DNA from: Actinotalea alkalitolerans
GTDB taxonomy: Bacteria > Actinomycetota > Actinomycetes > Actinomycetales > Cellulomonadaceae
Assembly: GCF_023369855.1 (NCBI RefSeq)
Contig: NZ_JAMBPP010000015.1
Span: 1-64,000, forward strand
DNA length: 64,000 nt
Direction of reading: 5' to 3'
Part shown: positions 1 to 64,000 of the stretch, piece by piece
Position numbering within the stretch: the first letter of the stretch is position 1
Layout of the letters: each line of letters opens with the position of its first letter
Made by a program: the position numbers and the translations under genes
Notes under the pieces: model-generated
Told to the model about the DNA's origin: nothing
Database searches by the model: none
What the model saw: only the letters and a program-made list of their open reading frames with translations

Positions 1-94
1 GGGCCCCCCGGGGGCGGCGGCGCGGGCACCCCCGGCGCCCGGGGCGCCCCCCCCCCGGGCCCGGGGGGCCCCCCCCGGGGGGGGGGGGGCCGCC
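1..94. other. G/C homopolymer low-complexity edge
   Basis: The first ~94 bases are almost only runs of G and C with a few A, and show no reading frame or binding site. Long mononucleotide G/C runs like these are typical of unresolved sequence at a contig end or of a very stable hairpin that sequencing failed to read. I treat it as unreliable sequence. Confidence 0.6.
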
Positions 95-183
95 CTTCTG
101 GCATCGGGGAGCACCGATCACCGGCGCGGACGGTGCCGCCCACCGTGCACACTGGAGGTCCCCGAGCCCCGTGGAGCACACCG

Positions 184-630
184 ATGCGCAGGACCCTCCC
201 GATCTCCCTCCTCACCGCTCTCGCCCTGCTGCTGGTCGGCTGCGGCGCCGACAGCCGGACCCCTGACCTCGACCGCCTCGGCGAGCAGGTCCGCTCGAGC
301 GCGCAGGACGCACGGGCGAGGGTCGACCAGGTACGTGAGTCGCTCTCGGAGACCTCGGGGCTGGACGCAGACGCACGGGCGAAGGTCGAGGCGGCCACGG
401 CCGCCGCCGCGGCCGCCGTCGAGCAGGCACGGGCCGCGCTGGACGAGACCTCCTCGACCGTCGGCCCCGAGACCGAGGCGGCCGTCGCCGACGCCCGCCG
501 GGCGCTGGACGATGCCACGACCCGCATCAACGACGCCGCCGCCGACGCCCAGGGGGGCCTGCGGACCGCTCTGGACGAGCTCGCGAACCAGGTGCAGCGC
601 CTCTCTGACCGCTTGGACGACGCCACCTGA
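184..630 (+). CDS. Small alanine-rich coiled-coil lipoprotein, function unknown
   Basis: The protein has 148 residues. Residues 1-20 form a lipoprotein signal peptide: Arg2-Arg3, a hydrophobic stretch, then lipobox LVGC with the modified cysteine at position 20. The rest is rich in Ala, Asp, Glu, Arg and Thr with heptad-like spacing, which suggests a long helical or coiled-coil surface protein. I chose the ATG at 184 because GGAG sits about 8 bases upstream and the signal peptide begins there; an in-frame ATG at 133 would bury the signal peptide. No enzymatic motif is visible and I do not recognise the family. It is followed closely by the epimerase gene, which has its own -10 element, so the two need not share a transcript. 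Confidence 0.7.
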   Translation: MRRTLPISLLTALALLLVGCGADSRTPDLDRLGEQVRSSAQDARARVDQVRESLSETSGLDADARAKVEAATAAAAAAVEQARAALDETSSTVGPETEAAVADARRALDDATTRINDAAADAQGGLRTALDELANQVQRLSDRLDDAT

Positions 631-684
631 CCGATCGCCCGCCCCCCACCGGGGAGTCGCCTGCGGCAGTCCGCACCGGCCCAC

Positions 685-690
685 TAGCGT
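685..690 (+). promoter_or_regulatory. -10 element (TAGCGT) for leaderless epimerase mRNA
   Basis: TAGCGT matches TAnnnT and ends 7 bases before the GTG start at 698, with no Shine-Dalgarno sequence between them. This is the spacing expected for a transcript beginning at the start codon. Confidence 0.5.
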
Positions 691-697
691 GGTGCGG

Positions 698-1663
698 GTG
701 AGTACAGCACCCTTCTCCTCCACCACTCCTGCGCCTCTCTCCGGGCACCAGATCCGCCTCGCCCTGGGCGACCAGAGCGCCGTCGTCACCGACGTGGGGG
801 CCAAGGTCCGCTCCTACAGCGTGGGCGACCGGGAGGTCTTCACCCCGTTCGACCAGGACGAGCCCGCGCCCGCCGGTCACGGCGGTGTCCTGGTGCCGTG
901 GCCGAACCGGATCCGGGACGGCCGGTACGTCTTCGACGGTGTCGAACGACAGCTCGACATCACCGAGCCGCAACGAGGCACGGCGCTGCACGGGCTGGCG
1001 ATGTGGCAGCGGTGGCACGTCGTGACCGAGGGGTCGGCCCTGGACGCTGCGCACACGCAGGGGCGCGCGACCACCCTCGAGCTGCGCCTCGCCCCGAGCG
1101 GCGGCTACCCCTTCGACCTGCTGGTCCGGGTCACCTACCGGCTCACGGTCGACGGTCTGCACGTCCGGACCGTGGCGACCAACCTCGGGAGCTCGACCGC
1201 GCCCTACGGAGTCGGCTTCCACCCCTGGCTCTCACCAGGTGAGGGATCGCTCGACGACTGCGCCGTCAGGCTCGACGCCTCGACCCGCGTCACCGTCGAC
1301 GAGCGCCTGCTCCCGACCGGGACGATTCCGGTCGACGGCGTGTACGACCTGCGTGCACCGCGACCGATGCGCGGCCTCGACCTCGACGACGCGTACGTGG
1401 ACGTGCTGCGCGACGAGCGGGGTCTGTCATGGATCCGCCTGACCGGGGTGGACGGCCGGACAGCCGCGGTGTGGATGGACGAGTCCATGGACACCTGGCA
1501 GGTGTGCTCGGGTGACCACCTCGACGCGGTCGACTACCGCCGGACCGGACTCGCGGCCGAGCCGATGAGCTGCATCGCCGACGCCTTCCGGACGGGCGAC
1601 AGGCTGGTGAGGCTCGCCCCAGGGGCGAGCCATGAGGTGACCTGGGGCGCGACGCTCATCTGA
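698..1663 (+). CDS. Aldose 1-epimerase family protein (mutarotase-like)
   Basis: The 321-residue protein fits the galactose mutarotase-like beta-sandwich family, which interconverts alpha and beta anomers of aldoses in the cytoplasm. Visible motifs are PWPNR at about 67-71, the GTALHG motif with His98, and GFHPWL with His175, the last two matching the catalytic and substrate-binding histidines of the family. The frame is open far upstream, but the GTG at 698 is preferred because homology-like sequence begins just after it and a -10 element lies 7 bases upstream. The natural sugar cannot be told from sequence. The gene is convergent with the M15 peptidase and shares a terminator hairpin with it. 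Confidence 0.85.
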   Translation: MSTAPFSSTTPAPLSGHQIRLALGDQSAVVTDVGAKVRSYSVGDREVFTPFDQDEPAPAGHGGVLVPWPNRIRDGRYVFDGVERQLDITEPQRGTALHGLAMWQRWHVVTEGSALDAAHTQGRATTLELRLAPSGGYPFDLLVRVTYRLTVDGLHVRTVATNLGSSTAPYGVGFHPWLSPGEGSLDDCAVRLDASTRVTVDERLLPTGTIPVDGVYDLRAPRPMRGLDLDDAYVDVLRDERGLSWIRLTGVDGRTAAVWMDESMDTWQVCSGDHLDAVDYRRTGLAAEPMSCIADAFRTGDRLVRLAPGASHEVTWGATLI

Positions 1664-1715
1664 GCCCTCGCGCGGAGCCGGGCCACGGTGCTGCTGCGCA
1701 CCGTGGAGGGCTCAG
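1660..1715. terminator. Bidirectional terminator between convergent genes
   Basis: A nested hairpin: outer arms CTGAGCCCTC (1660-1669) and GAGGGCTCAG (1706-1715), inner arms CACGGTG (1684-1690) and CACCGTG (1699-1705). The outer arms contain the stop codons of both converging genes. There is no T-tract, which is usual in this group. Confidence 0.75.
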
Positions 1716-2473
1716 TCGTCCCAGTTGGTGTCCATCGCCGTCGTGCCCGGCACGTACTCCCAGTGCCACGGCTCGTACGGGCCGGAGCCCCCGCGGCGGG
1801 CCCAGTTCGGGTTGTCCCAGCCGTAGACGGGTGCGTTCTCGTTGAGCCAGTTCCAGGTCGCAGTCGTACGGTGCTCGGACCCGCAGAGGTCGACTGCGAG
1901 CCCCCAGCCGTGGTTGCTCCGGCCCGGCGTCGCCGCGAGTCCCGGCTTGGTGCTGGCCAGGCGTCGCTGCGACGCCAGGGTGCGGTACGAGTCGGTCAGG
2001 CACAGGTCACGACCGAAGGCGGCGCGGTACCCGAGGTTGAGCTCGGAGATGGCTACGGCGGCGTCCCCGCGCAGGCTGTGCGCGGGGTCCCACAGCTGAC
2101 ACAGGTCGGAGGACGGGATCTGCCCGTTGCTCCCGGTGCTGCGAGGCTCGCCGTCGCACCCGGGGAGCGGGTCCCGCTCGACCGATCGGCTCACCGTGTC
2201 CGAGACCCGGGTCGCACCCGGGACGGCGGCGAGCAGCGAGGTGGGCGTCGTCTGCTGCTCGGTGCTGGCAAGGACCTCGTAGGTGGTCGGCACGCCGGCC
2301 TGCGCCATCTCCACCCCCGCACCCTGCGACGCGTCCTGGGCTGAGCCCGCGCTGACCACCGGCACGACGATCGTGGCAGAGGCGAGAGCCCCCAGGAGCA
2401 CCGCTCGTGGCAGGAGGTGCAGACCGAGAGGTGAACGGCGCCGGGCCGGTACCTGCTGCTGCGTCGTACGCAT
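1712..2473 (-). CDS. M15-family D-alanyl-D-alanine carboxypeptidase-like protein, secreted
   Basis: The 253-residue protein has a basic N-terminus and a hydrophobic segment at about 21-43 (signal peptide or anchor), followed by an M15/VanY-type zinc peptidase domain. The zinc ligands are readable: His188 and Asp195 in SNHGWGLAVD, and His237 in PWHWEY. Such enzymes trim peptidoglycan stem peptides outside the cell. I used the ATG at 2473; an in-frame GTG at 2500 would add 9 residues and is equally possible because neither has a clear ribosome binding site. The gene lies downstream of the two CNNM genes but 243 bases away, and that gap holds a palindromic GTTAC-N6-GTAAC site resembling MtrA boxes. 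Confidence 0.85.
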   Translation of the reverse strand: MRTTQQQVPARRRSPLGLHLLPRAVLLGALASATIVVPVVSAGSAQDASQGAGVEMAQAGVPTTYEVLASTEQQTTPTSLLAAVPGATRVSDTVSRSVERDPLPGCDGEPRSTGSNGQIPSSDLCQLWDPAHSLRGDAAVAISELNLGYRAAFGRDLCLTDSYRTLASQRRLASTKPGLAATPGRSNHGWGLAVDLCGSEHRTTATWNWLNENAPVYGWDNPNWARRGGSGPYEPWHWEYVPGTTAMDTNWDD

Positions 2474-2658
2474 CTCGCGTCGGGAGGTCCGCGTGCTCAC
2501 CGGGGACCCGGACTGCTGAGACTGCACGACACCTCCGACTGCTGCAGCTGGTGCAGGACGACTTGGACACGCTCGCGCGATGCACGGATCGCGAGACCGC
2601 CCTCGACACTCCGGAGCACAGCTCCGGGACACAGGGGGGGCCCGGTGCCGACGCGGCG

Positions 2659-2674
2659 GTTACGAAACAGTAAC
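2659..2674. promoter_or_regulatory. Candidate MtrA-type operator GTTAC-N6-GTAAC
   Basis: The site reads GTTAC GAAACA GTAAC, perfect 5-bp arms that also form a near-direct GTnAC repeat with an 11-bp period. It lies about 186 bases upstream of the M15 peptidase start, between it and the CNNM gene. The same format recurs at 48512-48527. MtrA of other actinobacteria binds paired GTnAC elements and controls cell-wall peptidases; the assignment here is inference. Confidence 0.45.
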
Positions 2675-2716
2675 GGCTCAGCGCCGCGGATCCAAGCGCC
2701 CTTTGGTCCTGGGTGG

Positions 2717-3847
2717 TCACGACCCGTCCGTCGGGCGGGCGGCGACGCCACCTCTCCGGACCTGCGGCACCGTCAGGTCGACGGGAGGCTCGCTGCGGGG
2801 GCGCTCTCCCTGGCGCCGCTGCATCGCGTCGCGCACCTCACCGACGAGCTCCTCGAGGATGTCCTCGAGGAACACGACCCCGACCACCTCGCCGTCCTCG
2901 TCGACGACACGGGCCAGGTGGGCACCGGTCTGCTGCATCGCGGCCAGCGCCACCTCGACCTCGTCCTGCGGGCGTACCAGGGCCAGACCGCGCACCCGCC
3001 ATGCCGGCACGGGCTCGCCGCGCTGGTCCGGGGTGGCGTACAGGACGTCCTTGACGTGCAGGTACCCCATCGGGACGGCGTTCTCGTCGCTCACCGGGAA
3101 CCGGCTGAAGCCCGTCCTGGCGACCAGACGCTCGACCGCGTCGGGTGTGCAGCCCTGCGAAAGGTCCACGAGGTCCCCGACGGGCACCATGACCTCACCG
3201 GCGGTCCGGTCCGAGAACTCGATCGCCCCGGTGAGCAGACCCTGGTCGTCGACGAGCAGCCCCTCGGCACGCGAGCGCTCGACGATCGACTGCACCTCGC
3301 GGGCGGTGAACGCCGACGCCACCTCGTCCTTGGGCTCGACCCCCGCACCACGCAGGATGTGGTTGGCCATCCAGTTCAGGAGCCGGATCACCGGGCTGAC
3401 CGCGCGGCCGATGAGCACCAGCGGCGGTCCGAACCAGAGGACCGCACGGTCGGGCCCCGACACCGCGAGGTTCTTGGGCACCATCTCGCCGAGCACGACG
3501 TGCAGGTACACCACGATCGACAACGCCATCACGAAGGCCACCGGGTGCACCGCGGCAGCCGGGAGCCCGACCTCGGTCAGCGGACCCTCGATCACCCGTG
3601 CGAGGGCCGGCTCGGCGACGACCCCGAGGGAGGTCGAGCACACGGTGATGCCGAGCTGTGCGCAGGCCAGCATGAGGGAGACGTTCTCCATCGCCCAGAG
3701 CACCGTCCTGGCGCGGCGCGAGCCGGCGGCCGCGAGCGGCTCGATCGCGCTGCGCCGGGCGGAGATGATGGCGAACTCGGCTCCGACGAAGAAGGCGTTG
3801 GCCGCCAGCAGCACGACGCCCAGCAGGATCGCCGCCCCTGAGCTCAC
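2717..3847 (-). CDS. CNNM/CorC-type hemolysin family membrane protein (second copy)
   Basis: The 376-residue protein starts with a DUF21/CNNM transmembrane domain (about residues 1-200, beginning with a signal-anchor that contains the family hallmark VGAEFAIISARR) and continues into a CBS-pair domain (about 200-340). It lacks a complete C-terminal CorC_HlyC transporter-associated domain, unlike its neighbour. Members are linked to Mg2+/Co2+ export or membrane Mg2+ homeostasis rather than hemolysis. The GTG start at 3847 overlaps the upstream stop codon by 4 bases (GTGA), so translation is probably coupled to the first CNNM gene, with which it may form a heteromer. Confidence 0.85.
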   Translation of the reverse strand: MSSGAAILLGVVLLAANAFFVGAEFAIISARRSAIEPLAAAGSRRARTVLWAMENVSLMLACAQLGITVCSTSLGVVAEPALARVIEGPLTEVGLPAAAVHPVAFVMALSIVVYLHVVLGEMVPKNLAVSGPDRAVLWFGPPLVLIGRAVSPVIRLLNWMANHILRGAGVEPKDEVASAFTAREVQSIVERSRAEGLLVDDQGLLTGAIEFSDRTAGEVMVPVGDLVDLSQGCTPDAVERLVARTGFSRFPVSDENAVPMGYLHVKDVLYATPDQRGEPVPAWRVRGLALVRPQDEVEVALAAMQQTGAHLARVVDEDGEVVGVVFLEDILEELVGEVRDAMQRRQGERPRSEPPVDLTVPQVRRGGVAARPTDGS

Positions 3848-5205
3848 CGCGCACCGCCAGCCGACGAGCCGCTCGTGCCTGCACCGGGCGCGCCGGTGCT
3901 CGTGGCACCCTCGCGCCCGACGTGCACCCGGTCGACACGGCGCCCGTCCATCTGCTCGACCTTGAGGACCACCGCGGAGGTGACCACCACGTCACCGACC
4001 CTGGGGACCCGACCCAGGCCCGCCATCACCAGGCCGCCGAGCGTCTCGTACGCGCCGTCGTCAGGGACCACCAGGCCGGTCTGCTCGGTGAGCTCGTCCG
4101 GGCGCAGCAGCCCCGGGACGCTCCATGCGCCGTCGGTCACCCGGTGGACCCCGGCCCGCCGAGGGTCGTGCTCGTCGGCGACGTCTCCGACGAGCTCCTC
4201 GACGACGTCCTCGAGGGTGACCACGCCGGACGTCCCGCCGTACTCGTCGACGACCACCGCCATCTGCAGGCCCTGACCGCGCAGGTCCACCAGCAGCGGT
4301 CCGAGCCGGACGGTCTCGGGGACCCGAGGAGCCTCGTCCATGAGTGCCGCCGCCGGGACGTCACCTCGACGCTCGAACGGCACGGCGATGGCTCGCCGCA
4401 GGTGGACCAGACCGATGATGTCGTCGTGCGACTCCCCGATCACCGGGAACCGGGAGTGGCCCGTGGTGCGTGCTCGTTCGACCACGTCCGCCGCCGAGTC
4501 CTCACGCCGGAGCACCTCGAGCCGGGTGCGGTCGGTCATCACGTCGACCGCGGTGAGCCGTTCGAGGTCGATCGAGTTCGTCAGCCGGGTCGCGATCCCG
4601 ACGTCCAGCGTGCCGATCTCGGCCGAACGACGGACCAGCGCGGCGAGCTCCTGCGGCGAGCGCCCCCCGGAGAGCTCTTCGCGGGGCTCGACACCGACCC
4701 GGCGCAGCAGCGAGTTGGCGCTGTCGTTCAGGGTGCGGATGACCGGGGCCAGGGCCGTGGTGAACCCCCGCTGCAGAGGCGCGACGGCGCGGGCGGTGGC
4801 CATCGGCCTGCTCAGCGCGAGGTTCTTCGGGACGAGCTCTCCGAAGAGCATCGAGAACACGTTGACGAGCAGCAGCGCGACGCCGCCGGAGACCGCTGCC
4901 ACCGCGGCCCGGGACAGCGCCGTGCCCTCGAGGACACCCCCGAGGAGCGTCGCGAGCGCCGGCTGGGTCGTGTAGCCGAGCAGGATCGTGGTGACGGTGA
5001 TGCCCACCTGGGCGCCGGACAGCTGGGTGGAGAGCTGCCGGAGAGCCTTGAGCACCTGGGTCGAGCGGCGGTCGGGTCGCTGGCCCACCTGCTGCTCGAC
5101 GAGCCCCGGGTCCAGCGTCACCAGGGCGAACTCGGCGGCGACGAAGACCGCGGTCCCCACGGTCAGGCCCACACCGAGGAGGACCAGCAGCCACTCGGTC
5201 AGCAC
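3844..5205 (-). CDS. CNNM/CorC-type hemolysin family protein (first copy, full domain set)
   Basis: About 453 residues from the GTG at 5205. Layout: CNNM/DUF21 membrane domain with AEFALVTLD near residue 20-30 and several hydrophobic helices to about 180, two CBS domains around 200-330 (VDEYGGTSGVVTLED is the typical second CBS end), then a CorC_HlyC domain at the C-terminus (SVPGLLRPDEL). Role by family: Mg2+ or divalent-metal homeostasis at the membrane. The frame remains open to a GTG at 5295, which would add 30 mostly Pro/His/Arg residues, but that GTG lies inside a strong hairpin and has no ribosome binding site; 5205 agrees with where family members begin. First gene of a two-gene operon. 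Confidence 0.82.
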   Translation of the reverse strand: MLTEWLLVLLGVGLTVGTAVFVAAEFALVTLDPGLVEQQVGQRPDRRSTQVLKALRQLSTQLSGAQVGITVTTILLGYTTQPALATLLGGVLEGTALSRAAVAAVSGGVALLLVNVFSMLFGELVPKNLALSRPMATARAVAPLQRGFTTALAPVIRTLNDSANSLLRRVGVEPREELSGGRSPQELAALVRRSAEIGTLDVGIATRLTNSIDLERLTAVDVMTDRTRLEVLRREDSAADVVERARTTGHSRFPVIGESHDDIIGLVHLRRAIAVPFERRGDVPAAALMDEAPRVPETVRLGPLLVDLRGQGLQMAVVVDEYGGTSGVVTLEDVVEELVGDVADEHDPRRAGVHRVTDGAWSVPGLLRPDELTEQTGLVVPDDGAYETLGGLVMAGLGRVPRVGDVVVTSAVVLKVEQMDGRRVDRVHVGREGATSTGAPGAGTSGSSAGGAR

Positions 5206-5266
5206 GGCGCGGCGCCCACGCACGGACTGGTGCGCGGGCGAGGGTGCGGGAGCTGGTTCGGGGTTG

Positions 5267-5294
5267 TGCCGGTGCTGGTGGGCCAGCACCGGCA
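5267..5294 (-). promoter_or_regulatory. 12-bp perfect stem-loop in the CNNM operon leader
   Basis: TGCCGGTGCTGG and CCAGCACCGGCA pair perfectly around a 4-base loop. The structure lies between the -10 element at 5322-5327 and the chosen start at 5205, so it would form in the ~110-nt leader of the CNNM mRNA. It may attenuate or gate expression. Confidence 0.5.
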
Positions 5295-5321
5295 CGGACT
5301 TGAGCTGGTCATCGTGGAGGG

Positions 5322-5327
5322 ATCATA
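5322..5327 (-). promoter_or_regulatory. -10 element (TATGAT) for the CNNM operon
   Basis: On the minus strand TATGAT is a near-consensus -10 hexamer in DNA otherwise poor in A/T. It predicts a transcript starting near 5315 and a leader of about 110 bases. Confidence 0.45.
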
Positions 5328-5354
5328 TCCGAGCGCATGTGCGACGCTGGGGGC

Positions 5355-6113
<759 letters not shown>

Positions 6114-6117
6114 ACCG

Positions 6118-7206
6118 ATGATCACCCCTCGGCACGCCGTGGGTGCCCGTCTCCCGGACGTCCGTCCGCTCGACCGGTTCTCCACGATCAAGATCAAGCT
6201 CGGCGTGCTGGTGACCGCGACCGTCACGCTCGCCGCCTTCATCACCTGGGTGGGCCTGTACAACGCCCTGGGCCCCACGCGGACGCTGCCGCTGGCGATC
6301 GCGGTCTCGGTGCTCGCGGTGCAGGTCCTGGCCCGCGGGATGACCTCACCGCTGCGGGAGATGACGGCAGCCGCCCGCGCGATGGCCGACGGCGACTACT
6401 CCCAGCGTGTCCGTGCGAGCAGCCGGGACGAGGTGGGTCAGCTCGCCGAGGCCTTCAACACGATGGCCCAGGACCTCGAGCACGCCGACGGCGTGCGCCG
6501 CGAGATGGTGGCCAACGTCTCGCACGAGCTGCGCACACCCGTCGCGGCCCTCCAGGCCCAGCTCGAGAACATCGTCGACGGGGTCAGCGAGCCCGACCCT
6601 GCGACGATGCAGGCGGCGCTGGCCCAGACCGAGCGCCTGGGGCGCCTGGTGACCTACCTCCTGGACCTCTCCCGCGTCGAGGCGGGGGCGGTGGGTCTGG
6701 ACATCGCGGACGTCGCGCTGCAGGACTTCCTGCAGGACGCCGCGGACTCCGCCGCGATGGTGGCGGGCGAGAAGCACCTGTCGGTGGTCGTCACCGTCGA
6801 GCCCGCCGACCTGCACGTGCCTGCCGACGCCGAGCGGTTGCACCAGGTGGTCGCGAACCTGCTGCACAACGCCGCCCGCCACTCCCCTCCCGGGGGCGAG
6901 GTACGGCTCGAGGCCCGACGGGCCGGAGCGGTGGTCGTCCTGGACGTCGTGGACGAGGGCCCGGGGATCCCGCCCGCCCACCGGACGCAGGTGTTCGAGC
7001 GTTTCCAGCGGGGCAACGCACCCGCCCAGACCGGCCAGGTGAGCACCGGGGGGACGGGGCTGGGCCTGGCCATCGTGCGGTGGGCCGTCGAGCTGCACGG
7101 GGGGACGATCCGTGTCGCGGACTCCCCGACCGGCTGCGTGATGCGGCTGACGCTCCCAGCCGAACGCACCCGGCCGGGCCCGGGAGTCGATACCGTGAAC
7201 GGGTGA
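6118..7206 (+). CDS. Two-component sensor histidine kinase
   Basis: 362 residues. Two hydrophobic segments at about 28-50 and 58-74, joined by a very short loop, are followed by HAMP (about 72-125), HisKA with the phosphorylated His136 in VSHELRTP, and HATPase_c with an N-box (HQVVANLLHNAARH), DEGPGIPP and GTGLGLAI. With almost no extracellular loop it probably senses a signal in or at the membrane. It begins 4 bases after the regulator stop and ends in a GTGA overlap with the ABC ATPase gene, so these four genes are almost certainly one operon, as in bacitracin- or envelope-stress-type modules. Confidence 0.88.
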   Translation: MITPRHAVGARLPDVRPLDRFSTIKIKLGVLVTATVTLAAFITWVGLYNALGPTRTLPLAIAVSVLAVQVLARGMTSPLREMTAAARAMADGDYSQRVRASSRDEVGQLAEAFNTMAQDLEHADGVRREMVANVSHELRTPVAALQAQLENIVDGVSEPDPATMQAALAQTERLGRLVTYLLDLSRVEAGAVGLDIADVALQDFLQDAADSAAMVAGEKHLSVVVTVEPADLHVPADAERLHQVVANLLHNAARHSPPGGEVRLEARRAGAVVVLDVVDEGPGIPPAHRTQVFERFQRGNAPAQTGQVSTGGTGLGLAIVRWAVELHGGTIRVADSPTGCVMRLTLPAERTRPGPGVDTVNG

Positions 7207-8207
7207 GTGAACCGACCTCGCCCCTTGTCCCGTCCGATCCGACCCGTCGCACCCCGCCCTCGGACGAGGGGGTGATCGTGGTGGACCACCTCTCGAAGTC
7301 CTTCGGGCCGGTCCGTGCTGTCGACGAGCTGTCCTTCCGGGTCGAGCCCGGTCGCGTCACCGGCTTCCTGGGGCCCAACGGTGCGGGCAAGACGACCACC
7401 CTGCGGATGCTCCTCGGGCTGGTCCGCCCGACCTCCGGCACCGCGACCGTGGGCGGGCACCACTACGCCGAGCTGCGCAACCCGCAGCGGATGGTCGGGG
7501 CCGCGCTCGAGGCCGCGAGCTTCCATCCCGGCCGGACGGCCCGCGACCACCTGCGCGTGTACGCACCGCAGGCCGGGGTTCCCGACACCCGGTGCGACGA
7601 GGTGCTCGAGCTGGTCGGGCTCGCCGACGTCGCCGGTCGCCGTACGGGCGGCTTCTCGCTCGGCATGCGGCAGCGCCTCGGCCTGGCCACGACCCTGCTG
7701 GCCGACCCGCGCGTCCTGGTGCTCGACGAGCCCGCCAACGGGCTCGACCCCGAAGGGATCGCCTGGTTGCGTCGCTTCCTGCGGCACCTCGCCGGTGAGG
7801 GCAGGACCGTGCTGGTCTCGAGCCACGTCCTGTCCGAGGTCCAGCAGACCGTGGACGACGTCGTGATCATCGCGCGCGGCCGCCTGGTCCACGCCTCGCC
7901 GCTCGCCGGACTCGCCCGACTGACCTCCACGAGCGTGCGGGTCGCCTCGCCCGATCGCGCAGGACTGGACCGTGTGGTCGTCGAGAACGGCTGGGGGGAC
8001 CGCCTGCTCACCGTCGCCCCGCAGGACGGACCCGCCACCGGCAGCCTGCTGCTGCGCGACCTGGACGCCGCGACGGTCGGCGCAGCCGCGCACCGCGCAG
8101 GGCTCGAGCTGCACGAGCTCGCCACGCAGCAGGTCGGGCTCGAGGACGTCTTCCTCCGGCTGACCGGTGAGCAACCCGTCGCGACGACCGAGGTGGGTGC
8201 CGCATGA
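7203..8207 (+). CDS. ABC transporter ATP-binding protein (exporter type)
   Basis: 334 residues. One nucleotide-binding domain with Walker A GPNGAGKT at about 57-64, signature FSLGMRQRLG, Walker B VLVLDEP and the switch His in SSHVLSE. The C-terminal extension is typical of antibiotic/daunorubicin-type exporters (CcmA-like). The GTG start at 7203 overlaps the kinase stop by 4 bases and its own stop overlaps the permease ATG by 4 bases. It would power the permease encoded next; substrate unknown. Confidence 0.88.
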   Translation: MSEPTSPLVPSDPTRRTPPSDEGVIVVDHLSKSFGPVRAVDELSFRVEPGRVTGFLGPNGAGKTTTLRMLLGLVRPTSGTATVGGHHYAELRNPQRMVGAALEAASFHPGRTARDHLRVYAPQAGVPDTRCDEVLELVGLADVAGRRTGGFSLGMRQRLGLATTLLADPRVLVLDEPANGLDPEGIAWLRRFLRHLAGEGRTVLVSSHVLSEVQQTVDDVVIIARGRLVHASPLAGLARLTSTSVRVASPDRAGLDRVVVENGWGDRLLTVAPQDGPATGSLLLRDLDAATVGAAAHRAGLELHELATQQVGLEDVFLRLTGEQPVATTEVGAA

Positions 8208-9025
8208 GAGCCGCCCTGGTCACGGAGTACCGCAAGCTCGTCACCACCCGGCTGTGGTGGGCCCTCCTGCTGGTCATGGGGGTCTACATGGCCTTCCTGG
8301 GCGCGATGATGGGCTTCGTCTTCGGCAGTGACGACGCCGGCGCCTCGCTCTCGGGCGGGATGGGGGACCCGGGCGCCGCCGCGGCACTGGACCCGGCCGC
8401 GGTCGCGCAGACGGTCTACACGCTCTCGACGAGTTTCGGGTACGTCTTCCCGGTGATCGTGGGGGCGTTGGCCGTGACCGGCGAGTTCCGGCACATGACG
8501 GTGACCCCGACGTTCCTGGCCGAGCCCCGGCGCAGCGTCGTCCTGGGTGCCAAGCTGCTGGCCAGCATCCCGCTCGGGGTGCTCTTCGGTCTGGTCGGCA
8601 CGCTCGCGACGGTGGCCGGAGGTGCCCCCGTCCTGGCCCTGCTGGGCGAGGACCCGATGCTCACCGACCCCCAGGTGCTGCGCTCGATCGGCTTGTGCGT
8701 CCTCGTGCTCACGGTGTGGACCACGGTCGGTGTCGGCTTCGGCGCGGCCCTGCCGAACCAGGTGGCCGCAGTGGTGGTCCTGCTCGCCTTCACCCAGTTC
8801 GTCGAGCCGATCGTCCGGATGGTGCTGGGCGTGGTCGACGCGATGGAGATCGCCAAGTTCATGCCCGGGGCGGCCGGGGAGGCCGTGACCGGCGTGAGCT
8901 TCTACAGCGCGACCGGGCTGGGTGACCTGCTGGTGTGGTGGCAGGGCCTGCTGGTGCTGATCGCGTACGGTCTGGTCCTGGCGCTCGTGGGACGCCTGAC
9001 GACGCTCCGCAAGGACGTCACCTGA
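8204..9025 (+). CDS. ABC transporter permease (ABC-2 type)
   Basis: 273 residues with about six predicted membrane segments; the first follows the basic TEYRKLVTTRLWW, a usual N-terminal feature of ABC-2 membrane subunits. It pairs with the upstream ATPase through an ATGA overlap. Regulated with the two-component pair that opens the operon. The final codons run into an intergenic region of about 250 bases before kgd, which holds an imperfect GCCCG/CGGGC stem at 9101-9116 that could help end the transcript. Confidence 0.85.
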   Translation: MRAALVTEYRKLVTTRLWWALLLVMGVYMAFLGAMMGFVFGSDDAGASLSGGMGDPGAAAALDPAAVAQTVYTLSTSFGYVFPVIVGALAVTGEFRHMTVTPTFLAEPRRSVVLGAKLLASIPLGVLFGLVGTLATVAGGAPVLALLGEDPMLTDPQVLRSIGLCVLVLTVWTTVGVGFGAALPNQVAAVVVLLAFTQFVEPIVRMVLGVVDAMEIAKFMPGAAGEAVTGVSFYSATGLGDLLVWWQGLLVLIAYGLVLALVGRLTTLRKDVT

Positions 9026-9203
9026 GACTGCACGGCACGTCGGCCGGAGCACGAAACCTGATCGACACTCAACCATGGTGTTCTTGGGTGTCGCGGGGCA
9101 GCCCGTTTGCGCGGGCATTGCCGCCTCGCGACCGGCCCGTGCCACGACGCGCCGACATGGCCCCAGCAGCTGCGCAGGGGACGTAGCGCACGGCGAAGTG
9201 GCC

Positions 9204-9209
9204 TAGGGT
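9204..9209 (+). promoter_or_regulatory. -10 element (TAGGGT) for kgd
   Basis: TAGGGT lies 63 bases before the chosen kgd GTG and predicts a leader of about 57 bases that contains GAAGAGG as a possible ribosome binding site. Confidence 0.4.
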
Positions 9210-9272
9210 TGGACACATCAGCAGACCTGTCGCAACGGTCGAAAGTCCGTGGTGGAAGAGGGCGATCTTCGC

Positions 9273-12200
9273 GTGTCCCAGAACGCAGAACAAGGCTCGG
9301 TGCGTGCCGTCTTCGGCGCCAACGAATGGCTCGTCGACGAGCTCTACGAGCAGTATCTGACCGACAAGGACGCGGTCGACCCCGCGTGGTGGGACTTCTT
9401 CGAGGACTACCGTCCACGCACGGACCAGCGCAACGGCTCCCCTGAGGACGGTGCCCGACGTCCCGCGTCCGGGTCCGAGCCCTCACGGACCCAGGCTTCG
9501 AGCAGCGCCCCGACGTCGGCGTCGACCACCGCCGCGAGCGCGCCCGAACCGTCGGGAGCCTCCGGGCCCTCGTCCACCGCGGGTGCACGGTCGACCGGTG
9601 CGGCAGCCACCGGCCAGCAGCCGGTGCCCCAGGCCGACGGACCGTCCGCCCCGCCCAGCAGCCCGCAGGACCGCCCAGCGCCGGCCCCCCAGGCTCAGCG
9701 GGCACCGGCCCAGGCCACCTCGCGCACCCCGCGCGAGCCGCAGACCGGCGACGGCGCGGCGGGCGAGGCGACCGCCACCCCGCCGGTCGCCTCGGCGCAG
9801 CCGTCCACGGCCCCCTACGCAGAGATCGCCGCGACCAGGAAGGCCCCCCAGTCCGGGCCGGCCGAGCCCACGATCGAGCGGCTGCGAGGCCCGGCGGCCC
9901 GAGTGGTCACCAACATGGAGGCCAGCCTCGAGGTCCCCACCGCGACCTCGGTGCGCGCCGTCCCGGCCAAGCTCATGGTCGACAACCGCATCGTGATCAA
10001 CAACCACCTGGTGCGCAGCCGGGGCGGCAAGGTCTCCTTCACCCACCTGATCGGCTTCGCCGTGGTCGAGGCCCTCGCGGACATGCCCGCGATGAACAAC
10101 GGGTACGCGCTCACCGACGGCAAGCCCTCGGTGGTCAAGCCCGCCGGGGTGAACTTCGGGCTGGCCATCGACCTGGCTAAGCCTGACGGCACCCGTCAGC
10201 TGCTGGTCCCCTGCATCAAGGGAGCCGACCGGATGGACTTCGGTCAGTTCGTCTCGGCCTACGAGGACGTGGTGCGGCGCGCCCGCAACAACAAGCTGGG
10301 TGCCGACGACTTCGCCGGGACCACGATCACCCTGACCAACCCCGGCACCATCGGCACCGTGCACTCGGTACCGCGCCTGATGGCCGGGCAGGGCACGATC
10401 GTCGGCGTCGGGGCGATGGACTACCCCGCAGAGTTCCAGGGGGCCTCCGACGAGCAGCTCGCGCGCCTGGGCGTGTCCAAGGTGCTCACGATCACCTCGA
10501 CCTACGACCATCGCATCATCCAGGGCGCGCAGTCCGGCGACTTCCTGCGGATCGTCGCCGCCAAGCTGCTGGGCGAGGGCGGCTTCTACGACCGCGTCTT
10601 CACCGCGATGCGCATCCCGTACGAGCCGGTGCGCTGGGTCCGGGACAACACCGTCGACCAGGACACCGAGCTCGCCAAGCCCGCACGCATCGCCGAGCTC
10701 ATCCACTCCTACCGGTCGCGCGGCCACCTGATGGCCGAGACCGACCCGCTGGCCTACCGCCAGCGCAAGCACCCGGACCTGGACATCCAGAACCACGGAC
10801 TGACGCTGTGGGACCTGGACCGCGTCTTCCCCACCGCGGGCTTCACCGGGAAGCCGAAGGCCAAGCTGCGCGAGATCCTCGGCCTGCTGCGCGACTCCTA
10901 CTGCCGCACGATCGGCGTGGAGTACATGCACCTGCAGGACCCCCGCCAGCGCCGGTGGCTCCAGGAACGACTCGAGTCGGGCTACGCCCGCACCCCGCGC
11001 GAGGACCAGCTGCGTATCCTGCGACGCCTGAACGCGGCCGAGGCGTTCGAGACCTTCCTGCAGACCAAGTTCGTCGGGCAGAAGCGCTTCTCCCTCGAGG
11101 GCGGCGAGTCGCTGATCCCGCTGCTCGACGCGGTGCTGTCCAAGGCCGCGGAGAACGGGCTCGACGAGGTCTGCATCGGCATGTCCCACCGGGGACGGCT
11201 CAACGTGCTGGCCAACCTCGCGGGCAAGAGCTACGCGCAGATCTTCGCGGAGTTCGAGGGCAACCAGGACCCCAAGAGCGTCCAGGGCTCGGGCGACGTG
11301 AAGTACCACCTGGGCACCGAGGGCACCTTCACCGCCGAGTCCGGGGCCACGACCCAGGTCTACCTGGCCGCCAACCCCTCGCACCTCGAGGCCGTCGACC
11401 CTGTGCTCGAGGGCATCGTCCGCGCCAAGCAGGACAGGATCGACCTCGGCGGCGACGGCTTCTCGGTGCTGCCGATCCTCATCCACGGCGACGCCGCCTT
11501 CGCCGGCCAGGGGGTCGTGGTGGAGACCCTCAACCTGGCCCAGCTGCGCGGCTACCGCACCGGCGGCACGGTGCACGTCATCGTCAACAACCAGGTCGGC
11601 TTCACCACGGGCCCCTCCTCGTCGCGCTCGACGCACTACTGCACCGACGTGTCCAAGGGCCTGCAGATCCCGATCTTCCACGTCAACGGGGACGACCCCG
11701 AGGCCTGCGTCCGCGTGGCCGAGCTCGCCTTCGAGTTCCGCGAGCAGTTCGACCGTGACGTGATCATCGACATGATCTGCTACCGCCGTCGGGGTCACAA
11801 CGAGGGCGACGACCCCTCGATGACCCAGCCGCTCATGTACAACCTCATCGAGGCCAAGCGCTCGGCACGCAAGCTCTACACCGAGGCCCTGGTCAGCCGC
11901 GGGGACATCACGGTCGACGAGGCCTCGCAGGTGCTGCAGGACTACCAGAAGCGGATCGAGCAGGTCTTCACCGAGACCCGCGAGGGCGGCTACACCCCAC
12001 CACCGTCGAGCGAGCCGATCGCCGGGCTGGAGCGGCCCGAGGCCCAGCTCGAGGACGCCGGCATCATGGTCGGCTGGAAGACCGCCGTCGACCCCGAGGT
12101 GCTGCACCGGATCGGGCGGGCCCACGTGCGTCCGCCGGCGGGGTTCACCGTGCACCCCAAGCTCGAGCAGCTGCTCAGCAAGCGCGAGCAGATGTCCCGT

Positions 12201-13229
12201 GAGGGCGGCGTCGACTGGGGCTACGGCGAGGTGATGGCGTTCGGCTCGCTGCTGATGGAGGGCACCCCGGTGCGTCTGGCAGGTCAGGACTCCCGGCGCG
12301 GGACCTTCGTGCAGCGTCACGCGGTGCTGCACGACCGCAACACGGGCGCCGAGTGGACGCCGCTGCTGTACCTGTCGAGCGACCAGGCGAAGTTCTGGGT
12401 CTACGACTCCTCGCTGTCGGAGTTCGCCGCGATGGGGTTCGAGTACGGGTACTCGGTCGAGCGACCCGACGCCCTGGTGCTGTGGGAGGCCCAGTTCGGC
12501 GACTTCGTCAACGGCGCGCAGACGATCATCGACGAGTTCATCTCCTCGGCCGAGCAGAAGTGGGGTCAGCGCTCGTCGGTCGTGCTGCTCCTGCCGCACG
12601 GCTTCGAGGGCCAGGGCCCGGACCACTCCTCGGCCCGGGTCGAGCGCTTCCTGCAGATGTGCGCCGAGGACAACATGACGGTCGCCGCACCGAGCAGCGC
12701 CGCGTCGTACTTCCACCTGCTGCGCCGCCAGGCCTACGACCGGCCGCGCCGCCCGCTGGTGGTCGCGACACCCAAGTCGATGCTGCGCCTCAAGGCGGCG
12801 GCCTCACCGATCGAGGACTTCACCAGCGGAACCTTCCGACCGGTCATCCCCGAGTCCCACCTGCCCGACCCGACCGCGGTCGACCGGGTGCTGCTGTGCT
12901 CGGGCAAGGTCTACTACGACCTGCTCGCGCACCGGGCCAAGCTGACCGACGAGCGGACCGCGATCGTCCGTCTCGAGCAGCTCTACCCTCTCGAGACCGA
13001 CGCGGTCGCGCAGGCGCTGGAGCCCTTCGGCTCGGCAGAGCCGGTGTGGGTCCAGGAGGAGCCGGCGAACCAGGGCGGCTGGAGCTTCATCAAGATGCAC
13101 CTCGAGCCTGCGCTCGGCCGCGAGCTGCGCGTGGTGTCACGGACCGCCGCGGCCTCGCCGGCCTCCGGGTCGTCCAAGGTGCATGCCGCGGAGCAGGCCG
13201 ATCTGGTGGAGACCGCCTTCGCACGGTGA
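9273..13229 (+). CDS. Multifunctional 2-oxoglutarate metabolism enzyme (Kgd/SucA)
   Basis: About 1318 residues, the size of actinobacterial Kgd. The order is: short N-terminal E1-like segment ([16 protein letters not shown]), a long Pro/Ala/Ser-rich linker (about 50-190), an E2-type succinyltransferase domain (catalytic His in YDHRIIQG), then the thiamine diphosphate E1 domain with [10 protein letters not shown] and NNQVGFTT, and the transketolase C-terminal part. The enzyme decarboxylates 2-oxoglutarate and acts in the oxoglutarate dehydrogenase complex, also giving succinic semialdehyde or the carboligation product. The Asp of the classical HxxxDG E2 motif is Gln here, as in mycobacterial Kgd. 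GTG 9273 was chosen for family agreement; GTG 9249 is in frame. In mycobacteria GarA controls this enzyme. Confidence 0.93.
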
Positions 13230-13264
13230 CGGCAGCCCCGGGAGGGACCGTTGCTGCCGCCGCT

Positions 13265-13292
13265 GCCCTGACGGAGTACGGACCGTCAGGGC
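13265..13292. terminator. Bidirectional terminator, kgd / glxA-type regulator
   Basis: GCCCTGACGG (13265-13274) pairs with CCGTCAGGGC (13283-13292) across an 8-base loop. It contains the stop codon of the minus-strand regulator and follows the kgd stop by 35 bases. Confidence 0.75.
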
Positions 13293-14239
13293 AGGAAGGC
13301 GAAGGTGCGTCGGTAGGCCAACGGGCTGGTCCCCAGGGTGCGCGCGAAGTGGTGCCGCAGCGCCGGGGCACCACCGAACCCCGCTCTGCGGGCGATCTCC
13401 TCGACCGGCAGCTCGGTGCGTTCGAGCAGCTCCTGCGCGCGGAGCAGACGCTGGCGGGCCGTCCATCCTGCAGGCGTCGTCCCGGTCTCGGCACGGAAGC
13501 GCCGCGCGAAGGTGCGCTCTGACATCCTCGCCCGGCGCGCGAGAGACGGCACCGTGATCTCCGCGTCGAGGTTGTCCTCGATCCAGGCCAGGACGGGCGC
13601 GAGCTCACCACCGTCCCCCGGCGGCACGGGGTAGTCGATGTACTGCGCCTGCCCCCCGTCGCGGTGCGGGGGGACGACCATCCGACGGGCGACCGCGGCC
13701 GCTGCCACCGCTCCGAGCTCGCGGCGGACCAGGTGCAGGCACGCGTCGATGCCGGCTGCGGTGCCCGCGCTGGTCACGACGCCGCCGTCCTCGACGTAGA
13801 GGACGGCGGGGTCGACCTCGGCCCGTGGGAAGGCTGCGGCCAGCCGGTCCGCGTACATCCAGTGGGTGGTGCACCGTCGCCCGTCCAGCAGACCGGCGCG
13901 GCCCAGGCCGAATGCACCGCTGCACACGCTGAGGATCCAGGCGCCCCGTGCGTGCGCACGCTGCAGCGCCTCGAGCACCTCCACGGGCAGGTCCCTGTCG
14001 TCGCCGTAGGCCGGCAGCACGACCAGGTCCGCCGAGCCGGTGGTCTCGAGGCCGTCGTGGATCATCAGCTCCATGCCGAGCTTGGTGCGGATCGGCACAC
14101 CGGGTCGAGGCGTGCAGGCCGTGAACTCGAACGAGGGCCCACCGGTGTCGCTGCGATCGATGCCGAAGACCTCGCAGACCACGCCCAGCTCGAAGGGGGC
14201 GATCCCGTCCAGGACGATCGCGGCGACGGAACGGAGCAT
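13286..14239 (-). CDS. GlxA/FtrA-type AraC-family transcriptional regulator
   Basis: 317 residues from the ATG at 14239. The N-terminal half is a DJ-1/PfpI-like domain (about 1-170) with the nucleophile-elbow sequence SVCSGAFGLGRAGLL; the C-terminal half is an AraC-type double helix-turn-helix (RRARMSERTFARRF and ARRAGFGG). Such proteins usually sense a small metabolite through the DJ-1-like domain, not by catalysis. The frame is open 119 codons further upstream but the family starts at MLRSVAA. It is divergent from a 49-residue membrane protein gene; a 12-bp inverted repeat in the shared region is a likely operator. Confidence 0.85.
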   Translation of the reverse strand: MLRSVAAIVLDGIAPFELGVVCEVFGIDRSDTGGPSFEFTACTPRPGVPIRTKLGMELMIHDGLETTGSADLVVLPAYGDDRDLPVEVLEALQRAHARGAWILSVCSGAFGLGRAGLLDGRRCTTHWMYADRLAAAFPRAEVDPAVLYVEDGGVVTSAGTAAGIDACLHLVRRELGAVAAAAVARRMVVPPHRDGGQAQYIDYPVPPGDGGELAPVLAWIEDNLDAEITVPSLARRARMSERTFARRFRAETGTTPAGWTARQRLLRAQELLERTELPVEEIARRAGFGGAPALRHHFARTLGTSPLAYRRTFAFLP

Positions 14240-14260
14240 GAGGCTACGGTCGCACACCGT

Positions 14261-14333
14261 TGGCAGAAAGTCGATGGACGGCGGCAGATCAGCCACTGGT
14301 GGCTGCCCATCGACGCGCGCAGACTTTCTGCCA
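14261..14333. promoter_or_regulatory. 12-bp inverted repeat between divergent genes (candidate operator)
   Basis: TGGCAGAAAGTC (14261-14272) and GACTTTCTGCCA (14322-14333) are perfect inverted copies 49 bases apart. The right copy includes the first base of the ATG of the 49-residue protein; the left copy lies 21 bases before the regulator start. Between them sits AGCCAC-TG-GTGGCT, a second short palindrome. Confidence 0.55.
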
Positions 14334-14482
14334 TGAGCACACTCCTCGTCCTCACCCTCGCCGTCCTGATCCTCCTCTCGGTGGTCGCGGTCGCCCGTGC
14401 GGTACGGCACGACGGCTACGGGCAACGCCCCGCTCCCCGGTCCCACCCGGCATGGGACGAGCACCTCTCGACCCCGTGGTGA
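14333..14482 (+). CDS. 49-residue single-pass membrane protein
   Basis: The small protein opens with a hydrophobic helix (residues about 3-20, VLTLAVLILLSVVAVA) followed by a short charged tail ending in HLSTPW. The start at 14333 has no Shine-Dalgarno sequence and lies within an inverted repeat, which suggests a leaderless or tightly repressed transcript. Divergent from the GlxA-type regulator, which may control it. I do not recognise a family. Short length lowers confidence, but the hydrophobic-then-charged pattern and clean placement between genes favour a real gene. Confidence 0.55.
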   Translation: MSTLLVLTLAVLILLSVVAVARAVRHDGYGQRPAPRSHPAWDEHLSTPW

Positions 14483-14580
14483 CCCGCTGACCCAGGCGAG
14501 GCCGCGCGCCGCGCGTCGGTCACCGCTCTGCCTGCCGCCGTCGGCCACACTGGCACCACGGACGAGCAGCAGGAGGATCG

Positions 14581-15189
14581 GTGGCAGACCGCGCACGGCG
14601 CATCTGCGTGATCGGCGACGAGATCGCCGCCGGCGCGGGAGACCCCAAGGCCCTCGGATGGGTCGGACGGGTCGTGGCGCGCACCCACCTGGACCGACCG
14701 CCGCTGGTCATGACCCTGGCAGTCCCCGAGGAGACCACGACGGCGCTCAGCGCACGGTGGGACACCGAGACCGCACCCCGTTTCGACGGGTCGGCCGGTG
14801 AGGAGACCAACCACCTCGTCGTCGCCCTCGGGCGTGCGGACCTCTCGGCAGGCATCTCCCTCGCGCGGAGCCGGCTCAACCTGGCCAACATCCTCGACGT
14901 CGCCGAGTCGCGCAGGTTGCGCACCTTCGTCGTCGGCCCTCCCCCCGGCGCCCACCACGACCCCGACCGCCAGGCCGAGCTCTCCTCGGCCTTCGCCGAC
15001 GTGGCCCAGCGCCGCGCGGTCCCGTTCGTCGAGACCTACGCACCGCTCGTCGGTCACGAGCAGTGGCAGGCCGACCTCGCCGCGGGCGACGGACACCTGC
15101 CCAGCCAGGCCGGTTACGGGCTGATCGCCTGGCTGGTGCTGCACACCGGCTGGCACCAGTGGCTCGGACTGCCCTCCGACCTGGGCTGA
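14581..15189 (+). CDS. SGNH/GDSL-like protein with altered catalytic residues
   Basis: 202 residues. The fold-start motif reads ICVIGDE (12-14), where the usual nucleophilic Ser of GDS is Glu14; the block III Asn is not seen (VALGRAD at about 82-88), while the block V Asp-x-His is kept (D170, H172 in GDGHLPSQAG). This is therefore an SGNH-like fold that probably does not use the standard Ser triad; similar GDE-type members are known to be annotated simply as GDSL-type in actinobacteria. The GTG start has GGAGG 5-9 bases upstream. Substrate unknown. It ends 9 bases from the convergent pilT stop. Confidence 0.7.
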   Translation: MADRARRICVIGDEIAAGAGDPKALGWVGRVVARTHLDRPPLVMTLAVPEETTTALSARWDTETAPRFDGSAGEETNHLVVALGRADLSAGISLARSRLNLANILDVAESRRLRTFVVGPPPGAHHDPDRQAELSSAFADVAQRRAVPFVETYAPLVGHEQWQADLAAGDGHLPSQAGYGLIAWLVLHTGWHQWLGLPSDLG

Positions 15190-15198
15190 CCCGCCCGA

Positions 15199-16287
15199 TC
15201 AGTGCAGGATGCCCGCCCCGCGCAGCTCGACGGTGAGGTCCTGGGGGTTGGAGGCCACGGTGCAGGCGTCCTCGTAGGAGACGATCTCCTCACGGATCAG
15301 GCGGAAGAGGTGCTGGTCGAAGGTCTGCATCTTGTAGTACTCGCCGTCGGCGATGAGGTCCTGCAGCGGCGGGGCGTTCATCGGGTCGACGATCGCCTCG
15401 GCGGTCCGACCGGTGTTGACCAGCACCTCGATCACGGCGGCCCGGCCGGTGCCGTCCTGCTTGCGGATCAGCCGCTGCGACACGATCCCGCGCAGGGCCT
15501 GGGCGAGGGCGGAGCGGACCTGCTTCTGCTCGTGCGGAGGGAAGAAGTCGACGATGCGGTTGATCGTCTCCTGCGCATCGATGGTGTGCAGCGTGGACAT
15601 CACCAGGTGTCCGGTCTCCGCCGCGGAGAGCGCCGCACGGACCGTCTCGACGTCTCGCATCTCCCCGACCAGGATCACGTCAGGGTCCTGCCGCATCGCG
15701 GCCCGGAGCGCCACGTCGAAGTTGTCGGTGTCCTGCCCCACCTCACGCTGGCTGATGATGGCCTTCTTGTCGGTGTGGAGCACCTCGATCGGGTCCTCGA
15801 TCGTGACGATGTTGACCTCGCGGTAGGCGTTGACCAGGTCGACCATCGAGGCCAGCGTGGTCGTCTTGCCGCTCCCGGTCGGCCCGGTCACCAGCACCAG
15901 ACCACGCGGCTCGAGGGCCAGCTCGCCCACGACCTCGGGCAGCCCGAGCTCCTCGAGGCTCTGCGCCCCCATCGCGACCCGCCGGCAGACCAGCCCGTAG
16001 GTACCTCGCGCCTGGTAGGCGTTCACCCGGAAGCGCCCCAGCCCTGGCACCGAGTACGCGAAGTCCGCCTCGTGCTGCTCCAGGAAGGACTCCTTGAGCC
16101 GCTCGGGGATCACCTCGTCGACCATGTGACGGGTGTCGGCCGGGCTCAGGTCGGGCACCTGGAGCCGACGCAACCTGCCGTCGACCCGGACGCGCGGAGC
16201 CGAGCCCACCTTGCAGTGCAGGTCGGACCCGGAGGAGCCCACCAGGGCATGCAGGAGCGGGACGATGGACTGCGGCTGATCGGTCAC
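15199..16287 (-). CDS. PilT-type twitching motility ATPase
   Basis: 362 residues: N-terminal PAS-like part, then the RecA-like ATPase with Walker A GPTGSGKTTT, Asp box, Walker B ILVGEMRD and His box STLHTIDA. PilT family members power type IV pilus retraction. No other pilus structural gene lies nearby, so its partners must be elsewhere, or it has another role. GTG 16287 is used; GATCAT ends 6 bases before it and may be a -10 of a leaderless mRNA. Confidence 0.9.
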   Translation of the reverse strand: MTDQPQSIVPLLHALVGSSGSDLHCKVGSAPRVRVDGRLRRLQVPDLSPADTRHMVDEVIPERLKESFLEQHEADFAYSVPGLGRFRVNAYQARGTYGLVCRRVAMGAQSLEELGLPEVVGELALEPRGLVLVTGPTGSGKTTTLASMVDLVNAYREVNIVTIEDPIEVLHTDKKAIISQREVGQDTDNFDVALRAAMRQDPDVILVGEMRDVETVRAALSAAETGHLVMSTLHTIDAQETINRIVDFFPPHEQKQVRSALAQALRGIVSQRLIRKQDGTGRAAVIEVLVNTGRTAEAIVDPMNAPPLQDLIADGEYYKMQTFDQHLFRLIREEIVSYEDACTVASNPQDLTVELRGAGILH

Positions 16288-16303
16288 CCTGAGATGATCG
16301 GAT

Positions 16304-16332
16304 GTCCGAGGCCCGGACTTGAACCCTCGGAC
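16304..16332. repeat. 8-bp inverted repeat upstream of pilT
   Basis: GTCCGAGG (16304-16311) and CCTCGGAC (16325-16332) flank a 13-base loop that on the minus strand reads GTTCAAGTCCGGG, like a tRNA T-loop. The stems do not make a tRNA arm. Function unknown; it may end or modulate transcripts in the divergent pilT/bL37 region. Confidence 0.4.
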
Positions 16333-16459
16333 GCCCCAGCTGCACGGGCAGCGCCCTCGGCGGCCGTACCGTGCACACCGGACCCGGCGAGGTGTGGGAC
16401 GATGAGCGCTGCGAATCGGCTGACGGCCGGTCCGTCAGAGCTACTGCTGAGGAGTCACC

Positions 16460-16534
16460 ATGAGCAAGCGCGGTCGCAAGCGCCGTGCCCGCAAGGGCAG
16501 CGCAGCCAACCACGGCAAGCGCCCCAACGCCTGA
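16460..16534 (+). CDS. Ribosomal protein bL37
   Basis: A 24-residue, highly basic protein, MSKRGRKRRARKG... ending NHGKRPNA. It closely resembles the 24-residue mycobacterial bL37, a large-subunit protein added to the ribosome in actinobacteria. GAGGAG sits 5 bases before the ATG, a near-ideal ribosome binding site. A stem-loop CTGACGG/CCGTCAG (16420-16438) lies in the leader. Its coding region is too short for most gene callers. A strong G/C palindrome follows and probably terminates it. Confidence 0.85.
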   Translation: MSKRGRKRRARKGSAANHGKRPNA

Positions 16535-16550
16535 GGTCGTAGGACGCACG

Positions 16551-16596
16551 GCAGGAGGGGGGGGGGGCCCCCCCGGGGGCCCCCCCCCCCTCCTGC
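16551..16596. terminator. 17-bp G/C-homopolymer palindrome, terminator or sequencing artefact
   Basis: GCAGGA followed by 11 G (16551-16567) is matched by 11 C followed by TCCTGC (16580-16596); the loop is 7 C and 5 G. It lies between convergent bL37 and rsrA, where a bidirectional terminator is expected. Such exact homopolymers are error-prone, so the run lengths may be wrong. Confidence 0.6.
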
Positions 16597-16600
16597 TGTG

Positions 16601-16897
16601 TCAGCTCCCGGGGTACTCGCCGCGCAGGATCACGAGCTGCTCGCGGATACGCAGGTGCAGGGCCATCGGCGCCGCCTCGTGGCACGAGCGGCGAACCAGC
16701 TTCTTGAGGTGGTCCTCGATGTCGTACTCGGCCAGGCAGGGCTCGCAGTCGGCCAGGTGCTCACGGATACGGTCGCCGTCGACCTCGGAGCACTCCGAGT
16801 CGAGGAACTCGAAGAGCCGGTCCAGCGCCTCGCCGCAGTCGGCCGCGTGGGCCCTGGACGGTGCGCTCTCAGGAGCGCTGCCGGTCGCGTCGTTCAC
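16601..16897 (-). CDS. Mycothiol-system anti-sigma factor RsrA
   Basis: 98 residues with the zinc-binding anti-sigma layout: Cys21, then His47, Cys51 and Cys54 (HLADCEPC). In Streptomyces RsrA and mycobacterial RshA this cluster holds zinc, binds the sigma factor, and releases it when cysteines are oxidised to disulfide. The GTG start overlaps the sigR stop by 4 bases, so the pair is co-translated, which keeps sigma and anti-sigma in balance. Confidence 0.9.
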
Positions 16898-17517
16898 GGT
16901 GTACCCCTCTCGTCCGCTGCGGCAGGGACCAGGCCACGCTCCCTCGCGTAGTCGGTCAGCAGCTCACGCAGCTGTCGACGACCACGGTGCAGCCGCGACA
17001 TCACCGTGCCGATCGGCGTGCCCATGATCTCGGCGATCTCCTTGTAGGCGAACCCCTCGACGTCGGCGAGGTAGACCGCGATCCGGAACTCCTCACCGAT
17101 CGAGGCCAGCGCGTCCTTGACGTCGGAGTCGGGGAGGCCGTCCAGGGCCTCGGCCTCGGCCGAGCGCAGGCCGGCCGAGGTGTGGGAGGCCGCCCGGGCG
17201 ATCTGCCAGTCCTCGATGTCCTCAGCCGCCGACTGCAACGGCTCACGCTGCTTCTTGCGGTAGGTGTTGATGAACGTGTTCGTCAGGATGCGGTACAGCC
17301 ACGCCTTGAGATTGGTCCCCGGGCGGTACTGGTGGAACGCGGCGAAGGCCTTGGCGACCGTCTCCTGGACCAGGTCCTCGGCATCGGCGGGGTTGCGCGT
17401 CATGCGCAGGGCGGCGGAGTAGAGCTGGTCGACGTAGACCAGTGCCTCTGTCTCGAACCGGGCAGCGCGCTCGGCAGTGCTCTCTGCCTCGGGCGCACGG
17501 TGGGTGTCCTCAGTCAT
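16894..17517 (-). CDS. ECF sigma factor SigR (SigH-type), thiol-oxidative stress
   Basis: 207 residues from ATG 17517. Region 2 includes [20 protein letters not shown] and the DNA-melting stretch [12 protein letters not shown]; region 4 includes the helix-turn-helix [19 protein letters not shown]. It directs transcription of thioredoxin, mycothiol and protein-repair genes when RsrA is oxidised. A -10 TAGGCT ends 8 bases before this ATG, so a leaderless mRNA would make exactly this form. The frame stays open upstream to ATG 17643 and beyond; a SigR-type promoter placed just before 17643 could produce a form with 42 extra residues, like sigma-R prime in Streptomyces. Confidence 0.92.
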
Positions 17518-17525
17518 CGCCCACG

Positions 17526-17531
17526 AGCCTA
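17526..17531 (-). promoter_or_regulatory. sigR P1: housekeeping -10 (TAGGCT), leaderless
   Basis: TAGGCT on the minus strand ends 8 bases before the ATG at 17517 and no ribosome binding site intervenes. It would give the short SigR. Confidence 0.5.
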
Positions 17532-17652
17532 GCCTCCGGGACGGGCCGCGGCTGCCTGGCCGCGAGACCGGCCGTCGCCGCAGCCCACGGATGCCTCGGG
17601 TCGCCGGGCCCCTGCCCTGGGCGTTCTCGACCAGAAGAGTCATACCCGGGCC

Positions 17653-17679
17653 AACGCCCACGCGGGCACCAACCATTCC
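17653..17679 (-). promoter_or_regulatory. sigR P2: SigR-type promoter (GGAAT-N19-GTT)
   Basis: On the minus strand GGGAAT occupies 17680-17675 (GGAAT 17679-17675) and GTT 17655-17653, 19 bases apart. SigR/SigH promoters carry GGAAT about 18-20 bases from GTT. The predicted start of transcription is only a few bases before the in-frame ATG at 17643. This would be autoregulation. Confidence 0.5.
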
Positions 17680-17756
17680 CGTGCCGGAACGGCGGTGCAC
17701 GTGGGCCAGTCCCGGAGCGTGCTCGACGAGAGGGTGCCCGCAGGCCTACGACGCAC

Positions 17757-17762
17757 TAGCGT
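17757..17762 (+). promoter_or_regulatory. -10 element (TAGCGT) for leaderless ferritin mRNA
   Basis: TAGCGT ends 6 bases before the ATG at 17769. Confidence 0.5.
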
Positions 17763-17768
17763 GGCCGT

Positions 17769-18296
17769 ATGTCCAGATTCCTCACGCTTCTCCGCGAGCA
17801 GGTCGGCCACGAGTTCGACGCCCACCAGCAGTACATCGCGATCGCTGTCTGGTTCGACGGCCAGGACCTCCCCCAGCTGGCGAGGCACTACTACCGGCAG
17901 GCCGTCGAGGAACGCAACCACGCGATGATGATCGTCCAGTACATGCTCGACCGGGACCTCTCGATCGAGATCCCCGGTGGCCGGCCCGTGCGCAACGACT
18001 TCGTCACCGTGACCGACCCCATCTCCCTGGCCCTGGCCCAGGAACGAGTGGTCACCGAGCAGATCGAGGCGCTGTTCGCAGCCGCTCGTACCGAGGGTGA
18101 CGCCCTCGGTGAGCAGTTCCTGCTGTGGTTCCTCAAGGAGCAGGTCGAGGAGGTCGCCTCCGCCACGACGCTGCTGACGGTTGCTGAACGAGCCGGCACC
18201 AACCTCTTCGACCTCGAGAACTACGTCGCCCGCGAGCAGATCGGCGACGGCGGGGAGTCGGCCGACGCACCCGCGGCCGCAGGAGGCGCCCTGTAG
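17769..18296 (+). CDS. Ferritin (bacterioferritin-like iron storage protein)
   Basis: 175 residues forming a four-helix ferritin-like bundle. Ferroxidase ligands are visible: Glu15 (in GHEFDAHQQY), Glu48 and His51 in the ExxH pair EERNH, and further Glu residues at the third and fourth helices (AQERVVTEQIE, LKEQVEEV). It would oxidise and store Fe2+ in the cytoplasm and limit Fenton damage. It stands next to sigR with a shared upstream gap but is transcribed in the opposite direction. Confidence 0.9.
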   Translation: MSRFLTLLREQVGHEFDAHQQYIAIAVWFDGQDLPQLARHYYRQAVEERNHAMMIVQYMLDRDLSIEIPGGRPVRNDFVTVTDPISLALAQERVVTEQIEALFAAARTEGDALGEQFLLWFLKEQVEEVASATTLLTVAERAGTNLFDLENYVAREQIGDGGESADAPAAAGGAL

Positions 18297-18355
18297 GCGC
18301 ACAGCGGCGCACTCGAGGAGCCGTCCCATCGCAGTACCGAGGAAAGGACATCCCC

Positions 18356-19012
18356 ATGCTGGTCCGACGGATCGCCCGCCCCCTCTTCGCCGCCTGGTTC
18401 GTGGCCGAGGGCATCGACGCCCTGCGTCGACCACGGCCGCACGTCGAGCGGACCGAGCCGGTGCTGCGCGACCTCGGGACGGTGCTCGAGCTGCCGCACG
18501 CGCTCACCGACCGGTCGCGTCTGACCCTCCTGGTCAGGCTGCACGGAGCGATCATGCTCAAGGCCGCGGTGATGCTCGCGATCGGCCGCAAGCCGCGGAC
18601 CGCGGCGCTCACCCTGGCCGCGCTGACGGTCCCGCTCGTGGTGGTCAACCAACCGTTCGGGCCCGTGCTGCGTCGCCGGTCGGTCGAGGGCGGGACCACG
18701 GTCCGCAGCCGGTTCTCCCGTCCCATCGGGGCCACCGGTGGCGTCTCGACGCGTTCGGTGCGGGCTGTCGGCACCGAGGACACCCCCGGGGTGGACCGCG
18801 CCGAGCAGCGCGAGCGCTGGCTGCGCAACCTGACGATGCTGGGCGGTGCGCTCCTCGCCGGCATCGACACCGAGGCTCGGCCGGGGATCGCCTGGCGTGT
18901 CGGTCACGCACGGGTCGACCGCGCGGTCGCGCGCGAGGCCAAGGGTGCCCTCGCACTGGCCGGCAAGCAGGCGCAGGCGGCCGCACGCACCGCCCGCGGT
19001 CTCGCGCACTGA
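18356..19012 (+). CDS. DoxX-family membrane protein
   Basis: 218 residues. The first ~110 residues hold the DoxX-like core with hydrophobic segments around 5-20, 65-78 and 84-100 and the conserved RIARPLFAAWFVAEGIDALR. The remaining half is charged and Ala-rich and lacks further membrane segments. DoxX proteins associate with thiosulfate/oxidative stress functions in some actinobacteria (as with SodA/SseA in mycobacteria); the specific role here is unknown. GAGGAAAGGA lies just before the ATG, giving a clear ribosome binding site. Confidence 0.78.
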   Translation: MLVRRIARPLFAAWFVAEGIDALRRPRPHVERTEPVLRDLGTVLELPHALTDRSRLTLLVRLHGAIMLKAAVMLAIGRKPRTAALTLAALTVPLVVVNQPFGPVLRRRSVEGGTTVRSRFSRPIGATGGVSTRSVRAVGTEDTPGVDRAEQRERWLRNLTMLGGALLAGIDTEARPGIAWRVGHARVDRAVAREAKGALALAGKQAQAAARTARGLAH

Positions 19013-19122
19013 TCCGTGGCGCCACGGACCGGTCCCGCCGCGAGCACCCGCTCCACGCACCAGGGCCGGGTGCACCGTCCCCCGGAGGTGGACCGGACCA
19101 TCCCGGGCGTCCGGCGCACCGG

Positions 19123-19128
19123 TAACCT
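19123..19128 (+). promoter_or_regulatory. -10 element (TAACCT) for leaderless aroA mRNA
   Basis: TAACCT ends 6 bases before the ATG at 19135. Confidence 0.5.
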
Positions 19129-19134
19129 CGCCCC

Positions 19135-20490
19135 ATGCCCCTGACACCCTCCGCGTCGCCGAGCCCCGTCCCTGCGGGAGCTCCGGCCGGCCTCGAGACC
19201 GACCCGTGGTCGGCGCTGCGAGCGGCCGGCCCCCTCGAGGCCGTCGTGGAGATTCCCGGCTCCAAGTCGCTGACCAACCGGTACCTGGTGCTCGCGGCGC
19301 TCGCCGACGGACCCGGCCGCCTGCGCGGTGCACTGCGCTCACGGGACACGCTCCTGATGGCCGCCGCGCTCGAGGAGCTCGGTGCCCGCATCACCCCGCA
19401 AGGAGTCGACTGGATCGTCGACCCGATCGACATCGGCGGTGTCGACGACCCCACGCGGGCTGCGGACATCCGGTGCGGCCTCGCCGGGACGGTCATGCGC
19501 TTCCTGCCCCCGGTCGCTGCGCTCCTCGGCCGACCCGTGCGCTTCGACGGTGATGACCAGGCCCGCGTACGCCCGATGGGACCCGTGCTCACCGCCCTGC
19601 GCGCCCTGGGAGCGACGGTGCTCGACGACGGCCGCGGGACCCTGCCGTTCACCGTGACCGGCGGGGGCCGGGTCCGGGGCGGGCAGGTCGACGTCGACGC
19701 GTCGGCCTCGTCCCAGTTCGTCTCGGCGCTGCTGCTCACCGCACCGCGGTTCGAGCGTGGCCTGGTCGTGCGACACACCGGCCGGACCCTTCCCAGCCTG
19801 CCCCACATCGAGATGACGGTCGAGGTGCTGCGGGCTGCGGGTGTCGAGGTCGACGACTCTCGCCCTGAGATCTGGCGGGTCGCCCCAGGCGCGATCACGG
19901 CCCGCGACGTCCGGGTCGAGCCCGACCTGTCCAACGCAGCACCGTTCCTGGCCGCCGCCCTCGTCTGCGGGGGCAGCGTGAGCGTCCCGGGTTGGCCGAC
20001 ACGCACCTCCCAGCCCGGGGCGATGGTCCCTGACCTGCTCACCCGGATGGGAGGGCAGGCGAGCCTCGAGGGTGACCTGATGACCGTGCGGGGCACGGGC
20101 CAGATCCACGGCCTGGACGTCGACCTGAAGGAGGCCGGCGAGCTCGCCCCCACGATCGCGGCCCTGGCCGCCCTGGCGTCCTCCCCGTCGCGGTTGCGCG
20201 GAATCGGTCACCTCAGGGGCCATGAGACCGACCGCCTCGCGGCCCTGGCGACCGAGATCACCCGGCTCGGAGGTCGGGTCGAGCAGACCTCCGACGGCCT
20301 GGTGATCACACCCCAGCCCTTGCACGGTGGGGTCGTCGAGACGTACCACGACCACCGGATGGCGACCGCTGGTGCCCTCATCGGTCTCCGCGTGCCCGAG
20401 ATCGGGGTCGTCGACGTCGGGACGACCGCCAAGACCATCCCCGACTTCGTGTCCCTGTGGTCGACCATGCTCGGCGGGGCCGCTCGGTGA
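19135..20490 (+). CDS. 3-phosphoshikimate 1-carboxyvinyltransferase (EPSP synthase)
   Basis: 451 residues. The enzyme joins phosphoenolpyruvate to shikimate-3-phosphate in the sixth step of the shikimate pathway to aromatic amino acids. The phosphate-binding start EIPGSKSLTNRYL at about 37-49 and the second-domain motifs DLSNAAPFLAAAL and GHETDRLA are visible. About 30 residues precede the conserved start, somewhat longer than usual. The leaderless -10 supports ATG 19135. Followed by rsgA after 33 bases. Confidence 0.93.
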   Translation: MPLTPSASPSPVPAGAPAGLETDPWSALRAAGPLEAVVEIPGSKSLTNRYLVLAALADGPGRLRGALRSRDTLLMAAALEELGARITPQGVDWIVDPIDIGGVDDPTRAADIRCGLAGTVMRFLPPVAALLGRPVRFDGDDQARVRPMGPVLTALRALGATVLDDGRGTLPFTVTGGGRVRGGQVDVDASASSQFVSALLLTAPRFERGLVVRHTGRTLPSLPHIEMTVEVLRAAGVEVDDSRPEIWRVAPGAITARDVRVEPDLSNAAPFLAAALVCGGSVSVPGWPTRTSQPGAMVPDLLTRMGGQASLEGDLMTVRGTGQIHGLDVDLKEAGELAPTIAALAALASSPSRLRGIGHLRGHETDRLAALATEITRLGGRVEQTSDGLVITPQPLHGGVVETYHDHRMATAGALIGLRVPEIGVVDVGTTAKTIPDFVSLWSTMLGGAAR

Positions 20491-20523
20491 CCACGGGAGT
20501 GACGAGCCGATGACGGTCACGAC

Positions 20524-21657
20524 GTGACCCGGCGCAGCTCGGGGTACGACGAGAGCGACGCGCGGACCCGCCCCAACCCCCGCGGATCCCGTCCCAGGAC
20601 CAAGCAACGACCCGATCACGACGACGCCCGGACCGCGCTGGTCACCGGAGTCGACCGCGGCCGGTACACCCTGCTGGTCGATCCGGACACGCAGGACGAG
20701 CGGATCGCGATCGCGATGAAGGCCCGCGAGCTGGGCCGTGAACGGGTCGTGTGCGGTGACCTGGTCCACGTCGTCGGTGACACGAGCGGCGACCCCGGCT
20801 CGCTGGCACGGATCGTGCGGATCGGCGAGCGGCGTACGGCCCTGCGTCGTAGCGCCGACGACACCGACGCGATCGAGCGGGTGATCGTCGCCAACGCGGA
20901 CCAGCTCGTGATCGTCACGGCCCTGGCCGACCCGGAGCCACGAACCCGGATGATCGACCGGTGCGTGGTCGCGGGGTACGACGCCGGCATGGACGTGCTC
21001 CTCTGCCTGACCAAGGCCGACCTGGCGGACCCGGCGGAGCTGGTCGGCATGTACGCGCCGATCGGCGTGGAGGTGGTGGTCACCTCGATCGACCAGGACG
21101 CGAGCCGCCCGACGATCCGCGGGCTCGACGAGGTCCGCGAACGTCTGACCGGTCGGATGTCGGTCCTGGTGGGGCACTCGGGCGTCGGCAAGTCGACCCT
21201 GGTCAACGCCCTCGTGCCGCTCGCGCTGCGGGCCACCGGTGTCGTCAACGACGTCACCGGGCGCGGGCGGCACACGTCGTCCTCCGCGGTGGCCCTGGGC
21301 CTGCCCCACCCGGCGGACACGCCCACCACCGCGGGTCGGCGAGCCGGCTGGGTGATCGACACCCCGGGTGTCCGCTCCTTCGGGCTCGCGCACGTCGACG
21401 TGGACCACCTGCTCGGTGCCTTCGGCGACCTCGCCGAGGTGAGCACCGCACGCTGCCCGCGTGGGTGCACCCACACGGCGGACGCCCCCGACTGCGCGCT
21501 GGACGACTGGGTGGCCGAGGCACCCGACGACCTCCGGGCCGCACGTGCAGCACGGGTCGACTCGTTGCGGCGTCTGATCGCCTCACGGACGGGCGCGGAG
21601 ACAGGGGCCTCGCCGTCCGAGGACGCGGGGCGTCGGCCCGATAGCGTGCAGCCATGA
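20524..21657 (+). CDS. Ribosome small subunit-dependent GTPase A
   Basis: 377 residues: disordered basic N-terminus (1-35), OB-fold (about 40-110), then a circularly permuted GTPase where G4 (TKAD) comes before G1 (GHSGVGKST) and G3 (DTPG), and a C-terminal zinc knuckle with CPRGCTH...C. RsgA helps mature the 30S subunit. The GTG start at 20524 overlaps the stop of a 5-codon minigene (MTVTT, 20510-20527) that itself has GGGAG upstream, so translation may be coupled. The adjacent aroA-rsgA pair also occurs in mycobacteria. Confidence 0.9.
   Translation: MTRRSSGYDESDARTRPNPRGSRPRTKQRPDHDDARTALVTGVDRGRYTLLVDPDTQDERIAIAMKARELGRERVVCGDLVHVVGDTSGDPGSLARIVRIGERRTALRRSADDTDAIERVIVANADQLVIVTALADPEPRTRMIDRCVVAGYDAGMDVLLCLTKADLADPAELVGMYAPIGVEVVVTSIDQDASRPTIRGLDEVRERLTGRMSVLVGHSGVGKSTLVNALVPLALRATGVVNDVTGRGRHTSSSAVALGLPHPADTPTTAGRRAGWVIDTPGVRSFGLAHVDVDHLLGAFGDLAEVSTARCPRGCTHTADAPDCALDDWVAEAPDDLRAARAARVDSLRRLIASRTGAETGASPSEDAGRRPDSVQP
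21642..21647 (+). promoter_or_regulatory. Internal -10 element (TAGCGT) for hisN
   Basis: TAGCGT lies inside the end of rsgA and ends 6 bases before the hisN ATG at 21654, so hisN can be read from its own leaderless mRNA as well as from read-through. Confidence 0.45.
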
Positions 21658-22457
21658 CTGAGCGCCCCCGCTACGACGACGACCTCCGACTGGCCCATGT
21701 CATCGCCGACCAGGTCGACGACCTGACGATGTCCCGGTTCCGTGCCCAGGACCTGCGCGTCGAGACCAAGCCGGACACCACGCCGGTGACCGATGCCGAC
21801 CGCCATGCCGAGGAGATCGTCCGGACCCAGCTCGCGCGGGTCAGACCGCGCGACGCGGTGATGGGTGAGGAGTACCCCGACACCGGCCACGGGCCCCGGC
21901 AGTGGGTCGTGGACCCGATCGACGGGACCAAGAACTTCGTCCGCGGGGTACCGGTCTGGGCGACCCTGATCGCCCTGATCGATCAGGGTGAGGTGGTGCT
22001 GGGCGTGGTCAGCGCACCGGCCCTGCACCGCCGCTGGTGGGCTGCGCTGGGTTCGGGTGCCTGGACGGGCCGGTCTCTCGCCGCAGCGAGCCGCCTGCAG
22101 GTCTCGGGGGTCAGCCGGCTCCAGGACGCGTCGCTGTCGTACTCGAGCCTGTCCGGCTGGGAGGAGCAGGACCGGCTCGAGAGCTTCCTGGACCTGACCC
22201 GCTCGGTGTGGCGCTCCCGCGCCTACGGCGACTTCTGGTCGTACATGCTGGTGGCCGACGGTGCGGTGGACATCGCGGTCGAGCCCGAGCTCGCGCTGCA
22301 CGACATGGCCGCCCTGGTCCCCATCGTCACCGAGGCGGGAGGGCGCTTCACCTCGGTGCGTGGCGTACCCGGCCCCTTCGGCGGGTCGGCCCTGGTCACC
22401 AACGGCACCCTGCACGACGAGGTGCTCGCCGTCCTCGACCCGCTCGAGGGTCGCTGA
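21654..22457 (+). CDS. Histidinol-phosphatase of the inositol monophosphatase family (HisN)
   Basis: 267 residues with the family's metal-binding motifs: GEEYP, WVVDPIDGTKNF and ALHDMAAL near the end (EPELALHD). It would remove phosphate from L-histidinol phosphate in histidine synthesis; IMPase-type histidinol phosphatases are typical of actinobacteria, and inositol or other phosphates remain alternative substrates. The ATG overlaps the rsgA stop (ATGA). A terminator hairpin follows. Confidence 0.85.
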   Translation: MTERPRYDDDLRLAHVIADQVDDLTMSRFRAQDLRVETKPDTTPVTDADRHAEEIVRTQLARVRPRDAVMGEEYPDTGHGPRQWVVDPIDGTKNFVRGVPVWATLIALIDQGEVVLGVVSAPALHRRWWAALGSGAWTGRSLAAASRLQVSGVSRLQDASLSYSSLSGWEEQDRLESFLDLTRSVWRSRAYGDFWSYMLVADGAVDIAVEPELALHDMAALVPIVTEAGGRFTSVRGVPGPFGGSALVTNGTLHDEVLAVLDPLEGR

Positions 22458-22478
22458 GGGACCGGCGAGGGGCCCTCC

Positions 22479-22503
22479 GGGTCCGGTTGGCGGGCCCGGA
22501 CCC
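22479..22503. terminator. Terminator between hisN and the DUF6912 gene
   Basis: GGGTCCGG (22479-22486) and CCGGACCC (22496-22503) pair across a 9-base loop between convergent genes. Confidence 0.65.
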
Positions 22504-22514
22504 CAGGACCTGAC

Positions 22515-22973
22515 TCAGCGGCGCCCTGCGAGGGAGGCCAGCTCGCTGACGTCGTACCAGAGCAGGTCACGCTCGACCAGGCGCTCCACGGCCGCCTGGT
22601 CTCCGCGCAGGGCTGCGCGGACGTCCTGCTCGGCCCCCGGCTCGTCCACGTGGCCGCAGGCGACCTCCGACCAGGCGACGCGCGCGGTCAGCCGTACCAG
22701 GCTCGGCGCGTGCTCCTCATCGGGGCTGACTGCCTCCACGGCCTCGTCGGGGACGTCCGCCGCGACGACCAGGCGGCGGCGCGGGATGCCGGGTGACCCA
22801 CCCAGGAGGTCGAGACTGTCGTCGGCCGCGAGCAGCTGCGCTGCGTACTCCAGGCCCTCGTCGTCCTCGTCGGGCAGGGCTGCCCGCAACGCAGGCGTCA
22901 CCGCGTGGACGACCCGAGGGGCCAGGTCGTCCTCGAGGAGCTCGGGCAGGGTCGACGGCAGATAGATGCGCAC
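22515..22973 (-). CDS. DUF6912 family protein, unknown function
   Basis: 152 residues beginning MRIYLPSTLPELLEDD and containing HAVTPALRAALP and LEYAAQLLAADDSL, the recurring features of a small conserved actinobacterial family. No catalytic motif is visible; the sequence is acidic with no membrane segment. A CACACT hexamer ends 6 bases before the GTG at 22973 and may be a leaderless -10. It follows the ATPase/SAF pair on the same strand, with only 22 bases between. Confidence 0.7.
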   Translation of the reverse strand: MRIYLPSTLPELLEDDLAPRVVHAVTPALRAALPDEDDEGLEYAAQLLAADDSLDLLGGSPGIPRRRLVVAADVPDEAVEAVSPDEEHAPSLVRLTARVAWSEVACGHVDEPGAEQDVRAALRGDQAAVERLVERDLLWYDVSELASLAGRR

Positions 22974-22979
22974 GGGGTC

Positions 22980-22985
22980 AGTGTG
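22980..22985 (-). promoter_or_regulatory. Possible -10 (CACACT) for the DUF6912 gene
   Basis: CACACT on the minus strand ends 6 bases before the GTG at 22973. It fits the CAnnnT variant seen elsewhere here. Confidence 0.3.
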
Positions 22986-22995
22986 CCCCTGCGGG

Positions 22996-24393
22996 TCACC
23001 GCGAGGCCAATGGCACCTCGACCGGCACCGGGGTCGCCGCCTGCGTGCTGCTCGCGCCGAGCCTCGCAGCGAGCGCCGCGATGCTGGTGCGCGCCGCTGA
23101 GGACGGTGCGTGCTCGGCCAGGGTGCGGGCCGTGAGCACGGCGCCGTCGCACGCCCTGTCCTCGGGCACCAGGTGAGGGTCGTCGACGCCCGCGTAGCGG
23201 AGCAGGGCGTCGGTGATCGCGGCTCCGGGTCGAGGTCCGCTGGCCGAGGCCCGCACCCGGTTCACCACGACGTGCCGGGCGGCACCCGGGGCCACTGCGT
23301 CCTGCAGGTCCCGCAGGGCCCGGACCAGCCGCTGGAGCCCGATCGGGTCACCGCTGCCCACCACCACGACGACGTCGGCCTCGGACAGCGCGGAGAGCGT
23401 CGCGGCGTTGCGGCGTGGGGCACGGGTGTCATAGCTGAGCACCTCGTCCTGCTCGAGGTTGAAGCCGCAGTCGATCACCGTCCAGGTGGCGAGCCGTCGT
23501 GCGACCTGCCAGACGATCTCCAGGCTCGAGGCGGGCAGCTCGGGCCAGCGTTCCGCGCGGCTGATGCCGGTCAGGACGCGGGTGCCGTCCTGGAGCACCG
23601 GGGTCAGCGCCGCCAGCCCGCGCTCGTCGAGGGTCCCGGTAGCGGCCAGCCGGGCGGCAGCAGCGAGCCCCGGGGCCTCGTCGAGCAGGCCGAGCTGCTG
23701 GGCGACCGTTCCACCGTAGGTGTCGGCATCCACCAGCAGCACCCCGGCCCCGACCAGCGCCGTGAGCTCCGCCGCGAGGTTCACGGCGATGGTCGTGCGC
23801 CCCGGGCCCCCCGTCGGCCCCCACACGGCGATCACCGTGCTCGGGGCGTCACCACCGGGAGCGGCGTCGGTCGAGGTGGCACCCTGTCGCGCATCCGGGG
23901 GTACCTCCAGAGCGATGCCCTCCCCCGCCTCCGGGCCATGCGTACCGGACGACGACGAGTCCGGTGCACGCCTCGCGGCGCCACCCGAGCCAGGCTCGGC
24001 GACCCTGCGGCCAGGAACGGCTCCGGTGCGGTCCACCTCGTCGAGCAGACCCGTGACGACGGCGGCGACCGTCTGCTCGGGGCGGGCGTCGTCGATCACC
24101 CGGTCGGCGCCCAGTGCACGCAGCCGCTCGGCCTGCCACGGCGCTCGCGGATCGGCCAGGGCCACCACCCAGCAGCCCGAGCCGTGCAGGTGGTTGACGG
24201 CCTCCCGGTCCAGGGCAGGCAGATCAGCCGAGACGACCGCCACGGTACCCAGTCCCGCCGCCGCAGCGGCGAGCAGCTCGGCCAGGTCCGCGCAGCGTCG
24301 GACCACCTCGAAGCGGCCGGGGGGCTCGCCCAGGGACGTGACGATCGTGGCCTCCGTCGCGCCACGGACACCGCTCAGGACCGGGACCCTCAC
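22996..24393 (-). CDS. MinD/CpaE-like P-loop ATPase
   Basis: 465 residues from GTG 24393. The N-terminal half resembles a degenerate receiver or Rossmann domain (about 1-150), then an acidic, Gly/Ser/Ala-rich linker. The ATPase begins near 180 with the deviant Walker A WGPTGGPGRTT, VLLVDADTYGG as Walker A-prime/B, and a downstream WTVIDCGFN. CpaE-type proteins place pilus or septation machinery. The GTG overlaps the stop of the SAF-domain gene by 4 bases. Together these genes resemble part of a Flp/tad-like pilus assembly set, but no pilin, ATPase (CpaF) or secretin is nearby. Confidence 0.75.
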   Translation of the reverse strand: MRVPVLSGVRGATEATIVTSLGEPPGRFEVVRRCADLAELLAAAAAGLGTVAVVSADLPALDREAVNHLHGSGCWVVALADPRAPWQAERLRALGADRVIDDARPEQTVAAVVTGLLDEVDRTGAVPGRRVAEPGSGGAARRAPDSSSSGTHGPEAGEGIALEVPPDARQGATSTDAAPGGDAPSTVIAVWGPTGGPGRTTIAVNLAAELTALVGAGVLLVDADTYGGTVAQQLGLLDEAPGLAAAARLAATGTLDERGLAALTPVLQDGTRVLTGISRAERWPELPASSLEIVWQVARRLATWTVIDCGFNLEQDEVLSYDTRAPRRNAATLSALSEADVVVVVGSGDPIGLQRLVRALRDLQDAVAPGAARHVVVNRVRASASGPRPGAAITDALLRYAGVDDPHLVPEDRACDGAVLTARTLAEHAPSSAARTSIAALAARLGASSTQAATPVPVEVPLASR

Positions 24394-25088
24394 GAGCCGG
24401 CAACCCCCGCCGGCACCGGCACCACGGCGACCGACCCGGCCGAGGCCATCGCGGCCAGCACGTCCGCAAGGTCCTCGACGGGGACCAGGACGTGCACCGT
24501 CGACCGCGCACCGACGGCGAACGCACCCTGGGGAGCGGAGACCTCGGCCACCGTCAGCGCGCTCGCGAGCTGGTGGGGGGCGTTCGTGGCTGCCGTGGAG
24601 TCGCCTGCCGACGCGGGGGCGACGCCGCCCAGCAGCGGGCGGTCGGGCACGAACCACAGGTCGACGGCGGCGCCCGCCACCAGGTCGCTGGACAGGTCGC
24701 CCGAGGGCGTGATCGCCACCGGTCGCAGACCCAGGTCCTGTCCCTCGGCCAGGGCCGACAGCGGGACGAGCTCGCCGGCACCGACCCCTCGGACGACCAC
24801 CAGCCCGGCAGGGAGCTCCGAGGTCGCCTCGAGGTACGGGGCACCCTCGGCCAGCCGGACGTGTCGCACGTCGAGGTCCTCGGCGGTCAGCGGTGCACCG
24901 GGGATCAGCGGACCGGCGGCGACATGCACTGCCGTGGTGCTCCCGGCGGCCGCGACCGCCCAGGACCCGACCGCGACCGACACGCCGACGAGCACCATCC
25001 CGACCAGCAACCTCGGGTCGCGCCAGCTCGGCCGGCGCAGGCGCACCGCTGGTGGGCTCGGTGGAGAGTGCTGCTGCGAGCTGTGCAT
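24390..25088 (-). CDS. SAF-domain protein (CpaB/RcpC-like)
   Basis: 232 residues. A single membrane helix at about 26-50 follows a Pro/Arg-rich cytoplasmic start; residues about 50-110 carry a SAF fold (VHVAAGPLIPGAPLTAEDLDVR and LPAGLVVVRGVGAGELV). RcpC/CpaB proteins take part in Flp pilus assembly in the envelope. Here it is translationally coupled to a CpaE-like ATPase. The ATG 25088 was used; no clear ribosome binding site. Confidence 0.75.
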   Translation of the reverse strand: MHSSQQHSPPSPPAVRLRRPSWRDPRLLVGMVLVGVSVAVGSWAVAAAGSTTAVHVAAGPLIPGAPLTAEDLDVRHVRLAEGAPYLEATSELPAGLVVVRGVGAGELVPLSALAEGQDLGLRPVAITPSGDLSSDLVAGAAVDLWFVPDRPLLGGVAPASAGDSTAATNAPHQLASALTVAEVSAPQGAFAVGARSTVHVLVPVEDLADVLAAMASAGSVAVVPVPAGVAGS

Positions 25089-25217
25089 CTGCCCCTGCCA
25101 GGTGGTCGACGGGTGTTTCGCGAAGCTTGTACCGGTCTGCGAACCTACCCGACCCAGGATCGCCGCGGGGACCGTACGGCCGCCTGTGGAGACCGGGGGC
25201 CGCGCGGACGCGCGTGA

Positions 25218-25223
25218 CAGACT
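25218..25223 (+). promoter_or_regulatory. -10-like element (CAGACT) for the HTH gene
   Basis: CAGACT ends 6 bases before the ATG at 25230, with TTTCTC between. The same hexamer precedes the ATG at 63991. Confidence 0.4.
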
Positions 25224-25229
25224 TTTCTC

Positions 25230-25484
25230 ATGCCCCCTCGCTTCCTGACGTTGGCCGACGTGACGGAGATCCTGAACATCTCCTCCCCTCAGGCCTACGC
25301 GCTCGTGCGCAGCGGCGAGCTCCCCGCCATCCAGATCGGCGGCCGCGGGATCTGGCGGGTCGAGGCGAGCGAGCTCGAGACGTACATCCAGCGGATGTAC
25401 GCCCAGTCCCGCGCCCGGGCCGAGGTCGACCGTCCGCAGGACGACTCCCCGTCCCTCGGATCAGGACGTGCTGAGGACCTCTAG
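25230..25484 (+). CDS. Small MerR/excisionase-type helix-turn-helix protein
   Basis: 84 residues: one HTH_17-type domain (LTLADVTEILNISSPQAYALVRSGELPAIQIGGRGIWRV at residues 6-45, given here by position) followed by a polar tail. It binds DNA without a metal or ligand site and resembles BldC-like and excisionase-like regulators, though there is no phage context. It is divergent from the SAF/ATPase genes and convergent with a conserved hypothetical, overlapping its end by 24 bases. Target unknown; phased TCAAAC repeats about 600 bases away are a candidate. Confidence 0.8.
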   Translation: MPPRFLTLADVTEILNISSPQAYALVRSGELPAIQIGGRGIWRVEASELETYIQRMYAQSRARAEVDRPQDDSPSLGSGRAEDL

Positions 25485-25994
25485 CCCCTCGAACGTCAGG
25501 ACGACGCTGACACCGGTGGGCCGTGCGGTGTCGTCGAAGGTCACCGCCAGCTCGAGATGATCCGCCCCCACGACCTCGACCCTGCCCTGGTGCAGGGCAC
25601 CCCCTGCCACCACCCGCACGACCGACCGGTCCCTGGCCACCGCGCGCAGCGCATGACCCAGACCGAGGCGGCGGAGCACGGCGTCGGCAGGTGGCGCCGA
25701 GGACGACCGTAGCCCCGAGATCGATGCCACCGCGCTCAACGGCACCAGGTGCTCTCGCTGCGCGCGGGTCAGGACCACCCAGGACGGCGACACGTCGCGG
25801 ACCTCCCCGAGGACGGTCGCGCCGCTCCTGACCACCACCGACAGCTCGTCCCCGAGGCACGCCCGCAGGCGATCGGCGAGCAGCACGGTCGCCCGCTCGG
25901 TGCGCGTCCGGTCCGCGACCTCGGCCGCGAGCTCCTGCGCCGCAGCCGACTCGAGCTGGAGCTCCATGTCCGTGAACAGCGCATCCCACCGCAT
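25461..25994 (-). CDS. Conserved actinobacterial hypothetical protein with Sm-like barrels
   Basis: 177 residues from the ATG at 25994. A helical start (MRWDALFTDMELQLESAAAQELAAEVADRTRTE, residues 1-33) is followed by two beta-rich segments (about 55-95 and 135-170) that read like small barrel domains. No active-site motif. Related proteins are sometimes named Fis-family regulators without support. The TACGGT element ends 6 bases before the ATG, so the mRNA is probably leaderless. Function unknown. It overlaps the convergent HTH gene by 24 bases. Confidence 0.65.
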   Translation of the reverse strand: MRWDALFTDMELQLESAAAQELAAEVADRTRTERATVLLADRLRACLGDELSVVVRSGATVLGEVRDVSPSWVVLTRAQREHLVPLSAVASISGLRSSSAPPADAVLRRLGLGHALRAVARDRSVVRVVAGGALHQGRVEVVGADHLELAVTFDDTARPTGVSVVLTFEGLEVLSTS

Positions 25995-26000
25995 CGGTCC

Positions 26001-26006
26001 ACCGTA
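26001..26006 (-). promoter_or_regulatory. -10 element (TACGGT), leaderless
   Basis: TACGGT on the minus strand ends 6 bases before the ATG at 25994. Confidence 0.45.
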
Positions 26007-26089
26007 GCGATCCGCTGCGCTCTCGCTCCTGCACAGCTCACGTCCGGGGGATGGACAGCAAGACACGTGATGGCGTAGACCTATCCACG

Positions 26090-26115
26090 TCAAACAGCAT
26101 CAAACGACATCAAAC
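26090..26115. repeat. Three TCAAAC direct repeats with exact 10-bp period
   Basis: TCAAAC occurs at 26090, 26100 and 26110, one helical turn apart. The array is 50-75 bases before the LysM gene start. Such phased A/T-rich repeats in G/C-rich DNA are typical of sites filled cooperatively by a small DNA-binding protein. Confidence 0.5.
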
Positions 26116-26164
26116 GTGTCCACGGGCGCTCTGCCGCGCTCTGTGTCACCGCAGGGGGAACCTC

Positions 26165-26938
26165 ATGTCAGCTCGACCACCCGGCCTGGTCCGCGCCGCG
26201 ACCGCGACCGCTCTGCTCGCCACGGCCACCACCGCCCTGGGGCTGCAGGCCGCTGCCTCGGTCCCCGCCGCCCTCGCACCGCACAGCCCTCCTGACGCCC
26301 TCGTCGGCACCCTCGCGCTGATGACCGGGACCGGCGCGGGGCTGATCCTGACCGTCGGGTGCGCACTCCTCACCCTGAGCGCGGTGTCCCGCGTCCTCGG
26401 CCGGTCAGCCTCGGCGCTCGACCGGCTCGCCGCCCGCCTGACCCCCGCGGTCCTGCGCCGCGTGGTCGCGGTCACCGTCTCGACCGGCATAGGACTCGCC
26501 GCGACCACCGGGGCAGCGACGGCGAGCGAGCTCGACCTGGGCTGGGGTGCGGCGGACACGACGTCCAGGGAGGCGGCGTCGATCGTCGCGGTACCGACGA
26601 CGGACCTCGTCCCCTCGGGAGGCGCGGGCACCGGTCGCGGCGCTCCGACCGCGCGCGGTCCTGCACCGGCCGCGACACCAGCACAGCCGACCGAGATCTC
26701 GCCGGCGGCCGAGAGCGCACCCGACCCTGCGCCGTCGACATCGACCCAGGAGGTCGTCATCCAGGAGGGCGACACGCTCTGGTCGATCGCCGCGGCCCAC
26801 CTCCCCGCCGGGTCCGGTGCCCGCGAGGTGGCCCAGCACTGGCCCGGCTGGTACGCCGCAAACCGTGGGGTCATCGGCGAGGACCCGGATCTCATCCGCC
26901 CCGGTCAACGTCTCGTCCCGCCTGACACGGCCCCGTGA
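26165..26938 (+). CDS. LysM-domain membrane protein
   Basis: 257 residues. Hydrophobic helices at about 10-30, 45-65 and 95-115 are followed by a Pro/Ala/Thr-rich linker (about 130-195) and a C-terminal LysM domain (VVIQEGDTLWSIAAAHLP through PGQRLVPPD, residues about 198-254), which binds peptidoglycan glycan. It probably tethers to the cell wall. The ATG 26165 has AGGGGGA upstream; an in-frame ATG 26051 would precede it with an unlikely sequence. Phased TCAAAC repeats suggest a specific regulator. Followed 75 bases later by the Rv3235-type gene on the same strand. Confidence 0.75.
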   Translation: MSARPPGLVRAATATALLATATTALGLQAAASVPAALAPHSPPDALVGTLALMTGTGAGLILTVGCALLTLSAVSRVLGRSASALDRLAARLTPAVLRRVVAVTVSTGIGLAATTGAATASELDLGWGAADTTSREAASIVAVPTTDLVPSGGAGTGRGAPTARGPAPAATPAQPTEISPAAESAPDPAPSTSTQEVVIQEGDTLWSIAAAHLPAGSGAREVAQHWPGWYAANRGVIGEDPDLIRPGQRLVPPDTAP

Positions 26939-27013
26939 GGCGCTGGGCAGCTACGCCCGGAGCCCAGGTCAGCACAGCCCGCACACCCCGATCACCGACC
27001 CCTCAGGAGCACC

Positions 27014-27658
27014 ATGAGCGCCGTCATGCCCACGCCCGGACCACCTGCGGCGGCACAGCGTCGTCCTGCCCTGCGAGCCGTCCCCGATCGAGGGCCGCGC
27101 ACGTCCAGGACCGCCCGCGGCGGGGCGGACAGATCCCACAGCCCGGTCGCACGAGACGTCCCGGCACCGGGGCCTCCGCGGCTGCTGCTGGCTCCCCTGG
27201 CGGAGTCACGCGAGCTCGCCGCCGAACGTGCCCTGGCCGCCCTCGTGCCGCCGCCACACCTCTCGCCCCCCGACGAGCCGGTGCTGCGCGCCTGGGGCCA
27301 CGGTCAGCTTCGTCTGGAACCTGCACCCACCGAGCTCCCCGACCCTGACGACCTGTGCTCCGCGGTCGTCCTGGCGGCGGTCGAGGCCCTCAACGGCACC
27401 CGTCCGCTCGCCCAGCTCACCCGTTGGGTGAGCCCGCAGGTCTACGAGGCGCTGGCCGAGCAGATCCGCTCGACGGGCACGCGCCAGGGCCGCACGCTGC
27501 GACGCGCCACCGTCCGCCCGGCCCACCTGTGCCGGGTCTCGCCCCGGGTCGCGGAGGCCGGTGTCGTGGTGCACGACGGGTCACGGGCCCGAGCGGCGGC
27601 GATCCGCGTCGAGGCTCACCGCGGGAGCTGGCGAGCGACGGTCCTGCAGATCGGATGA
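27014..27658 (+). CDS. Rv3235 family protein, unknown function
   Basis: 214 residues. A disordered Pro/Arg-rich N-terminus (1-75) leads into the conserved core with LNGTRPLAQLTRWVSPQVYEAL and a beta-rich C-terminus ending WRATVLQIG. This family sits beside secA in many actinobacteria, including M. tuberculosis Rv3235 near secA1, but the role is unknown; a Sec-linked or translation-linked function is a guess. AGGAG stands 5-9 bases before the ATG. Convergent with secA, 22 bases apart. Confidence 0.8.
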   Translation: MSAVMPTPGPPAAAQRRPALRAVPDRGPRTSRTARGGADRSHSPVARDVPAPGPPRLLLAPLAESRELAAERALAALVPPPHLSPPDEPVLRAWGHGQLRLEPAPTELPDPDDLCSAVVLAAVEALNGTRPLAQLTRWVSPQVYEALAEQIRSTGTRQGRTLRRATVRPAHLCRVSPRVAEAGVVVHDGSRARAAAIRVEAHRGSWRATVLQIG

Positions 27659-27680
27659 CCGAGCAGGACCGCCGCCGGCC

Positions 27681-30560
<2,880 letters not shown>

Positions 30561-30647
30561 GAAACGCTCCAGACTCGTGGGCACCCGCCGTCGGACGGCG
30601 GCGGGACGTTGTCGGTGCACCGAGGCGCACGGGCGTGTGCCGTGCGG

Positions 30648-31652
30648 TCAGCGCAGACCACCATCCATCGTAGGCGAGTGCGAGCCCACTTCCGGCTCAC
30701 GCCCCGCCGCCGGTCCACCCGGGCGCCGACCGCGCGCCACGGACCGGTCACCGCCGCGGCTGGCCCGTGGCCGCACCACGATCACGGCGACCGCGAGAGC
30801 GACCCCACCAGCCGTCCCCAGCGGCCCGAGCCGGTCACCCAGGACGAGTGCCGCGAGGCAGGCTGCCGTGAGCGGCTCGAGGAGCGCGACCAGGGTCGCG
30901 GTCGTCGCCGGCACGGTGCGCAGCCCGCTGAAGTAGGCGCCGTACGCGGCCGCCGTCGGCACCACACCGAGCAGTCCCACGAGCAGCCACACACCCGCGG
31001 GCTGGGCGACGAGCGCGCCTCCGCCCCGCAGCAGCGCAGGGGCGAGCAGGAGGCCGGCCAGGGTGAACGCCACGCCGGTGGTCACGAGCGGACCCAGCCC
31101 GGGGACCTGACGCCGGCTGACCACGGTCAGGGTCGCGAACGCACCGGCCGCCACGAGGGCCAGCACCATCGCCGACCCGCCCGGTGCTCCGCCCGCTCCC
31201 AAGGGCCAGGTCAGTGCCCCCAGACCGGCCAGCGCGAGGGCCAGGGCTCCGACGATCCGGCCCGGGGGGCGGCGACGCTCACGCACCACGGTCCAACCCG
31301 CCACCATGACGGGCGCCGCACCCAGGGCGACGAGTGTCGCGACGCTCACCGACCCGCGTTCGACCGCGGCGAAGTAGCTGCCCTGGTAGAGCGCCGCGAG
31401 CACCGCGACCAGCCCGACCCGCACCACGACGTCGCGGGTGGCCGCCATCCGCAGCCGGCCGAGCACCGCGAGCACCCCGAGCATCACCAGACCACCCCCG
31501 GTCAGTCGCAGCGAGGCCACGGCCAGCGCAGGCAGGGCGCCGAGCTCGGCCAGCACCGCGCCGATGACACCACCGGTCCCCCACAGCACCGCACCGAGGA
31601 CGACGAGCCCGAAGTCGGCTCGCCGCGGTCGGGCGTCGGCACCGGCCGTCAC
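30648..31652 (-). CDS. EamA-family (DMT) membrane transporter
   Basis: 334 residues from GTG 31652 with about ten membrane segments in two EamA repeats (LVVLGAVLWGTGGVIGAVLAE at the first, LRTVPATTATLVALLEPLTA at the last), the layout of drug/metabolite exporters. The C-terminus is a basic cytoplasmic tail. GTGA overlap with the upstream YcaQ-type gene indicates coupling. Substrate unknown. Confidence 0.82.
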   Translation of the reverse strand: MTAGADARPRRADFGLVVLGAVLWGTGGVIGAVLAELGALPALAVASLRLTGGGLVMLGVLAVLGRLRMAATRDVVVRVGLVAVLAALYQGSYFAAVERGSVSVATLVALGAAPVMVAGWTVVRERRRPPGRIVGALALALAGLGALTWPLGAGGAPGGSAMVLALVAAGAFATLTVVSRRQVPGLGPLVTTGVAFTLAGLLLAPALLRGGGALVAQPAGVWLLVGLLGVVPTAAAYGAYFSGLRTVPATTATLVALLEPLTAACLAALVLGDRLGPLGTAGGVALAVAVIVVRPRASRGGDRSVARGRRPGGPAAGREPEVGSHSPTMDGGLR

Positions 31653-32941
31653 GGCACGGACCCAGGAGCCGCGACGGGCACCGAGCCCGGTCCCAGCGCT
31701 GCCGCGAGGCTCGCCACCAGGTCGCCGTGGGCGTCGTCGGCGAGCCGCACCTGCTCGAGCCCGAGCCACGAGGCCATCAGGCCGAGCTCTGCTGCGAGCT
31801 CGGACGCGACCTCGCCCGTCGGCCGACGTGCCGGGTCGCTCACGTGCTCGAGGTGCGCAGCCTGGACCTTGAGCACGGCGCCGGCCCGCTCGGCCTTGAG
31901 GTCCACGCGGGCGGCGATCCGTTCGCCGAGCAGGAACGGCAGCACGTAGTAGCCGTGCACCCGCTGCGCCGCCGGGACGTAGATCTCGATGCGGTAGCGC
32001 GTCCCGAACAGCTCCTCGAGCCGGGGCCTGGTGAAGACGAGCGGGTCGAACGGACTGAGCAGCGCGCTGCCCAGGGCCCGGCGTGGGAGCGTCGCGTCAC
32101 GGTGCAGGTACGTCGGGCGGTCCCATCCGCGCACCCGCACGGGGCTCAGCACACCGTCCTCGACCAGCTCCTCGACCGCGCGGCGTGCTCGACCCGACCC
32201 CAGCCGGAAGTAGTCGGCGAAGCAGCCGACCGTCCCCACCCCCTGTGCACGCGCACCGATCTCGATCAGGGCCCGTACCGCGTCGGGCTCAGCGGGTTCG
32301 GGCGAGGCGAGCACCGCGGCGGGCAGCACCCGCTCGGTGAGGTCGTAGCAGCGTTCGAAGGCGGCGTTGCGTCGTGCCGAGGTGATCTCACCGGTGAAGA
32401 ACAGGAACTCGAGCACCCTCTTGGCCACGGTCCAGTTCCATCCCCAACCGGTCCGCTCGCGCGGGTGCTCGGCCTCGAAGACGGCGTGCACCTCTCGTCC
32501 GGTGACCGGCCCTCGCTCCCTCACCAGCGCACGGACGTCCTCCACGACCTCCGAGTACCGCAGCGGGACCTCACGGACGGTGCCCCACGCGTGGTCGAGG
32601 TACGCCCGCTGCCGCCAGCCCTGCAGGCGGTAGGTGCTGGGCGGGACGTAGGTCGCCTCGTGCGCCGAGCACTCGACGAGCCGACGGGGCGGGCTCCCGG
32701 CGGCCCGGTCCAGCAGAGCGGTGTCGTAGGGCCCCACCCGGGAGAACGTCGGCACCAGGTGGGCCCGGGCCAGGACGTTGACCGAGTCGATCTGCAGCAG
32801 CCCGACCCGGTCGATCACCTGCTGGAGCTGGCGCATCGTCACCACGTCGATCACCGGACGACGGCGGTCCAGCCCCTGGGCCCGCAGGGCGACCCGCCGG
32901 GCCTGCGACATCGACAGGTCGACGGGGCGCGAGGAGGGCAT
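31649..32941 (-). CDS. YcaQ-type winged-helix protein, DNA cross-link repair glycosylase family
   Basis: 430 residues from ATG 32941, where GAGG stands about 9 bases upstream. N-terminal residues hold winged-helix features (LQQVIDRVGLLQIDSVNVLARAH), followed by YcaQ-family sequence (YVPPSTYRLQGWR, RAVEELVEDGVLSPVRV, LLSPFDPLVFTRPRLEELF, YVLPFLLGERIAARVDLKAER). E. coli YcaQ unhooks DNA inter-strand cross-links; Streptomyces AlkZ does so for azinomycin. The specific lesion here is unknown. It lies between hpf and an EamA exporter gene. Confidence 0.82.
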   Translation of the reverse strand: MPSSRPVDLSMSQARRVALRAQGLDRRRPVIDVVTMRQLQQVIDRVGLLQIDSVNVLARAHLVPTFSRVGPYDTALLDRAAGSPPRRLVECSAHEATYVPPSTYRLQGWRQRAYLDHAWGTVREVPLRYSEVVEDVRALVRERGPVTGREVHAVFEAEHPRERTGWGWNWTVAKRVLEFLFFTGEITSARRNAAFERCYDLTERVLPAAVLASPEPAEPDAVRALIEIGARAQGVGTVGCFADYFRLGSGRARRAVEELVEDGVLSPVRVRGWDRPTYLHRDATLPRRALGSALLSPFDPLVFTRPRLEELFGTRYRIEIYVPAAQRVHGYYVLPFLLGERIAARVDLKAERAGAVLKVQAAHLEHVSDPARRPTGEVASELAAELGLMASWLGLEQVRLADDAHGDLVASLAAALGPGSVPVAAPGSVP

Positions 32942-32997
32942 GTCACCCATCCTCGCGCCCCGCACCGACATCGGCGGACGCGCCGACCTGGATCCGG

Positions 32998-33630
32998 CTA
33001 GAGCGCGTCGACGGTGGCGTTCACCGGGGCGTCGAGCCGGATCACGCCGTAGCTCCACCCGCGGCGGCGGTACGCGACCGAGGGCAGCGCGGTCTCGGCG
33101 TCGATGAACAGGTAGAAGTCGTGCCCCACCATCTCCATCTCGTACAGCGCGTCGTCGAGCGTCATCGGGTGCGCCTCGTGCAGCTTCTCGCGGATGACGA
33201 CCGGCGAGTCGCCGTCGCCCCACGGCTTCTCGACGGCCTCACCGAGGGCCGCCACCGGCTCGACCACCGGCTCGGGGGTCGGCTCGAGCGGGCGGACGTC
33301 GACCGGTGTGAGCGGCATGCCGCGGTGGTGGTCCTTGCGCCGGTCCCTGGCCCTGCGGAGCCGTTCGAGCAGCTTCGTGGTCGAGGAGTCCAGTGCGGCG
33401 TACTCGTCGTCGGCCGACGCCTCGGCGCGCACGACCCTCCCCTTGATCCGAACGGTCAGCTCGACGCGCTCGCTCGTCTCCGCGAGCCTCGGGTTCCTCT
33501 CGTGGGTGAGCTCGACGTCGATCCGCTGCGCCTCGGGCGCGAGCTGACCGACCTTGGCGAGCTTCTCCTCGACGTGACGACGGAACCTGTCCGACACCTC
33601 GACCTGACGGCCGATGACGACGATCTCCAT
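32998..33630 (-). CDS. Long-form ribosome hibernation promoting factor
   Basis: 210 residues. An S30AE domain (about 1-110, MEIVVIGRQVEVSDRFRRHV) precedes a linker and the C-terminal dimerisation domain (HDFYLFIDAETALPSVAYRRRGWSYGVIRL region at 165-200). The long form makes inactive 100S dimers in stationary phase. GGAGG lies upstream of the ATG. The leader (about 160 bases) has a -10 TAACGT and a hairpin, so expression may be controlled at RNA level. Confidence 0.92.
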   Translation of the reverse strand: MEIVVIGRQVEVSDRFRRHVEEKLAKVGQLAPEAQRIDVELTHERNPRLAETSERVELTVRIKGRVVRAEASADDEYAALDSSTTKLLERLRRARDRRKDHHRGMPLTPVDVRPLEPTPEPVVEPVAALGEAVEKPWGDGDSPVVIREKLHEAHPMTLDDALYEMEMVGHDFYLFIDAETALPSVAYRRRGWSYGVIRLDAPVNATVDAL

Positions 33631-33656
33631 GGCTGACCTCCGATGGGGGGTTGCGT

Positions 33657-33673
33657 GGGCGGCTGCGCCGCCC
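33657..33673 (-). promoter_or_regulatory. Hairpin in the hpf leader
   Basis: GGGCGGC and GCCGCCC pair around a 3-base loop, 27 bases upstream of the hpf ATG. It could modulate ribosome access. Confidence 0.35.
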
Positions 33674-33798
33674 GATGAACTGCGGGGACGCCCTCACGGG
33701 GCTGTCGAGGGGCACCACCTCCCGCCCCGTCCGCGCTCTGCACCGCTCCGGGGGGCCCGTGGCCCACCCTGCTCCTGCGGGTGCCGCTCCATGCACTG

Positions 33799-33804
33799 AC
33801 GTTA
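33799..33804 (-). promoter_or_regulatory. -10 element (TAACGT) for hpf
   Basis: TAACGT on the minus strand overlaps the comF stop and predicts a start near 33791, giving a leader of about 160 bases. Confidence 0.35.
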
Positions 33805-34623
33805 GTCCCCCGCAGCCCCGGAGGACACCCGACCCTCGGCTCTTGACGGCGCGGGTGTCGCTGCGATCACGATCGCGCCGAGGACCAGTGCGCCCTGACG
33901 ACGCAACGCGTCCTCGCACACGGCGAGGGTGCTGCCGGTCGTCACGACGTCGTCGACCAGGAGGCAGCTGGCACCCGTGACGGCGGGTAGGAGCCGACGC
34001 CCCGGTCCGTTCCCAGGGGCACGCACCCGCACCGACCCGGCCGAGTTCCGGGCTCGCGCTCGCGCGCCCAGACCGACCTGGTCGCGCGCCCTGCGTCGGG
34101 CGAGCACCGGGGCGAGCCCGGCGTCGAGCCCACCCTGGCACAGCCCGTCGACGAGCCCGACGGCGAGCCGGCGCACCAGGTCCGCGCCGCGGCGACGGCG
34201 AGCAGCAGCCGTGGTGGGGACCGGGACGACCAGCAGCCGCCCCCCACCGGGACCCAGCACCGCCCCCACGAGGGACGGGGCGACCTCGGCACCCACGCGG
34301 TGCACCGCCTCGACCATCAGACCGGTCAGGTCCACCCGTCCGCGGTCCTTCCACCCCAGGACGAGCCCGCGCGCCGGGCCGGCGTAGCTCGCGAGCGCCC
34401 AGACGGGCAACGGTGCCAGTCCGTCCATGCGGTCCAGACGGGGCACGTCCTCCTCGCAGCGCACCGGCGGTCCGTCGAGCACAGCCCGGCACGCGTCGCA
34501 CACCGGGACGTCCCACTCCCCGCATCCCGGGCACTCGACCGGCAGGACCAGCCGGGACAGGTCATGGACGCCCTCGGTCAGGGCTCGCCACCAGATGGGG
34601 CGGCTGGCGGGCGGGTCGGGCAT
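33802..34623 (-). CDS. ComF-family phosphoribosyltransferase-like protein
   Basis: 273 residues from ATG 34623. An N-terminal four-cysteine zinc site (Cys31, Cys34, Cys42, Cys45 in VECPGCGEWDVPVCDAC) precedes a type I phosphoribosyltransferase fold with the PRPP loop SCLLVDDVVTTGSTL. ComF is linked to DNA uptake and DNA repair in some bacteria; here it may act in nucleotide salvage or competence. It sits in the conserved lpqB-comF-hpf order. Confidence 0.85.
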   Translation of the reverse strand: MPDPPASRPIWWRALTEGVHDLSRLVLPVECPGCGEWDVPVCDACRAVLDGPPVRCEEDVPRLDRMDGLAPLPVWALASYAGPARGLVLGWKDRGRVDLTGLMVEAVHRVGAEVAPSLVGAVLGPGGGRLLVVPVPTTAAARRRRGADLVRRLAVGLVDGLCQGGLDAGLAPVLARRRARDQVGLGARARARNSAGSVRVRAPGNGPGRRLLPAVTGASCLLVDDVVTTGSTLAVCEDALRRQGALVLGAIVIAATPAPSRAEGRVSSGAAGD

Positions 34624-34700
34624 GCTCCGAGCCTGCCCTGTCCACCAGCCGGCGGACGGCCGTGCACAGGTGGTTCTGGAGCGCCGCACCGACCGGTCGG

Positions 34701-36422
34701 CTACCCCGGGAAGGTCGGTGCCTCGACGCCGGTCGCCACCGCGACCCAGGCGGCGTTCTGCCACGAGTGCAACCTGCCCGACTCGTCGACGACGAAGAGC
34801 GCACGGTCGCCCCGGGCCGCCAGGGAGACCGCACCTTCAGGCGTCGTCAGATCCTCGACCGACCCGCCCAGCGTGACGAGGTGGACCGTCGGGACGCTCA
34901 CGTCGCCGCTGCGTCCCAGGACCGCGACCCGCCCCTCGTCGACCCACGCCATGTCGGTCACGCCCTCGAGGACCGTGCCGACCCTGACCCGCTCCTCGCT
35001 GAGCAGCTGAGGGGTGCCGTCCTGCCCGCGCACCACTGCGGCAAGGTCCATCACGAGGTCCGACCCCCCGGGGCCCGAGTGCGCGACGACGACCCGCGCG
35101 CCGTCACGGGCCACTCGCACGGACTGCACGGTGCGGCTCTCGAGCCACTCCGCACCGACGACCACCGCCTCATCACCCGGCCGGACCGCGGTCAACGAGC
35201 CCGAGGAGGCACGTTCGCCGGTCCAGACCCATCCCTGCCGGTCGAAGGACGGCGCGAGCAGGTTCGCCCCCGTGACCAGGTCGACCGGCTCACCACCGTC
35301 AGTGGGCAGCTCGACGAGCCGACCCGAACCCACCAGTGCCACCACGACCTGTTCGTCGAGGCTGACGCCCAGCCTGCGGACGTCGAGGTCCGACAACGGG
35401 GCAGCGCCGACCACGGGTGTGACGTTCCCGCCGTCGACCACCGCGAGCCGCCCGTCGTCCACCACGTACGGCCCGGCGCCCGTAGGAACCTCACGCAGGA
35501 GCTCGGGGACGGCTCCCGGCACCCACGCGACCCCCCCGACCGAGATCTCGACCGACGAGACCACCGTGCCCGGCAGGCGCGTCAGGGCGGCCTCGAGCTG
35601 GGCCAGCAGCAGGCCGCGGTCCTCCTCGCTCGCGCGCCGGGCGTCGGGAGACAGGTCGACGCGGGCGACCCGGTCGGTGACCGTGACCCCGGTGAGGCTG
35701 CTCAGCCGGGTCCCCTCGGGGACGCCCGTCGAGACGGCGTCCTGCAACCAGGTTGACGGTCCGGCGAGGACGGCGCTGACCGCGCCCACCGCCAGGTTGC
35801 CCCGGGGGAACCAGCGTGTCTCGGGCACGAGGTGCGTACGGTCCTGGCTCGCGAAGTAGATCGCCGTCTGCCGGTAGGACCTGGCGAAGGCCGGGGCCGC
35901 CATCATCACGCCGTTGTCCAGCCCGGCGACCCGCCACTGTCCCGCGGCGTCCTCGAACATCTCGAAGACGACCTCGGTCCGGGCGTTCGGCACGGCCTCG
36001 AGGTAGCGCCCCTCGGCGTCGACCGTGGCCTCGACGGGTACCGACACGACCACGACGCCGTCCTCGCGCGCCTCGATCTCGGGGCTACCGCCGTCGACCG
36101 GGTACACCAGGACCCGCGCCCGTGGGTCCCACTGCGCGGCAGCCTGCGTGGTCAGGTACTTGCGGGCGACGACGAACTCGTCGTAGAGCCCGGCCGTGCT
36201 CGCGTTGAGGAAACCGGTGACGATCTCCTGGGGGCCGTCGTCCAGCGAGGGCTCGTCGGCCACCGGGAAGGCCAGACCGGGTTCTGAGCCGACCGCCTCC
36301 CCGACCTCGACGGGACCGGCCACGGGGATCCCCACGCACCCGGTCATGACACCGAGCAGCATCACGCCGCACACCGCACGGAGCGTGGCGGACCAGGACG
36401 CCCCGGGGGCGGACGGTCGCAT
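34701..36422 (-). CDS. LpqB lipoprotein of the MtrAB system
   Basis: 573 residues. A signal peptide with lipobox MTGC gives lipidated Cys29, then a GerMN-like domain (TGRAVARVDLSPDARRA region near 215-300) and a beta-propeller-like C-terminal half. LpqB interacts with MtrB outside the membrane and tunes its phosphorylation of MtrA. The ATG at 36422 overlaps the mtrB stop by 1 base (TGATG). mtrA-mtrB-lpqB order is conserved in actinobacteria. Confidence 0.92.
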   Translation of the reverse strand: MRPSAPGASWSATLRAVCGVMLLGVMTGCVGIPVAGPVEVGEAVGSEPGLAFPVADEPSLDDGPQEIVTGFLNASTAGLYDEFVVARKYLTTQAAAQWDPRARVLVYPVDGGSPEIEAREDGVVVVSVPVEATVDAEGRYLEAVPNARTEVVFEMFEDAAGQWRVAGLDNGVMMAAPAFARSYRQTAIYFASQDRTHLVPETRWFPRGNLAVGAVSAVLAGPSTWLQDAVSTGVPEGTRLSSLTGVTVTDRVARVDLSPDARRASEEDRGLLLAQLEAALTRLPGTVVSSVEISVGGVAWVPGAVPELLREVPTGAGPYVVDDGRLAVVDGGNVTPVVGAAPLSDLDVRRLGVSLDEQVVVALVGSGRLVELPTDGGEPVDLVTGANLLAPSFDRQGWVWTGERASSGSLTAVRPGDEAVVVGAEWLESRTVQSVRVARDGARVVVAHSGPGGSDLVMDLAAVVRGQDGTPQLLSEERVRVGTVLEGVTDMAWVDEGRVAVLGRSGDVSVPTVHLVTLGGSVEDLTTPEGAVSLAARGDRALFVVDESGRLHSWQNAAWVAVATGVEAPTFPG

Positions 36423-38128
36423 CAGACCTCCCAGTGCTCGAGCTCGGGGACACCGGCGGGGTCCAGGTGCGGGCGTCCCAGGTGCGGGGAGTACGAGACG
36501 CTCGGCTCGTCGGCCTCGGGCTCGGGCTCGAGGGGCAGCGGCGAGCCGACCAGGGTGATGCCCGCCCGACGCGGGACGGTCAGCCGGAAGCAGGCGCCGG
36601 CCGCCGGTCGACCCCACGCCTCGAGGCGACCGCCGTGCAGGTGGGCGTCCTCGACCGAGATCGCCAGGCCCAGCCCGGTCCCCCCGGTGGTGCGGGCGCG
36701 GGCCGGGTCGGCCCGCCAGAAGCGGTCGAAGACGTGCACGGCCTCCTCGGGCGTCATGCCGACCCCGTGGTCGCGCACCGTGATCGCCACGGCCCGCTCG
36801 TCGGCGCCGAGCCGCACCTCGACGGGTCGGCCCTCGGCGTGCTCGATCGCGTTGACCAGCAGGTTGCGGAGCACGCGCTCGACCCGACGGGGGTCGATGT
36901 CCGCGATCGTCGCCTGCTCGGGAAGGTCCACGCGCAGCCACACCTGACGCCGTTGCGCCAGGAGCGCGGCCTGCTCGACCGCACCCGTGACGACGTCGCG
37001 CACGTCCAGGCTCTCGGCGTCGAGCATCGCCGCGCCCGCGTCGAACCGGCTGATCTCGAGCAGGTCGGCCAAGAGCTCCTCGAACCGGTCGAGCTGCGTG
37101 GTCAGCAGCTCGGCCGAGCGTGCGGCGGCGGGGTCGAGCCCGTCACGCGAGGCGTGGATCACCTCGGCCGCCATCCGGATCGTGGTGAGCGGGGTGCGGA
37201 GCTCGTGCGAGACGTCCGAGACGAAGCGCCGCTGAAGGTGCGAGAGCTCCTCCATCCGCTGGATCTGGTCCTGGAGGCTCTCGGCCATCTCGTTGAACGA
37301 GGCCGCCAGGGTGGCCATCTCGTCGACCCCGCGCACGGTCATCCGCTCGGCCAGGTGACCGTCGGCGAGCCTCTCGGCGACCCGCGCCGCACTGCGGACC
37401 GGGTGCACCGTCTGCCGGGCGACCACGAAGGTCATCCCCCCCAGCAGGGCGATCAGACCGATCGCGGCCAGCCCCATCACCCGCTGGACGAAGGCGAGCG
37501 TCGCCTGCTCGCCCGAGAGGTCGTAGAGGAAGTACAGCTCGTACTGGCCCGCGGCCGGCACCGTGACCAGCGAACCGATCATCAGACCGGGTCGCAGCCC
37601 TGCGTCCTGGGCGTCGGGGATCCCCACGGACTGCCAGTGCTGGGCGTCGTCGGTACGCACCGCCTCGCGCAGCTCCTCGGAGATCAGGCGTCGGATCGTC
37701 GGGTCGTTGGAGGAGGAGACGTCGTTCACGCGCAACGTCGCGGTCTCGCCCGGTGAGCGCCGCAGGATCACCTCACGCTCGCCGGACCCGCCGACCGCCA
37801 GAGCCCGGACCAGCTCGTCGAAGAGCTCGTCGACCTGGGGTGCGGTCGAGACCACGGCGGCATCGATGTTCCCCTGGGCCTGGGCCGAGGACCGGGCGCT
37901 CTCCTCGAGCACCTGGGCCAGACGCTCCTCGAACAGCCCGTCGCGGATCCGGTCGGACAGGTACATCCCCACCAGCCCGACGGCGACGATCCCACCGATC
38001 AGGGTCGAGGTGACCACGCGCACCTGGAGCGACCCGCGCCACGCGCGGACCAGATGACGCAGACGTGAGACCGACCGCACCCTGATCCGCAGCAGAGCGC
38101 GGAGCAGCGCCCGCCACCGCTCGGTCAT
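36422..38128 (-). CDS. Sensor histidine kinase MtrB
   Basis: 568 residues. Membrane segments flank an extracellular sensor region (about 35-60 to 200-225), then HAMP, HisKA with the phosphorylated His in DVSHELRTPLTTIR, and HATPase_c with HGVGMTP and GTGLGLAI. MtrB is the sensor of the essential actinobacterial MtrAB system for cell wall metabolism, division and osmotic response. A polar 60-residue tail follows the kinase. mtrA ends 13 bases upstream. Confidence 0.95.
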   Translation of the reverse strand: MTERWRALLRALLRIRVRSVSRLRHLVRAWRGSLQVRVVTSTLIGGIVAVGLVGMYLSDRIRDGLFEERLAQVLEESARSSAQAQGNIDAAVVSTAPQVDELFDELVRALAVGGSGEREVILRRSPGETATLRVNDVSSSNDPTIRRLISEELREAVRTDDAQHWQSVGIPDAQDAGLRPGLMIGSLVTVPAAGQYELYFLYDLSGEQATLAFVQRVMGLAAIGLIALLGGMTFVVARQTVHPVRSAARVAERLADGHLAERMTVRGVDEMATLAASFNEMAESLQDQIQRMEELSHLQRRFVSDVSHELRTPLTTIRMAAEVIHASRDGLDPAAARSAELLTTQLDRFEELLADLLEISRFDAGAAMLDAESLDVRDVVTGAVEQAALLAQRRQVWLRVDLPEQATIADIDPRRVERVLRNLLVNAIEHAEGRPVEVRLGADERAVAITVRDHGVGMTPEEAVHVFDRFWRADPARARTTGGTGLGLAISVEDAHLHGGRLEAWGRPAAGACFRLTVPRRAGITLVGSPLPLEPEPEADEPSVSYSPHLGRPHLDPAGVPELEHWEV

Positions 38129-38141
38129 CGGTCCGGACTGC

Positions 38142-38825
38142 TCACGACGGGCCGGAACCCGCCTTGTAGCCGACGCCGCGCACCGTCACCACGATCTCCG
38201 GGTGCTCCGGGTCGTGCTCGATCTTGGAACGAAGACGCTGCACGTGGACGTTCACCAGGCGGGTGTCCGCGGCGTGCCGGTATCCCCAGACGCGTTCGAG
38301 CAGGACCTCGCGGGTGAACACCTGCCACGGCTTGCGGGCGAGAGCCACGAGCAGGTCGAACTCGAGCGGGGTCAGCGGGATGAGATCGCCACCGCGGCTC
38401 ACGCGGTGGCCGGTCACGTCGATCTCCAGGTCACCGATGGACAGGTGCTCGGGGGACGGCTCGTCGCTGTGGCGCAGCCGGGCGCGCACGCGGGCGATGA
38501 GCTCCTTGGGCTTGAACGGCTTGGAGATGTAGTCGTCGGCGCCGGACTCGAGCCCCAGCACGACGTCGACCGTGTCGCTCTTGGCGGTGAGCATCACGAT
38601 CGGGACCCCCGACTCGGCACGGATCAGCCGGCAGATCTCGGTGCCGTCCTTGCCGGGCAGCATGAGGTCCAGCAGGACCAGGTCGGGCTGACCTGACCTG
38701 AACGCCCCGAGCGCCTCGTCGCCGTCGGCGCAGAACAGCGGCTCGAACCCCTCCGAGCGCAGCACGATCCCGATCATCTCGGACAGGGCGACGTCGTCGT
38801 CGACCACGAGGATTCGACCCTTCAT
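38142..38825 (-). CDS. Response regulator MtrA
   Basis: 227 residues. Receiver domain with acidic residues VDDD near 8-11 and phospho-acceptor Asp in LVLLDLMLPGKDG, then a winged-helix domain (LTPLEFDLLVALARKPWQVFTREVLLERVWGY at about 145-176, position only). In Corynebacterium MtrA represses cell-wall peptidases and activates betaine carriers; two GTTAC-N6-GTAAC sites in this window fit its likely targets. No clear -10 was found before the ATG. Confidence 0.96.
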   Translation of the reverse strand: MKGRILVVDDDVALSEMIGIVLRSEGFEPLFCADGDEALGAFRSGQPDLVLLDLMLPGKDGTEICRLIRAESGVPIVMLTAKSDTVDVVLGLESGADDYISKPFKPKELIARVRARLRHSDEPSPEHLSIGDLEIDVTGHRVSRGGDLIPLTPLEFDLLVALARKPWQVFTREVLLERVWGYRHAADTRLVNVHVQRLRSKIEHDPEHPEIVVTVRGVGYKAGSGPS

Positions 38826-38983
38826 GCACCCATGGTGTCATCCCGGTGGCCTGCCCGCGGACACCTGGGGCTGCGTGCCGCACCGGCACCCCTCGGCGTG
38901 GCACGATGAGCGGTGCCGCAGGGCACGATCGCGAGCACCGCCGAGCAGGCACCGAACGACGGCAGACGACGCAGGGAGCAGCA

Positions 38984-40279
38984 GTGACCGAGCCGACCCG
39001 CGAGCCGGGAACCCCTCAGGGGACCGGTGCCACGCCTGCGGGCCACACGCCGCCCTCTCCCCCACCCCCGCCGCCGACCGGCTGGGGTCCGGCCTACGGC
39101 TCGAGCCCCACGGGCTACGGGCAGCAGCCCCCTGGTCCCGGGCAGCCCCCTGGCTACGGCGGCTACGGCCAGCAGCCCGCTCCACCCGGCGCCGCACCCC
39201 AGCCTCCGCCTCCCGGACAGGGGTACGGCCAGCAGTACGGGCAGCAGTACGGGCAGTACCAGGGGCAGCAGTACGGCGCACCGGCACCGGGCTACCGCCC
39301 GCCACCGGTCCAGCGCGGGATCGTGCCGCTGCGCCCGCTCGGGCTCGGAGAGATCTTCGACGGCGCGTTCCGGGCGATCCGTGACAACCCCCGGGTCATG
39401 TTCGGCTTCACCGCGATCGTGATCTCCGCGACCGTCCTGGTGCAGGCCGTCGTCATGTGGGTGCTCGCCGAGTCGGTCGCCGCGGCGATGACCGGTGCGA
39501 CGTCCGAGCTCGACCCGACCGGCGAGTTCGGGATCGCCGGGTCCTTCGGCGCGGTCATCGGCCAGATGCTGACCCTTCCGTTGATCAGCCTGGCGACGAC
39601 GGTCCTGACCGGTCTGCTGATCGTGTCCGTGAGCCGCTCGGTGATCGGCCAGACCATCACCGTGGGTGACCTCTGGACCCGGTACTGGCGGCGCGGAGTG
39701 CTGCTGGTGGTGTTCTCGTTGGCCACCGGGCTGCTGTTCACCCTCGCCTGGGGACTGCTGGTGGCGGCGGTCGTCCTGCTCGCCTCGGCCGAGCAGTGGG
39801 GCGCCATGGCCGCGGTGATCATCATCGGTGGCCTCGGGCTGTTCGTCGCCTCGATCTGGTTCTTCGTCCGGGTCCTGCTGGTCCCGCCCACGATCGTGCT
39901 CGAGGGGGCGCCGTTCCTGGAGGCCGTCAAGCGCGGGTGGCGGCTGAGCCGTGGCAGCTTCTGGCGTCTGCTGGGCATCTACCTGCTCACCTCGATCATC
40001 GTGTACCTGGTCGCGCAGATCGTGGTGACACCCTTCGCCCTGATCTCCTCGTTCGTGCTGCAGGACCCCTTCATGACCGGGTTCTGGAGCATCGCGCTCA
40101 CCTCGATCGGCAACGCGCTGGCCTACACGCTGACGACGGTCTTCACCGCTGCGGTCGTCGCCCTGCTCTACATCGACCTGCGGATCCGCCGCGAGGGTCT
40201 CGACGTCGAGCTCACCCGAGCCGCCGAGGCCGCAGCAGCCGAGGCGACCTCGGGCACGACCCCGCGGTCCCCGTCGTAG
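38984..40279 (+). CDS. GPDPase-type multi-span membrane protein
   Basis: 431 residues from GTG 38984 with GGGAG just upstream. An intrinsically disordered Pro/Gly/Gln/Tyr-rich head (about 1-105) carries short GQQYG repeats; the rest has about six to seven membrane helices of the glycerophosphoryl diester phosphodiesterase membrane domain type (PPTIVLEGAPFLEAVKRGWRLSRG is typical). No catalytic phosphodiesterase domain is present. It heads a row of conserved membrane genes extending to RDD. Function unknown. Confidence 0.75.
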   Translation: MTEPTREPGTPQGTGATPAGHTPPSPPPPPPTGWGPAYGSSPTGYGQQPPGPGQPPGYGGYGQQPAPPGAAPQPPPPGQGYGQQYGQQYGQYQGQQYGAPAPGYRPPPVQRGIVPLRPLGLGEIFDGAFRAIRDNPRVMFGFTAIVISATVLVQAVVMWVLAESVAAAMTGATSELDPTGEFGIAGSFGAVIGQMLTLPLISLATTVLTGLLIVSVSRSVIGQTITVGDLWTRYWRRGVLLVVFSLATGLLFTLAWGLLVAAVVLLASAEQWGAMAAVIIIGGLGLFVASIWFFVRVLLVPPTIVLEGAPFLEAVKRGWRLSRGSFWRLLGIYLLTSIIVYLVAQIVVTPFALISSFVLQDPFMTGFWSIALTSIGNALAYTLTTVFTAAVVALLYIDLRIRREGLDVELTRAAEAAAAEATSGTTPRSPS

Positions 40280-40290
40280 TGGGGCCGGTG

Positions 40291-40983
40291 ATGGCCCGGG
40301 GGGGCGTGCCGTCCTGGCTCAGCACCGACGTCCCGGTCGTGCCCGACGCGGAGACGGCACGCCGCTGGGCCGAGGCCGAGCTCGCCAACCCGGCCTACGA
40401 CGACCGGCCGAGCCTGCTCGACCTCCTGCTCGAGTGGGTCATGGCCCGGATCGCCGACGCCGAGGCCGCCGCGGGTGCGCTGGACGCCGGGCTCGCGGCG
40501 ATCGTCGTGCTGGTTGTCGCGGGTGTCGTGGTGACCGTCGCCCTGCTCGTCGCCGGCCCGGTACGCCGTGCACGGCGGGCACGCAGCGGCTCGGCCGAGG
40601 TCTTCGGTGACGACACCCGGTCCGCGCAGGAGCTCCGGTCCAGCGCCGACGAGCTCGCCGCGCAGGGGCGGTGGGGCGAGGCCGTGCTCGACCGCTTCCG
40701 GGCAGTGCTGCGCAGCCTCGAGGACCGTGCGCTGCTGGACCTCCGGCCCGGACGGACCGCGCACGAGGGTGCCGAGCAGGCCGCAGAGCGCCTGCCCTCG
40801 TGCGGCACCGACCTGCGCGCGGCCGCGGCCCTCTTCGACGACGTCTGCTACGGGGACGCGACCGCCACCGAGCAGGACGACGCCTGGCTGCGCGAGCTCG
40901 ATCGACGGGTGACCGAGACCCGTCCGCAGGCAGCCACGGCCTCCGGCGACGACGCCCCGCTGCTCACGGACGCCGTCCGATGA
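40291..40983 (+). CDS. DUF4129 domain-containing protein
   Basis: 230 residues from ATG 40291 (upstream GTG 40279 is in frame and overlaps the previous stop). A membrane helix at about 70-90 (AIVVLVVAGVVVTVALLVAG) is followed by the DUF4129 core with WGEAVLDRFRAVLRSLEDRALLDLRPGRTAHE. In actinobacteria DUF4129 proteins sit beside DUF58/MoxR genes and are sometimes fused to transglutaminase domains. The stop overlaps the next ATG (ATGA). Confidence 0.78.
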   Translation: MARGGVPSWLSTDVPVVPDAETARRWAEAELANPAYDDRPSLLDLLLEWVMARIADAEAAAGALDAGLAAIVVLVVAGVVVTVALLVAGPVRRARRARSGSAEVFGDDTRSAQELRSSADELAAQGRWGEAVLDRFRAVLRSLEDRALLDLRPGRTAHEGAEQAAERLPSCGTDLRAAAALFDDVCYGDATATEQDDAWLRELDRRVTETRPQAATASGDDAPLLTDAVR

Positions 40984-42170
40984 GCTCCGCGCCGGTCATC
41001 ACGACCCACGGCCCTGCCGTCGTGGGCGACGGGACCACCGCTGCATCCCGGGCCCGCAGCCGGTGGGTGCGGGCCCGCTGGCCACTCGCCGTGCTGGGGG
41101 CGGTCCTCGTGCTCGGGCTCGCGGCGAGCCTGTTCACGCCGCGCACCTCGACCCGGCCGTTCGCGCCGGACAACCCCGCCGACCAGGGTGGCCGTGCGCT
41201 GGCCCGGATCCTCGAGCGCCAGGGGGTCGAGGTGAGCTACGTGCAGACCTCGGCCGAGGCGGCCGCCCTCGCCCAGGAGGGCACGACCCTGCTGGTCGTC
41301 ACCACGTTCCTGCTCGAGCCGGACCAGCTCGACGCGCTCGCAGCGACCCGTGCCGACCTCGTCCTGGTCGCCCCTGAGTGGAACGGGTTGTCGGCGCTGA
41401 CCGACGCGGTCGACCTGGGGTTCACCTCGGACGCCTCGACCCTGCGTGAGGCCTCCTGCACCGACCCCGATGCGCAGGCGGCGGGGCGGCTGCGCAGCCA
41501 GGGCCAGGACCTCATCGCCCTGTCCCCCGCGGCGACCCTGTGCTTCCCCTCGGGCGAGGGTGGCGGTGCCTACGCGAGCGTCGAGGGACCACGCCGGGTG
41601 GTGGTGGTGAACGACTCTGGACTGCTGACCAACGATCGGCTCGCGCAGGACGGCAACGCCGCGCTCATGCTGCGTGCGCTCGGCGCGCACGACAGGCTGA
41701 CCTGGTACCTGCCGTCCCTCACCGACACCGGCGCGGACCCGCAGCCGTCGGTCGGCGAGCTGCTGCCCCCGTGGACGGGACCGCTCGCACTCCAGCTGGT
41801 CGCCGCGACGCTGGCCCTCGCCCTGTGGCGTGGCCGCGCGCTGGGTCGGCTGGTCGGCGAGCCGCTGCCCGTCGTCGTCCGCGCGGCCGAGGCGACCCGT
41901 GGTCGGGGCCGCCTGTACCGTCGGTCCCGGTCGCGCGGGCACGCCGCGGCCGCGCTGCGAGCCGGGGTCGCCCACCGGACCGCGGCCCGGCTCGGCCTGC
42001 CTCGCTCAGCCGATGCGGGCGCCGTGATCGATGCGCTGGCCCGGGCGACCGGGCGCACGACCGGGCAGGTCGCCGACCTGCTGTACGGACCACCACCGAC
42101 CGACGACGCCGGGCTGCTCCAGCTCGCCCGGCTGCTGGACGAGCTCGAGAGCGAGGTTCACCGCACGTGA
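40980..42170 (+). CDS. DUF4350 domain-containing membrane protein
   Basis: 396 residues. One membrane helix at about 38-52 precedes the DUF4350 domain (about 60-230, LLVVTTFLLEPDQLDALAAT), then a second membrane helix at about 260-280 and a basic cytoplasmic tail. The fold resembles glutamine amidotransferase-like sensors, but the catalytic Cys is not evident. Translationally coupled to both neighbours (ATGA and GTGA overlaps). Confidence 0.78.
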   Translation: MSSAPVITTHGPAVVGDGTTAASRARSRWVRARWPLAVLGAVLVLGLAASLFTPRTSTRPFAPDNPADQGGRALARILERQGVEVSYVQTSAEAAALAQEGTTLLVVTTFLLEPDQLDALAATRADLVLVAPEWNGLSALTDAVDLGFTSDASTLREASCTDPDAQAAGRLRSQGQDLIALSPAATLCFPSGEGGGAYASVEGPRRVVVVNDSGLLTNDRLAQDGNAALMLRALGAHDRLTWYLPSLTDTGADPQPSVGELLPPWTGPLALQLVAATLALALWRGRALGRLVGEPLPVVVRAAEATRGRGRLYRRSRSRGHAAAALRAGVAHRTAARLGLPRSADAGAVIDALARATGRTTGQVADLLYGPPPTDDAGLLQLARLLDELESEVHRT

Positions 42171-43261
42171 CCGAACCCACCTGGCAGACCCACCCGCCGG
42201 CACCGGACACCGTCCAGCAGGCGCCCGACCACGCGCCGCAGATCCCGACGCCACCTCCCGCGACACCCCTGCCCGCGCACACGAGCGCCGGACCGGACGG
42301 GTTCGTGCCGTCCGGCGAGCTCCGCCAGGCGCTCGGGACGTTGCGCACCGAGGTGGGCAAGGCGGTCGTCGGGCAGGACGCCGCCGTCACCGGGCTGGTC
42401 ATCGCCCTGCTGTGCCGAGGGCACGTGCTGCTCGAGGGGGTGCCGGGTGTGGCCAAGACCCTGCTGGTCCGGACCCTGAGCACAGCCCTCGCACTGGACA
42501 CCAAGCGGGTCCAGTTCACCCCGGACCTGATGCCCGGCGACGTCACGGGGTCGCTGGTCTACGACGCGCGCACGGCCGAGTTCTCCTTCCGAGAGGGGCC
42601 CGTCTTCACCAACCTCCTGCTCGCCGACGAGATCAACCGGACCCCCCCGAAGACCCAGGCCTCGCTGCTCGAGGCGATGGAGGAACGACAGGTCTCCGTG
42701 GACGGGCTGCCGCGCCCGCTGCCCGACCCGTTCCTGGTGATCGCGACGCAGAACCCCGTCGAGTACGAGGGCACCTACGCCCTGCCCGAGGCGCAGCTGG
42801 ACCGGTTCCTGCTCAAGCTGACCCTGCCGCTGCCCGAACGTGACCAGGAGATCGAGGTGCTCGCCCGGCACGCTCGCGGCTTTGACCCCCGCAACCTGGC
42901 GGCAGCCGGCGTGCGTGCGGTGACCGACGCCGACCAGCTCGCCCGGGCGCGGGCCGAGGTGGCCCGGGTCCACGTGGCACCGGAGATCCTCGGCTACGCG
43001 GTCGACGTGTGCCGGGCGACCCGGCAGTCGCCCTCCTTGTCGCTGGGCGTGTCCCCGCGTGGGGCGACGGCCCTGCTGGCCACGTCCCGTGCATGGGCGT
43101 GGCTCTCGGGCCGGGGATACGTCACGCCCGACGACGTCAAGGCGCTCGCGCAGCCGACGCTGCGGCACCGGGTGCAGCTGCGCGCCGAGGCCGAGCTCGA
43201 GGGCGTCACCGCCGAGAGCGTCCTGGACACCGTGCTGGCCGCCGTCGCGGTCCCTCGCTGA
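42167..43261 (+). CDS. MoxR-family AAA+ ATPase
   Basis: 364 residues. A Pro-rich head (1-45) leads into the AAA+ core with Walker A EGVPGVAKT, sensor and Walker B LLADEINRTPPKTQASLLEAMEERQV region, and the helical lid near the end. MoxR proteins act as chaperones, often with a VWA or DUF58 partner, as found in the next gene. GTGA overlap with the DUF4350 stop. Confidence 0.88.
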   Translation: MTEPTWQTHPPAPDTVQQAPDHAPQIPTPPPATPLPAHTSAGPDGFVPSGELRQALGTLRTEVGKAVVGQDAAVTGLVIALLCRGHVLLEGVPGVAKTLLVRTLSTALALDTKRVQFTPDLMPGDVTGSLVYDARTAEFSFREGPVFTNLLLADEINRTPPKTQASLLEAMEERQVSVDGLPRPLPDPFLVIATQNPVEYEGTYALPEAQLDRFLLKLTLPLPERDQEIEVLARHARGFDPRNLAAAGVRAVTDADQLARARAEVARVHVAPEILGYAVDVCRATRQSPSLSLGVSPRGATALLATSRAWAWLSGRGYVTPDDVKALAQPTLRHRVQLRAEAELEGVTAESVLDTVLAAVAVPR

Positions 43262-43273
43262 CCGGCCCCGCCG

Positions 43274-44566
43274 ATGGCGATCACCTGGAGGGCGGTGGCC
43301 CTCACCGCGTTCGGTGTGGTCCCGGTGCTGCTCGTCCCGGCGACCGCCGTGGCGGTGGCCTGGACCCTGCTCGTGGTGCTGCTGTGCGCGGTGGACATCG
43401 CACTGGCGGCCTCGCCCCGGCAGGTCGCGGTGGCCCGGGCGGTGCCCGGGACGGTGCGGCTCACCGAGCCCACGACCTCGACCCTGACGGTGACCAACCG
43501 TTCCTCGCGCAGGTTGCGGGCGGTCGTCCGCGACGCCTGGCAGCCGTCGGCCGGTGCCACCGCCAACCGGCACCCGGTGGACCTGCCCTCGCAGGAGTCA
43601 CGTCGACTGGTCACCCGGCTGCTCCCGACACGGCGTGGTGACCGGCGGGCGGACCTGGTGACGATCCGGTCGGTGGGTCCTCTGCGGCTGGCCGCACGGC
43701 AGGCCTCGATCGAGGTCCCCGGGCGGCTGAGGGTGCTGCCCGAGTTCGCCTCCCGCCGCCACCTGCCCAGCCGGCTCGCCCGCCTGCGCGAGCTCGACGG
43801 CCGCACCGCGGTGCAGGTCCGCGGGGCCGGGACCGAGTTCGACTCGTTGCGCGAGTACGTCATCGGCGACGACGTCCGGTCGATCGACTGGCGGGCCACC
43901 GCTCGCCGCTCGGAGGTGGTGGTCCGCACCTGGCGGCCCGAGCGCGACCGGCGGGTGCTGATCGTGCTGGACACCGCTCGGTTGTCGGCCGGCCGCATCG
44001 GCGACGTGCCCCGCATCGACGCCTCGATCGAGGCGACGCTGCTGCTCGCCGCGCTGGCCGCCAAGGCCGGTGACCGGGTGGACGTCATCGCCTTCGACCG
44101 GCGGGTGCGGGCCCAGGTCGCCGGGGCCAGCGGGCCGCGCCTGCTGCCCACGCTCGCCGACGCCCTCGCCCCCATCGAGCCTGCGCTGGTCGAGACCGAC
44201 TGGCCAGGGGTCGTGGGGGCCGTCAGGCAGCGACTCTCGCAGCGAGCGCTCGTGGTGCTCCTGACGACTCTCGAACCAGCCGCGGTCGAGGTGGGGGTGC
44301 TGCCCGTGGTGGGTCCTCTGGCCGGCGACCACCAGGTGGTGCTCGCCTCCGTCGCCGACCCCGAGGTCGCCGCCCTGCGGGCCGGTCGCGCGACGTCCTC
44401 GGAGGTGTACGACGCCGCTGCGGCCGAACGGGCCGAGCTCGAGCGTGCCGCGGTCACCGTCCGGCTGCGCCAGCGCGGCGTCGAGGTGGTCGACGCGCTG
44501 CCCGAGGACCTGGCACCGCGTCTGGCCGACACCTATCTCGCCCTCAAGGCCGCCGGGCGTCTGTGA
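43274..44566 (+). CDS. DUF58 domain-containing protein
   Basis: 430 residues. Two membrane helices near the start (about 5-20 and 23-50) and the DUF58 core with AGTEFDSLREYVIGDDVRSIDWRATAR near 185-215, the family signature. A VWA-like segment begins with VLIVLDTARLS, where the usual metal-site serines are only partly kept. It would pair with the MoxR ATPase immediately upstream. A terminator hairpin follows at 44584. Confidence 0.87.
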   Translation: MAITWRAVALTAFGVVPVLLVPATAVAVAWTLLVVLLCAVDIALAASPRQVAVARAVPGTVRLTEPTTSTLTVTNRSSRRLRAVVRDAWQPSAGATANRHPVDLPSQESRRLVTRLLPTRRGDRRADLVTIRSVGPLRLAARQASIEVPGRLRVLPEFASRRHLPSRLARLRELDGRTAVQVRGAGTEFDSLREYVIGDDVRSIDWRATARRSEVVVRTWRPERDRRVLIVLDTARLSAGRIGDVPRIDASIEATLLLAALAAKAGDRVDVIAFDRRVRAQVAGASGPRLLPTLADALAPIEPALVETDWPGVVGAVRQRLSQRALVVLLTTLEPAAVEVGVLPVVGPLAGDHQVVLASVADPEVAALRAGRATSSEVYDAAAAERAELERAAVTVRLRQRGVEVVDALPEDLAPRLADTYLALKAAGRL

Positions 44567-44583
44567 CGCACGACCGCCCGGCA

Positions 44584-44618
44584 CGCACGTGCGCGGGCGG
44601 CATGCGCCCGCACGTGCG
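44584..44618. terminator. Terminator after the DUF58 gene
   Basis: CGCACGTGCG-(CG bulge)-GGCG pairs with CGCCCGCACGTGCG around GCATG. The stem is 14 bp with one 2-base bulge. Confidence 0.65.
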
Positions 44619-44666
44619 CTCCTGCACGGTTGTCGGGACCGGGCCTGGGTGTGAGACCGTGGATCG

Positions 44667-44789
44667 GTGAGCAACCGACGTCCCACCGCCCTGGAGCGCC
44701 GCCGCCGTCAGGCGCGGGTGATCGCGATCGTGGTCGCCGTGGCGATGGTCTCGCTGGTGACCCTGCCCCTGCTGGGTGTGCTGGCCTGA
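44667..44789 (+). CDS. 40-residue single-pass membrane protein
   Basis: Starts MSNRRPTALERRRRQARV with a strongly basic head, followed by one hydrophobic helix (VIAIVVAVAMVSLVTLPLLG) that ends the protein. The positive-inside rule places the head in the cytoplasm. Placed alone between the DUF58 terminator and the convergent SpoIIM gene. No ribosome binding site is obvious, but the composition is not random. I do not recognise a family. Confidence 0.5.
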   Translation: MSNRRPTALERRRRQARVIAIVVAVAMVSLVTLPLLGVLA

Positions 44790-44813
44790 CCGCCCTCGGG
44801 CGACCGACCGTCC

Positions 44814-45809
44814 TCAGGCGGCCACGGGCACGACGTCGGAGCTGAGGTCGGCCCGCAGGTCCCCCGACTCCCCCGCACGCACCGCCCGACGACCCAGCAC
44901 CAGGACGTACGCCCAGAACGCGGCCAGGACGAGGGCTCCGATGGCGATCTTGAGCCACCACGGCAGGCCCGAGGGCGTCACGAACCCCTCGACGAGCCCC
45001 GACACCGCCAGGACGATCGCGAGCCCGATCACGACCGTGAACAGCGAACGGGCCTCCTCGGCCAGCGCACGCGCACGGGGCCGCCCGCCCGGGTCGACCA
45101 CGGTCCAGAAGATCCGCAGCCCGGCGGCGCCCGCCACGAAGATCGCGGTGAGCTCCATCAGCCCGTGCGGGAGGATCAGCTGGAAGAAGATCCCCAACCC
45201 GTCGTGCAGGGCCATGACCGCGCCCGCCGACCCCACGGCCACGGCGTTCTGCACCAGCACGAGCACGGGCCAGAACCCCGAGATGCCGAACGCGATGGCC
45301 TGTGCCGCGATCCACGCGTTGTTGGTCCACACCTGTGCGGCGAAGCTCTGCCCGGGGTAGTTGGAGTAGTAGTTCGCGAACTCCTGCTCGGCGTACCGCT
45401 CGAGCTCGCTGGGGGTCCCCATGGCTGCCTGCGCCTCGGGGGTCGTGTAGACCCACACGCCGGCGACCACCGCGATCGCGCAGAAGGCGACCGTCACGGC
45501 CGTCGTCCACCAACGGATGCGGTAGAGCGCTGCGGGCAGTGCGTGCACGAGGAAGGACGTGACGTCCTGCCACGCGGGCTCGTGGGCCCCGGCGATCGCG
45601 GACCGCGCGCGACCCAGCACGTCCGAGAGCTGCGAGACCACCGCGGGGTCCGGTGCGGCGGAGCGCACCGTCGACAGGTGGGTGGCGACCTCCTGGTAGA
45701 GCTGGACGAGCTCGTCGCCCTCGGCCCCGGTCAGGTGACGTCGGCGGGCCAGGTCGTCCAGCCGCTGCCAGGTCGCTCCGTGCACGGCGGAGAACGCGTC
45801 GAGGTCCAC
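44814..45809 (-). CDS. SpoIIM-family (stage II sporulation protein M-like) membrane protein
   Basis: 331 residues from GTG 45809. A cytoplasmic N-terminal region (about 1-100) precedes six or so membrane helices; the family signature is FGISGFWPVLVLVQNAVAVG and LPHGLMELTAIFVAGAAGL. Sporulation is unlikely in this group; SpoIIM proteins are widespread in actinobacteria next to RDD proteins. Divergent from RDD, with 79 bases between. Confidence 0.82.
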   Translation of the reverse strand: MDLDAFSAVHGATWQRLDDLARRRHLTGAEGDELVQLYQEVATHLSTVRSAAPDPAVVSQLSDVLGRARSAIAGAHEPAWQDVTSFLVHALPAALYRIRWWTTAVTVAFCAIAVVAGVWVYTTPEAQAAMGTPSELERYAEQEFANYYSNYPGQSFAAQVWTNNAWIAAQAIAFGISGFWPVLVLVQNAVAVGSAGAVMALHDGLGIFFQLILPHGLMELTAIFVAGAAGLRIFWTVVDPGGRPRARALAEEARSLFTVVIGLAIVLAVSGLVEGFVTPSGLPWWLKIAIGALVLAAFWAYVLVLGRRAVRAGESGDLRADLSSDVVPVAA

Positions 45810-45888
45810 GCGAGGTAGCCTGCCACAGCGGACGCGGGAGCCGCTGACCAGGCCCCGCGCTGCTCGTCGACGATCAGCAGGAGGGTAC

Positions 45889-46707
45889 GTGTCGGACGAG
45901 ATCCTGACCGGCGAGGGGGTCGTCCTCGACGCCCGCCCGGCCTCCTTCGCGACCAGGACAGTCGGCGCGCTGATCGACCTGGCCGTGCTGGCCGTGGTCG
46001 CGGTGGCACTGCTGGTCCTGATGGCATCGATCGGCGCCGAGGTCGACGACGCGGCGGGGGCAGCGATCGTCATCCTGCTGCTGGTGACCGTCATGGTCGG
46101 CATCCCCACGACGGTCGAGACGCTCACGCGCGGCCGATCGCTCGGCAAGCTCGTGATGGGCCTGCGCATCGTGCGCGACGACGGCGGTCCGGTCCGCTTC
46201 CGGCACGCGTTCATCCGTGCGATGACCGGCGTGGGCGAGCTGTGGCTGAGCATCGGGTCGATCGCACTGATCTGCTCGCTGGTCAACCGTCAGGGCAAGC
46301 GGGTGGGAGACCTGCTCGCCGGCACGTACGCGGTGCGGGTCAGGGGTGGCCAGCGAGCCCTCCCGCCGGTCGTGATGCCCCACGAGCTCTCCCGCTGGGC
46401 CCACGGCGCTGACATCCGTCGGCTGCCAGACGGGCTGGCGCTGCAGTCACGGCAGTTCCTGGGGCGGGCGACGGGCCTGCACCCGGGGTCCCGTGAACGG
46501 CTCGGGCTCGAGCTGGCCGGCGAGGTCGAGCAGTACGTCGCCCCGGGCCCGCCACCGGGGACCCACCCCGAACGGTTCCTGGCAGCCGTCCTGGCCGAGC
46601 GTCGCGACCGCGAGTACGTCCAGGCCGTGAGGGCCGCGCAGCGAGCACGGGCCGAGGCCGTGCTGGTCCACCGGCTCCCGCACGCGGTGCCCGACCCGGT
46701 CGACTGA
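45889..46707 (+). CDS. RDD-family membrane protein
   Basis: 272 residues. RDD core with ASFATRTVGALIDLAVLA near 18-35, RGRSLGKLVMGLRIVRDDGG, and KRVGDLLAGTYAVR; about three membrane helices. The C-terminal 110 residues are charged and specific to this lineage. AGGAGGG provides a strong ribosome binding site before the GTG. RDD proteins in some bacteria move Na+ or other cations; here the partner may be SpoIIM. Confidence 0.82.
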   Translation: MSDEILTGEGVVLDARPASFATRTVGALIDLAVLAVVAVALLVLMASIGAEVDDAAGAAIVILLLVTVMVGIPTTVETLTRGRSLGKLVMGLRIVRDDGGPVRFRHAFIRAMTGVGELWLSIGSIALICSLVNRQGKRVGDLLAGTYAVRVRGGQRALPPVVMPHELSRWAHGADIRRLPDGLALQSRQFLGRATGLHPGSRERLGLELAGEVEQYVAPGPPPGTHPERFLAAVLAERRDREYVQAVRAAQRARAEAVLVHRLPHAVPDPVD

Positions 46708-46751
46708 GGAGCACGGACCGGGCGGCGCGGCTGCCGGGCGCACCCCGAGGA

Positions 46752-46783
46752 GTCGGGTCCGACGGTCACCCGCCGGACCCGAC
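46752..46783. terminator. Bidirectional terminator between RDD and sahH
   Basis: GTCGGGTCCG (46752-46761) and CGGACCCGAC (46774-46783) pair around a 12-base loop between convergent genes. Confidence 0.75.
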
Positions 46784-46786
46784 GGC

Positions 46787-48286
46787 TCAGTAGCGGTAGT
46801 GGTCGGACTTGTAGGGGCCCGCGGCGTCGATCCCGAGGTACTCGGCCTGGGTCTTGCTCAGCTCGGTGAGCCGGACGCCCAACGCGTCCAGGTGAAGCCG
46901 GGCGACCTTCTCGTCCAGGACCTTGGGCAGCCGGTAGACGCCTACGGGGTACTCCTCGCGCTTGGTGAAGAGCTCGATCTGGGCGATCACCTGGTTGGAG
47001 AAGGAGTTGCTCATCACGAAGGACGGGTGGCCGGTGGCGTTGCCCAGGTTCATCAGGCGACCCTCGGAGAGCACGATGATCGAACGGCCGGGACGGCCGT
47101 CCTCGGCGAAGACCCACTCGTGGACCTGCGGCTTGATCTCCGTCCGGACGATCCCGGGCACGGCAGCCAGCCCCACGATGTCGATCTCGTTGTCGAAGTG
47201 CCCGATGTTGCCGACCACGGCCTTGTCCTTCATGCCGGCCATGTGGTCGGCGGTGATCACGTCACGGTTCCCCGTGGTCGTGATGAAGAAGTCGGCCTGG
47301 TCCAGGACGTCCTCGATCCGCACGACCTGGTAGCCGTCCATCGCGGCCTGCAGCGCGCAGATCGGGTCGACCTCGGAGACCACGACCCGCGCACCCTGGC
47401 CACGGAACGCCTCTGCGGCCCCCTTGCCGACGTCGCCGTAGCCGGCCACGAAGGCCAGCTTGCCGCCCATCAGCACGTCGGTGGCCCGGTTGATCCCGTC
47501 GGGCAGGGAGTGACGGATCCCGTACTTGTTGTCGAACTTCGACTTGGTGACCGAGTCGTTGACGTTGATCGCCGGGAAGAGCAGGCGTCCGACCTCCGCG
47601 AGCTGGTAGAGCCGGTGCACCCCGGTGGTCGTCTCCTCGGTCACCCCGAGGACCTGCCCGGCGATCGTCGTCCAGCGATGGGGGTCGCTCTCGAGGGAGC
47701 GGCGCAGCACCCCCAGGACGACGTTGTGCTCCTCGGAGTGGTCAGGCTCGCCCGGCATGGTGTCGGCCGGGACGGTGCCGACGGCCTCGAGCTCGAGCCC
47801 CTGGTGGACCAGGAGCGTCGCGTCGCCACCGTCGTCGAGGATCATGTTGGGGCCCTGGCCCCCCGGCCACACCAGGATCTGCTCGGTGCACTCCCAGTAC
47901 TCGGTGAGGCTCTCGCCCTTCCAGGCGAACACCGGGACGCCCTGAGGGTCCTCGGGCGAGCCGTTCGGCCCCACGGCGACGGCAGCGGCGGCCTCGTCCT
48001 GGGTCGAGAAGATGTTGCACGAGGCCCACCGCACCTCGGCGCCGAGCGCGGTGAGGGTCTCGATCAGCACAGCGGTCTGGACGGTCATGTGCAGCGAACC
48101 CGCGATCCGGGCACCGGCGAGCGGCTGCGACTGGCCGTACTCGGCGCGCAACGACATCAGCCCGGGCATCTCGTGCTCGGCCAGGCGGATCTGGTGACGA
48201 CCTGACTCGGCGAGGCCCAGGTCACGGACCTTGTACCGGCCGGGGATCTCGTCGAAGCCGGACGGGGGGCGGGGGGACGTGGACAT
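46787..48286 (-). CDS. Adenosylhomocysteinase (S-adenosylhomocysteine hydrolase)
   Basis: 499 residues. Splits S-adenosylhomocysteine to adenosine and homocysteine, clearing a product that inhibits methyltransferases. The NAD-binding motif GYGDVGKG and the substrate-site motifs ([23 protein letters not shown] region near 50-75; [13 protein letters not shown]) are visible, with the C-terminal KSDHYRY dimer tail. GAGAGG is 5 bases before the ATG at 48286. The leader of about 140 bases has a -10 TAGGAT and nested GC-rich stems. Confidence 0.95.
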
Positions 48287-48433
48287 GGTCACCTCTCGGG
48301 TGGGCACGGGTTGCGCAGGTGCGGCGGGACGGGTGGGCGCGGCGTCCGGGTCCGAGCAGCTCGACGGGCCGTCGCCATGCGTGCCCGGCGCGGCCCCGCG
48401 GGGCCGATGGCGTCGCCTGCGCCAAGCCGTCCC

Positions 48434-48439
48434 ATCCTA
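48434..48439 (-). promoter_or_regulatory. -10 element (TAGGAT) for sahH
   Basis: TAGGAT on the minus strand predicts a start near 48427 and a leader of about 140 bases before the ATG at 48286. Confidence 0.45.
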
Positions 48440-48511
48440 CGGCAGCCGTCCGCGCCCCTGCCCTCGGCGGCCCCGGTCGGCCACCGAGAGGCTGGCGAAG
48501 GGCCCGTCTGT

Positions 48512-48527
48512 GTTACAGGTAGGTAAC
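48512..48527. promoter_or_regulatory. Candidate MtrA-type operator GTTAC-N6-GTAAC
   Basis: GTTAC AGGTAG GTAAC, the same format as the site at 2659-2674. It is 226 bases from the sahH start and 388 from the transporter ATPase start. In Corynebacterium MtrA activates betaine carriers; binding here is inferred. Confidence 0.45.
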
Positions 48528-48914
48528 GATTCAGGATTTGGTAAAGGCGCAGGTCAGACCTCATCGGACGAGTGCTCGACACGGCTCTGACCCCCCCGAT
48601 CCACCCGTACCTCGCTTTACTCGTCCGACGATTGGGGACAGGGTGGGGGACGTCCGGTCAGTGCATCGACCGGGTTGACCGGTGCTCACGCGCCGTCGGT
48701 GCGCCCCTCCCCCGTGGGCTGCACGAGCCGTCGGACCCCGATCGGCACGGCCGCGTGACGCAGGCGCCGGTCGGTGACGGCGCCCTGCGTCAGCAGGCCA
48801 CGACCGTCCTCCACAGATCGACCGGCGCCGACCTGGCGCCCGTACCGCAGGACCAGCGACCACCGCTCCGCCGACCGCCGACCTGCGCCGCCCGACCATC
48901 GAGACGAGGAACGA

Positions 48915-50162
48915 GTGCCAGCACTTCGCGCCGAGGGCGTGTACAAGGTCTTCGGACGACGACCCGGTGAGGCGGTACGCCGGCTGCAGGCCGGAGCGAG
49001 CGTCGAGGACGTCAAGCCCCACGGGACCGCCGCCGTGATCGACGCGAGCTTCGAGGTGGCCGACGGCGAGACCTTCGTCGTGATGGGCCTGTCCGGCTCC
49101 GGCAAGTCCACCCTGATCAGGATGCTCAACGGTCTGTGGCGACCCACCTCGGGGCGGGTGATGATCGGCGACACCGACATCTCGGGGATCTCCGGCCGGG
49201 AGCTGCGCGCGCTGCGCCAGCAACGGGTGAGCATGGTCTTCCAGCACTTCGCCCTGCTCCCCCACCGCTCGGTGCTCGACAACGCCGCCTACCCGCTGGC
49301 CCTGCAGGACGTCGACCGCACCGAGCGGCGCCGGCGGGCGGGCGAGGCCCTCGAGATGGTCGGGCTCGCCGGCTGGGAGGATCACCTGCCCTCGCAGCTC
49401 TCGGGTGGGATGCGCCAGCGTGTCGGTCTGGCTCGGGCGCTCGCCGCCGGGACCGACATCCTGCTGATGGACGAGGCCTTCTCCGCGCTGGACCCGCTGA
49501 TCCGTCGGGAGATGCAGGAACAGCTCCTCGAGCTCCAGCAGACCCTTGGCAAGACCATCGTCTTCATCACGCACGACCTCAACGAGGCCATGCACCTGGG
49601 CGACCGCATCGCAGTCATGCGGGAGGGCCGGATCGTGCAGATCGGCACCTCCGAGCAGATCCTGTCCGACCCTGCGACCGACTACGTGGCCCAGTTCGTG
49701 GCCGACGTCGACAAGACCCGGGTGCTGACCGCCGCCTCGGTGATGGTGCGGCCCGCCGCCGTCGTCACCACCGGCGCCGGGCCACGGGTCGCCCTGCGCG
49801 AGATGCGCGAGGCCCAGGCCTCGGCGGCCTACCTCGTGGACCGCGACCGGACGCTGCGCGGCGTGCTGCGGGACGACGACGTCGTCCAGGCCCTGCGCGA
49901 CGGCTCGGACTCGCTGGTCGACCTGACCCGTGACGAGGTGACGGCGGTCTCGACCGAGACCCTGCTGATGGATGTCTTCGCGCCGTCCGCCGAGACCCCG
50001 CTGCCCGTCCCGGTGGTCGACGACCGCGGCCGGCTGGTCGGGGTGATCCCCCGCGTGACCCTGCTCGAGGCGATGTCCCGGAACCTCGCCGACCCCACGA
50101 CCGTCAGCGCGGACGCCGACCCCGCAGCCCTCGACGGCACCACGACGGAGGTCTCGGCATGA
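48915..50162 (+). CDS. Glycine betaine/proline-type ABC transporter ATP-binding protein
   Basis: 415 residues from GTG 48915 (GAGGAA upstream). Walker [10 protein letters not shown], signature [15 protein letters not shown] and Walker [14 protein letters not shown] lie in the first 240 residues; two CBS domains follow (about 270-400, [15 protein letters not shown] and [16 protein letters not shown]), as in OpuAA/ProV, where they sense ionic strength or c-di-AMP. It energises uptake of compatible solutes during osmotic stress. The stop overlaps the permease ATG (ATGA). Confidence 0.9.
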
Positions 50163-51052
50163 GCGTCACGAGCATCACCTCGGTCCTGACCGACCCGGGC
50201 TTCCGGCTGCCCCTCGGGGACTGGGTCGACGCCGGGGTGGACGGCCTGATCGCCACCTTCGGCGGACTCTTCGACCTGATCCGTACCGTCCTGATCGGAG
50301 GGTTCGAGGCGGTCGAGACCGTCCTGATCACCCCTCCCATGTGGATCGTCGCCCTCGTCCTGGCCGGCCTCGCCTACCTCGCCAAGGGGTGGCGGCTGGC
50401 CCTGGGGGCGCTGATCGGGTTCCTCGTGGTCCAGGGGGTCGACCAGTGGGGCAACGCCATGGCGAGCCTGGCCCTGGTGCTCGTCGCGAGCGCCATCGCC
50501 CTGGCGATCGGGATCCCGATGGGGATCTGGGCCGCGAGCAGCGACCGGGTCTCGGCGGCCGTCCGACCGGTGCTCGACTTCATGCAGACGATGCCCGCCT
50601 TCGTCTACCTGATCCCCGTGGTCATCATCTTCTCGGTCGGCCCCGTGCCCGGGCTGGTCGCCACGATCGTCTTCGCCCTCGCGCCCGGTGTGCGGTTCAC
50701 CGAGCTCGGTATCCGACAGGTCGACCAGGAGGTGGTCGAGGCGGGTCACGCCTTCGGCTCCACACCTCGACGCATCCTGCGGCAGATCCAGCTCCCCCTC
50801 GCCCTGCCGACCATCATGGCCGGCGTCAACCAGGTGATCATGCTGTCCCTGTCGATGGTCGTGATCTCGGGCCTGGTCGGGGCTGCGGGACTCGGGCGGG
50901 ACGTCGTGTCCGCCCTCTCCCGCGTGAACGTCTCGCTGGGCTTCGAGGCGGGGCTGGCCGTGGTGATCCTGGCGATGTACCTGGACCGCATCACCTCGGC
51001 TCTCGCCGACCGCTCACCCGTCGCGAAGGCCCTCCGCACCACCTCTGCCTGA
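50159..51052 (+). CDS. Glycine betaine/proline-type ABC transporter permease
   Basis: 297 residues with about six to seven membrane helices and the ABC permease EAA-type loop ([35 protein letters not shown] region, about 195-230). ProW/OpuAB-like. Coupled to the ATPase gene by a 4-base overlap; the binding protein follows after 66 bases. Confidence 0.88.
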
Positions 51053-51118
51053 CCACCCACCCCCGGCCTGCCCTGGCCGGCCACCCCCGGCGGCACCCCG
51101 CCGCCATGAAAGGAAGCA

Positions 51119-52048
51119 ATGACTCATCGCACCCGCCGTACCACGGCCGCCGTGGCCACCGGCCTGGCCCTGAGCCTGGGCCTCGCCGCCTGCGCCGGAT
51201 CGACCGACGAGCCCGCGCAGGCCCCCGAAGAGACCGCCACGGGCGACCAGCAGGACGTCACCATCGCGATCCACAACGGCTGGGACGAGGGCATCGCCGT
51301 CTCCTACCTGTGGCAGAACCTGCTCGAGCAGGAGGGCTACACCGTGGAGATGGAGATGGCCGATCCCGGGCCGATCTACACGAGCATCGCGAGCGGCCAG
51401 TTCGACGTGAACTTCGACATGTGGCTGCCGATCACCCACGAGGACTACCTCGAGCAGTTCGGCGACGACATGGAGCAGCTCGGCTCCTGGTACGACGACG
51501 CCCGGCTGACCATCGCGGTCAACGAGGACTCCCCGATCACCTCGCTGGACGAGCTGGCCGAGGCCGCTGACGACTTCGACGGTCGCCTGGTGGGCATCGA
51601 GTCCGGCGCCGGCCTGACCCGCATCACCAAGGACGAGGTCATCCCGACCTACGGCCTGGAGGGCATCGACTTCATCGAGTCCTCGACCCCGGCGATGCTC
51701 GCCGAGCTGACCGGCGCGGTCGCGGCCGAGCGCAACATCGCGGTGACCCTGTGGCGTCCGCACTGGGCCTACGAGGCCTTCCCGATCCGTGACCTCGAGG
51801 ACCCCGAGGGTGCCCTGGGTGACGCGGAGCGCATCGAGATGGTCGGACGCACCGGCTTCACCGCCGACTTCCCGCAGTTCGCCGCCTGGCTGGCCGAGTT
51901 CACGCTGACCGACGAGCAGCTGTTCTCCCTCGAGAACATCATGTTCAACGAGAACGGTGGCACGCAGAACGAGGTCTCCGTCTCGCAGTGGCTCGACGAG
52001 AACCCGACCTTCTTCGACGACATCAAGGATGCCGCAGGCGAGGTCTGA
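51119..52048 (+). CDS. Glycine betaine-type substrate-binding lipoprotein
   Basis: 309 residues. Signal peptide with a lipobox ending at Cys25 (GLAAC), then an OpuAC fold: MWLPITHEDYLEQFG and RNIAVTLWRPHWAYEAFPIR provide the aromatic cage typical of quaternary-amine binding. GAAAGGA precedes the ATG. It delivers solute to the permease; betaine, choline or proline-betaine are possible ligands. A double terminator follows. Confidence 0.88.
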   Translation: MTHRTRRTTAAVATGLALSLGLAACAGSTDEPAQAPEETATGDQQDVTIAIHNGWDEGIAVSYLWQNLLEQEGYTVEMEMADPGPIYTSIASGQFDVNFDMWLPITHEDYLEQFGDDMEQLGSWYDDARLTIAVNEDSPITSLDELAEAADDFDGRLVGIESGAGLTRITKDEVIPTYGLEGIDFIESSTPAMLAELTGAVAAERNIAVTLWRPHWAYEAFPIRDLEDPEGALGDAERIEMVGRTGFTADFPQFAAWLAEFTLTDEQLFSLENIMFNENGGTQNEVSVSQWLDENPTFFDDIKDAAGEV

Positions 52049-52064
52049 AAGACCCCGTCCCGGT

Positions 52065-52136
52065 CGCTGCCACCGCGTGGTGGCAGCGCAGCACGACGCA
52101 GGGCCCCGTCCACCGGACGGGGCCCTGCGTCGTGCT
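52065..52136. terminator. Tandem terminator with a 22-bp perfect stem
   Basis: First hairpin CGCTGCCACC/GGTGGCAGCG with a 4-base loop (52065-52088); second a 22-bp perfect stem with a 3-base loop (arms 52090-52111 and 52115-52136). They separate the betaine operon from the convergent Trm112 gene and are among the strongest in the window. Confidence 0.85.
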
Positions 52137-52139
52137 GTC

Positions 52140-52367
52140 TCAGACCGTGCCGGACGCGGGGTAGGCCTCGTCCACGAGCAGCACCGGGATGCCGTCACGT
52201 ACCGGGTACGCCAGCGCGCAGGTCTCGCCGGTGCAGGTCAGCTCAGGCATGCCGTCGGGCCGGGTCCCGTCGAGCAGCTCACCACCGCAGGCCGGGCACC
52301 GCAGGATCTCGCGGACCCACGGCTCGATCGCCGCGGGGCCGCTGGGCTGCCCGGGGTCCGCGCTCAT
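52140..52367 (-). CDS. Trm112-family zinc protein
   Basis: 75 residues with two cysteine pairs, Cys24/Cys27 (CPAC) and Cys45/Cys50, and the end PVRDGIPVLL. Trm112-like proteins activate methyltransferases or carry zinc; in actinobacteria the gene sits next to phosphomannomutase. The ATG overlaps the manB stop by 4 bases. Confidence 0.82.
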   Translation of the reverse strand: MSADPGQPSGPAAIEPWVREILRCPACGGELLDGTRPDGMPELTCTGETCALAYPVRDGIPVLLVDEAYPASGTV

Positions 52368-53851
52368 CCCTGCCCCGCACGCACGAGCGCCAGGACGTCG
52401 TCGCGCACCTTGACCATGATGTCCTCGTCGGCTGCCTCGACGTTCAGGCGCAGCAGCGGCTCGGTGTTGGAGGCACGCAGGTTGAACCACCAGCGCGGGT
52501 GGTCCTCCCAGTGCGAGACCGTCAGGCCGTCGAGCTCGTCGACCTCGACGGGCCCGGCGCCCTGCTGCGTCACGTAGGCCTCGACGACCCTGGCGCGGGC
52601 CGCCGCGACGTCCTCGACGCGGGAGTTGACCTCTCCGCTGGCGACGTACGGCTCGTAGGCCTCGGACAGGTCGGACAGGGCGACGGGTGAGCCGTCAGCG
52701 CTCCGGGCCTGCCCGAGCGCCGCGAGCACGTGCATCGCCGCGAGCATGCCCGTGTCCGCGAAGTAGAAGTCCCGGAAGTAGTAGTGCGCACTGTGCTCAC
52801 CACCGAAGACCGCGTCGCTGGCCGCCATCTGCTCCTTGATGAAGGAGTGGCCCACCCGCGTGCGCACGGTGCGCGCGCCGGCCGCCTGCAGCAGGTCCGG
52901 GACGACACGCGAGGTGATGAGGTTGTGGATGACCGTCGGGGTGCGCCCTGCCGCCCGCTCGCGGGCCACCTCGCGCAGCCCGACCAGCGCGGTGATCGCC
53001 GAGGGGCTGACCGGCTCACCGCGCTCGTCGATGACGAAGCACCGGTCCGCGTCGCCGTCGAAGGCCAGGCCCAGGTCGGCCCCGTGCTGCACGACGGCCG
53101 CCTGGAGGTCACGCAGGTTCTCGGGCTCCAGCGGGTTCGCCTCGTGGTTGGGGAAGGTGCCGTCGAGCTCGAAGTACAGCGGCACGATGTCCAGCGGCAG
53201 CTCGGGCAGGCCTGCTCCGGTGCCCAGCACGGCAGGGACGGTCAGGCCACCCATGCCGTTGCCCGCGTCGATGACGACCTTGAGCGGGCGGATACCGCCC
53301 AGGTCGACCAGGGACCTCAGGAACGAGGCGTACTCGGCGAGCATCTCGCGGTCGCTGACCTCACCACGACGCTCCGCGTCCGGGGGCACGCCGTCGGCGA
53401 GGTAGCGCTCGGCGAGGTCGCGGATCGCGGTGAGCCCCGAGTCCTGGCCGACCGGCCTGGCGCCCGCGTGGCACATCTTGATCCCGTTGTACTCGGCGGG
53501 GTTGTGGCTCGCGGTGAACATCGCACCGGGCAGCCCGAGCGACCCGGAGGCGTGGTAGAGCCCGTCGGTCGAGCACAGCCCGATCAGCACGACGTCGACC
53601 CCGCGCGCCCGTGCCCCCTCGGCGAAGGCGGCGACCAGGGCGGGACCCGAGTCGCGCATGTCCTGCCCGATCACCGCGCGGGGCGGCGTGGTCCCGGAGG
53701 GCTGCGCCGCCGGCAGGACGACCACGTCGGCGAAGGCGGCGCCGATCGCGCGGGCGACCTCCGGGCTGAACAGGTCGGGGACGACACCGCGGACGTCGTA
53801 GGCCTTGATGAGGGCACGGAGATCGGGTGCGGGAGGAGTCGTGGAGGTCAC
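52364..53851 (-). CDS. Phosphomannomutase/phosphoglucomutase (ManB)
   Basis: 495 residues in four domains. The active-site Ser lies in TASHNPAEYNG, the metal loop in DGDADRCFV, and the sugar-binding GGEHSAHY and the phosphate-binding end RASNTEP follow. It interconverts mannose-6-phosphate and mannose-1-phosphate for GDP-mannose and cell-wall glycan; manA is at 62670. Leaderless: TAGGCT ends 6 bases before the GTG. Confidence 0.93.
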   Translation of the reverse strand: MTSTTPPAPDLRALIKAYDVRGVVPDLFSPEVARAIGAAFADVVVLPAAQPSGTTPPRAVIGQDMRDSGPALVAAFAEGARARGVDVVLIGLCSTDGLYHASGSLGLPGAMFTASHNPAEYNGIKMCHAGARPVGQDSGLTAIRDLAERYLADGVPPDAERRGEVSDREMLAEYASFLRSLVDLGGIRPLKVVIDAGNGMGGLTVPAVLGTGAGLPELPLDIVPLYFELDGTFPNHEANPLEPENLRDLQAAVVQHGADLGLAFDGDADRCFVIDERGEPVSPSAITALVGLREVARERAAGRTPTVIHNLITSRVVPDLLQAAGARTVRTRVGHSFIKEQMAASDAVFGGEHSAHYYFRDFYFADTGMLAAMHVLAALGQARSADGSPVALSDLSEAYEPYVASGEVNSRVEDVAAARARVVEAYVTQQGAGPVEVDELDGLTVSHWEDHPRWWFNLRASNTEPLLRLNVEAADEDIMVKVRDDVLALVRAGQG

Positions 53852-53857
53852 CCCGGC

Positions 53858-53863
53858 AGCCTA
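53858..53863 (-). promoter_or_regulatory. -10 element (TAGGCT) for leaderless manB
   Basis: TAGGCT on the minus strand ends 6 bases before the GTG at 53851. Confidence 0.5.
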
Positions 53864-53890
53864 GACGCCCGGACCGGGTGGTCGTGAGGC

Positions 53891-54181
53891 TCAGCGAGCC
53901 TTGCGGGCCGACCGGGCGAGCACCGACTCGATCGGCATCGGCTCCCAGGTGCTGTCCGACGCCGGGACGAGCCACTCGCGCCGCTCGCACCGGTGGCACG
54001 AGACGAAGGTGACCGCGGTGCCGTCGGTGAGCACCATCGGGAGCCGGGTCATGTCGGGCGACCTGCAGCTCGAGCACTGCTGGGGCGGTGGGGCCGCAGG
54101 GGTTGCCGGCTCAGGCGTCGGCGCGGACCTCGGCGACGCACGCTTGCGACCCGACGACGTGGACCCTGGCTCGGCGCCCAC
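53891..54181 (-). CDS. Zinc-ribbon protein of unknown function
   Basis: 96 residues from GTG 54181. A disordered Pro/Ser/Ala-rich head (1-32) leads to a CxxC-x22-CxxC zinc ribbon (Cys36, Cys39, Cys62, Cys65) and a tail ARSARKAR. No helix-turn-helix. The start lies 2 bases downstream of the DUF3499 stop, indicating co-translation. Function unknown; this order is common in Micrococcales. Confidence 0.65.
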   Translation of the reverse strand: MGAEPGSTSSGRKRASPRSAPTPEPATPAAPPPQQCSSCRSPDMTRLPMVLTDGTAVTFVSCHRCERREWLVPASDSTWEPMPIESVLARSARKAR

Positions 54182-54183
54182 CG

Positions 54184-54543
54184 TCAGAGCCCTTCGCCCC
54201 TCAGGACCCGCAGGTGACCGCGGCGGGCGACCTCGGCGACCACGGGCTCCGGCACGGGTGCCACCGCTCGCGGGCGGCCCGCCTCGCGCACGGCGTCCGC
54301 GAGCGCGAGGAGGTCGTCGGGGGTGGGGCCCGTGGGCACGAACTCCGGCGTGACCCGCACGACCTCCCAGCCACGCGGCGCGGTCAGCCGCTCGGCGTGC
54401 TCGCTGCACAGGTCGTAGGAGTGCGGTTCGGCGAGGTGGGCCAGCGGGCCGAGCACGGCGGTCGAGTCGGAGTAGACGTAGGTGAGCGTCGCGACGGCAG
54501 GCCGCCCGCAGGCGCTGCGTGAACACTGCCGACCTGATCTCAC
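54184..54543 (-). CDS. DUF3499 family protein
   Basis: 119 residues starting VRSGRQCSRSACG with Cys7 and Cys12, and DLCSEH (Cys46, His49); these look like a small zinc site. Core YSDSTAVLGPLAHLAEPHSYDL. Conserved in nearly all actinobacteria beside manB; role unknown. TAGTGT ends 8 bases before the GTG. Confidence 0.85.
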   Translation of the reverse strand: MRSGRQCSRSACGRPAVATLTYVYSDSTAVLGPLAHLAEPHSYDLCSEHAERLTAPRGWEVVRVTPEFVPTGPTPDDLLALADAVREAGRPRAVAPVPEPVVAEVARRGHLRVLRGEGL

Positions 54544-54551
54544 AACGCCCG

Positions 54552-54557
54552 ACACTA
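54552..54557 (-). promoter_or_regulatory. -10 element (TAGTGT) for DUF3499 gene
   Basis: TAGTGT on the minus strand ends 8 bases before the GTG at 54543. Confidence 0.45.
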
Positions 54558-54595
54558 CCCGCGCGTGGTCCGGGCGGGCGAGCACCACGCCGCCC

Positions 54596-54601
54596 TAGAG
54601 T
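54596..54601 (+). promoter_or_regulatory. -10 element (TAGAGT), leaderless
   Basis: TAGAGT ends 6 bases before the GTG at 54608. It is 39 bases from the divergent DUF3499 -10. Confidence 0.5.
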
Positions 54602-54607
54602 GGGACC

Positions 54608-55078
54608 GTGAGCTCCTGGCGCGTCCCCGACCACGCCGTGCAGACCGGTCAACCGGGCGGCCGGGCGCTGGGTGCCCGCCGGCGCGACCGGCGCGGGCGC
54701 GGTCTGCGTGGGCCGCTGCTGCCACCAGCCCTTCCCGCGCACCACACGCGCGCCGAGCGGTTCGACGACCACGTGCTCACGGCCGTCGAACGCCTCGAGC
54801 GCCGTTGGGGCCGTGAGCTCGAGGGCACCGAGTTCGCGGTCGAGGAGGTCCCTCCCTCGCACCCGGCTCCCTGGGAGCGGGGCGGTGTGCCCCTGGGCAG
54901 GTACTTCCCTGCGGACGCCGGGATGCCCGCGCGGATCGTCGTCTACCGACGGCCGGTCGAGACCCGCGCGGTCGACGAGGCCGACCTCGTCGACCTCATC
55001 CGTGACGTGCTCGTCGAGCAGGTGGCGCACCTGCTGTCCCGCCCTCCCGAGGACATCGACCCCCGCTACCGCGCCTGA
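54608..55078 (+). CDS. Zincin-like (metallopeptidase family) protein lacking HExxH
   Basis: 156 residues. Conserved segment FDDHVLTAVERLERRWGRELEGTEFAVEEVP with VVYRRPVETRA matches the DUF1025/zincin-like family. Where the catalytic HExxH is expected the sequence reads VEQVAHLL, so it probably lacks peptidase activity. The basic N-terminus (1-40) is unusual. Divergent from DUF3499; leaderless promoter. Confidence 0.75.
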   Translation: MSSWRVPDHAVQTGQPGGRALGARRRDRRGRGLRGPLLPPALPAHHTRAERFDDHVLTAVERLERRWGRELEGTEFAVEEVPPSHPAPWERGGVPLGRYFPADAGMPARIVVYRRPVETRAVDEADLVDLIRDVLVEQVAHLLSRPPEDIDPRYRA

Positions 55079-55141
55079 CCGCCCCGTGACGGCGAGCGTG
55101 CCCTGCTGCCATCGGCGGCACCGCCGTCATCGCCCCTGACC

Positions 55142-55147
55142 TAGGGT
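55142..55147 (+). promoter_or_regulatory. -10 element (TAGGGT), leaderless
   Basis: TAGGGT ends 6 bases before the ATG at 55154. Confidence 0.5.
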
Positions 55148-55153
55148 TCCTCC

Positions 55154-56014
55154 ATGACCGCTGCCGACCGTCCTGCCGTCCGCGTGGTCTGCGTGACCTA
55201 CCACCCAGGGCCCGAGCTCGCGGACTTCGCGCGCTCCCTGCGGGGAGCGACCGACTCCCCCACCCACCTGGTGCTGGTGGACAACGGCTCGGACCGCCGC
55301 GTGGTCGACGAGGTCGCGACCACCTACGGCGCCCAGGTCCGCGACCCCGGCGGGAACCTCGGTTACGGGCGCGCGGCCAACGTCGGTGCCGCGGAGGGCG
55401 ACGAACCCTGGCTCGTCATCGCCAACCCCGACATCGTGTGGCACACCGGCGCGCTCGACCGTCTCCTGGAGGTCGCCACCGCTGACCCCACGGTCGGTGC
55501 GGCAGGACCTGCGCTGCTCAACGTCGACGGCACCCGCTACCCCTCGGCCCGCGCGCTGCCGTCGCTGACCCAGGGCGTCGGGCACGCCGTGCTGGGTCGG
55601 GTGTGGCCGACCAACCCGTGGACGATCGCCTACCAGCGCCGGCAGGAGGACACCTCCCTCGAGCAGCGGGCCGCGGGGTGGCTGTCCGGGGCGTGCCTGC
55701 TGGTGCGTCGCACGGCCTTCGAGCAGGTCGGCGGCTTCGACGAGGCCTACTTCATGTTCTTCGAGGACCTCGACCTGGGCGAACGGCTGAGCCGTGCCGG
55801 GTGGACCAACGTCTACGTGCCGTCCGCAGTGGTGACCCACGTCGGGGGCACGTCCTGGCGCGAGCGCCCTGCACCCATGATCCGGGCGCACCACGCGAGC
55901 GCGTACCTCTACCTCTCCCGACGGTACGACGGCTGGTACCTGTGGCCCGTGCGGGCCGCGATCCGGGTCGGACTGGTGGTGCGCCAGACGCTCGAGCTGC
56001 GTCGCGCCCGCTGA
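55154..56014 (+). CDS. Family 2 glycosyltransferase (rhamnosyltransferase WbbL-like)
   Basis: 286 residues. GT-A fold: nucleotide-sugar entry VVCVTYHPGPELADF, VLVDNGSDR, DXD-like NPDIVWH, GWLSGACLLVRRTAFEQVGGFDEAYFMFFEDLDLG, the acceptor motif of WbbL-type enzymes. It may attach rhamnose to a cell-wall linker or a surface glycan. Leaderless ATG. Confidence 0.87.
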   Translation: MTAADRPAVRVVCVTYHPGPELADFARSLRGATDSPTHLVLVDNGSDRRVVDEVATTYGAQVRDPGGNLGYGRAANVGAAEGDEPWLVIANPDIVWHTGALDRLLEVATADPTVGAAGPALLNVDGTRYPSARALPSLTQGVGHAVLGRVWPTNPWTIAYQRRQEDTSLEQRAAGWLSGACLLVRRTAFEQVGGFDEAYFMFFEDLDLGERLSRAGWTNVYVPSAVVTHVGGTSWRERPAPMIRAHHASAYLYLSRRYDGWYLWPVRAAIRVGLVVRQTLELRRAR

Positions 56015-56045
56015 CGCCGCGGGATCCGACGCCGGCAGCGGGTGC

Positions 56046-57656
56046 TCAGCGGAGCCGCACGCCGACCTGGCCGTCGGCCGTGCGAGGTCGGACGGGCACC
56101 AGCACACCGACCATGTCCCCCTCGTCGTCCTGGACCTCCAGGACCGCGGCCCAGACCACCCGCGGGTCGGAAGAGACCACCAGCACGCCGGCTGCCGTCT
56201 CGCCGTCCTCGACCACCGCAGACACCGGGAGCGCGAGCGTGGAGTCGGCAGCGATGCTGCGCCGGACCGGCTCCCCCAGCCTCCCGTCGGTGCCCACGAC
56301 CTGGACGGTGACCTGGGCCGGGCCGGTTCCGCCGACAACCCCGATCGTGAGGCTCGCGCGGGGACCCACGGGCAGGGCGAGGGGCCCAGAGACCCCCGGC
56401 TCGACGCTGGCCGGCCAGGCCCGTTCCACCGGCCGCTGCGCACTCGGGGCAGGGGCCTGGCCACCGACCCCGAGGCCCCGCGTGATCAGGGCACCCGCGA
56501 CGACCGCCTGCTCGGAGTCGACGACGGCCGTGTACGCCCCTGCCGGGAGACCACCGAGCGGGAGGTCCAGGACCACCCCCGGCTCGAGCTCGACCTCCTG
56601 CGCGCCCGGGAGCTCGACCTCACCGTCAGGGCCCAGCAGCCGCACGCGGGCCGTGCCGCCGGTCGTCCCCGGGGCGAGCAGGCGCAGGACCGCCACGTCG
56701 GCACCGTCCGGCTCGGAGCCGGGGACCACGATCCCGGGGACGACCTGCTGCTGCGCCGGGGGCCGGCCGGCCACCACGTAGTCGGTCCCGGCCGGCACCA
56801 GCCCCCGCAGCTGGCTGTCCTGGAGGTAGGCCGCGACCAGCCCGCCCGAGGACTGCAGACGCACCACGATGCGCCGCTGCTCGGCGGCAACACCTTCGAG
56901 GAGCACGACGCGCTCAGCCCCGGGCGGCACCAGGAACTCGGGGGCACCGGCCACCTCGACCGGCCCGGACGGCCCCCACAGGGTGAGTCGGACGGTCGCC
57001 GGTGTGCGGCCAGGGTTCTGCAGCACGAGCCGTGCACTGGTGCCCAGGTCGGTCCCGCCACCGACCAGCCAGGTCTCGGTGGCCGAGGGCTGGCAGGCAG
57101 CAGCGACCAGACCGCGCAGGTCACCCTCGAGGGTCGTCACCGTGACCGTGCCGGCGACCCACGGGGGCACGGCGTCCTGCTCGCCCAGGGGCTCCGCGGT
57201 CAGGAGCAGGCCCTGCTCCAGGTCGGGCAGCTCGCCCACGGCAGCACCCCCGGTCGGTGCCGTGAGGTCCAGGCCGGTGGTCCCGTCGAGGTCGCCGAGG
57301 GCACGCAACGCCCCTGCGGGCCTTCCCCGCGACCCCGTCGTCGGTGCGTCCGAGGGCTCGACGACCAGGGCTGTCACGGTGGGGACCGACTCGCCGGGCG
57401 AGGGGTCGAACTGCGGGTCGTAGGAGACGTCGTCGCCCTCCTCGGGGGCGGTGGAGAGCCGCACGGGTCCCGCGCAGACCACGCTGGACCCGCCTGCGGG
57501 CACCTCGACCGTGGGCAGCGGTGTGTCGACAGGGGCGGTGGGCGGCGCGACCACCCCGGCCGCCACGACGACGCCGGTGAGGGACAGGGCGCCGAGCGCT
57601 GTGAGCGAGCGGACGAGGGCCGTGCGCGTGGCACGCGGCAGGTTGTCGTGGGTCAT
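56046..57656 (-). CDS. DUF5719 family exported protein
   Basis: 536 residues. Signal or anchor helix at about 12-35, then several beta-rich repeats rich in Gly, Ala and Val (about 60-530) without catalytic motif. Coupled to the upstream glycosyltransferase by an ATGA overlap; this pair is conserved in Micrococcales, implying a shared role in surface glycan or glycoprotein. Function unknown. Confidence 0.78.
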   Translation of the reverse strand: MTHDNLPRATRTALVRSLTALGALSLTGVVVAAGVVAPPTAPVDTPLPTVEVPAGGSSVVCAGPVRLSTAPEEGDDVSYDPQFDPSPGESVPTVTALVVEPSDAPTTGSRGRPAGALRALGDLDGTTGLDLTAPTGGAAVGELPDLEQGLLLTAEPLGEQDAVPPWVAGTVTVTTLEGDLRGLVAAACQPSATETWLVGGGTDLGTSARLVLQNPGRTPATVRLTLWGPSGPVEVAGAPEFLVPPGAERVVLLEGVAAEQRRIVVRLQSSGGLVAAYLQDSQLRGLVPAGTDYVVAGRPPAQQQVVPGIVVPGSEPDGADVAVLRLLAPGTTGGTARVRLLGPDGEVELPGAQEVELEPGVVLDLPLGGLPAGAYTAVVDSEQAVVAGALITRGLGVGGQAPAPSAQRPVERAWPASVEPGVSGPLALPVGPRASLTIGVVGGTGPAQVTVQVVGTDGRLGEPVRRSIAADSTLALPVSAVVEDGETAAGVLVVSSDPRVVWAAVLEVQDDEGDMVGVLVPVRPRTADGQVGVRLR

Positions 57657-60600
57657 CGTGGGCCTCCTCGCCGTCGCCGGACCGGGATCGCCAGCAGCCC
57701 GGCCACCCCCAGGACCAGCCCCATCAGGACGAGCCAGGGGCCACGCGCGGGCGAGTCGTGGACGAGCTCGAGCCGTCCGCCCTCGGCGCCGACCTCGAAG
57801 GCCTGCCGCCACCCGGTGTCGACCGAGCGCAGCGGACGACCGTCCAGCGTGGCCCGCCAGCTCGGGTCCGCCCGCTCCGCCAGCACCAGCAGCCGGTCCG
57901 ACGCACCGGGCTCGAGCCGGGTGCTGATCCGACCGTCGGCCGAGGGCACCGTGGTGGCCGACATCTCGTCCGGGGAGCTCACCAGCCGGGCCCACGCCAC
58001 CGTGGCGCTCCCGGCCTGCGCCCCCGCCTCGGGGGCGACCCGCCAGATGATCCCGGAACCTGTCTCGGTGACCCGCTCGAGCCCGGGGGTCGAGTCGAGC
58101 CGGCCGAGCAGCATCTCGTGCGCGGCCCGCTCCTCGGGCGTTGTCGCGGTCTCGACCTCGTCCACGAGCCCCGAGGCTGCACCCGACGGGGTCCCCGTCT
58201 GGTCCGGCTCACCGGCCTGCGTCGCGTCAGGGGTCAGCGGCGGCACCAGCACCGAGCCGACGCCCAGCGCAGCCAGCTCTGCGCCGACCTCGGGGGCCGA
58301 GCCGCTCACCAGACGGGCGACGGCCAGGGCGAGCTCCTCGGCCGCGGCGTCGGGAACGGCGGGCCCGACCTGCGGGCCGGCGCCCGGAGCGCTCAGGCCA
58401 CGGACCTGCGTGACCCTGGACAGCTCGGTGAGGCGGCGACCGTCGCCGCCGAGCAGCTCGGCGTCGGCGTGCTCGGGTCCGATCCGGAGCCTGAGCACGC
58501 GGGCGGCGGTCGGCGAGGTCTGCATCTGCCGGCCCACCGCCGGGACCACCGGCACGGAGCTGACCTGGAGCGCCTGGGCTCCGGCACCGTCGGGCGAGGT
58601 GGCCTGCCTGACCTGGCCCGCCCACGCACCCAGGACGAGCAGCGGGCCGGCGACCAGGAGCGCCGCGACAGCCGCCGCGGTCGGCTGGCGCCACCCGAAG
58701 CTGACCCGCGCCAGGGCCGTGCGGACGCCGCTGACCCCGACCAGCGCCGCAGCGAGCAGCCCGGCCAGGCACAGGCTCGTGCCGGGGCCGGCCCAGGCCG
58801 CGGTGAGAACCGTGGTCCCTTCGACCACGCCGTCGGAGACCGCCGTGACGACCCGCGCGGACACCACCGCCGCCGCCAGGCCGCAGGCAGCGACCAGCCA
58901 GCCTGCACGCACCGCCCGGGAGACCGTCCCGCCGCGCACGAGGGCGACAAGGGCGACCACGACGACCAGACCGGTGGCCACGAGCGGCAGCAGGGTCGCC
59001 GGGACACCGGTCAGTCCCGCGAGACCGGGCGGGGTCGTCGGCCATCCGAGCAGCTGTTCCCAGACAGGTCCGGCGCGCGACGCGAGCGGGAGGCCGGGGT
59101 CGGCCACGAGCACGCGCCAGGCACCGTCTGCCCAGCCCTGGACCGCGTGAACGATCATCGGGGCGTGCACGACCAACGAGGGCAGGGCGACCCACACCAG
59201 CCGGCGACGGCGACGGCGGGCGAGACCGGCGACCCCGAGCAGGCAGAGCAGGACGAACGGCAGCAGCACGGGCGCTCCCGCGGTGACCAGGACGAGCGCG
59301 AGTCCGGCACCGGCGGCCGCTGCGAGCGAGCCTTCTCCCATGGACGCCTCGTTGACCGCGACGGACGACGGGCGGTCGGCCCCCGGCCCGGGGAGCACGG
59401 CCACGACGTGGCCACCGGTGGGGAGCTCGGCGGGCGACCCGGTGAGCTCCGGCACCACCGGAGCGTGCAACGAGCCAGGCGTCACGGCGGGCGTCGAACC
59501 CTCGGTCCCGGTGTCGGCGTGCAGTCGCTGCGCACCGACCAGGCCCGACTGGACCACGTCGACGCGCGCGACGCCCAGGGCACGGGCCACCCCGAGCCCC
59601 ACCCACGGCAGGGCGACGTGGGCCAGGACCGCACCCAGCCGCCCGTCACCCAGGCCCAGGAGCAGGGCGGGGGCGGCGGTCCAGACCAGCGCGGCCCACG
59701 CCCGCAGGGCGACCGACCGGGTCGCGGCACCGGCGGCGAACCAGGCACCTGTCGCGGCCAGGACGAGAGCGCCGAGCATGACGAGGGCCGCCGCGGCCGA
59801 GGTCCCACCGGTGAGCGCGGTGAGCGGGAGCATCGCGACCAGCAGCGGGTCGGCAGGCCCCGCCTGCCCCAGACCACCCGAGACCCATCCCGACGTCGCC
59901 GCCCGCCACAGCTCGCCCAGGGTCGCGTCACCGCCCGGGATGGCCCCCCCGGCTAGGCTCCCGCCCGAGAGGACCCGCGTGATCAGCCCACCGAGCAGCC
60001 AGGCCGTGAGGGCGGACACGACCACCAGCACACCGGCGAGGGTCAGTCGTCGGCGGGACCGCAGGGCGGCCAGCTCGGCGAGCTCGAGCTCGCTCGGTGC
60101 CTGACGGTTGCGTCGTCGCTCGGCGGCGGTCATCCGTCGGTCCCGGGCCTGGCGCACGACGTCGCGCCAGGTGACCTGGAGCGGGCGCAGCGAGCGACGG
60201 GGCATCCGGCTGGTGGCACGCGCCCGGCGTCGGGCCGCGGCGATCCTGGCGGGCCGGGCGAGAACCCGCCATGGGGCACTGAGCTCACCCAGGACCAGGT
60301 GGGGCTCCTTGGTGACGAGCCGGCCGAGCGCACGGACGACACCGCTCAGCACGGCCAGCACGGCGACCACCGGGACCGCTCCGGCGGGGACTCCGGTGAG
60401 CTGGGCGTGCAGGTAGGCGGTGCGACGGGCCACCGCGGACCGACGGGCGTCCCACCCGGGGCGATGGAGGGCCGCACCGTGGGTCGGGCGGGCGAGCGAG
60501 GCCTGGGCGTGGCGCACGACGGCCGTCGGGACGACCACCACCCGGTGACCCGCCAGGCGTGCCCGCCGGCTCAGGTCGAGCCCGTCGCCGTAGGGGCCCA

Positions 60601-61291
60601 GTGCGGGATCGGGACCGCCGAGCAGGTCCCACACGTCGCGGCGGACCAGGGCCCCTGCCAGACCGACGGCCAGGACGTCCTCGCGTCCGTCGTGCTGCCC
60701 CTGGTCGACCTCGGCCTCGTCGAGGCCGGTCATCCGCCGCCCGAAGCGTGAGGTGGTCAACCCGACCTCGAGCACGCGCACCGGGTCCGCCCAGGACTGC
60801 TGCTTGCACCCGGCGATGCCGACCGAGGGGGCGATCTCGACCGCGCGGAGCAGCTCTGCCAGCGCGGTCGGCTCGGGGGCGCTGTCGTCGTGGAGCAGCC
60901 ACAACCACCCACCCGCGGCGCCCGGGGACGGCGAACCACCGGGGGGCGGCGGCGCGTCGGGTGTCGCCTCGAGAGCCGCCCGGACGGCGGCACCGAAGGT
61001 GCGGGCACCGTGGGCCTCGACCACCGACGTGCGTGAGGGGTCCGGTGGGCCCGCGGACCAGTGCTCCCCGAGGAGCTCGCCGATCCCGCCGTGCGCCTGA
61101 CCGGTGCCGAGGTCCACCGCGCCGGTCGTCCCGGGCGGGGGCGCCGCGTCGACCACCAGGACCTGCTGGGGGGCGCGCGTCTGCGCGGCCAGGGCAGCCA
61201 GGGTCTGGGGCAGGTAGTCCGTCACGCCACGGGTCACGACGACCGCCGTGACGGGCACAGCACGCGGAGCGTCGCGTCGAGCGTCAGTCAT
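57653..61291 (-). CDS. Large fused glycosyltransferase with C-terminal membrane region
   Basis: 1212 residues. Residues about 15-260 form a family 2 GT-A domain (VVVTRGVTDYLPQTL, VVDAAPPPGTTG, WLWLLHDDSAPEPTAL, then GLDLSRRARLAGHRVVVVPTAVVRH). The middle and C-terminal parts (about 310-1180) have at least ten membrane helices and an extracytoplasmic tail ending in a last helix, resembling GT-C or YfhO-type proteins. It likely makes or exports a surface polysaccharide. Only ATG 61291 fits. Confidence 0.85.
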   Translation of the reverse strand: MTDARRDAPRAVPVTAVVVTRGVTDYLPQTLAALAAQTRAPQQVLVVDAAPPPGTTGAVDLGTGQAHGGIGELLGEHWSAGPPDPSRTSVVEAHGARTFGAAVRAALEATPDAPPPPGGSPSPGAAGGWLWLLHDDSAPEPTALAELLRAVEIAPSVGIAGCKQQSWADPVRVLEVGLTTSRFGRRMTGLDEAEVDQGQHDGREDVLAVGLAGALVRRDVWDLLGGPDPALGPYGDGLDLSRRARLAGHRVVVVPTAVVRHAQASLARPTHGAALHRPGWDARRSAVARRTAYLHAQLTGVPAGAVPVVAVLAVLSGVVRALGRLVTKEPHLVLGELSAPWRVLARPARIAAARRRARATSRMPRRSLRPLQVTWRDVVRQARDRRMTAAERRRNRQAPSELELAELAALRSRRRLTLAGVLVVVSALTAWLLGGLITRVLSGGSLAGGAIPGGDATLGELWRAATSGWVSGGLGQAGPADPLLVAMLPLTALTGGTSAAAALVMLGALVLAATGAWFAAGAATRSVALRAWAALVWTAAPALLLGLGDGRLGAVLAHVALPWVGLGVARALGVARVDVVQSGLVGAQRLHADTGTEGSTPAVTPGSLHAPVVPELTGSPAELPTGGHVVAVLPGPGADRPSSVAVNEASMGEGSLAAAAGAGLALVLVTAGAPVLLPFVLLCLLGVAGLARRRRRRLVWVALPSLVVHAPMIVHAVQGWADGAWRVLVADPGLPLASRAGPVWEQLLGWPTTPPGLAGLTGVPATLLPLVATGLVVVVALVALVRGGTVSRAVRAGWLVAACGLAAAVVSARVVTAVSDGVVEGTTVLTAAWAGPGTSLCLAGLLAAALVGVSGVRTALARVSFGWRQPTAAAVAALLVAGPLLVLGAWAGQVRQATSPDGAGAQALQVSSVPVVPAVGRQMQTSPTAARVLRLRIGPEHADAELLGGDGRRLTELSRVTQVRGLSAPGAGPQVGPAVPDAAAEELALAVARLVSGSAPEVGAELAALGVGSVLVPPLTPDATQAGEPDQTGTPSGAASGLVDEVETATTPEERAAHEMLLGRLDSTPGLERVTETGSGIIWRVAPEAGAQAGSATVAWARLVSSPDEMSATTVPSADGRISTRLEPGASDRLLVLAERADPSWRATLDGRPLRSVDTGWRQAFEVGAEGGRLELVHDSPARGPWLVLMGLVLGVAGLLAIPVRRRRGGPR

Positions 61292-61323
61292 CGAGTCCCA
61301 TCATGCGCCACGCGGGCGCGACG

Positions 61324-61647
61324 TCAGACGACGCGCTTCTTGAGCTTGCGACGCTCGCGCTCGGACAGGCCGCCCCAGATGCCGAAGCGCTCGTCGTGCT
61401 CGAGCGCGTACTCGAGGCACTCCGCGCGCACCTCGCAGCCGGTGCACACCTTCTTGGCCTCACGGGTCGAGCCGCCCTTCTCGGGGAAGAACGCCTCGGG
61501 GTCGGTCTGTGCGCACAGGGCGCGCTCCTGCCACCCCAGGACCGTCTCGTCCTCCACGGTGCCGAAGAGCGGGAGCACCGGGGCGACCTCGGAGGGTCGC
61601 ACCTCGTCCGTCGGGAACACTGCGTCGTCGTCGAGCACGTTCCACAT
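61324..61647 (-). CDS. WhiB-family transcription factor (WhiB2/WhmD-like)
   Basis: 107 residues. The four Fe-S cysteines are Cys45, Cys68, Cys71 and Cys77; then GIWGGLSERERR, the turn motif that binds sigma, and a basic DNA-binding tail KLKKRVV. WhiB2-type proteins control septation. The family start near the large glycosyltransferase and manA mirrors the M. tuberculosis whiB2 locus. It has a near-consensus sigma-A promoter. Confidence 0.93.
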   Translation of the reverse strand: MWNVLDDDAVFPTDEVRPSEVAPVLPLFGTVEDETVLGWQERALCAQTDPEAFFPEKGGSTREAKKVCTGCEVRAECLEYALEHDERFGIWGGLSERERRKLKKRVV

Positions 61648-61704
61648 GGTCAGCCAGCCTCCGTGCCTTGGGTTCGCCTGCCTCTCGCGTCCGGACGAGC
61701 CGCC

Positions 61705-61804
61705 CGGGTGAAATGCATTGATGGAATTACACGCGTGTCGTACGCACTAGTCAAGCCCAGATGTGTTAGATCGCCATCCGCACGGCGCGCCGAGCGGGTG
61801 AAAT
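61705..61804. repeat. Two CGGGTGAAAT direct repeats flanking the whiB promoter
   Basis: CGGGTGAAAT occurs at 61705-61714 and 61795-61804, 90 bases apart, either side of the -35/-10 pair. They could be regulator sites. Confidence 0.35.
61726..61754 (-). promoter_or_regulatory. whiB promoter: TTGACT-N17-TGTAAT
   Basis: On the minus strand TTGACT (61754-61749) and TGTAAT (61731-61726) lie exactly 17 bases apart, the best -35/-10 match in the window. The transcript would start about 7 bases on and give a leader of about 70 bases. Confidence 0.65.
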
Positions 61805-61834
61805 CCTTACCGAGCCCGCCTCGAGGGGCACCTC

Positions 61835-61840
61835 TAGGCT
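61835..61840 (+). promoter_or_regulatory. -10 element (TAGGCT), leaderless
   Basis: TAGGCT ends 6 bases before the GTG at 61847. Confidence 0.5.
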
Positions 61841-61846
61841 GGCACG

Positions 61847-62647
61847 GTGAGCCACGCCGCCCCGACCCAGACGCTCCCCCAGCTCCTGCGGCACCTGACC
61901 GCGGACCCTGGCCGACCCCGGCTGACCTGGTACGGCCCGGGCGGCGAGCGGATCGAGCTCTCGGGTCACGTGCTGGACAACTGGGTCAGCAAGACCACCA
62001 ACCTCCTGGTCGAGGAGTACGACGTGGGACCCGGGTCGCGGGTCCGCCTCGACCTGCCGCCGCACTGGCGGGCCGTGGTGTGGGCGCTGGCCGTCTGGCG
62101 GGCCGGCGGCTGCGTGGTGATCCTCGAGGACGACGCGCCCACGACCGCCGACCTGGTCGTGACCCATCGGCCGGCCGGACCTGCCGTGCCCCCGGGCGTG
62201 GATGTCGTGGCCGTCGCCCTGCCCGCCCTGGCGCGCAGGTTCGACGGTGAGCTGCCCGCAGGAGCGGTGGACGCGGCCGCTGCGGTGATGACCTACGGGG
62301 ACCAGCTGGGATGGGTGCCGCCGGCCGACGACGCCGCGGACGCGCTGGAGCAGGCGACCGGCACCGTGACGCACGGCGGGCTCCTGACCTGGGCCGCCGC
62401 GGGTGCGACCCGCGCGGCACCCTCCTCGCCGTCAGCCGACGACGAACGGGACCAGCCTGCCCCCCGGGTGCTGCTCGAGCCGCTCCCCGGCCCGCACGGT
62501 CTCGCCGCGGTCCTCGCCTGCACGCTGCGCACCTACGCCGTCGACGGCTCGGTCGTGCTGTCCTCCCCCGAGATGGCCGCCGAGCTCGCCGCCGACCCGT
62601 CCCGCCGGTCCCGCATCGCCTCCGACGAGCGGGTCACCGACAGCTGA
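61847..62647 (+). CDS. TIGR03089 family protein (AMP-ligase-like, truncated)
   Basis: 266 residues. Resembles the first part of an AMP-binding acyl/aryl ligase (WYGPGGERIELSGHVLDNWVSKTTNLLVEE, then VWALAVWRAGGCVVIL) but stops before the ATP-binding core. TIGR03089 proteins are conserved in Micrococcales and mycobacteria with unknown role, probably not a ligase. Divergent from whiB. Confidence 0.8.
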   Translation: MSHAAPTQTLPQLLRHLTADPGRPRLTWYGPGGERIELSGHVLDNWVSKTTNLLVEEYDVGPGSRVRLDLPPHWRAVVWALAVWRAGGCVVILEDDAPTTADLVVTHRPAGPAVPPGVDVVAVALPALARRFDGELPAGAVDAAAAVMTYGDQLGWVPPADDAADALEQATGTVTHGGLLTWAAAGATRAAPSSPSADDERDQPAPRVLLEPLPGPHGLAAVLACTLRTYAVDGSVVLSSPEMAAELAADPSRRSRIASDERVTDS

Positions 62648-62669
62648 GAACCGTCGTCCGGGCAGTCGG

Positions 62670-63866
62670 TCAGGGCACGTCGGCCTGGACCACGGTTCCC
62701 GAGCCACTCACCTCGAGCGCGCCGTCCGAGGCCGGCACGAACACGCTCGCCCCGCGGGACAGGACACTCACGGAGCCGGTCGCCGTAGCGACCGTCAGCT
62801 CACCCTCCAGGCAGAGCAGGATGCGCGGACCCCGACCGGGGAGCGGGTGCGACCCGGCGTCGTCGACCGTGGTGACCGACAGCTCGAAGTCGTCGACCGG
62901 CGCGTAGAACATGCGCGTCGCCCCCCGAAAGACCTCTGGGGCGAGACGGATCGGCGGCGCGGCGACGTAGTCGACGTTCGCGAGCAGCTCGGGGACGTCC
63001 ACGTGCTTGGCCGTCAGCCCCGCACGCAGCACGTTGTCCGAGCTCGCCATGACCTCGATCGCGACCCCCTCCAGGTAGGCGTGCACCCCGCCCGCCGGGA
63101 CGAACATCGCGTCCCCGGGCTGGAGGGTCACCGGGTTGAGGAGCAGAGAGGTCACCACGCCCGGGTCTCCCGGGAAGGCGTCGGCGAGCACCATGACGGT
63201 GCGGTCCGCGCGGGGCGAGGGCGAGCCGTCCGCCAGCCGGCGGCGACAGGCCTCGGCGACCTCGCCCACCTCCTCGGCACCCGGTCGGCTGCCCGGCTCG
63301 AGCAGCCGCTCGAAGGCCGTGCGGATCCCCACGAACGACGGTTCCGCGCGCAGGATCTGCGACAGGTCGCGAGCCAGCGGGGCGTCCAGCCCCGCGAGCA
63401 GCTCGGCAGCCCGCCGTGGTGCACGGAACCCGCACAACGCCTCGAACGGGGTCAGCGCGTAGACCAGCTCGGGTTTGTGGTTGCGGTCCTTGTAGTTGCG
63501 ACCCGGGTCGCGGACGTCGATGCCCGCAGCATCCTCCGCGGCGAACCCCTCGCGCGCACGGTCGATGTGAGGGTGCACCTGGAGCGACAGCGGGCGCTCG
63601 GCCGCGATGACCTTGAGCAGGTAGGGCAGAGCAGGTCCGAACCGCGCGACCACGTCCGTCCCCAGCAGGGCGTCGGGGTCCTGGGCGATGAGGGTGTCCA
63701 GGGGCACCTCACCCGCCCCGGTCACCCCGCGGGACGGCGAGCTCGGGTGCGCGCCGAGCCACAGCTCGGCGACCGGCTCGCCGGTGACCTCGGTGCCGAG
63801 CAGGTGGGGGATCGCCGACGGTGAGCCCCACGGGTAGTCCTGGGTCGTGTTCGCGAGCGGCAGCAC
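62670..63866 (-). CDS. Mannose-6-phosphate isomerase, class I
   Basis: 398 residues from GTG 63866. Zinc ligands are visible in LSLQVHPHID and in the KPELVYAL segment; the cupin core ends with LCLEGELTV. It interconverts fructose-6-phosphate and mannose-6-phosphate, feeding ManB. GAGG is 5 bases upstream of the GTG and a -10 TACGAT lies at 63901. ORF continues to 63941, less likely. Confidence 0.92.
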   Translation of the reverse strand: MLPLANTTQDYPWGSPSAIPHLLGTEVTGEPVAELWLGAHPSSPSRGVTGAGEVPLDTLIAQDPDALLGTDVVARFGPALPYLLKVIAAERPLSLQVHPHIDRAREGFAAEDAAGIDVRDPGRNYKDRNHKPELVYALTPFEALCGFRAPRRAAELLAGLDAPLARDLSQILRAEPSFVGIRTAFERLLEPGSRPGAEEVGEVAEACRRRLADGSPSPRADRTVMVLADAFPGDPGVVTSLLLNPVTLQPGDAMFVPAGGVHAYLEGVAIEVMASSDNVLRAGLTAKHVDVPELLANVDYVAAPPIRLAPEVFRGATRMFYAPVDDFELSVTTVDDAGSHPLPGRGPRILLCLEGELTVATATGSVSVLSRGASVFVPASDGALEVSGSGTVVQADVP

Positions 63867-63900
63867 GGCGTCCTCGTCCTCGTCGGGGCATGTCGCGAAG

Positions 63901-63906
63901 ATCGTA
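63901..63906 (-). promoter_or_regulatory. -10 element (TACGAT) for manA
   Basis: TACGAT on the minus strand predicts a start about 30 bases before the GTG. Confidence 0.4.
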
Positions 63907-63977
63907 GCGAGCGACGGCGGGGGTGGGCGGGACCCGCGCACCGCGGGAACGATTCGTCAGGGATACCCGGGGTGCGA

Positions 63978-63983
63978 CAGACT
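63978..63983 (+). promoter_or_regulatory. -10-like element (CAGACT) before a partial gene
   Basis: CAGACT ends 7 bases before the ATG at 63991; the same hexamer stands before the HTH gene. Confidence 0.35.
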
Positions 63984-63990
63984 GACGGTC

Positions 63991-64000
63991 ATGCGTGGAA
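63991..64000 (+). CDS. Start of a gene cut by the window edge
   Basis: An ATG at 63991 with a CAGACT -10 seven bases upstream suggests a leaderless gene beginning M-R-G. Only three codons are visible, so its product cannot be named. Confidence 0.3.

Follow-up and report, generated by a model that had tools for sequence, protein, structure and literature searches.

Two predicted leaderless starts at sigR of Actinotalea alkalitolerans point to a probable promoter-determined SigR isoform switch

The window analyzed here, a stretch of 64 kb of Actinotalea alkalitolerans DNA, carries on its minus strand, between 17700 and 16600, the gene for the ECF sigma factor SigR adjoined by rsrA, whose start overlaps the sigR stop codon (GTGA) (Table 1). 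The sigR frame is open upstream to at least GTG 17700, and the in-frame ATG 17643 adds 42 codons to the short form, giving an uninterrupted frame of 249 aa, in agreement with the 42 extra residues given by the first-pass annotation of this DNA. The long product scores 353.5 bits against the NCBIfam model TIGR02947 (cut-off 251.55), and an HxxxCxxC motif was recognized by eye in the rsrA ORF. Downstream of rsrA, which converges on a tiny gene, a G-run and a C-run lying between the two gene ends (window 16545-16605) make up a hairpin with 21 pairs in its inner stem (-62 kcal/mol, z -6.4), perhaps a two-way terminator. The plus strand encodes at 16460-16534 a basic ORF of 24 aa, which we take to resemble the small actinobacterial ribosomal protein bL37. 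On the other side of sigR, a divergent ferritin-like gene (window 17769-18296, plus strand) starts 89 bp from the p2 box and has a weak NCBIfam match (28 bits, far below the cut-off).

Table 1 Features of the sigR-rsrA locus, in window coordinates
Feature	Position	Strand	Product or basis
sigR, short form	16894..17517	-	207-aa ECF sigma factor of the SigR/SigH group; over the TIGR02947 cut-off
rsrA, zinc anti-sigma factor	16601..16897	-	TIGR03988 (antisig_RsrA), 81 bits, cut-off 62.5
ATG of the short form, predicted to be leaderless or almost leaderless when transcribed from p1	17515..17517	-	TANNNT spacing according to PMC3160421 (in excerpt)
p1, TAGGCT, a hexamer resembling a -10 element, 8 nt upstream of the short start	17526..17531	-	sequence and family comparison
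N-terminal extension (42 codons) carried by the long isoform, predicted to be disordered	17518..17643	-	translation, comparison, AlphaFold2
ATG of the long form, at the +1 predicted for p2 (leaderless), 9 nt beyond GTT	17641..17643	-	numbering derived from PMC10012870 (in excerpt)
p2, distal SigR-type promoter GGGAAT-N19-GTT, presumed autoregulatory	17653..17680	-	sequence and family conservation
p2 parts: GGGAAT; 19-nt spacer; GTT	17680-17675; 17674-17656; 17655-17653	-	

The distal element p2 conforms to the consensus GGAAT-N18/19-GTT of the published SigR/SigH promoter class (excerpts of PMC3489674 and PMC10012870). The strict pattern GGGAAT-N18/19-GTT occurs once in the window, both strands together, and KGGAAT-N18/19-GTT was found 15 times in the genome of 4.37 Mb versus 0 times for a reversed-pattern control. 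The excerpted text of PMC10012870 names bases -31 and -30 as the end of the -35 element; by our own derivation from this numbering GGAAT occupies -35 to -31, an 18-base spacer brings GTT to -12 to -10, and +1 follows nine bases later. In the window GTT ends 9 bases before ATG 17643, so that the A of this codon is the predicted first transcribed base and the long mRNA is predicted to be leaderless. The first-pass annotation had placed GGGAAT, GTT, both ATG codons and TAGGCT exactly to the base; what it missed is this geometry, in which ATG 17643 would itself be +1 rather than simply a start codon somewhere behind a promoter. We infer that p2 depends on SigR, that the true +1 positions are those predicted and that the messages are translated leaderlessly.

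The proximal element p1 shows a comparable arrangement. Leaderless genes are marked by TANNNT about 12 bp before the start codon, counted from the first T, with an allowed distance of 8 to 14 bases between its A and +1 (excerpt of PMC3160421). The first T of TAGGCT in the window is 14 bases and its A 13 bases before ATG 17517. With 8 nt between TANNNT and ATG, near the long end of the usual spacing, one or two bases could precede the start codon in the p1 mRNA. The same hexamer is translated in the long frame as part of L-G-S, a conserved stretch in the second half of the N-terminal tail. A GGAGG 15 nt upstream of ATG 17517 is more distant than a usual Shine-Dalgarno (SD) sequence, yet is not to be dismissed altogether.

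For comparison, 251 distinct sigR loci were gathered from profile searches of genomes, from hand-picked regions (80, chosen from among the matches listed) and from a scan of named genera; the searches gave matches in 55 of 59, 92 of 246, 271 of 297 and 191 of 197 genomes, and the locus set is a part of these. Offsets were counted after removal of loci scoring below 150 bits and of duplicates of an identical 500-base stretch. The nearest named relatives among the sigR loci are Actinotalea soli (89%) and Cellulomonas species (84-86%), and on this ground the family of the window (f1) is taken as Cellulomonadaceae; Actinotalea, Cellulomonas, Cellulosimicrobium, Oerskovia, Promicromonospora, Isoptericola and Timonella were assigned to it by hand. 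A SigR-type box was present within the range searched in 57 of the 59 distinct loci of this family, and in every one of the 57 an ATG or GTG in the sigR frame, with no stop behind it, follows GTT after 8-10 nt (9 in 47 loci, 8 in 5 and 10 in 5), at the distance taken here to mark a leaderless start. At offset 9 all 47 ATG or GTG codons are in frame, while other offsets hold on average any ATG or GTG in 3.8% and one in frame in 1.75% of loci; the one further raised offset is 0 (17/57), a GTG directly after GTT and hence upstream of the predicted +1. Just outside the range searched, L040 carries GGAAT-N18-GTT-N9-GTG, in frame, as a 58th locus, and L053 is the only one of the 59 in which no recognisable box was seen. 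Frameshifts or stop codons in the extensions of relatives were what the first-pass annotation regarded as evidence against its proposal; all 57 boxed loci and L040 are open, and no box-bearing locus had been excluded for a stop.

The short start is equally regular in the family: TANNNT stands 8 nt before an in-frame start of the short zone in all 57 loci (53 TAGGCT, 3 TAGTCT and 1 TACTCT), as well as in L040 and L053, a uniformity that is partly circular, as the short start was found through a TANNNT at this very distance; in-frame starts of the zone were also listed with their box distances, free of that choice. In ten loci a GTG or TTG of the same frame also follows the box at 5 nt. SD-like words between -16 and -5 were seen before 0 of 57 short starts and 4 of 57 long starts, compared with 21% of random gene-body positions; at the short start the absence is partly forced, because the TANNNT box fills much of the interval. 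The short start combines a -10 sequence at leaderless distance with a lack of SD words, and the long start has GTT 8-10 nt upstream.

Outside the family the leaderless long-start layout was called in 50 loci, a call that takes the best of offsets 8, 9 and 10 and that about 5% of loci pass by chance. It is present in 5 of 6 Nocardioides loci and in 5/5, 4/5 and 3/3 loci of the families coded f13, f3 and f14. It was missing from all 53 Streptomycetaceae, all 9 Micrococcaceae, the loci of f15 (7/7), f8 (6/6), f97 (5/5) and f6 (4/4), and 8 of 9 loci of f22. On a FastTree tree of 169 of the 251 loci, for which short loci were omitted and f1 and Streptomycetaceae limited to 22 and 8 members, the layout state needs 26 changes, at least 7 of them forced by starred branches, and leaderless and leadered layouts therefore interchange. 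The 119 loci of the leadered set were classified by a simple rule, and some are wrongly placed.

The extension itself ranges from 20 to 81 codons in the 57 loci (median 46); that of L040 is about 95 codons long, and tails down to 12 residues exist (L253). Its inner part contains 0 stops in 2010 codons, the other two frames having 29 and 10, and a Markov null expects 17.5 with a minimum of 6 in 1000 runs. The offset profile, the stop counts and this null rule out a chance origin of the layout. In six disjoint close pairs pN/pS is 0.73 for the tail and 0.02 for the core. The absence of stops together with this ratio indicates that the frame has been kept and the sequence hardly at all. AlphaFold2 gives residues 1-43 a pLDDT below 50 and no secondary structure, a weak indication that the tail may be flexible or disordered. 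The extension was also considered as a conserved domain, and this was rejected on the same pN/pS and pLDDT values. In 20 of the 57 loci the third residue of the long form is cysteine.

The best characterized system of this kind is sigR of S. coelicolor, where a proximal promoter sigRp1 is accompanied by a SigR-dependent distal promoter sigRp2 whose transcript gives an N-terminally extended isoform (excerpts of PMC5472188 and PMC4921905); the extension is put at 55 residues in PMC4921905 and at 58 in PMC5472188. In the same excerpts and that of PMC6282962 the long form is an unstable Clp substrate that helps to end the response, and in PMC5472188 translation of the short form begins at GTC behind AGGAGGTG, a strong ribosome-binding site (RBS). 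Shared with the present locus are the ECF sigma factor with RsrA, the proximal promoter, the SigR-type promoter upstream of it and the extended in-frame isoform. Autoregulation at the distal promoter is the known case in S. coelicolor, and p2 is presumed autoregulatory by analogy. The layouts differ. None of the 53 Streptomycetaceae loci has a start at the predicted p2 +1, where the long start lies here; in the eight of them that were viewed an in-frame ATG follows 41-79 nt beyond +1, behind an SD-like word. In Cellulomonadaceae, unlike S. coelicolor, both starts are placed for leaderless mRNAs, a TANNNT box precedes the short start, and the tail is variable in length and unrelated to the S. 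coelicolor extension. The GTC or GTT short start behind AGGAGGTG is a trait of Streptomyces which does not define the switch, and in its place the window has ATG and TAGGCT. What we take to define it, a SigR-type promoter upstream of a proximal promoter and an in-frame open extension at the distal start, is present in the window and conserved.

Other relatives show parts of this arrangement. SigH/RshA of mycobacteria and Corynebacterium glutamicum is an orthologous sigma/anti-sigma pair with the same promoter class; the mapped sigH starts of C. glutamicum precede the start codon by 22, 89 and 93 nt and have housekeeping-type boxes (excerpt of PMC3489674), and f22, taken as mycobacteria-like, has the leaderless long start in 1 of 9 loci. 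The TA-led leaderless genes of Actinobacteria share TANNNT about 12 bp before the start (excerpt of PMC3160421), whereas here one gene has two starts, both coinciding with the +1 predicted for their respective promoters, of which one is SigR-type. No description of a leaderless sigR layout was found among the literature titles and abstract openings searched, a scope outside which most subscription journals fall. The 2009 article of Kim et al., which underlies the S. coelicolor account, refers to actinomycetes in its title, and isoforms outside Streptomyces may in part already have been claimed there.

Taken together, the locus probably represents a promoter-determined SigR isoform switch built from two leaderless mRNAs. 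In unstressed cells the housekeeping-type p1 (TAGGCT) would start an mRNA at or next to ATG 17517, giving the 207-aa SigR, which RsrA would hold. Thiol stress would free SigR to use p2 with its +1 at ATG 17643, and this mRNA, read from its first codon, would give a 249-aa SigR-prime with a disordered tail of 42 residues. As the internal ATG lacks a ribosome-binding site at a suitable distance, each mRNA should yield essentially one isoform, and the kind of SigR made would follow from the promoter alone. By analogy with S. coelicolor, the tail would probably make the induced form short-lived and so shut off the response. The elements, their exact spacing and the kept frame can be read directly from the DNA; that two SigR isoforms are made is very likely, and for a degradation role of the long form the balance tips only slightly in favour. 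The rsrA gene next to sigR and a thioredoxin gene behind another box of this type were counted for the switch. Of the sigma-R/sigma-R-prime switch proposed in the first-pass annotation, the two promoter-like elements, the two in-frame starts, the open frame and a SigR-type promoter for the longer product are borne out by sequence and comparison, in another family; that the layout differs from that of S. coelicolor was missed there.

The most serious alternative, less likely in our view than the switch, is that p2 serves only to amplify sigR expression and that the tail has no role, its frame being kept solely so that SigR is made. With both promoters leaderless and p2 upstream of p1, the induced protein would have to carry the intervening stretch. 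The nearly unconstrained length and sequence of the tail favour this explanation, as does the interchange of layouts on the tree, and an out-of-frame long start would give little SigR from the p2 mRNA when the short start has no well-placed SD. The near-neutral tail fits it and a degradation tag equally well. It is opposed by the open in-frame extensions also found in many leadered loci (among the loci listed) and by two regularities at the N-terminus, both picked after the sequences had been viewed and uneven between groups. Aliphatic residues make up 45-47% at positions 4-5 of leaderless tails compared with 10-25% at positions 9-26. The word [LVIMC][DE]RP near the N-terminus recurs, in varied codons, in 10 of 123 tails (mean of shuffles 0.28, maximum 3 in 2000); within the first 14 residues it is found in 7/57 Cellulomonadaceae loci, 0/32 of the other leaderless groups and 3/34 of the leadered ones. 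A simpler pair, [LVIM][LVIM], occurs in 29 of the 57 Cellulomonadaceae loci, above all of 2000 shuffles (maximum 26), but not above shuffles elsewhere (15/32 in other leaderless and 15/34 in leadered groups, maximum 19 in each). We regard this putative degron word as a lead, not a finding.

It is much less probable that not SigR but a different ECF sigma factor with the same promoter preference acts at the p2 box. In its favour, the genome has 18 matches to the SigH_actino model including SigR, the next best scoring 105 bits, below the cut-off, and related ECF factors can share GGAAC/T-GTT promoters (excerpt of PMC10012870). Against it, GGGAAT-N18/19-GTT is of the published SigR/SigH type, and autoregulation has its precedent in S. 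coelicolor. That only the short form is made, from a p2 transcript with a 126-nt leader read from ATG 17517, the upstream ATG being there by chance, agrees with the weak codon constraint in the tail but is hardly credible in view of the in-frame start found at the predicted +1 in all 57 loci, the lack of stops and the short start without a well-placed SD.

The preferred reading, an isoform switch of two leaderless mRNAs, would show how a bacterium could fix a protein isoform by the transcription start alone, and it carries the switch known from Streptomyces into a second family and partly into further families and orders. It also provides a natural comparison of leaderless and RBS-led loci, with tails from 12 to about 95 residues, for what, if anything, destabilises the long form, and raises the possibility that sigR starts are misplaced by gene callers in such genomes. 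More tentatively, and with a better chance of failing than of holding, it may be proposed that across much of the Actinomycetes the isoform is chosen without any RBS, by two leaderless mRNAs from two sigma factors, that the tail is a degradation tag of minimal size, tolerant of sequence change, in which only a short aliphatic stretch at the N-terminus has been kept, and that the RBS-led layout of Streptomyces is one of several interchanging states.

SigR-type promoters were also considered as leaderless by rule in this genome, and this was rejected: most of the assignable boxes among the 15 strict ones are not leaderless, a tally that leaves out L269, L278 and L281, to which no downstream start was assigned. 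A convincing ATG at +9 after the box is seen at sigR and L272. L272, a Bcr/CflA-type efflux transporter over the cut-off with its ATG 9 nt after a GGGAAT-N18-GTT box, is by this spacing likely to be a second leaderless target. L276 (GTG at 10) and L273 (GTG at 8, ATG at 44) are ambiguous, and L270, L271, L275, L277, L279, L280, L282 and L283 have starts 41-69 nt on, chosen by hand, with nearer ones also present at L271, L277 and L282. Nine downstream ORFs were submitted to NCBIfam: that of L270 is a thioredoxin, those of L271 and L275 are LLM monooxygenases over the cut-off, weaker matches were obtained for L273 (aldo-keto reductase), L277 (LLM oxidoreductase) and L279 (MoeB/MoeZ-type, a product that we read as rhodanese-like), and L280 and L283 gave no match. 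No Clp gene was seen among these box-downstream ORFs. The ORF behind L282 looks flavoprotein-like by eye. The boxes of L270, L279 and L282 overlap or adjoin palindromic stretches like ATACCCCC(T/A)GGGGTAT, seen only in part at L279, which to us recall CsoR/CstR operators.
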